From NCBI GenBank assembly GCA_945788675.1, contig CALZMY010000057.1, forward strand, positions 1 to 34,288: DNA of 34,288 nt, read 5' to 3'. Source of the DNA: an uncultured Gammaproteobacteria bacterium (lineage in GTDB: Bacteria; Pseudomonadota; Gammaproteobacteria; SZUA-140). Under the pieces are notes generated by a model, which worked only from the letters and a program-made list of their open reading frames with translations, had not been told where the DNA came from and ran no database searches. The first letter of the stretch is position 1. Every line of letters starts with the position of its first letter. Below are positions 1 through 34,288 of the stretch, piece after piece. A program made the translations under genes and the position numbers.

Positions 1-1211
1 TCAGTAATGTCCGTCCTGATGGCAACATACTGATACGTCTCTCCCTGCGAATTAACAAAGGGTACAATCGTTGAGTCAACCCAGAAATATTCACCATTCT
101 TTTTCTGACTTCTCACTTCACCATGCCATACATCACCACCTTTAATCGTTGACCATAAGTCATCGAAAAATTCATCTGTGTGATAGCCAGAATTCATAAC
201 ACGATGATTTTTACCTAACAATTCAGCACGACTAAACTGACTGACATCACACATCCTGTCATTGGCATAGGTAATATCACCATTTTCGTCGGTGATACTG
301 ACAATCGAATGCTGGTCCAGGGCAAACTTCTGGTAATTGAGGTCACGAACAGTCCGCCTCAATGTCGTAGCGCTTTGTTTCAACTGAAACATAATAAAGC
401 CAACATAGAGCAATAACGCAACTGCAAAGAGGTAAAGATAAAGACGATAGATATTAGTGCGGCGCACCAACTCTTCATGAGAGCGATTATACAATGCGAA
501 CAGCGAATCTACCTGTTGGACTGTCGCGGGTGATGTCAGACTTATAATCATACTATCAACCACTAACTTCTCATCTACCACTACCTTCACATGTTGTACA
601 AGGCGGAGGATAGTACTCCTGAGTGACAACGGATATCGCTCCACGCCATTTGTCACATTTTCATAGCTCGCAATAACATCAAGCCTCTGTGCCACACTAC
701 TATTTGTATGATAGCTAAGCACATCTCGCACCATATCGCTTAGCAACACCACCAGCGCAACATCAGCTGACTGCTCAGTCATCCCCGCCATCAATTCATC
801 CATCAGCGAGGGAATGTAATGAATCGAATTTCTTAAAACTGAATTATGCGCCTTAAACGCCTCAAGCTTTTCTTCCTTGGCCAGCAATATTTCTCGTAAA
901 GCATCCAGCTGCTGGTCAATATCACCGTCACCCTGGTGATAGATACTGTATGCTCCCACTTCCAGCTCTCTATGTTTTTCTTTTAATTGACGCATCCATA
1001 AAACCAACGGATCATAGTGAGATAACAATTCATTTCGAGAGCGAAGTACATCGCGACCAAGATTTGCATCAAGCTGTCGAAGATGAGATAAGGTATTCAA
1101 TATCGAGTTATAGCTTTTTCCATCTACCGCTTGCGTCTTAATATAGAGAAAGGTCATCAACAATACAGTAAGAATTCCAGCCAGCAGCTGCTTAAGATTC
1201 GATGCCGTCAT
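1..1211 (-). CDS. Membrane-anchored sensor with PAS/PAC domain, C-terminus cut by window edge
   Basis: Reverse-strand reading from ATG at 1211 is open to position 1: MTASNLKQLLAGILTVLLMTFLYIKTQ... (TM), long helical periplasmic-like region, second TM (YRLYLYLFAVALLLYVGFIMF), then PAS (QHSIVSITDENGDITYANDRMCDVSQFSRAELLGKNHRVMNSGYH) and PAC (YQYVAIRTDIT). Missing from the ORF track because it runs off the left edge. Confidence 0.85.
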   Translation of the reverse strand, partial: MTASNLKQLLAGILTVLLMTFLYIKTQAVDGKSYNSILNTLSHLRQLDANLGRDVLRSRNELLSHYDPLVLWMRQLKEKHRELEVGAYSIYHQGDGDIDQQLDALREILLAKEEKLEAFKAHNSVLRNSIHYIPSLMDELMAGMTEQSADVALVVLLSDMVRDVLSYHTNSSVAQRLDVIASYENVTNGVERYPLSLRSTILRLVQHVKVVVDEKLVVDSMIISLTSPATVQQVDSLFALYNRSHEELVRRTNIYRLYLYLFAVALLLYVGFIMFQLKQSATTLRRTVRDLNYQKFALDQHSIVSITDENGDITYANDRMCDVSQFSRAELLGKNHRVMNSGYHTDEFFDDLWSTIKGGDVWHGEVRSQKKNGEYFWVDSTIVPFVNSQGETYQYVAIRTDIT

Positions 1212-2257
1212 GAATCATCCCCGCCATCGGAACGACCACTCAAGGAATGCAGAAACTTCACAATCAAGCGGGCATCATGAAGCGGAATGGGGCGCCCCAA
1301 CTGATAAGTCGCCATTACCATGACCGCCTGTTCCAGTGTTGCTGCTGAGCCATCGTGAAAATAGGGGGGCGTCAATGCCACATTTCGCAGGCTGGGCACA
1401 CGGAAACGATGTTTGTCACCCTCCTTCCCAGTCACATTGAATCGTCCCAGATCTACCTCCGACAGCGGCTCCCGATCAGCAAAAAAATCCCCCATCACAC
1501 CAAATAGCTGAAACATGTTGCCACCCACATTGCCACCCTGGTGACAGGCGATACAGCCGTAAGTTTTGAATAGCTGATAACCTGCGCGCTGTTCAAGACT
1601 CAGTACGTTTTCCTCTCCATACAGGAAACGATCAAATGGAGCATCCGGGGTAATCAATGAACGTTCAAACTCAGCGATAACATCAATCACATGTTGTTTC
1701 TGAATACTGCTTGAAAGGTAGAGTTGCTTGAATGCCGTTTGATACTCAGGGATCGAAGTAAGAGTACTCAGCACGTCACTCCACTCAGCCCCCATTTCGG
1801 TCGTACTGGTCAACGACTCATTGACCTGCTGCTCCAATGTCGTCGCACGCCCATCCCAGTACCACCTGAAATTATTGGCACTGTTATAGACAGTGAGCGT
1901 ATTAACCAGGCCGCGTGACATCTCGTCCTCAACAGGATGAGAACGACGATCAACACCGCCCTCATTGAGGCGATGACAACTATCACACGAAGTATTGCCA
2001 TCAGGAGAGAGGCGTTTGTCACTAAAGAGGCTGCGGCCGAGCGCTACCTTACCGCTATTCAGATTGCGAGGCTTCGCAACCGGCTGGAGAGGTTCTTGAA
2101 TAAACTGATTGGTAGGAAGATCGTATAAATAGAATGGATCCGAATGAATAATCGTGGAAGCCATATCATCTTCGCCATAGGCGGCGTATTGTAGCATCCA
2201 GGGCAATGAGGCGATAAACAGCAGTAGTGATACGCCAAATATGATATTTTTTTTCAT
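1208..2257 (-). CDS. Di-haem cytochrome c peroxidase (CcpA/MauG family), exported
   Basis: N-terminal signal/TM; two CxxCH haem motifs (CDSCH, CIACH); typical C-terminal RVPSLRNVALTPPYFHDGSAATLEQAV. Confidence 0.93.
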   Translation of the reverse strand: MKKNIIFGVSLLLFIASLPWMLQYAAYGEDDMASTIIHSDPFYLYDLPTNQFIQEPLQPVAKPRNLNSGKVALGRSLFSDKRLSPDGNTSCDSCHRLNEGGVDRRSHPVEDEMSRGLVNTLTVYNSANNFRWYWDGRATTLEQQVNESLTSTTEMGAEWSDVLSTLTSIPEYQTAFKQLYLSSSIQKQHVIDVIAEFERSLITPDAPFDRFLYGEENVLSLEQRAGYQLFKTYGCIACHQGGNVGGNMFQLFGVMGDFFADREPLSEVDLGRFNVTGKEGDKHRFRVPSLRNVALTPPYFHDGSAATLEQAVMVMATYQLGRPIPLHDARLIVKFLHSLSGRSDGGDDS

Positions 2258-2319
2258 TTTTACGCGCCCAATATTCTGCGTCCAGATTAAGTAGTCAATG
2301 GGACAAAATAACCTAAGAG

Positions 2320-2388
2320 ACCTCTGACTAATTCATGACCACAAGCAATAAGTCCAAAATATTTTATCGCCCAGAATTAATCAGAGGT
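2320..2388. repeat. Imperfect 15-bp inverted repeat, 39-nt spacer
   Basis: Left arm 2320-2334 acctctgactaattc; right arm 2374-2388 gaattaatcagaggt, whose reverse complement is acctctgattaattc (14/15 match). Confidence 0.8.
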
Positions 2389-2456
2389 GCCCGAATAACA
2401 AATTAGATTGACCGCTGTCTGTTATATTGAGTTGCCGACATCAAGACTTTCAACAA

Positions 2457-3671
2457 CTAAAACTTCCTGGCCGCAATACGAAGGCGCAGCGCATTCAACT
2501 TAATAAAACCCTCAGCATCCTGCTGATTGTAGCTCCCCGCATCATCTTCAAAAGTGGCAATATTGGCATCAAACAAACTATCCGATTGTGACTGACGTCC
2601 CACAACAATCACATTGCCTTTATAGAGTTTGATACGCACGATACCATTTACACGCGCCTGAGAAGCATCAATCATCGCCTGCATCATCTCGCGTTCCGGG
2701 CTCCACCAATAACCGTTATAAACCAACGAAGCATAACGCGGCATCAATTCATCTTTCAGGTGTGCCACTTCGCGATCCAGCGTAATCGATTCAATGGCAC
2801 GGTGCGCTTTTAACATCACTGTTCCTGCCGGGGTTTCATAACAACCGCGTGACTTCATACCAACGTAGCGATTTTCCACGATGTCATCACGGCCCACACC
2901 GTTTTCACCACCCACCTTATTGAGATAACGCATCACCTCGGCAGGGCTCATCGCTTCACCATCAATCGCCACGATGTCACCCGCCTGATACGTGAGTTCC
3001 AGATAAAGTGCTCGATTGGGCGCCTGCTCAGGACTCACCGTCCAGCGCCACATATCCGCCTCTGGTTCGGCCCATGGGTCTTCCAGAATATCGCCCTCAT
3101 AAGAGATATGTAGCAAGTTTGCATCCATCGAATAAGGTGATTTTTTGCCGCGTTTCTGTTCGATTGCGATGCCATGCTGATCGGCGTAGGCCATGAGTTT
3201 TTCACGTGAGTTAAGGTCCCATTCACGCCACGGCGCAATGATCTTTACATCTGGCTTCAACGCATAGGCACCCAACTCAAAACGCACCTGATCATTCCCC
3301 TTGCCGGTCGCACCGTGCGACACCGCATCGGCATCTGTTTCATTGGCGATCTCAATCAGACGTTTGGCAATCAGCGGACGGGCAATCGATGTACCAAGCA
3401 GATATTCGCCCTCATAAACGGCGTTAGCACGAAACATTGGAAAGACATAGTCGCGCGCGTACTCTTCACACAGATCTTCAATATAGATCTCCTTGATCCC
3501 CATCGCTTCAGCCTTGGCTCGCGCAGGCTCAACCTCTTCACCCTGCCCAATATCAGCGGTAAAAGTCACCACCTCGCAGTGATATTCATCCTGTAGCCAC
3601 TTGGCAATGATTGAGGTATCAAGACCGCCGGAGTAGGCCAGCACAACTTTATTGACATCTGTTTGCGACAT
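2457..3671 (-). CDS. argG: Argininosuccinate synthase
   Basis: [30 protein letters not shown], full-length 404 aa. Confidence 0.97.
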
Positions 3672-3797
3672 TCAAAATAATCCTATAATTAACATGGTTT
3701 CTTTGTTGCGAATTATAACGTAAATAGCATTATACGACTGAAAAATAACACCCATTCTATGCCATTCCAGCGAGAGTCCACTTCCGAAGTCAGGCCA

Positions 3798-4889
3798 TCA
3801 TGCGAGTAAAATGGCTCGCCGCAGATGCGCGCACCACCATCGCAGCAACGTATTGGACAACACAGCGCCGCACGACAGCAACATCATGCGATAGATCCAG
3901 CCACGCTCGACCTTACAAACACGTCTTACTTCAAGCCAGTCCTCCTGCTGCGATAGCAGTGCCAGGGTCTTGAGCCCTATGAGCAGCGGCCATAATGCCG
4001 CCAACCGCAGGCGTAAACAACGGCGTGGCAACGCAGCAACATACTGCTCCGCCGCTGCGTAATGATCCAGCGCAATAACAATCCCCTTTGTCAGCAGTGG
4101 ACGTGCCGCGACACTATTTGCGACATTTATCAGCGCATCAGGCCTTAAATCTGCTTCATTCAACCACGATTGCGGCAGATAACAGCGCCCGATCTGGAGG
4201 TCTCGCGGCACATCACGCAGAATATTGGTCATTTGCAACGCCTGGCCAAAACGAATGCCCAATCGCGAATATCGATCATCAGCAGACTCCCATGCCTGCA
4301 GCGCATTGATATGGGCCATTGAGATTTCTGTCCAAAACTCACCGACACACCCCGCCACCAGATAGGTGTAGCGCTCCAACTGCTCGCTATCCCGCAATGC
4401 TGTGATCTTTTCAGCAACCTCTGCGGATGAAGGAAAGCCCTCAAGATCGCTCACCATCCCTTCGATCAGCGTTAACACCACCTTGCGAATTAACCCCTTG
4501 TCGGGTCCAGTCTGTCGTAGCAACAACTCAAACAGCGCCGGTAACTTCGCCAACAACGCCTTCTCAGCCGCGTGATCAAGCCGCCCAACAAAGCCCATCT
4601 GCAACCGTTCAAGTCCGGCCTGTGATGGTTCATCTGTTGCTAATTGATTTCGATATTGACGCAACGCATCACATCGTTTTTCGACTGCGACCACCTCGGT
4701 ATCAGAAATCGTATCTGCTGCCCGTGCCAACAGATAGGCAACACTGATAGGCTCCCGTAGCTGCGATGGCAATACTCGCAATGTAAGATAAAAACTGCGC
4801 GACACGCCGCGCAATAACTCGGTCAGGAGGTAGTGGCGCTGCACATCATCGAGTGACGATGGCAAAAACGGTGCTGATTCAGGCGGCAT
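3798..4889 (-). CDS. Squalene/phytoene synthase family protein
   Basis: Two Asp-rich motifs (AADTISDTE, NILRDVPRDL). The track ORF extends to 5060, but the family-like N-terminus begins at MPPESAPFLPSSLDDVQRHYLLTELLRGVSRSFYLTLRVLP, ATG at 4889. The upstream extension overlaps the 4879-5571 gene. Confidence 0.9.
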   Translation of the reverse strand: MPPESAPFLPSSLDDVQRHYLLTELLRGVSRSFYLTLRVLPSQLREPISVAYLLARAADTISDTEVVAVEKRCDALRQYRNQLATDEPSQAGLERLQMGFVGRLDHAAEKALLAKLPALFELLLRQTGPDKGLIRKVVLTLIEGMVSDLEGFPSSAEVAEKITALRDSEQLERYTYLVAGCVGEFWTEISMAHINALQAWESADDRYSRLGIRFGQALQMTNILRDVPRDLQIGRCYLPQSWLNEADLRPDALINVANSVAARPLLTKGIVIALDHYAAAEQYVAALPRRCLRLRLAALWPLLIGLKTLALLSQQEDWLEVRRVCKVERGWIYRMMLLSCGAVLSNTLLRWWCAHLRRAILLA

Positions 4890-5571
4890 TAAACTTTCCG
4901 CTTGCCTTAGCTGGCAACAGGTCGGCAAAAACAAAACCGTCCCGCTGCACCACTTCGCCAACAGTGATATCGATATCACCATCGAACATCGGACCCGCAA
5001 AGACAAAGCTGTGGAACTCGCCATTTTCACCACATGGATCAACCTCAGTGGGCAATTCACCTAATAGCGCATGATTAAACTCACGCCCTGCAAACTGCGC
5101 CGATAGATGTCGTGGGTCAATGCAGGTCAAGCGAGCTTGCAGCCCGCCATCGACCATCTCACGACACAATGTGGCCGTCGGCATCCCCCACAACGGAAAA
5201 AGTGCATCAATGCCGCAACCTGCAAGTTTTTGTTCACGGTACTCCCGAATATCCTGTAGATAGAGATCACCAAAGGCAAAACAATCGATCTCCCGCTGCT
5301 GGCAACGTGCGACAAATATCGACATACGCGCTTCGTAATCAGCATTACTGCAAGGAGCGGGGGTCTCAATAATATCCAGCGGCAGTCCTGCACGCTGTGC
5401 CTGTAACGCCAGTAGTTCACGTCGCACAGCATGCATCGCGACACGATCATATGCCTGATTAACGGTAGTAAACAGCCCCACCACTTCAATCTCACTCTGC
5501 TGTCGCAGCACATGCAACGCCCATGCACTATCCTTGCCGCTGCTCCATGAGAGCAAAACCCTTTTTTTCAT
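4879..5571 (-). CDS. Diphthine-ammonia ligase-like ATP-binding protein (PP-loop; Dph6/DUF71 type)
   Basis: MKKRVLLSWSSGKDSAWALHVLRQQ (PP-loop SGGKDS-like), FGDLYLQDIREYREQKLAGCGIDALFPLWG, GENGEFHSFVFAGPMF. Confidence 0.88.
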   Translation of the reverse strand: MKKRVLLSWSSGKDSAWALHVLRQQSEIEVVGLFTTVNQAYDRVAMHAVRRELLALQAQRAGLPLDIIETPAPCSNADYEARMSIFVARCQQREIDCFAFGDLYLQDIREYREQKLAGCGIDALFPLWGMPTATLCREMVDGGLQARLTCIDPRHLSAQFAGREFNHALLGELPTEVDPCGENGEFHSFVFAGPMFDGDIDITVGEVVQRDGFVFADLLPAKASGKFNAA

Positions 5572-5624
5572 TTTCTATTCCCAGAACTATCGGAACTATC
5601 GCGCTTGCGACATAACCATATCAA

Positions 5625-7895
5625 TCACTTCCCGGCCCTCACCAGCCCACCTAACCCCTGCTCCTCCAGTAGCTGCTCAAGGTATTCACGAATCGCCATG
5701 GCACCATCATACTGCAGCGCTTGATCGAGGATCTGGCGTGCATCGACAGCGCTAAAATTTCGGATCACTGACTTCACCCGCGGCATGCTCGCCGCACTCA
5801 TACTCAGGCTATCGACGCCCATGCCAAGCAGCAGCAGAGCTGCCACCGGGTCACCCGCCATTTCGCCACATACGCTCACCGGCTTGCCCATCAGATGGCC
5901 GCCGGCAACAATTTGCACCAATGCTCGCAGCACCGCCGGGTGCAGCGCATCATAGAGTGACGCCACGCGCGGATTATTACGATCCACTGCCAACAGGTAT
6001 TGTGTAAGATCGTTAGTGCCTACCGAAAAGAAGTCGACCCGCGCGGCCAGCACCTCCATCTGATAGATCACCGACGGCACCTCAACCATAATACCGACCT
6101 GAGGCATCAACACCTGCTCTCCAGCATCAAGCAGTTCATGATGGGCACGCCCAATCAGCTGCAATGCACGATCTACTTCAGCCACATTACTCACCATCGG
6201 TAACAACAGATGGAGATTGTTCAAGCCCACACTGGCGCGCATCATCGCCCGCAACTGCACCAGAAATATCTCTGGATGGTCGAGGGTGATACGTATTCCT
6301 CGCCAACCAAGAAAAGGGTTTTCTTCATCGATAGGAAAGTATGAGAGCGCCTTATCGCCACCAACATCCAGTGTACGTAGCGTGACTGGCCGCGGCGCAA
6401 ATCCTTCCAGCACTTCACGGTAGATTGCGCGCTGTTCCTCTTCACCGGGAAAACGTTCACGAATCATGAACGGGAATTCGGTTCGATAAAGTCCGATCCC
6501 CTCTGCGCCACTCTCAACCGACGGCGCCAGATCGGACAACAAGCCGGTGTTGGCATAAAGCGGCAGATGAATACCATCCGGCGTCTCCGCCGGCAACTCA
6601 CGCAACCCTTCCAGCCCCGCGACCAATTCCTCTTCTTCACGTGCAAGACGGGTATATTCATCACGTACCGTCTGGGATGGTGAAACAAAGACTCGCCCAC
6701 GATAGCCATCCACCACCAGCTCGCAACCATCAACCCGCGCCACCGGCAACTCACTAGCACCGACCACTGCAGGGATCCCCATCGCATGCGCGAGGATTGC
6801 AACATGAGAAGAACCCGAACCACGCGCCGACACGACCCCCACCAGACGCTCTCGCGGCACCTCTGCCAACATGGTGGCAGAGACATCCTCGCCCACCAGG
6901 ATCGTCTTTATCGGGTAGTCGGGCTGACGGCGAATCTCGTTCTGCAGATGTGCCAAAATGCGTCGTCCAAGATCGCGCACATCATCGGCACGCTCACGCA
7001 GATAGGGATCATCCATCGATTCAAACAGCTGCGCCTGCTCATTAATGGTGTCACGCCACGCGCCAGGGGCCCAGTCACCCTCGCGAATGCGCTCGATGGT
7101 TTTTTCGATCAACGTGTCACTATTCAGCATTAAGAGATAAGCATCAAATAGCGCGCGACTTTCAGCCCCTAACTCAGGATGTATCGACGCCTCCAGCGCC
7201 TTGATATTGGCACGCGCCGCCTCAAGCGCCTGCTCAAGGGCGAGAATTTCAGTGGCAGTATCCCTGCTCTTACGATGCGGCACCGCGTCAAGGTCTGACA
7301 TCGGGTAGATCACCACCGCCGTGCCAATACCAACACCCGGCCCCCCCGGCAATGCCACAATCGGGCGATCACTTTTCACCGCTGGCGCCTCGGTAAAATC
7401 CTTGATCTCACCACGCGCATCGGCATGCGCAACGGCACCAGCCAACTGCGCCGCAACAGTCAGCAAAAAGGCAACCTCATCCTCATCGAAACATCGTTGA
7501 CTGCGCTGCCGCACCACCAGGACACCCATCACCTGACGACGATGAATAATCGGGACACCTAAAAAACCGTGGAAAGAGACTTCACCTGTCTCGGCAATAA
7601 AACGGTAACGAGGGTGATCCGGTCCATTATCGAGATTAAGCAGCTCTTGCGTTTCACCCACTAGACTAACAAGCCCTTCACCCTGGCTAAAGCGTACCAC
7701 GCCAATGGAATCAGGATTCAGCCCGTCACTCGCCATTAGAATATATTGCTGTAACCTCTGATCGAACAGATAAATTGAGCAGACATCCACAGACATCGCC
7801 CGTTTTACACGCGAGACAATGATTGATGAAGCTTGTTCAAGATCACGCGCAGCATTGACCTCTTGTACGATGCGCCGCAACGTAACCAGCATCAC
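5625..7895 (-). CDS. ptsP: Phosphoenolpyruvate-protein phosphotransferase PtsP (enzyme I-Ntr with GAF domain)
   Basis: N-terminal GAF, then EI domains: GSGSSHVAILAHAMGIPAVVG (phospho-His region), RTEFPFM, DVGGDKALSYFPIDEENPFLGWRGIR, FSVGTNDLTQYLLAVDRNN. Adjacent to rppH as in many gammaproteobacteria. Confidence 0.96.
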   Translation of the reverse strand: MMLVTLRRIVQEVNAARDLEQASSIIVSRVKRAMSVDVCSIYLFDQRLQQYILMASDGLNPDSIGVVRFSQGEGLVSLVGETQELLNLDNGPDHPRYRFIAETGEVSFHGFLGVPIIHRRQVMGVLVVRQRSQRCFDEDEVAFLLTVAAQLAGAVAHADARGEIKDFTEAPAVKSDRPIVALPGGPGVGIGTAVVIYPMSDLDAVPHRKSRDTATEILALEQALEAARANIKALEASIHPELGAESRALFDAYLLMLNSDTLIEKTIERIREGDWAPGAWRDTINEQAQLFESMDDPYLRERADDVRDLGRRILAHLQNEIRRQPDYPIKTILVGEDVSATMLAEVPRERLVGVVSARGSGSSHVAILAHAMGIPAVVGASELPVARVDGCELVVDGYRGRVFVSPSQTVRDEYTRLAREEEELVAGLEGLRELPAETPDGIHLPLYANTGLLSDLAPSVESGAEGIGLYRTEFPFMIRERFPGEEEQRAIYREVLEGFAPRPVTLRTLDVGGDKALSYFPIDEENPFLGWRGIRITLDHPEIFLVQLRAMMRASVGLNNLHLLLPMVSNVAEVDRALQLIGRAHHELLDAGEQVLMPQVGIMVEVPSVIYQMEVLAARVDFFSVGTNDLTQYLLAVDRNNPRVASLYDALHPAVLRALVQIVAGGHLMGKPVSVCGEMAGDPVAALLLLGMGVDSLSMSAASMPRVKSVIRNFSAVDARQILDQALQYDGAMAIREYLEQLLEEQGLGGLVRAGK

Positions 7896-7953
7896 ACAAC
7901 CTTAAAGAGAATGAACGAAAAGACGCTGGCAGCCACCGCCGCCAATCCAGAAA

Positions 7954-8439
7954 TCAGCACACCCCTCGGGAGACAGCCAATGGCTCAAGTTCAGCCAGAG
8001 CATGCTTGTAGACGTTGCGCTTGAACTGCACAATCTCTTCCAGAGGCGCCCAGTAGTCCACCCAACGCCAGTGGTCAAACTCGGGCTGATCAGAGGCATC
8101 CAGCCGCACATCACTCTCTTCGCCCTGTAGTTCAAGCAGGAACCAGATCTGTTTCTGACCAATACATAACGGCTTGCTTTGATGGCGAATCAACCCTTTG
8201 GGCAGACGATAACGCAGCCAGTCATTAGTTCGACCCAGGATCGCAACGTGACGAGGCTCCAGACCAACCTCTTCACGGAGCTCACGGAACATTGCATCTT
8301 CTAGGGTTTCGTTGGGTTGAATACCGCCCTGGGGGAATTGCCACGCCTCTTGACCTATGCGGCGGGCCCACAGCAGTTTGCCATCCTGATTATTCAGGAT
8401 AATGCCTACATTAGCTCTATATCCGTCAAGATCGATCAC
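7954..8439 (-). CDS. rppH: RNA pyrophosphohydrolase
   Basis: Nudix box [62 protein letters not shown]. Confidence 0.96.
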
Positions 8440-8587
8440 TAGTCAGGCCCCATAAAACTGCTACAATTGCGCAAATTGTCACATAAATCATGGCTTCAGC
8501 GCAAATATACTCCCAGCCATATTGAAATTAGATAGGAAGGAATCGGGCCAACAAACAGCCCGACCGATAGAAATAGAGGTAAGCAGC

Positions 8588-9238
8588 GTGGGTTTGGTTA
8601 TTTTTGATCTTGATAACACCTTGATCGGCGGAGATAGCGACTATCTCTGGAGTGAATTTCTCACCGAAGAAGGTATCGTCGGCCCGCAACATCAGCAGGA
8701 AAATCAACGATTTTATGATGAATATGTTGCCGGTACACTCGATATCAATGAGTTTCTCGCATTCCAGCTCGCGCCACTGGCAGCCCACGATATCAGCACA
8801 TTGAAGGCGTGGCGCGAACGCTTCCTCGATGAAAAAATAGCCCCGATTATGCTGGCACATGCACAAAAATTGATCGAAAAACACACAAACAGTGGCCAAA
8901 CCTTACTGATTATTACCGCCACCAATAGCTTTGTCACCGCCCCTATTGCCGCTCGCCTCGGCATTAAACACCTGATCGCAACCGAACCCGAGATGCACAA
9001 TGGACAATACACCGGTAAGGTGGCGGGCACCCCCAGTTTTCGCGAAGGAAAGGTGGAACGACTAAACCAATGGCTCAATGAAACAGACCGTAATCTCAAT
9101 GACAGCTGGTTCTACTCCGACTCTCACAATGACCTGCCACTACTAGAACAGGTGACTCATCCAGTCGCCGTTGATCCAGATGAGATCTTAACCAAATACG
9201 CCAGCAAGCACGACTGGCCGATTATCAGTCTGCGCTGA
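8588..9238 (+). CDS. HAD-IB family (SerB-like) phosphatase
   Basis: GLVIFDLDNTLIGGDSDYLWSEFL (DxDxT), LLIITATNSF, YSDSHNDLPLLE. The track ORF starts at TTG 8522, but GAGGTAA at 8576-8582 precedes in-frame GTG 8588, which fits the domain start better. Confidence 0.9.
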   Translation: MGLVIFDLDNTLIGGDSDYLWSEFLTEEGIVGPQHQQENQRFYDEYVAGTLDINEFLAFQLAPLAAHDISTLKAWRERFLDEKIAPIMLAHAQKLIEKHTNSGQTLLIITATNSFVTAPIAARLGIKHLIATEPEMHNGQYTGKVAGTPSFREGKVERLNQWLNETDRNLNDSWFYSDSHNDLPLLEQVTHPVAVDPDEILTKYASKHDWPIISLR

Positions 9239-9252
9239 AGCCAGCCACTCGA

Positions 9253-10290
9253 TTATTTAAAATCATCCTTATTAGCCGCCTTCATTGCAGCATCCTGCTT
9301 GGTGATCAACCCCTTCTGTATCAGCTCCTGAAGATTTTGATCGAGCGTCTGCATGCCAAGCGCCTGCCCCGTCTGAATGGCAGAATACATCTGTGGAATC
9401 TTGTTTTCTCGAATCAGATTTCGGATCGCCGGGGTTCCGACCATGATCTCGTGTGCCGCGACGCGGCCTCCGCCGACCTTTTTCAGCAGCGTTTGCGATA
9501 TCACCGCCTTTAATGACTCCGACAGCATCGAACGAATCATCTCTTTCTCAGCCGCTGGAAACACATCGATCACACGATCGATCGTCTTTGCCGCCGAGCT
9601 GGTATGCAACGTGCCAAACACCAGATGCCCCGTTTCAGCCGCAGAGAGCGCCAGCCCGATCGTCTCTGGATCACGCATCTCGCCCACCAGAATGATATCG
9701 GGATCTTCACGCAACGCAGAACGTAACGCCTCAGCAAAGCCGAGTGAATCTCGATGAATTTCACGCTGATTGACCAGACACTTCTTACTCTGATGAACAA
9801 ACTCGATCGGATCTTCAAGGGTCAAAATATGGCCATATTCAGTATTATTTTTATAATCCATCATCGCCGCCAGCGTGGTCGATTTACCGGAACCTGTCGG
9901 CCCGGTCACCAGCACGATACCACGCGGGGTATCCGCAATATCACCAAACACGGCGGGCGCGCCCAGCTCTTCAAGCGAAAGGATAGTCGATGGAATCGTT
10001 CGAAACACCGCGCCAACACCACGATTATGATTAAAGGCATTGACACGAAAACGTGCTAGCCCAGGTATTTCAAACGAAAAATCTGTCTCCAGAAATTCTT
10101 CAAAATCCTTACGCTGCTTATCATTCATGATGTCATAAACCATGTTATGCACAGTCTTATTATCCAGTGCAGGGACGTTGATACGACGTATATCGCCATC
10201 CACACGAATCATTGGCGGCAATTCTGCAGACAGATGTAAATCCGATGCGTTACTTTTAACTCCAAACGCGAGTAACTCAGCAATATCCAT
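9253..10290 (-). CDS. pilT: Type IV pilus twitching motility ATPase PilT
   Basis: MDIAELLAFGVKSNASDLHLSAELPPMIRVDG, Walker A GPTGSGKSTT, LREDPDIILVGEMRD, AAETGHLVFGTLHT; RBS aggaga upstream of the ATG. Confidence 0.96.
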   Translation of the reverse strand: MDIAELLAFGVKSNASDLHLSAELPPMIRVDGDIRRINVPALDNKTVHNMVYDIMNDKQRKDFEEFLETDFSFEIPGLARFRVNAFNHNRGVGAVFRTIPSTILSLEELGAPAVFGDIADTPRGIVLVTGPTGSGKSTTLAAMMDYKNNTEYGHILTLEDPIEFVHQSKKCLVNQREIHRDSLGFAEALRSALREDPDIILVGEMRDPETIGLALSAAETGHLVFGTLHTSSAAKTIDRVIDVFPAAEKEMIRSMLSESLKAVISQTLLKKVGGGRVAAHEIMVGTPAIRNLIRENKIPQMYSAIQTGQALGMQTLDQNLQELIQKGLITKQDAAMKAANKDDFK

Positions 10291-10483
10291 TCAATTCTCC
10301 TCCAGAGATATCAATTCACCGCGACAAAATGCGCTGGCGAAGTAGATAATTTTTTCGCCCGCAGTCACTTAACGGCACTTCCATATACATCTTGAACAAC
10401 CGGCATGCGCATTTCAGGCGACCTGAACAGCGCCATATTCACGCTGGACTCAACCACGCAAATCACTAAAATAGACCCCACCT

Positions 10484-11182
10484 ATGCCAACCACGACCAG
10501 CATCAAACACAATATTCAGCAAACACGCCAGCGCATCGCAACGGCCGAGCGCAAATATGGCAGGAAACCCGGCAGCGTCGAGCTACTGGCCGTCAGCAAA
10601 GCACAGCCCGTGACGTCAATCCTGGCTGCGCTTGAGCAACAACAGTACCACTTCGGCGAAAATTACCTGCAGGAAGCGCTGAACAAGATCGATGCATTGC
10701 AGGGACACCCTATCGTATGGCATTACATTGGCGCGATTCAATCGAATAAGACGCGCCCTATCGCGGAACAGTTCGACTGGGTACACAGCGTCTGCAGTCT
10801 CAAGATCGCCAAAAGACTCAGCGTGCAAAGGCCTGCGACACACCCTGACCTGAACATCTGCATCCAGCTCAATGTTAGCGCTGAAGAGAGCAAATCCGGC
10901 GCAACACTGGCGGAGTTACCCACATTAGCCACAGAGATTGCCGCCCTGCCGCACATCAAATTACGAGGCCTGATGGCAATACCGCAGAAAGCAGAAAACC
11001 TGGATCAGCAACGCGCCATTTTTCACGCAGTACAACAGGCGCAACAGCGACTCATTGATGCCGGCCACCCACTGGACACCCTGTCACTCGGGATGTCAGC
11101 AGACCTCGAAGCGGCAGTCGCTGAAGGCTCAACGATGGTACGCATCGGCACCGCCATTTTTGGCCCACGCAAAACACCATAG
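10484..11182 (+). CDS. yggS: YggS/PLPBP-family PLP homeostasis protein
   Basis: LLAVSKAQ, FGENYLQEALNKI, WHYIGAIQSNKTRPI, LSLGMSADLEAAVAEGSTMVRIGTAIFG; adjacent to proC. Confidence 0.95.
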   Translation: MPTTTSIKHNIQQTRQRIATAERKYGRKPGSVELLAVSKAQPVTSILAALEQQQYHFGENYLQEALNKIDALQGHPIVWHYIGAIQSNKTRPIAEQFDWVHSVCSLKIAKRLSVQRPATHPDLNICIQLNVSAEESKSGATLAELPTLATEIAALPHIKLRGLMAIPQKAENLDQQRAIFHAVQQAQQRLIDAGHPLDTLSLGMSADLEAAVAEGSTMVRIGTAIFGPRKTP

Positions 11183-11215
11183 CACTGACAACCAAATCAC
11201 AGTATATTCCTTATT

Positions 11216-12052
11216 ATGAACAATAAACGATATGCATTTATTGGCGGTGGCAATATGGCTCGCAGCCTGATCGGCGGCATGATTAGCGACGGCTGTAACC
11301 CTGAACTCATTCGGGTCTCCGATCCGAGTGTCGAACAGCGCCAGCAACTTGCGGCAACCTTTGGTATCCACACCGCAATATCCAATCTCGAAGCACTGCA
11401 ACAGGCGGATGTAGTCATCCTCGCCGTCAAGCCACAAATGATCGAAGCAGTCGCCACTGAAATTGCAGCGGCCATACAACAACAGCAATGCCCCGTCATC
11501 TCGATCGCCGCTGGCATCCGCACCCACGACCTCGAACGCTGGCTAGGCGGTCATTGCGCCGTCATCCGCACCATGCCAAACACGCCAGCGCTGGTGGGCA
11601 GTGGCGCTACGGCACTGTTCGCCAGCCCGACCACATCCGCAGAACAACGCGACCTTGCCGAATTCATCATGCGCGCAGTCGGACTCACCCTGTGGCTGGA
11701 TGACGAATCACTGATGGATGCTGTCACTGCCCTCTCCGGTAGCGGTCCCGCCTACTTTTTCCTATTAATGGAATCACTGGAAAATGCCGGCTGCAACGCA
11801 GGCCTGCCACGCGAAACCGCCCGCCTGCTCACGCTACAAACTGCCTTTGGCGCGGCCAAAATGGCGCTCGAAAGCAGCGATGATAGCGCCACATTGAGAA
11901 AATGCGTCACCTCACCGGGCGGTACCACCGAACGGGCCATCGAGATAATGGAGTCGGGTGAATACCAGGCACTTATTAATAACGCGGTTCAGGGCGCAAA
12001 AGAACGTGCACAAGAATTGGCTGACCTATTAGGAAATAACAACCATGGATAG
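11216..12052 (+). CDS. proC: Pyrroline-5-carboxylate reductase
   Basis: YAFIGGGNMARSLIGGM, VIRTMPNTPALVGSGATALF, DAVTALSGSGPAYFFLLMESL, TSPGGTTERAI. Confidence 0.97.
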   Translation: MNNKRYAFIGGGNMARSLIGGMISDGCNPELIRVSDPSVEQRQQLAATFGIHTAISNLEALQQADVVILAVKPQMIEAVATEIAAAIQQQQCPVISIAAGIRTHDLERWLGGHCAVIRTMPNTPALVGSGATALFASPTTSAEQRDLAEFIMRAVGLTLWLDDESLMDAVTALSGSGPAYFFLLMESLENAGCNAGLPRETARLLTLQTAFGAAKMALESSDDSATLRKCVTSPGGTTERAIEIMESGEYQALINNAVQGAKERAQELADLLGNNNHG

Positions 12053-12620
12053 CTCTTACCTCAGCAACCCGGCGCTATATCTGGTTGACGCCCTGTTTGG
12101 TCTCTACCTCATCGCCATTATGCTGCGCTTTCTACTACAGTTGGTGCGGGCAAACTTTCATAATCCAATCTGCCAGTTTCTGGTGAAAATCACGAATCCA
12201 CCGCTCGTGCCACTGCGACGCATCATTCCAGGCTTCAAGGGAGTAGACGTTGCCTCGCTCTTTTTACTCTTTACTGTACAAATTGCGGCAATCCTGCTGA
12301 AGCTGTTGATCATCGGTAAATCATTCAGCATCGTAGCCCTGATCCCAATCGCTATTGCGGACCTGCTATCGCTAGCACTGAATGTCTTTATGGTCGCCAT
12401 CCTGATACAGGTGGTCTTAAGCTGGGTCGCCCAGGGGGCATACAACCCACTCACCTCAACACTCTACTCGCTCACGGACCCCGTACTTAGCCCGGTACGC
12501 CGCGTGATTCCACCGATCGGCGGCATGGATCTATCACCATTAGTAGTCCTGCTCTCCATTCCGCTAATCAAGATGCTGGTAATTACCCCTATCTCAAATC
12601 TCAGTAATTTACTCACATGA
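12045..12620 (+). CDS. yggT: YggT family membrane protein
   Basis: Two YGGT repeats: RFLLQLVRANFHNPICQFLVKITNPPLVPLRRIIPG and YNPLTSTLYSLTDPVLSPVRRVIPPIGGMDLSPL; overlaps proC by 8 bp. Confidence 0.95.
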   Translation: MDSSYLSNPALYLVDALFGLYLIAIMLRFLLQLVRANFHNPICQFLVKITNPPLVPLRRIIPGFKGVDVASLFLLFTVQIAAILLKLLIIGKSFSIVALIPIAIADLLSLALNVFMVAILIQVVLSWVAQGAYNPLTSTLYSLTDPVLSPVRRVIPPIGGMDLSPLVVLLSIPLIKMLVITPISNLSNLLT

Positions 12621-12867
12621 GCCCGTGCCACAACAAAACTGCGTTATACGACAAAATAGACACATTTTTTATAAAACAATAAATGTATGGGATTTAAATA
12701 CTCACTTCAGAGCAGAAAATCTCTTTTGAGCGCCAAAATAGAGAGGGTGATACAGTTTTTTGAAAAAAAGCTCATGCATAGCAACAAAATTCCGATAGTA
12801 GTCTGTAACTATAATAAATTTTAGCCAATATTAGCCATTACATTAAGGGCAGACTGGAAAGGGAAAT

Positions 12868-14838
12868 ATGTCCACAAACGCTTTGGATATCAAAGAGGCT
12901 CTACAGCAAGACCGCTTCAGCAGTCAGATGGAGGCCTTTGCCCAGTGGAAAACTGAGCTTGTACAGACCATCAGAAGTTATCAGGAATGGCTAAGTCAAC
13001 ACGACAAGAGTAGCCCTGAAATCGAGTTACGTATCTTTGATGCGCTCAAAGCACTCGATTCCGACAACCTCAACATCGCTTTTGTGGCAGAGTTCTCACG
13101 TGGTAAAACTGAGCTTATCAACGCAATTTTCTTTGCCAACTATGGCCGCCGCCTGCTCCCTTCCGAAGCAGGCCGTACCACCATGTGCCCCACAGAGCTT
13201 TTTTATGACAAAAACAAAAATCAGTCATTTATCAGGCTGCTGCCAATCGAAACACGCCTCAGCGATGCCAGCCTTTCAGAACTCAAAAATGAAGAGAGCT
13301 ACTGGACCGTACTACCACTCGATGTAGACTCTCCTGAGCAGATGGCAGAGGCTTTCAAGGAGGTCATCAAGACCAAAGATGTTCCAATAGAGGAAGCCGA
13401 AAAGCTAGGGCTCTATTGTGAAGAGCTGCATAGTGGCGATGAAGATACCCCTCCACCCGAGAAGATCGAAATTCCGATGTGGCGTCACGCCCTGATCAGC
13501 TTCCCACACCCGCTACTGAAACAGGGGTTAGTGATCCTCGATACCCCAGGGCTGAACGCACTCGGCAGCGAACCTGAACTAACCCTCAACATGCTACCCA
13601 GTGCCCAGGCAGTACTATTTATCCTCTCTGCCGACACCGGTGTCACCAAGAGTGACCTCGACATGTGGAAAAATCACATCATGGCCTTCCGTAACAAGAA
13701 ACAGAGTGGGCTGGTAGCGGTGCTTAATAAAATTGACATCCTCTGGGATGAGATGAAAAAACCTGAAGAGGTCATTGCTTCGATCGAAGAACAACGCAAG
13801 ACCAGCGCCAGCATGCTTGGCATTGATGACACTAGTGTCTACCCGGTTTCGGCACAGAAGGCGTTACTCGCAAAGACCAAAAAGGACCAAAAACTGCTAG
13901 AACAGAGTAATCTGCTATCACTTGAGTCACTGCTTGCCAACGAAATCCTGCCCACCAAACAACAGGTCATCTGGAACAGTATCGTCGTCGGACTCGACCA
14001 GTCTATCAACAGCACCTACGAACCAATTGCAGGAAAATTGCAGGACCTTAACAAGCAACTGCAACAGCTGGAAGCACTGCGTGGCAAGAATGAAGATGTC
14101 GTGCAACAGTTACTGCAAAGGGCAAAAGAGCAGAAGGTCACCTATTACGAGAGTGTTAAAAACTTTCAGGCAAGCCGACGCCGCCTTGCCACCCAGGCCA
14201 AGGTGATGTTTAACACCCTCGGCATGGATGCGATCGATGTCATTATCGAAAAGACGCGTCAGGATATGTCCGGCAGCTGGACCACCAACGGCATGAAAAA
14301 CGGGATGACACTATTTTTCGAAAGTTCACGCGAGGCGATGCAGATCGCGGAGAGGCATTCTGATGAAATCCACAAACTGATCCAGTCCATTTATAAAAAG
14401 TTCCACGATGAGCATGGACTCAAGATTCATAAAGCCCCCAAATTCAACATTCAACCTCACATCTCCGAGCTGGATCAACTGTCCATCAAGGCAGAGGAAT
14501 TTCGTAACAGCCCTATATCCACCATGGCTGAGCAAAGCTTTGTGGTTAAAAAGTTTTTCATCTCACTCGTCAGCCATGTACGCAATACATTTGGCAATTC
14601 TAATAGAGAGGCCGACGCATGGCTCAAGGAACTGATCAATCCACTCGTCATCCAGATTCAGGAAAAACGCGCCAGCATCGACAAGTACATGGAGACATTG
14701 AGCAAGATTAAATCGTCAAAAAACAACCTGGAAGGTCAGCTCAAAATACTGAATCAAGAGCTATCTCAACTTGAAGCACAAGCAGCCTCACTTGAGGCGA
14801 TGCGTAAGACATTGCAAAATTGCACTCCACCAGATTAA
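12868..14838 (+). CDS. Dynamin-like large GTPase
   Basis: P-loop VAEFSRGKTELINAIF, G3 LDTPGLNAL, G4 NKID, and a C-terminal coiled-coil-like region; RBS ggaaaggg before the ATG. Confidence 0.9.
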   Translation: MSTNALDIKEALQQDRFSSQMEAFAQWKTELVQTIRSYQEWLSQHDKSSPEIELRIFDALKALDSDNLNIAFVAEFSRGKTELINAIFFANYGRRLLPSEAGRTTMCPTELFYDKNKNQSFIRLLPIETRLSDASLSELKNEESYWTVLPLDVDSPEQMAEAFKEVIKTKDVPIEEAEKLGLYCEELHSGDEDTPPPEKIEIPMWRHALISFPHPLLKQGLVILDTPGLNALGSEPELTLNMLPSAQAVLFILSADTGVTKSDLDMWKNHIMAFRNKKQSGLVAVLNKIDILWDEMKKPEEVIASIEEQRKTSASMLGIDDTSVYPVSAQKALLAKTKKDQKLLEQSNLLSLESLLANEILPTKQQVIWNSIVVGLDQSINSTYEPIAGKLQDLNKQLQQLEALRGKNEDVVQQLLQRAKEQKVTYYESVKNFQASRRRLATQAKVMFNTLGMDAIDVIIEKTRQDMSGSWTTNGMKNGMTLFFESSREAMQIAERHSDEIHKLIQSIYKKFHDEHGLKIHKAPKFNIQPHISELDQLSIKAEEFRNSPISTMAEQSFVVKKFFISLVSHVRNTFGNSNREADAWLKELINPLVIQIQEKRASIDKYMETLSKIKSSKNNLEGQLKILNQELSQLEAQAASLEAMRKTLQNCTPPD

Positions 14839-14867
14839 AATTAACTACAACGCCCTCTTTAAACCGC

Positions 14868-14899
14868 TATATACGCCCCTCGACCGAGGGACGTATATA
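14868..14899. repeat. 15-bp near-perfect palindrome (hairpin) between the dynamin-like gene and pyrE
   Basis: tatatacgcccctcg-ac-cgagggacgtatata; one mismatched pair (c14876/a14891). Confidence 0.85.
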
Positions 14900-14974
14900 T
14901 TTCCCCAAACAATCATTTACCGCCTCTACCTATGATGGTTACAATGAACATTATCATCATAGAAGGATAGCAAT

Positions 14975-15619
14975 ATGCAGGACTACCAGCGTGATTTTAT
15001 CGATTTTGTAATCGAGAGTGGCGTACTCCGTTTTGGCGAATTCACCCTCAAATCAGGCCGAATCAGCCCCTATTTTTTCAACAGCGGCCTGTTCAATACT
15101 GGCGCGACGATCTCCCGCCTCGGCCAGTACTATGCCGCCGCCATCGTTGCCGATCATGTCGAACTCGACATGCTATATGGCCCCGCATACAAAGGTATCC
15201 CGCTCGCCGTCGCTACCGTAATTGCGTTACAGGAACAGCATCAGCAAGACCTCCCATTTGCCTTCAACCGCAAAGAGGCCAAGGATCACGGTGAAGGTGG
15301 CGTCATCGTCGGCGCCGCGTTACAGGGCAAAGTACTGGTGATCGACGATGTCATCTCGGCCGGCACCTCAGTACGCGAATCTGCTGCCATCATCGACAAT
15401 GCGGGGGCATCAATGGCCGGTGTCGCAATCGCGCTGGACCGTCAGGAAAGAGGCCAGGGTGACACCTCCGCTATTCAGGAAATCAAGCAGCAACATGGCA
15501 TTAAGGTCACCAGTATCGCCAGCCTGACGACACTACTCGACTATCTCCGTGAAAAACCTCAACTGGCCGACACACTGGCTCGGATCCGTGATTACAAGGC
15601 CCAATATGGATGTGCCTAA
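14975..15619 (+). CDS. pyrE: Orotate phosphoribosyltransferase
   Basis: [28 protein letters not shown] motif [20 protein letters not shown] agaagga. Confidence 0.97.
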
Positions 15620-15629
15620 GCGCGACCCC

Positions 15630-16376
15630 ATGAGCATCGTAGACAAGATCATGCGCCATGTCAGCGGCGTCCTCATCGGATGTTGCCTGCTGGCCACTAT
15701 GCCTCTCTATGCCGAAGGGAGTCCGGCCATTCCTGCCTTCACCGCTCACTACGAATTGCTGCGCAATGGCAAGATGAAGGTGGGCGAGGTTAAACGCACT
15801 ACCGCAATACAGGAAAATGGTGCTATCACCTTCGAGTCCTACTCCAAAACTACCGGGCTTGCAGCACTCTTCATCAAAGACAAGATCACCGAACGCACCT
15901 CCTTTATTCTCGACGGCAATACCATTCAGCCACAGGACTATCTCTATGACCGTAAAGGCGGCAAACGCTCACGAGTGGTTAAACTCAACTTTGACTGGGC
16001 AAAAAAAAGCGTCACCAATGCCATCAATGGAGAGCCATGGCAGATGGAGATATCGCCCGGCACACAAGACAAACTCTCCTATCAATTACAATTGATGATT
16101 GACCTACAGGCAAACCTGACCGCGTTTAATTATCCCGTCGCCGATGGCGGCACCCTCAAAGAATACCGTTTCACACTGCTAGGAGAAGAGACGATCAAGA
16201 CCCCGATGGGAAAGATCGAAACGATCAAGATCAAGCGCGAACGCGCCGCGGATAGTAAACGCAAAACCACCATCTGGTTTGCTAAATCACTGCACTATCT
16301 ACCAGTACGTATCAAACAGGGCAAGAGTGATGATGAGTTCGTCACCCTCGAGATCAAAAAGGCAGAGGGGATTTAA
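15630..16376 (+). CDS. DUF3108-like exported protein
   Basis: Signal peptide MSIVDKIMRHVSGVLIGCCLLATMPLYAEG; FTAHYELLRNGKMKVGEVKRTT...DYLYDRKGGKRSRVVKLNFDW...IWFAKSLHYLPVRIKQ. The start may instead be ATG 15606, overlapping pyrE. Confidence 0.8.
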   Translation: MSIVDKIMRHVSGVLIGCCLLATMPLYAEGSPAIPAFTAHYELLRNGKMKVGEVKRTTAIQENGAITFESYSKTTGLAALFIKDKITERTSFILDGNTIQPQDYLYDRKGGKRSRVVKLNFDWAKKSVTNAINGEPWQMEISPGTQDKLSYQLQLMIDLQANLTAFNYPVADGGTLKEYRFTLLGEETIKTPMGKIETIKIKRERAADSKRKTTIWFAKSLHYLPVRIKQGKSDDEFVTLEIKKAEGI

Positions 16377-16415
16377 GAAACCTGTAAAATAAGCCCTTTC
16401 CCTCCTTTTACGACC

Positions 16416-16982
16416 TCAGGTCTTTGGCAACGTCACGCCTTGCTGCCCCTGGTATTTACCGCCACGATCCCTGTATGACACCTCGCAAACCTCATCAGAC
16501 TCAAAAAAGAGCACCTGCGCAACACCTTCATTGGCATAGATCTTTGCAGGCAGAGGCGTGGTATTGGAAAACTCCAGCGTCACATGCCCTTCCCACTCCG
16601 GTTCGAACGGTGTGACATTAACGATAATGCCGCAACGAGCATAGGTCGATTTACCCAGGCAGATCGTCAACACGCTACGCGGGATACGAAAGTACTCCAC
16701 TGTACGCGCCAGCGCAAATGAGTTTGGCGGGATGATACAGACATCAGACTTTACATCGACAAAGCTATTTTCATCAAAATTTTTCGGATCAACAATCGCC
16801 GAATTAATGTTGGTGAAAATCTTGAATTCATCGGAACAACGAATATCGTAGCCATAGCTCGATGTCCCGTAAGAGACGATACGCCCGTCTTCATTCTCCC
16901 TCACCTGCCCCGCCTCATATGGCTCGATCATGCCGTGTTCCTCGGCCATGCGACGGATCCACTTATCAGACTTGATACTCAT
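16416..16982 (-). CDS. dcd: dCTP deaminase
   Basis: [110 protein letters not shown]. Confidence 0.97.
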
Positions 16983-17038
16983 CTCTATATTCTCTGCTTT
17001 TTATAATGTCAATTTCAGCACTGTTGCCGGGCATTTCT

Positions 17039-18130
17039 TCAAGTATTCTGCACCACGATATTAGGAAATGCAGCACTATAATCCTTCGCCTGTAGTGACA
17101 GCCCCGCCGCAACACGCCGTGCAATATCACGATAGTTCTGCGCGATCACGCCATCAGGATCGGCCACCACACTCGGCTTACCGCCATCGGCGTTTTCACG
17201 AATGGTGATATCGAGTGGCAACGAACCCAACAACTCAATGCCATAATCTTCAGCCATACGTACACCACCGCCAGCACCAAAGATATGCTCCTCGTGGCCA
17301 CACTGCGAACAGATGTGAGTGCTCATGTTCTCGATCACACCCAACACCGGCACCTCGACCTTCTCAAACATCTTCAGCGCCTTGCGCGCATCCAGCAATG
17401 CAATGTCCTGCGGTGTCGTGACAATCACCGAAGCACTAACCGGGATCTTCTGCGCCAGCGTCAACTGCACATCACCGGTACCCGGTGGCAGGTCGATCAC
17501 CAGATAATCGAGATTATCCCAGTTGGTGTCGTTCAACAGCTGTTCCAGCGCCTGTGTCACCATCGGGCCACGCCAGATCATCGGATTGTCCTCTTCGATC
17601 ATATAACCGATCGACATCGACTGGATATCGTGGCAGATCACCGGCATCATCGTCTTGCCATCTTCGGTCTGCGGCCTGGCATTGGCCCCCAGCATCCGTG
17701 GCTGGCTCGGCCCATAGATATCGGCATCGAGGATGCCGACCCGCGCACCCTCGGCCGCCAGTGCCAGCGCCAGATTGACCGACGTCGTCGATTTACCAAC
17801 GCCCCCCTTACCGGAAGCAACCGCGATAATGTTCTTAATATTCTTGTGCGGCTTGATGCCACGCTGCACTGTGTGACTGATGATCTTGCTACCAATCTCG
17901 GTCACCACATCCGAGACGCCTTCGATCGCGGCGACCTGATCACGCAACGCCTGCGCCAATGGCGCCACATAGCCCGCCACCGGGAAGCCAAGTTCAACCG
18001 TGAGCGTGACACGCCCACCATCGATGGCAATACCTTTCACCGCTGAGGCGCTCACCAGATCGCTCTTCAGGTAGGGACATGTGTAACCCTTAATCGCCGT
18101 CTCCACCTGTAATTGTGTAATTTCAGCCAT
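17039..18130 (-). CDS. apbC: Iron-sulfur cluster carrier protein ApbC/Mrp
   Basis: IIAVASGKGGVGKSTTSVNLALALAAEG, DADIYGPSQPRMLG, IDLPPGTGDVQLTL, MSTHICSQCGHEEHIFG. Confidence 0.96.
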   Translation of the reverse strand: MAEITQLQVETAIKGYTCPYLKSDLVSASAVKGIAIDGGRVTLTVELGFPVAGYVAPLAQALRDQVAAIEGVSDVVTEIGSKIISHTVQRGIKPHKNIKNIIAVASGKGGVGKSTTSVNLALALAAEGARVGILDADIYGPSQPRMLGANARPQTEDGKTMMPVICHDIQSMSIGYMIEEDNPMIWRGPMVTQALEQLLNDTNWDNLDYLVIDLPPGTGDVQLTLAQKIPVSASVIVTTPQDIALLDARKALKMFEKVEVPVLGVIENMSTHICSQCGHEEHIFGAGGGVRMAEDYGIELLGSLPLDITIRENADGGKPSVVADPDGVIAQNYRDIARRVAAGLSLQAKDYSAAFPNIVVQNT

Positions 18131-18277
18131 CTCTCAGCGCACTCCTTAACAATCAACTCAAAACAAAAGGCGCATTCTAACTCAATTTGTCACGCTCATC
18201 AGCCCACCTGTTCATAAGGGATTACCTTGTACTGCTTGAATCCATATCGCTACGTGCCATCAACCACCGACATGGGC

Positions 18278-18283
18278 TATAAT
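18278..18283 (+). promoter_or_regulatory. Candidate -10 element (TATAAT) upstream of metG
   Basis: gggcTATAATgccggg; only a weak -35 candidate (gtgcca, 18254-18259, 18-bp spacer). Confidence 0.4.
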
Positions 18284-18362
18284 GCCGGGTTAATCCGCGC
18301 AGATCTAAGCAGGTTTGCCGCATAACAAAATAAATATCGTAACAAGTCAGGGTTTCGCGACA

Positions 18363-20519
18363 ATGCCGTCAAATTCAGCGCCAAATACAACATCGGACTC
18401 AACCTCCGATAAGCGCAAGATACTGGTCACCAGTGCATTGCCGTACGCCAATGGTTCGATCCACATCGGGCACCTGGTGGAATATATCCAGACCGACATC
18501 TGGGTGCGTTTCCAGAAGATGCGTGGTCACAGCTGCCATTACGTCTGCGCCGACGACACCCACGGTACCCCGATCATGCTGCGCGCCGAACAGGAGGGGA
18601 TCACCCCCGAGGCGCTGATCGAGCGCGTCCACGGCGAGCACTTTCAGGATTTCAGCGATTTTGCGATTGAGTTCGATAACTACCACTCGACCCACTCCGA
18701 GGAAAACCGCGAGCTGTCGCAGGATCTCTATCGTCGCCTCGACAAAGCCGGGCTGATCGCCAAACGCACCATCGAACAGCTCTACGACCCGGAAAAAGAG
18801 ATGTTCCTGTCGGATCGTTTTATCAAGGGCGGCTGCCCAAAATGCAAAGCGGAAGAGCAATACGGTGACTCCTGTGAGGTGTGTGGCGCAACCTACGCAC
18901 CCACAGACCTGATCAAACCTTACTCTGCGCTCTCGGGCGCCACGCCGGTCACAAAAGAATCTGAACACCACTTCTTCAAACTGGGCGAGTGCGAAGCATT
19001 TCTCAAGGAGTGGCTCAACCGCGAAGGTAATGCCGCGCCACTGCAACTTGAAGCCGCCAACAAGATGGCCGAGTGGTTCGATGCGGGGCTGCGCGACTGG
19101 GACATCTCACGTGACGCCCCCTACTTCGGTTTTGAGATCCCCGACGCACCGGGCAAGTTCCTCTACGTCTGGCTCGACGCACCGATCGGCTACATCGCAA
19201 GTTTCAAAAACCTCTGCGACCGAGAGGGGCTCGACTTCGACAGCTACTGGCAGCCCGGCAGCGACGCCGAACTCTACCACTTCATCGGCAAGGATATCCT
19301 CTACTTCCACGCGCTGTTCTGGCCTGCGACGCTGCAATATGCCGGCTACCGCACCCCCACCAGGATCTGCGTGCATGGCTTTCTGACCGTCGATGGACAG
19401 AAGATGTCGAAGTCTCGTGGTACCTTTATTATGGCGCGCACCTATCTCGAACATCTGAACCCGGAATACCTGCGCTACTATTTCGCCGCTAAATTGAGTG
19501 ACCGCGTCGAAGATATCGATCTCAACCTTGAAGATTTCACCGCACGCGTCAACAGTAATCTGGTGGGCAAATACATCAACATCGCCTCGCGCTCGGCAGG
19601 TTTTATCAGCAAGCGCTTCGATGGCCAGCTTGCAGCCACGTTCGATGACGACGGCGCAACACTGGTCTCAGCGATACAGGCGCAGGCAGCACAGATCGCC
19701 ACTCTTTATGAGGCGCGCCAGTTCAGCGAGGCGATGCGTGAGATTATGGCGCTGGCCGATCAGGCCAACGAGTATGTCAGCGACAAGGCGCCATGGGTGA
19801 TGGCGAAACAGGAAGGAGCGGAGGCGCAGCTGCACTGCGTCTGCACCGCAATCATCAACGCCTTCCGCGTGCTGACGATCTACCTCAAACCGGTACTGCC
19901 AAAGCTGGCGGCGGAGGTAGAGACGTTCCTCAATGTAGCGCCACTTCAGTGGAGCGATGTTGATGGCCTGCTAACAGACCACGCCATCAACCCCTATAAA
20001 CACCTGATGAAACGGATCGAGCAGAAACAGATCGATGCGATGCTCGAGGCGAGCGCGGCAACCCTGGTGCAACCCAAACCATCTCCTGCCCGCCACGGCG
20101 AGGCGCAGCAGAAAAAGAGTAAGCCAGAGAAGAGTGAAACAACCATCCCTGAGAATGGAGCGGGATCTTCCATGAATGATGAAACCGACAACACTATCCA
20201 GTTCGATGACTTTGCCAAGGTCGACCTGCGCATCGCACGCATCGTCAAGGCCGATCATGTCGATGGCGCGGACAAGCTGCTACAACTGACCCTCGACATC
20301 GGTGAAGCGAAGACGCGCAACGTCTTTGCCGGGATCAAGTCGGCTTACTCGCCGGAGCAGCTCGAAGGGAAGCTGACGGTGATGGTCGCCAACCTCGCGC
20401 CACGCAAAATGCGCTTTGGCATCTCTGAAGGAATGGTGCTGGCAGCCGGCCCCGGCGGCAAAGCGCTGTGGCTACTGGAACCTCATGAGGGCGCGCAACC
20501 CGGCATGAAAGTGAAATAG
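18363..20519 (+). CDS. metG: Methionyl-tRNA synthetase with C-terminal tRNA-binding domain
   Basis: [27 protein letters not shown], Zn motif [26 protein letters not shown]-terminal [26 protein letters not shown]. The track ORF begins at 18315; ATG 18363 is more likely. Confidence 0.95.
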
Positions 20520-20621
20520 CCCCACAGCGCCTCCGTTGTAGCCAGGGAGCAGGCAGAGTACTATTGGCAGCGCAAAAGAAACGACTGAATAACACTATAT
20601 AAAACACTGACATAATCGTTA

Positions 20622-21203
20622 ATGACCGAATACGCCCTCATCCTCCTCAGCACCGTGCTGGTCAACAATTTTGTGTTGGTCAAATTTCTCGGCCTGTGCC
20701 CCTTCATGGGCGTGTCGCGCAAACTGGAAACTGCGATCGGCATGGCGCTGGCGACCACCTTCGTGTTGACGCTGTCATCGGTCTGCAGCTACCTTGCCAA
20801 CAGATATCTGCTGGTACCCTTCGGCATCGAATATCTGAAAACCATCACCTTCATCCTGGTGATCGCCGTGGTGGTACAGTTCACCGAAATGGTGATTCAG
20901 AAGATCAGTCCGCTACTGCACAAAGTACTCGGCATCTTCCTGCCATTGATCACGACCAACTGCGCGGTGCTTGGCGTTGCACTACTCAACATCCAGCAGG
21001 AGCTCGACTTCTTCGAGTCGGCAATCTACGGCTTTGGCGCTGCGGTCGGTTTTTCGATCGTGCTGATCCTGTTTGCCGCGATGCGTGAACGCCTCGCCGC
21101 TGCCGATATCCCCGTCGCCTTTCAGGGTCCTGCGATCGGACTGGTCACCGCCGGGCTGATGTCGCTCGCCTTCATGGGGTTCTCAGGACTGGTGAAGGGC
21201 TAA
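20622..21203 (+). CDS. rsxA: Electron transport complex subunit RsxA/RnfA
   Basis: [41 protein letters not shown]; first gene of a complete rsxABCDGE set. Confidence 0.97.
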
Positions 21204-21204
21204 T

Positions 21205-21786
21205 ATGCTGACGGCGATTCTGGCATTGAGCGCGTTGTCGCTAGTCTTTGGGCTGATCCTCGGTTTTGCCGCAGTCCGCTTCAAGGTTGAAGGCGACCCA
21301 CTGGTCGAACAGATCGATGCGCAGCTGCCACAGACGCAGTGTGGCCAGTGCGGCTTTCCCGGCTGCCGCCCCTATGCGGAGGCAATCGCCAATGAAGAGG
21401 CGGAGATTAACCAGTGCCCGCCGGGGGGGGAAGCGACCATCCACGCTCTGGCCGATCTGCTCGATCGCGAACCGCTACCACTGAACCCGGAAAATGGCGT
21501 AGTTAAGCCGAAGACAGTCGCCTTCATCGATGAACAGACCTGCATCGGCTGCACACTGTGCATCCAGGCGTGCCCGGTCGATGCGATTGTCGGCGCGGCC
21601 AAACAGATGCATACCATCATTGAATCCGAGTGCACCGGCTGTGATCTGTGCCTGCCCCCCTGCCCGGTAGACTGCATCGAGATGGTCGAGATCAAACAGG
21701 ATATGCTGACATGGAAATGGCCTTATCCTGAACAGCCAATTGCAGAAAAATCGACCCCAGACAGCCCGCGGGAGGCCTCCGCATGA
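21205..21786 (+). CDS. rsxB: Electron transport complex subunit RsxB/RnfB (Fe-S protein)
   Basis: [53 protein letters not shown]. Confidence 0.97.
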
Positions 21787-23507
21787 GCATGGCCCCGGTA
21801 AAATTGTGGGACTTCCATGGCGGCATCCACCCGGAACAGAACAAACTGCAATCCACCCTGGAGCCGTCGTCACCCGCGCAGCTACCCAGAAAATTGGTCC
21901 TGCCACTGCATCAGCATATTGGCGAAGCGGCGGAACCCGTCGTCGAGATCGGTGAAACGGTACTCAAGGGACAAAAAGTCGCAAATGCCAACGGTTATGT
22001 CAGCGCCCCGGTACATGCCCCCACTTCTGGCAAGATCATCGATATCAGCGAATATCCCATCCCGCACCCATCTGGTCTCAGTGCGCTGGCGATTGTCATC
22101 GAGCCCGATGGCCGCGATGCATGGGTCGAATACACGCCAGACCAGGATTACACCGAGAAAAATCCTAGCCACCTGCGCAACATCATCCGTGAAGCCGGGA
22201 TCGTTGGACTCGGTGGCGCAGGCTTTCCATCATTTATCAAACTCAATCCTGGCTCACAAAAGAAGATCAAGACACTGATCCTCAATGGCGTTGAATGCGA
22301 GCCCTATATTACCTGTGACGACATGTTGATGCGCGAAGACCCGCAGTCAATCATTGAAGGGTTACACATTATGCGCCACGCACTACAAGCAGAAGAGTGT
22401 GTCATCGCCATCGAAGACAACAAACCAGAGGCCTTTGAAAGCATCAGCAAAGCGGCCGCCGGACTCGATGGCGTGCGCGTTGCGCTGGTACCGACGCGCT
22501 ACCCGCAAGGCAGTGAAAAACAGCTGGTCCAGGTGATCACCGGCAAAGAGGTGCCCAGCAACGGGCTGGCGCTTAATATCGGCGTGGTGTGCCACAACGT
22601 TGCCACTGCCGCGGCCATCTATCGTGCTATCCACCTTGGTCAGCCACTGATTTCACGCATGGTCACCATTACCGGCAAAGGGGTTAAGCGTCCACGCAAT
22701 CTCGAAGTGTTATTTGGCACGCCCATCGAAGAACTTTTACAGCAATGTGACGCTGAATTTGACCAGATCGAGCGCCTCGTCATGGGCGGGCCGATGATGG
22801 GCTTTGCACTGCACGATATCGCACTGCCCGTGATCAAAACGACCAACTGCATCATCGCCGCGACCCGTGAAGAGCTCGGGCTCGATCGCCCCGTCATGCC
22901 GTGCATTCGCTGTGGTGCCTGTGCCGATGTCTGTCCCGTAAAACTGCTGCCGCAGCAGCTCTACTGGCACGCCAAGGCCAAGGAACTCGATAAAGCGCAG
23001 GAGTATGATCTTTTTGACTGCATCGAATGTGGCTGCTGCTCCTATGTCTGCCCCAGTAACATCCCACTGGTGCAATTTTATCGCTTCGCCAAAGGGGCCA
23101 TCTGGACCCAGGAACAGGAGCATAAAAAATCAGATCAGGCACGCGAGCGACACGAGTTCCGACTGCTGCGCATCGAACGTGAAAAACAGGAGCGCGAGGC
23201 TAAACGCGCGAAAAAGAAAGCGCCACGGCCACAAGCAGCATCACCTAAAGCGCCCCCTGTCGATGGTGCAACCATGGCTACCAAAATGAGAGAGGAAGCC
23301 ATCAGCCAGCGCGAGAGTGCCGCAGCCGCACGAAAAACAGAAATTCAGGCGGCACTCGCACGTGTACAGGCTAAGAAAAAGGGTACCGCACCCAAAACAG
23401 ATGAACCTCCAGCAGCTGACAGCAGCACCTCGCCAGCGCAGAAAAGCGATCTCGATAAAACAGATGCCTCATCTACGGATAGCGCCAACAATCAGCAGGT
23501 ACCATAA
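21783..23507 (+). CDS. rsxC: Electron transport complex subunit RsxC/RnfC
   Basis: [74 protein letters not shown]; Lys/Ala-rich C-terminal extension; overlaps rsxB by 4 bp. Confidence 0.97.
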
Positions 23508-23544
23508 CGCAGCGAACACACTGCGCTAACAGATAAACGAAGCG

Positions 23545-24621
23545 ATGCCATTTAATACACCCACATCTCCCCATCAGCTCGCCCCTACCTCCATCACCCG
23601 CGTGATGATGCTGGTGATCCTGGCACTGATCCCCGGCATCACGGCCTATGTCTGGTTTTTTGGCTGGGGTATCGTGGTGAACATCTGCATCGCACTGGTC
23701 ACCGCCCTGAGTTGCGAAGCACTCATCCTGAAATTACGTCAACGGCCAGTACTGCCCTTTTTGAGTGATGGCAGCGCGGCGCTCACTGCGGTACTGATCG
23801 CTTTGACACTGCCACCTCTGTCACCGTGGTGGATTACTGTCATCGGCGTCGCCTTTGCCATCATCATCGCCAAGCAGCTCTACGGTGGCCTCGGTTACAA
23901 CCCATTTAACCCCGCCATGGTCGGTTATGTGATGTTACTGATCTCATTCCCACGCGAGATGACCAGCTGGATTCCACCCAGCGCACTGGCCGATAGTACC
24001 CTCGGTTTTATCGATACCACCATGTTCATCCTCTTCAGCACACTGCCAGACGGGGTCACCTTCGATGCACTGACCGAGGCCACACCGCTCGACTCGCTGA
24101 AGACCCACCTCGCCCTCGGAAACACCGTCGATGAAGTGCGTGCCCAGCTCGGCCTCGATGAAGAGACCAGCCGCGTCCTCAGCGTGATTCCGATCTTTGG
24201 TGCCATCGGTGGCAAGGGGTGGGAATGGGTCGGCGGTGGTTTCCTGCTCGGCGGCATATGGCTCATCTATAATAAAATTATTAGCTGGCACATCCCGGTG
24301 GCGATGCTTGGCTCGCTGCTGGCCGCCTCGCTGCTCTTCTACCTGATTGACCCAGATCACTACGCCACACCGATGTTTCATCTCTTCAGCGGCGCAGCAA
24401 TGCTGGGCGCGTTTTTCATCGCCACCGATCCAGTCACCGCCGCCGCCTCGAATCGCGGCAAGCTCATCTATGGTTGCGGTATTGGCCTGTTCACTTATGT
24501 AATCCGCACCTGGGGCGGCTACCCCGATGCCGTTGCCTTCGCAGTATTGCTGATGAACATGTGCGCACCGCTGATCGACCACTACTTCAAATCCAGCGTC
24601 TTCGGCCATAAAAAGGGGTGA
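23545..24621 (+). CDS. rsxD: Electron transport complex subunit RsxD/RnfD
   Basis: GGLGYNPFNPAMVGYVMLLISFPREMTSW, flavinylation-type motif DALTEATPLDSLK, FFIATDPVTAAASNRGKLIYG. Confidence 0.96.
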   Translation: MPFNTPTSPHQLAPTSITRVMMLVILALIPGITAYVWFFGWGIVVNICIALVTALSCEALILKLRQRPVLPFLSDGSAALTAVLIALTLPPLSPWWITVIGVAFAIIIAKQLYGGLGYNPFNPAMVGYVMLLISFPREMTSWIPPSALADSTLGFIDTTMFILFSTLPDGVTFDALTEATPLDSLKTHLALGNTVDEVRAQLGLDEETSRVLSVIPIFGAIGGKGWEWVGGGFLLGGIWLIYNKIISWHIPVAMLGSLLAASLLFYLIDPDHYATPMFHLFSGAAMLGAFFIATDPVTAAASNRGKLIYGCGIGLFTYVIRTWGGYPDAVAFAVLLMNMCAPLIDHYFKSSVFGHKKG

Positions 24622-24622
24622 T

Positions 24623-25288
24623 GTGGTGGCGCTGAAACATATGATGACAACTTCACTGCTGCTCGGTACCTTCGCCATCGTGGGCACCGGCATGGTAGCG
24701 CTCACCTATGACGGCACCGAACCCCTTATTGAATACAAAGAGAAGCAGGCGCTGCTGCGCAGCCTCAATGCGCTGATACCCCCGGCAAGCCGTGACAACG
24801 ACATCGCAAACGACACCACAGAGGCCACCTCAAAAGCACTGCTTGGAAGCAAAAAAAAAGCGAATACTGTCTACCTTGCGCGGCTCAAAGGTGTCCCGGT
24901 CGCCGCTGTGATCACGACCATCGCCCCCGATGGCTATAATGGCGCCATTAAACTACTGGTCGCCATCCGTTATAATGGTACGATTAGCGGTGTGCGCGTG
25001 CTCAAACATCGCGAAACGCCAGGGCTGGGTGATGGCATTGAGATTATCCGCTCCGACTGGATCACGACATTCGACAACCACTCACTGCAAAACCCCGATG
25101 ACCTCGGTTGGCACGTAAAAAAGGATGGTGGTATTTTTGACCAGTTCACGGGTGCGACGATCACGCCACGCGCCATAGTCAAGGCAGTACATAATGCGTT
25201 GAAATATTTTGAGCAGCACCGCGACGAACTGTTTAGCGCGAACAACACAGCGCAAACGTCAACACAGGTAACTAAAACAGATAATTAA
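24623..25288 (+). CDS. rsxG: Electron transport complex subunit RsxG/RnfG (FMN-binding)
   Basis: [34 protein letters not shown] (covalent FMN Thr motif). GTG start. Confidence 0.95.
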
Positions 25289-25290
25289 AG

Positions 25291-26001
25291 ATGGCCACTA
25301 ACAACTACAACGAACTGACCCATAACGGCCTGTGGAAAAATAATGTTGCGCTGGTGCAGGTCCTCGGCCTGTGCCCGTTGCTCGCCGTCACCACCACCAC
25401 CATCAACGGCATCGGACTCGGCATCGCCACCACGCTGACACTGGTGCTATCGAACGTCACTGTGTCGTTGATCCGTAATTCAGTGCGCCCCGAGATTCGC
25501 ATCCCGGTCTTTGTGTTGATCATTGCATCCTTTGTTACCGCGATTGAGCTAGCGATGAACGCCTTCTTTTACGACTTGTATATAATCCTTGGCATCTTTA
25601 TCCCATTGATCGTCACCAACTGCGCGATCCTCGGTCGCGCCGAGGCGTTTGCGTCGAAGAATGCCGTCGTGCCCTCTTTCATCGACGGCCTGATGATGGG
25701 CGTCGGCTTCTCTGCCATCCTGGTGGCCCTCGGTGCAATGCGTGAAGCGCTTGGCCAGGGCACGCTGTTTGCGCAAGCCCACCTGATGTTTGGTGAAGCT
25801 GGCGAGTGGATGACCATCACCCTGATCGATGATTACAGCGGCTTCCTGCTCGCCATCCTGCCACCTGGTGCTTTTATTGGACTGGGACTGTTAATTGCAT
25901 TGAAGAATGTAATAGATCAACGCGTTCAAAAAAAGGCGGCACAAGTGGCTTCTCCTACAACAACCGAAAATGCCATCGCCGCACCCTCAATGGCAAAGTA
26001 G
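25291..26001 (+). CDS. rsxE: Electron transport complex subunit RsxE/RnfE
   Basis: [60 protein letters not shown]. Confidence 0.96.
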
Positions 26002-26041
26002 CACACCCACATTGACTATCAGAAATGCACCTACATCAACT

Positions 26042-26245
26042 TCAGAATAGGCCCTGACCTTCAAATAACAGCCTCAGATATTGGTCAAAATCGATCCAAC
26101 GGTACTCACAAACGAAATCTATGATTCTTACCAGTGCCATATTTTCACGGCTAATTCCTCCTCCCATTCCCAGATCCGTATAAAATTCAATCCAGACTGC
26201 CCTACTGAAGTTGTCGCAACAGCTGCCGATAGAATTAAGTACACC
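26042..26245 (-). pseudogene. Start-less open frame, possible gene remnant
   Basis: Reverse frame between an upstream TGA (26246-26248) and a TGA at 26044-26042 reads GVLNSIGSCCDNFSRAVWIEFYTDLGMGGGISRENMALVRIIDFVCEYRWIDFDQYLRLLFEGQGLF; protein-like composition, no start codon at the left end. Confidence 0.3.
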
Positions 26246-26371
26246 TCACCATAAATTGTGGGGAAATCGAAAGGCTAGCCAGGGAAGTGTTTGCTAATCA
26301 CTGTGCTCTACTACTCCCACATGCATGCCTTCTAACATAGATTTCAAAGTTAGATTAACAGCATCAGAGCG

Positions 26372-26746
26372 GTGAATAAAATGATCAAATCTATACTTGT
26401 TGTTGATGACTCTAAAATGTCACGCAAACTTGTCATCAGGGCCTTACCGGAAGAATGGGACGCCCCTGTTTATCAGGCAACCAACGGCCTGGAAGCACTT
26501 GAAATTTTCCATGACAAATCCCCGGATATAATCTTTCTAGATTTGACCATGCCCGAGCTGGACGGCTTTGGTGTACTGGCTGCACTTCAAAAAGAAGATA
26601 ATAAAGTTCCGGTAATTGTGATCAGCGCAGATGTCCAGACGGAAGCCTATGAGCGGGCGATTGGGCTAGGCGCTCGCGCCTTTATCCAGAAGCCGATGAG
26701 TCCCGGGGATGTTAGAAAAGTGGTTCAAGAGCTGCATTTGCTATGA
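26372..26746 (+). CDS. Single-domain response regulator (REC)
   Basis: ILVVDDSKMSRKLVIRAL, phosphoacceptor region DIIFLDLTMPELDGFGVL, VIVISADVQ, AFIQKPMSPGDV. Confidence 0.95.
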   Translation: MNKMIKSILVVDDSKMSRKLVIRALPEEWDAPVYQATNGLEALEIFHDKSPDIIFLDLTMPELDGFGVLAALQKEDNKVPVIVISADVQTEAYERAIGLGARAFIQKPMSPGDVRKVVQELHLL

Positions 26747-27363
26747 TTCAAACCAAAGAGCAATTTGACGAAGACCGTAGAGATGCCCTGCAGGAAGTGG
26801 TCAATATAGCCATGGGACAGGCGGGCGATTCACTGGCAAAGCTGTTCGGTACATTTGTTGAACTTTCTATTCCCAAATTTCATTTATGCGATGTCAACGA
26901 ACTCAACCAGGAACTTTCTAAAAACAGCACCTACGCAGAGAAGATGACCATCCTGCGCCAACCATTCTCAGGACAACTCCGAGGTGAAGGCATTGCCCTG
27001 TTTAACAATAGTGGTGTTAATGAGCTTGCGGTTCTAATGGGATATGAGGGTGAAGTAACATATAGTAATGAACGTGAAATGTTGCTGGATGTTTGCAGCA
27101 TCCTGGTCGGCGCCTGTCTAAATGGCGTTGCTTCCCAGTTGGGGATCTCGCTCAGTTACACGGCGCCAACCATTATCACGAAAGACACTACCACTGAAAA
27201 ATTTTTCAAGCCAGAATCAATCCAATGGCGCTATGCCATGATCATGGAAGTTTGTTTAACACTTGAACAATACGACTTCACCAGCAATATGCTGCTCTTC
27301 CTGTCGGAAGAGAGTTTTCCGCCTTTGATGAATAAACTGGATCAGATGCTCGACGAGCTATGA
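26743..27363 (+). CDS. CheC-like phosphatase
   Basis: N-terminal CheC signature DALQEVVNIAMGQAGDSLAKL (ExxN); a second, degenerate copy in EMLLDVCSILVGACLNGVASQL. Overlaps the upstream REC gene by 4 bp. Confidence 0.8.
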   Translation: MIQTKEQFDEDRRDALQEVVNIAMGQAGDSLAKLFGTFVELSIPKFHLCDVNELNQELSKNSTYAEKMTILRQPFSGQLRGEGIALFNNSGVNELAVLMGYEGEVTYSNEREMLLDVCSILVGACLNGVASQLGISLSYTAPTIITKDTTTEKFFKPESIQWRYAMIMEVCLTLEQYDFTSNMLLFLSEESFPPLMNKLDQMLDEL

Positions 27364-28685
27364 GCACTATGGATGAAAAAGTTTCACATTTAGTAAATAT
27401 GGCAGTCAGCCAGATTAACGCCGGCATGGTGATACTCGATGCCGACCATAATATAGTATTATGGAATCGCTTCATGCAGATTCATAGCGGTATTTCTGAA
27501 GATGATATTAAAGGAAAAAATCTCTTTGATAGATTCCCCGACCTAAAAGGGAGTGGCATCGAAAAAAAAATTGACAGTGTATTTCTATTAAAAAACCTTG
27601 CCTTCACCTCATGGGAATATCGTCCCTATCTATTCAAATTTGCCAATACCCATTCAGTGATTGGCGATGAAGAATGGATGCAACAGGATTGCACTTTCTC
27701 ACCCATGATAGATGAATCTGGCACGGTCACACATATCTGTCTTTCCGTATTTGATGCTACCAACACCGCAACATATCAGAAAAAGCTATTACGAGCGTCA
27801 GGCTCATTAATGAAGCAGCGCAACACACTTGCGGAAATAAACAAAAAACTGGAAGAAGCTCAGAATCAGTTATTGCAATCTGAAAAGATGGCTGCCGTTG
27901 GGCAACTAGCAGCAGGAGTGGCACATGAAATCAACAACCCTGTCGGCTATGTAAACTCGAATGTCTCTGCACTGGAAGGCTATATAAATGAACTTCTACA
28001 GATGCTGGCGGCATACGAAGTATGTGAGCCCGCACTTGACCAAAACAACGCGCTTACTGAAGCGCTTGAGCAGGCTAAAAAATCCATTGATCTTGATTAT
28101 CTTAAGGAAGATTTGATCGATCTTCTAAAGGAATCGAAGGAAGGGCTGGATAGAGTCAAGAAAATAGTTCAGGATCTCAAGGACTTTTCACATGTGGATG
28201 AAAGCGAATGGCAACATGCCGATTTGCATAAGGGGCTGGATAGCACCCTGAATGTGGTCAATAACGAAATCAAGTACAAAGCAGAAGTAATAAAGAACTA
28301 CGGGGAAATCCCTGAAATCAAATGCCTTTCATCTCAAATTAATCAGGTATTCATGAACCTGCTGGTGAATGCTGCACACGCCATAGAGGAACGCGGCACC
28401 ATCACCATTTCCACAGGCACCAAAGATAATGGCGTCTGGGTCGAGATTGAAGACACTGGCTCTGGTATTTCGCAAGAAAAACTCCCCCGAATCTTCGAAC
28501 CATTCTATACCACCAAACCAGTGGGCTCGGGTACCGGGCTAGGCTTGTCACTCTCCTACAATATTATCCAGAAACATAAAGGTATAATTTCTGTCGAGAG
28601 TGAACCGAACAAGGGCACCAGGTTTTATATCTGGTTACCCATAGACATTGAATTCGATGATAACTCCAATGCCAATGTTGCATGA
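27360..28685 (+). CDS. PAS-domain sensor histidine kinase (soluble)
   Basis: PAS region (VSQINAGMVILDADHNIVLWNRFMQIHSGISEDDIKGKNLFDRFPDL), H-box GQLAAGVAHEINNPVGYVNSN, N-box NQVFMNLLVNAAHAIEE, G-boxes EDTGSGIS and GTGLGLSLSY. 4-bp overlap with the preceding gene. Confidence 0.95.
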   Translation: MSTMDEKVSHLVNMAVSQINAGMVILDADHNIVLWNRFMQIHSGISEDDIKGKNLFDRFPDLKGSGIEKKIDSVFLLKNLAFTSWEYRPYLFKFANTHSVIGDEEWMQQDCTFSPMIDESGTVTHICLSVFDATNTATYQKKLLRASGSLMKQRNTLAEINKKLEEAQNQLLQSEKMAAVGQLAAGVAHEINNPVGYVNSNVSALEGYINELLQMLAAYEVCEPALDQNNALTEALEQAKKSIDLDYLKEDLIDLLKESKEGLDRVKKIVQDLKDFSHVDESEWQHADLHKGLDSTLNVVNNEIKYKAEVIKNYGEIPEIKCLSSQINQVFMNLLVNAAHAIEERGTITISTGTKDNGVWVEIEDTGSGISQEKLPRIFEPFYTTKPVGSGTGLGLSLSYNIIQKHKGIISVESEPNKGTRFYIWLPIDIEFDDNSNANVA

Positions 28686-29712
28686 TCCCAGCAAGAAGCG
28701 TCACTTACTTATACTGGATACTATTAATTCAATTCGAAAATTTTTCTCGTTAAAGACAACAACCTGCTATATCCTGTGTCTTTTCATAGTTATGTTTACC
28801 CAAAGCACAAATGCGTCTAGCACCTGCCTTTACATCGCTTCATACCATCAAGGTTACGAATGGAATGATGGCATCGCAAGAGGCGTTGACAACGTATTAG
28901 CGGGTAAGTGTAAAGTTGACAAATATTTTATGGACACCAAGCGCAACAAAGGTGAAGCGTACTATAAAAAATCAGCCCTCGAAGCCAGGGCATATATCGA
29001 GAAAACAAAACCTGACATCGTCATTGTCAGTGATGATAACGCCTCAAAATACCTGGTCATGCCATTTTATAAAGATGCGGCGCTGCCCTTCGTATTCTGC
29101 GGCATCAACTGGACCGTAGAGCCCTATGGCTATCCCTACAAAAATGCCACCGGTATGATTGAGGTAGCCCCCATTCGGCCCCTGCTGAAAGAGATTAATA
29201 ATGTTTTAACATCCACCTCCTCGGGCATCTATCTCTCTGCCGATGTGCTAACAGAACATAAAGACTATGAACGCTATCGTAAAATATACGAGCGAGAAGG
29301 CATCACGCTTAAAGGTGTATTTGTCAAGAGCATGGCAGAGTGGAAGAAAGAATTTATTGCAGCTCAATCTACAAACATTGATTTTATCATTCTAAACAAC
29401 AACAGCGGCATCAATGACTGGAGTGAACAGCAAGGAAGAGATACAGCCCAGGAATACTCAACCGTTTTCTCTGTCACCAACTATGACTGGATGATGCCCT
29501 ACACCATGTTCGCCATGACTAAGCTTCCCGAAGAACAAGGTGAATGGGCAGCAGCTGTGGCACTAGACATTCTTGATGGCGCAACACCGGACAGCATTCC
29601 GATTGTAGCAAACCGAAGATGGAATATATTTGTGAATACGCAACTACTCGACAAGGCTGACATTAAACTTCCACCTCACCTTATTCATAAAGCGATAAAA
29701 ACAGGCATGTAA
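28657..29712 (+). CDS. ABC-type substrate-binding protein (ABC_sub_bind-like), exported
   Basis: Hydrophobic N-terminal segment (CYILCLFIVMFTQSTNAS), then CLYIASYHQGYEWNDGIARGVDNVL...KPDIVIVSDDNASKYLVMPFYKDAALPFVFCGINWTVEPYGYPYKNATGMIEV. The track starts at TTG 28648; ATG 28657, 28669 and 28675 are alternatives. Confidence 0.85.
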   Translation: MITPMPMLHDPSKKRHLLILDTINSIRKFFSLKTTTCYILCLFIVMFTQSTNASSTCLYIASYHQGYEWNDGIARGVDNVLAGKCKVDKYFMDTKRNKGEAYYKKSALEARAYIEKTKPDIVIVSDDNASKYLVMPFYKDAALPFVFCGINWTVEPYGYPYKNATGMIEVAPIRPLLKEINNVLTSTSSGIYLSADVLTEHKDYERYRKIYEREGITLKGVFVKSMAEWKKEFIAAQSTNIDFIILNNNSGINDWSEQQGRDTAQEYSTVFSVTNYDWMMPYTMFAMTKLPEEQGEWAAAVALDILDGATPDSIPIVANRRWNIFVNTQLLDKADIKLPPHLIHKAIKTGM

Positions 29713-29866
29713 CAGTGGCTTTTCGCCTTCCATTTCGAGCCACACTGCCCCTGGCATTTCTGACCAAACCATTCGGTCATCACTCAACGTCACAAAAAAT
29801 CTATCACCCGATAAGTCCACCCATTGCTTGATAGCGTTGATCAGTTAAATAATCAATCATCTTAGC

Positions 29867-29897
29867 TTGATAAAATAGTGCTGAGTCGCGCTATAAT
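29867..29897 (+). promoter_or_regulatory. Candidate sigma70-type promoter for the small membrane protein
   Basis: ttgata (29867-29872), 19-bp spacer, TATAAT (29892-29897); CDS starts at 29926. Confidence 0.4.
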
Positions 29898-29925
29898 GCC
29901 AGTAGCCCAACAACCGGATACGCTC

Positions 29926-30084
29926 ATGAACCGTGGTTACGCCGTTTTATACTTGATTGCCGCGATGCTCTTTTATTTTGGCTGGAAGAGCCGCAAGGAA
30001 AACAGCCTCTTGTCTACAGCACTCCTCACCGCTGCCGCAATTGTGACAATCCTGCTGATCGGCGGTCACTTTGGGCTACTTTAA
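29926..30084 (+). CDS. Small hypothetical membrane protein (two predicted TM segments)
   Basis: MNRGYAVLYLIAAMLFYFGWKSRKENSLLSTALLTAAAIVTILLIGGHFGLL; the track ORF begins at 29878 but would overlap the candidate promoter. Confidence 0.6.
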   Translation: MNRGYAVLYLIAAMLFYFGWKSRKENSLLSTALLTAAAIVTILLIGGHFGLL

Positions 30085-30104
30085 TACAGCTTCACAATCG
30101 CCAT

Positions 30105-30830
30105 TCAATGATCGTTACAATCGGACTGGCCGTTGGAAATAAATGCAATCATCCAGCGAGCAATGGTCAGTTCATCGGTCATATTTTGTAATGACTCGAC
30201 ACCCACTTTATAGAGAGCCTCACCCAGCAGTTTACGACGAAACCCCATCAAATCACTGGCATAAGGTTTAGTGAACTCTGGGTGCCCCTGGATCGCAAGA
30301 GTTGCGTCATCTAACTGAAACATCGCATTTGGGCAAAATGGGCTACCCGCGATCAGCTCGGCACCCAGCGGCAGTTCAGTTACCTGATCCTGGTGACTTA
30401 CCAATACGTTGCAGGATTTAAGCGGTGGCTCCATCCACGGTCGTACGGCCGACACCTGCATCGTATGAACGCCAACGCCCCACCCTTTGTCTGACTTCTC
30501 CACCGAGCCACCAAAGGCCTGTGCCACCAGCTGATGCCCAAAACAGATCGCTATCAACTTTTTTTCTTCACGTCGCAGTCGGGTAATGAATGCCTGCAAC
30601 GTCGCAATCCACACCTCATCATCATAGACGCTCGCCTTGCTGCCGGTGGTGATATAGGCGTCGCACTCATCAATATCATCAGGATAGTGCCCTTGCACCA
30701 CATCATAGACATTGAAGCTAATTGCAGGCGCTACCTGATGAAACAACGACTCGATCATCGCAGGATAATTGCCATGCCTGCCCTGAAACTGTGCCTTCAC
30801 TGAGTCACACTGCAAAACCCCGATCTTCAT
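30105..30830 (-). CDS. Class I glutamine amidotransferase-like protein (GMP-synthase-like)
   Basis: Nucleophile motif IAICFGHQLVAQAFGG, His motif IQGHPEF, ITTGSKASVYDDEVW. Confidence 0.92.
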   Translation of the reverse strand: MKIGVLQCDSVKAQFQGRHGNYPAMIESLFHQVAPAISFNVYDVVQGHYPDDIDECDAYITTGSKASVYDDEVWIATLQAFITRLRREEKKLIAICFGHQLVAQAFGGSVEKSDKGWGVGVHTMQVSAVRPWMEPPLKSCNVLVSHQDQVTELPLGAELIAGSPFCPNAMFQLDDATLAIQGHPEFTKPYASDLMGFRRKLLGEALYKVGVESLQNMTDELTIARWMIAFISNGQSDCNDH

Positions 30831-30983
30831 CCGCTCACACCTTCAGTACCATCATCGTCGAACTTACCATAGAGTATTTGTATTGCACGCCCTTATTCGA
30901 TACTTTATAGCCATGTCATACCTATAATGGACAGTCAGTTTGCAATAGGCAAGCTTTCACGACAACAGAAAAAGGTGCCCTCC

Positions 30984-32351
30984 ATGCATGCAAGAGAGGT
31001 TAAGAGTGTTGCTGATGCAAAAAATATCGTCAACGAACGCAACATTCGACACATTAAGATAGGCGTCTTCGATGTCGACGGTGTCCTGCGTGGCAAGTAC
31101 ATCTCACGTGACAAATTTCTTTCCGCACTCGACAAGGGCTTCGGCTTCTGCGATGTGGTACTCGGCTGGGACAGCAAGGACCAGCTCTACGACAACGTCA
31201 ACTACACCGGCTGGCATACCGGCTATCCCGATGCACCGGTACGCATCATTCCAGAATCGTGTCGCGACATCCCGTTTGAAGAAGACACCCTCTTCTTCCT
31301 GTGTGAGTTTACCGACAGTGCCGCCGCGCTCTGCCCGCGCGGCCTGCTGCAACGCACTATCGAAAAGGCCAACAGCATGGGGCTCTTCCCTAATGCCGGC
31401 TTTGAATACGAATTTTTTATCTTCGATGAGACACGTGAATCGGTGCGCAAAAAACAGTATCGCGATCTAACCCCACTGGCCCCGGATTACTTCGGCTATT
31501 CGGTGTTGCGCAACAGCGTCGATGCCGAGATCTACCAGCAGATTCTCGACCTCGGCGAGGCGATGGACTTTCCGATCGAAGGACTGCACGAAGAGACCGG
31601 CCCCGGCGTCATGGAAGCGGCGATCGCCTATGACGAGGCGCTCGCCTCTGCCGACAAGGCGGCGCTATTCAAGACCTTCACCAAGATCGTTGCACAACGA
31701 GCAGGGCTGATGGCGACCTTCATGGCCAAGTGGTCACCGGAATGGCCAGGGCAAAGTGGCCACATTCACATCTCACTCAATGACGCCAACGGCGTAGCGC
31801 TTTTTTATGAGGCCGATAAACCCGATCATATGAGCGATATCATGCGCCACTTCGTTGCCGGGCAACAGCAGTTCATGCCGGAGCTACTGGCGATGATCGC
31901 ACCAACGATCAACTCGTACACACGCCTGATCCCCGGCTTCTGGGCGCCAACCGTCGCCACCTGGGGGGTCGAGAATCGTACCTGTGCACTGCGCGTGATC
32001 CCCGGCAGTGCCAGCTCGCAGCGGGTCGAATATCGGGTTGCCGCAGCCGATGCCAACCCTTACATCATCCTCGCCGCTGCACTCGCCTCTGGTCTCGCGG
32101 GCATCGAGCAGAACCTTGAGCCGGATAACAAGGTCAGCGGTAACGCCTACGAACAGGCCTTCCCCTCCGAGCGCCAGCTACCCACTACATTGTGGGAGGC
32201 GGCACAAAGACTCAAGGACTCGACGATGGCGCGACAATACTTTGGGGATGATTTTGTTGCTCACTACGCTGCCAGCCGCGAGTGGGAAGAGCGCGAGTTC
32301 CGCAAACACATCACCGACTGGGAAATGGATCGTTATTTTGAGATTATTTAG
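30984..32351 (+). CDS. Glutamine synthetase family protein (gamma-glutamyl-amine/amino-alcohol synthetase candidate)
   Basis: GS motifs FEYEFFIFDE, GQSGHIHISL, VENRTCALRVIPGSASSQRVEYRVAAADANPYIILAAALASGL. ATG 30984 is preceded by aaaggtg; the track start 30927 overlaps a TATAAT. Confidence 0.92.
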   Translation: MHAREVKSVADAKNIVNERNIRHIKIGVFDVDGVLRGKYISRDKFLSALDKGFGFCDVVLGWDSKDQLYDNVNYTGWHTGYPDAPVRIIPESCRDIPFEEDTLFFLCEFTDSAAALCPRGLLQRTIEKANSMGLFPNAGFEYEFFIFDETRESVRKKQYRDLTPLAPDYFGYSVLRNSVDAEIYQQILDLGEAMDFPIEGLHEETGPGVMEAAIAYDEALASADKAALFKTFTKIVAQRAGLMATFMAKWSPEWPGQSGHIHISLNDANGVALFYEADKPDHMSDIMRHFVAGQQQFMPELLAMIAPTINSYTRLIPGFWAPTVATWGVENRTCALRVIPGSASSQRVEYRVAAADANPYIILAAALASGLAGIEQNLEPDNKVSGNAYEQAFPSERQLPTTLWEAAQRLKDSTMARQYFGDDFVAHYAASREWEEREFRKHITDWEMDRYFEII

Positions 32352-32363
32352 GGTACGTTCTCA

Positions 32364-33746
32364 ATGAATACTTTTAAGGTTATCTCACCCATCGATAACA
32401 GCTGCTATGCGGAGCGTCCCTATGCAGCAAACGATGAGATCGAGCACGCGCTACAGGCCTCTGCCACCGCGCAGGTGGCGTGGCAGAACACTTCTATTGA
32501 AGCACGTCAGTCAATCTGTTTAAAGGCGGTCAGTGCGCTATTGGCAAGAGAGGCGCGCAGCGCCGAAGAACTGAGCTGGCAGATGGGACGGCCACTGCGC
32601 TATACCCCCGGTGAAATCAAAGTCTTTGCCGAACGTGCGCGCCATATGATCAAAATCGCAGCGCTCAAACTGGCCGATATCGAGATCGAAAGATCTGCCG
32701 AAGCCACCCGACTGATTCGGCGCACCCCGCTCGGCGTGGTACTGTCGATCGTGCCGTGGAACTACCCCTATCTAACCGCCGTCAACTCGATCATCCCGGC
32801 ATTGATGGCGGGAAATAGCGTGATCATGAAACCAGCCTCGCAAACACCATTAACAGCTGAACGTCTCTTCGATGCCTTCAAGACAGCAGGGCTACCATCC
32901 GGCCTTTTCCAGTACCTGTTTATCGACCATGCGACTACCACGAAATTGATCCAGCATGATGCGATCAACTATGTCGCCTTTACCGGCTCCACCCGAGGTG
33001 GACATGAGGTCGAAGCTGCCGCTGTCGGTCGCTTCATTGACATTGGCCTCGAACTGGGAGGTAAAGATCCCGCCTATGTGCGCAGTGATGCCGATACCGA
33101 ACGCGCCATCGAAGGTCTGGTAGACGGCGCATTCTTCAATTCCGGCCAGTCCTGCTGCGGTATCGAACGGATCTATGTGCATAAAGAGCAGTACCAGTCA
33201 TTTTGTGACGGCTTTATCGAACTGACTCGTGAATATCGCCTTGGAGACCCACTCCATCCGGACACCACACTCGGCCCAATGGTCAATGCCAATGCTGCAA
33301 CGCGAGTGCGCAATCAAGTCAACGATGCGATCAAACAAGGTGCTACTGCCACTATTGATGAAAAGGGATTCCAGGCAAGTTGTGTCGACAGCCCTTATCT
33401 CGCGCCGCAGGTGCTGCTCAATGTCGATCACTCGATGGCAGTAATGCGCAATGAAAGCTTTGGCCCTGTGGTCGGTATCATGCAGGTGGACTCCGATGAG
33501 CAGGCCGTTGAATTAATGAACGACTCACCCTACGGCTTAACTGCATCGATCTGGACAGCAGACAGTGACATCGCTCTGACACTCGGCACACAACTACAAA
33601 CCGGAAGCTGTTTCATGAACCGCTGCGACTATCTCGACCCGGCGTTGCCATGGAGTGGCGTTAAAAACTCCGGTAAGGGATGCACCCTTTCAGAGCTCGC
33701 CTATGAGCGACTCACTCAACCAAAATCATTTCACCTGCAAAAATAA
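32364..33746 (+). CDS. NAD(P)-dependent aldehyde dehydrogenase
   Basis: VPWNYPYLTAVNSIIPALMAGNSVIMKPASQTPLTAE, LELGGKDPAYV, catalytic Cys FFNSGQSCCGIERIYV. Confidence 0.95.
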   Translation: MNTFKVISPIDNSCYAERPYAANDEIEHALQASATAQVAWQNTSIEARQSICLKAVSALLAREARSAEELSWQMGRPLRYTPGEIKVFAERARHMIKIAALKLADIEIERSAEATRLIRRTPLGVVLSIVPWNYPYLTAVNSIIPALMAGNSVIMKPASQTPLTAERLFDAFKTAGLPSGLFQYLFIDHATTTKLIQHDAINYVAFTGSTRGGHEVEAAAVGRFIDIGLELGGKDPAYVRSDADTERAIEGLVDGAFFNSGQSCCGIERIYVHKEQYQSFCDGFIELTREYRLGDPLHPDTTLGPMVNANAATRVRNQVNDAIKQGATATIDEKGFQASCVDSPYLAPQVLLNVDHSMAVMRNESFGPVVGIMQVDSDEQAVELMNDSPYGLTASIWTADSDIALTLGTQLQTGSCFMNRCDYLDPALPWSGVKNSGKGCTLSELAYERLTQPKSFHLQK

Positions 33747-33755
33747 ATCTGCATC

Positions 33756-34288
33756 ATGACCGACATCAGCAACATGCTCCGCGGCAACTGGAATTATCCC
33801 ACCACCATCTGGTTCGGCTGTGGCCGCATTGAGGAGCTGCCCAGCGCATGTGTGGCTCTCGGCATGCGACGCCCGCTCCTGGTGACCGATGTAGGACTGG
33901 CCCGGTTACCGATGGTAAGCCAAGCGATCGCGCATAATCAAAATAAAGGCATCCCCACCGAGCTCTTTTTTGACATCAAACAAAACCCCAACGGAGCGAA
34001 TATCGACAAAGGTGTTAAACACTATCGGGATGATGGCCACGATGGCGTGATAGCGCTGGGAGGTGGCAGTGCACTCGATGCCGCTAAAGCGATCGCATTG
34101 ATGACAGGACAGCAGCGCCCACTGTGGGACTTCGAGGATATCGGCGATAACTGGCAACGCGTCGATAGTGCGGGCATTGCGCCAATCGTTGCGATACCCA
34201 CCACCTCCGGTACAGGATCAGAAGTTGGCAGAGCCTCATTGATCGTGAATGAAGAGACACATAGCAAAAAGATCATCTTTCACCCAAA
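33756..34288 (+). CDS. Iron-containing alcohol dehydrogenase, N-terminal part (truncated by window edge)
   Basis: Open from ATG 33756 to the right edge: NYPTTIWFGCGRIEELPSACVALGMRRPLLVTDVGL..., GVIALGGGSALDAAKAIAL, PTTSGTGSEVGRASLI. Confidence 0.93.
   Translation, partial: MTDISNMLRGNWNYPTTIWFGCGRIEELPSACVALGMRRPLLVTDVGLARLPMVSQAIAHNQNKGIPTELFFDIKQNPNGANIDKGVKHYRDDGHDGVIALGGGSALDAAKAIALMTGQQRPLWDFEDIGDNWQRVDSAGIAPIVAIPTTSGTGSEVGRASLIVNEETHSKKIIFHP

Follow-up and report, generated by a model that had tools for sequence, protein, structure and literature searches.

What is a glutamine synthetase-like (GS-like) gene doing at the head of a run of dehydrogenase genes, and on which compound would its product act? 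This question is raised by the right end of the window (the whole stretch of DNA analysed, 34,288 nucleotides), which is the entire contig C57 of a 2.34-Mb metagenome-assembled genome estimated to be 78.5% complete. A class I amidotransferase gene there is divergent from colinear genes for a GS-like ligase, an aldehyde dehydrogenase (ALDH) and an iron-containing alcohol dehydrogenase (Fe-ADH). Our reading, in which the activities and the substrate are assigned to the present organism by comparison with known proteins and operons, is that these four genes very likely form a gamma-glutamylation pathway for ethanolamine.

Gene content of the locus

All four genes are present where a sequence-only reading of this DNA had placed them, and each has a Pfam match:

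30105..30830, minus strand: class I glutamine amidotransferase-fold hydrolase, proposed gamma-glutamylglycine amidohydrolase (GGAH); Pfam GATase 2.8e-11, Cys96/His183/Glu185, fold match to gamma-glutamyl peptidase 1
30831..30983, no strand: divergent intergenic region with candidate operator and promoters; genus alignment and sequence
30984..32351, plus strand: GS-like gamma-glutamyl ligase, 455 aa, proposed gamma-glutamylethanolamide synthetase; Pfam Gln-synt_C 2.9e-102, residues, tree, conserved start
32364..33746, plus strand: aldehyde dehydrogenase, proposed gamma-glutamyl-aminoacetaldehyde dehydrogenase; Pfam Aldedh 2.5e-124, Cys264, Glu230, Asn133
33756..34288, plus strand: 5' part (177 aa) of the Fe-ADH, proposed gamma-glutamylethanolamide dehydrogenase; Pfam Fe-ADH 7.9e-44, overlap with contig C158

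The spacing reported earlier for the ligase, ALDH and Fe-ADH run, 12 and 9 bp, is correct. The start of the ligase gene had been set at 30927 and is revised here: that ATG falls within a TATAATG -10-like box, and the likely start is the ATG at 30984, 57 nt downstream, which has AAAAGGTG upstream, is conserved in the alignment of relatives and yields a protein of 455 aa, the length of most relatives. Within the intergenic region 30831-30983 the alignment of genus members reveals a conserved block (TATTCGATACTTTATA / TATTMGATACTTTATA) beside a TATAAT -10-like box. We regard this block as a candidate operator without a known regulator, and the promoters are likewise candidates. Neither sigma-54 nor NtrC patterns were found in this region.

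The Fe-ADH gene is cut at 34288 by the contig end. Contig C158 (L168) of the same genome starts with 127 bases that repeat the end of the window exactly, and the Fe-ADH frame joined across the two contigs is intact, encoding 393 aa with Asp205, His209, His273, His277 and His287, which are metal ligands in the Fe-ADH family. The sequence-only reading had proposed extending the DNA to the right; the continuation on C158 carries DUF924, PilZ-type and DUF3943 genes, and no transporter, regulator or oxidase was found after the Fe-ADH in these 4.4 kb. The DUF924 gene (L168:749-1258) appears frameshifted near its end in the present assembly when compared with L036.

Elsewhere in the window, positions 26372-29712 hold a signalling cluster that comes after an Rnf operon and consists of a response regulator, a CheX-like protein, a PAS histidine kinase and a periplasmic ABC_sub_bind protein. 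These genes were considered as the operon's regulator and rejected; only the closest relatives have them upstream, other genes take their place elsewhere, and we therefore do not count them as part of the operon.

Conservation of the gene block

Eight of the nine other genomes of the genus carry the GS-like gene at 86-92% identity, and in these eight it is always adjoined by the ALDH and Fe-ADH genes, with the amidotransferase gene divergent; in the ninth, the Fe-ADH at least is present, at the end of a contig. In most genus genomes a VanZ/CBM11-like gene (L036:8725-9672) directly follows the amidotransferase gene, and no remnants of it were found in the window.

For named genomes we took the best 80 loci, at about 62-93% ligase identity, and counted the 60 that have enough flanking sequence. 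The ligase has an ALDH gene next to it in 54 of these 60, an Fe-ADH gene in 53 and both in 52; the three genes are colinear and in the same order in 52/60, and an amidotransferase gene is nearby in 38/60. The block occurs across Proteobacteria and in a few phyla besides, and outside the genus the amidotransferase gene is mostly downstream and in the same direction as the other genes. Because the arrangement recurs in these 52 named loci and in eight of the nine other genus genomes, it is not a product of chance, and the co-occurrence that had been proposed as a check on the pathway is borne out. In L065 (Marinobacterium) and L068 (Pontibacterium) the Fe-ADH gene comes directly after the ligase gene, with no ALDH gene between.

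The GS-like ligase

In the alignment the ligase retains the full set of six metal-binding residues, together with the arginines that bind glutamate and the residues of the ATP site. At the ammonia site, Glu327 is replaced by Trp and Tyr179 by Gly in the window ligase and in all 17 aligned orthologues, and an Asp aligns at the Asp50 column, where the N-terminal alignment is uncertain. The E327 position is W in PauA7 as well and F in GlnA4 of Streptomyces coelicolor (PMC6529630). By this residue pattern the protein is predicted to be a ligase of the gamma-glutamyl-amine type, that is, a GS I-like enzyme with a substrate other than ammonia. It scores 230.7 bits against the GlnA equivalog model (cut-off 429.15) and 211.8 against the GGputSyn model (cut-off 650), and is 32% identical to PuuA. 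In the tree it belongs to a separate clade with good support, distinct from both GlnA and the group that holds PuuA; we claim no deep order, because several of the deep branches are long. A separate GlnA of the same genome is encoded on C187. Whether the protein would group with true GlnA had been posed as a test of the sequence-only reading, and both residues and tree keep the two apart.

Ligase relatives at 53-56% identity adjoin either class III aminotransferase genes together with an N-formylglutamate amidohydrolase gene, or a GMC oxidoreductase gene. The ligase subfamily thus serves other amines too, and membership in the family does not by itself fix the substrate; the Fe-ADH is the member that demands an alcohol. 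Three such relatives on plasmids (L160, L161 and L162, 53-55% identity) have class III aminotransferase, polyamine-type ABC transporter and N,N-dimethylformamidase-like genes, or a GMC oxidoreductase gene and a gene of the gamma-Glu-GABA hydrolase family, and probably act on other amine substrates. We also considered the GS-like structure PDB 5dm3 as the ligase of the EtoX operon and rejected it: halomonad and related genomes match it at only 32-33%, and since they hold no close relative of it, 5dm3 and the present ligase are distinct GS-like proteins.

The amidotransferase and the aldehyde dehydrogenase

The amidotransferase contains both motifs picked out in the sequence-only reading, CFGHQ and HPEF, and its Cys96, His183 and Glu185 triad is invariant in 54/54 homologues. 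Its predicted structure (pLDDT 96) has as its best fold match, by a wide margin, Arabidopsis gamma-glutamyl peptidase 1 (GGP1; 7.0e-24, TM 0.90), and the fold matches include a GGP1 structure trapped as the gamma-glutamyl intermediate. PuuD gave no meaningful sequence match (E 0.012). From the Cys-His-Glu triad and the closest fold of this model, the protein would fit a stand-alone gamma-glutamyl hydrolase of the GGP1 type. At three loci that lack the class I amidotransferase, an N-formylglutamate amidohydrolase gene (PF05013) adjoins the ligase gene (L082:9040-9912, L096:9141-9923 and L161:7140-7964), which suggests an exchange of the deglutamylating enzyme.

The ALDH residues Cys264, Glu230 and Asn133 are invariant in 81/81 sequences, and the protein is 31% identical to PuuC.

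Proposed pathway and its substrate

In the proposed pathway the GS-like ligase would use ATP to link the amine of ethanolamine with the gamma-carboxyl of glutamate. The Fe-ADH would convert the alcohol of gamma-glutamylethanolamide to the aldehyde, and the ALDH would oxidise this to gamma-glutamylglycine. Release of glutamate and glycine would then fall to the amidotransferase-fold enzyme, working on its own as a cysteine hydrolase by way of a gamma-glutamyl-enzyme intermediate. Since the glutamyl tag would mask the amine, no free amino-aldehyde would be made, and glycine is most likely the end product of ethanolamine breakdown. The sequence-only reading had set out these enzymes and steps for an amino alcohol in general; the same steps are assigned in Phaeobacter MED193 and have been proposed for Chromohalobacter salexigens (PMC9397018).

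The sequence-only reading had named ethanolamine as one example of a substrate, and the neighbours of the operon in relatives tie the pathway to it. Eleven named loci have a TRAP binding protein, an EtoX orthologue, that shares 66-82% identity with its counterpart in L116. The L116 protein in turn aligns with 4UAB along about 320 residues (2.1e-159), and a 2025 paper identifies 4UAB as Csal_0678 with bound ethanolamine (PMC12410723). An APC permease gene lies just upstream of the ligase gene in 15 loci. Of the 15 permeases, 11 hit the NCBIfam model for 'ethanolamine permease' with E <= 1e-110, and the two of them given in full pass the model's cut-off. By orthology, these neighbours point to ethanolamine.

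The same gamma-glutamyl route might serve a different amino alcohol in this genus, such as 3-amino-1-propanol, 1-amino-2-propanol or serinol, given that no ethanolamine-specific transporter was found in the genus, that distant ligase relatives evidently serve other amines and that the Fe-ADH requires nothing more specific than an alcohol. We consider this quite unlikely, because the window ligase shares about 63-72% identity with those of many operons, several of which include EtoX or the ethanolamine permease, and the ligases of these EtoX and permease operons have the same residues at the pocket positions inspected (W at 327, G at 179). A Puu-type polyamine pathway with an incidental Fe-ADH, as the identities to PuuA (32%) and PuuC (31%) might imply, is highly improbable. 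The sequence-only reading had noted an Fe-ADH in the place of a PuuB-like oxidase, and no such oxidase is found in the 4.4 kb of C158 or among the neighbouring genes examined in relatives; Fe-ADH is present in 53/60 loci, the amidotransferase is not PuuD-like, and the ligase lies outside the PuuA-holding clade. A true or auxiliary glutamine synthetase beside unrelated dehydrogenases, to which the generic Gln-synt_C match and the 230.7-bit GlnA match could be read to belong, is highly improbable too, given a score far under the GlnA cut-off (429), the loss of ammonia-site residues, a clade separate from GlnA, the genome's own GlnA on C187 and the conservation of the operon.

Possible source of ethanolamine in the genus

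A genome-wide search of 10 genus genomes for the known ethanolamine importers (EutP/Eat-type, EtoX and EutH) found none: the ethanolamine permease model had no match above its cut-off, EutH had none either, and in place of EtoX there were TRAP proteins of just 25-31% identity. EutB (PF06751), the ammonia lyase of the Eut (EutBC) ethanolamine pathway, was likewise not found in any of the 10. No ethanolamine transporter or regulator was found near the operon in the genus. Many relatives lack an importer at the locus too, and a linked importer is therefore an accessory rather than a defining feature of this operon type.

The RuBisCO large subunit is encoded in 8/10 genus genomes and a GDPD-type phosphodiesterase in 10/10, GDPD being a generic family that is present in most control genomes. 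Eight of the ten have a glycine decarboxylase match; the window's own incomplete genome has none. Because the pathway is kept without a recognised importer in a RuBisCO-bearing genus, it may recycle ethanolamine from the cell's own phospholipid turnover rather than use external ethanolamine. We hold this idea to be possible and rather doubtful, and no more probable than passive entry or import by an unrecognised transporter. The lack of a known importer in the genus thereby poses a small, testable question on the source of ethanolamine.

Comparison with known systems

The pathway is already published, in Chromohalobacter and in Phaeobacter MED193, with a related one in Streptomyces; the window operon is therefore an ordinary new occurrence of it, and the scheme of the sequence-only reading an independent rediscovery. 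The finding leaves the known biochemistry unchanged. It adds a genus of uncultured, RuBisCO-bearing gammaproteobacteria to the known range of this ethanolamine route, and it shows how commonly a GS-like gene labelled 'glutamine synthetase' stands first in an operon for amine catabolism.

The E. coli Puu pathway (PuuA, PuuC, PuuD) shares the logic of glutamylating, oxidising and deglutamylating, and that part of the analogy drawn earlier stands. It differs in using the amine oxidase PuuB where the window has an Fe-ADH, and the supposed likeness to PuuD does not hold, since the amidotransferase has almost no PuuD similarity and is not recognisably PuuD-like in sequence. GGP1 (PDB 9k7i) is instead its closest solved relative by sequence (1.2e-21) and by fold (1.7 A), with the same triad motifs, although the two are only about 22% identical. 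The substrates of GGP1 are glutathione-derived.

S. coelicolor GlnA4 (SCO1613) carries out gamma-glutamylation of ethanolamine in vitro, and its cluster resembles the window operon in having a glutamine amidotransferase and an ALDH nearby; in contrast, the alcohol step is assigned there to a short-chain dehydrogenase rather than an Fe-ADH, and the E327 position is F rather than W (PMC6529630).

The Phaeobacter sp. MED193 operon (MED193_10021-10056), which is induced on phosphorylethanolamine, encodes an ethanolamine gamma-glutamylase, a gamma-glutamyl aldehyde dehydrogenase, a gamma-glutamylethanolamide dehydrogenase and a gamma-glutamylglycine amidohydrolase (PMC10132767); that paper credits work on C. 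salexigens (Vetting et al. 2015) and on A. tumefaciens. The window genus locus differs from the MED193 and C. salexigens operons in having no TRAP transporter or RpiR and in the divergent orientation of the amidotransferase gene. Loci such as L110 and L116 combine the window gene family with RpiR and TRAP genes of the EtoXVW type. The likeness, taken at the level of gene roles, lies in the order of ligase, ALDH and alcohol dehydrogenase and in the gamma-glutamylglycine amidohydrolase, and the gene content of the C. salexigens/Phaeobacter type (ligase, ALDH, alcohol dehydrogenase and a putative hydrolase) is present at the window locus.
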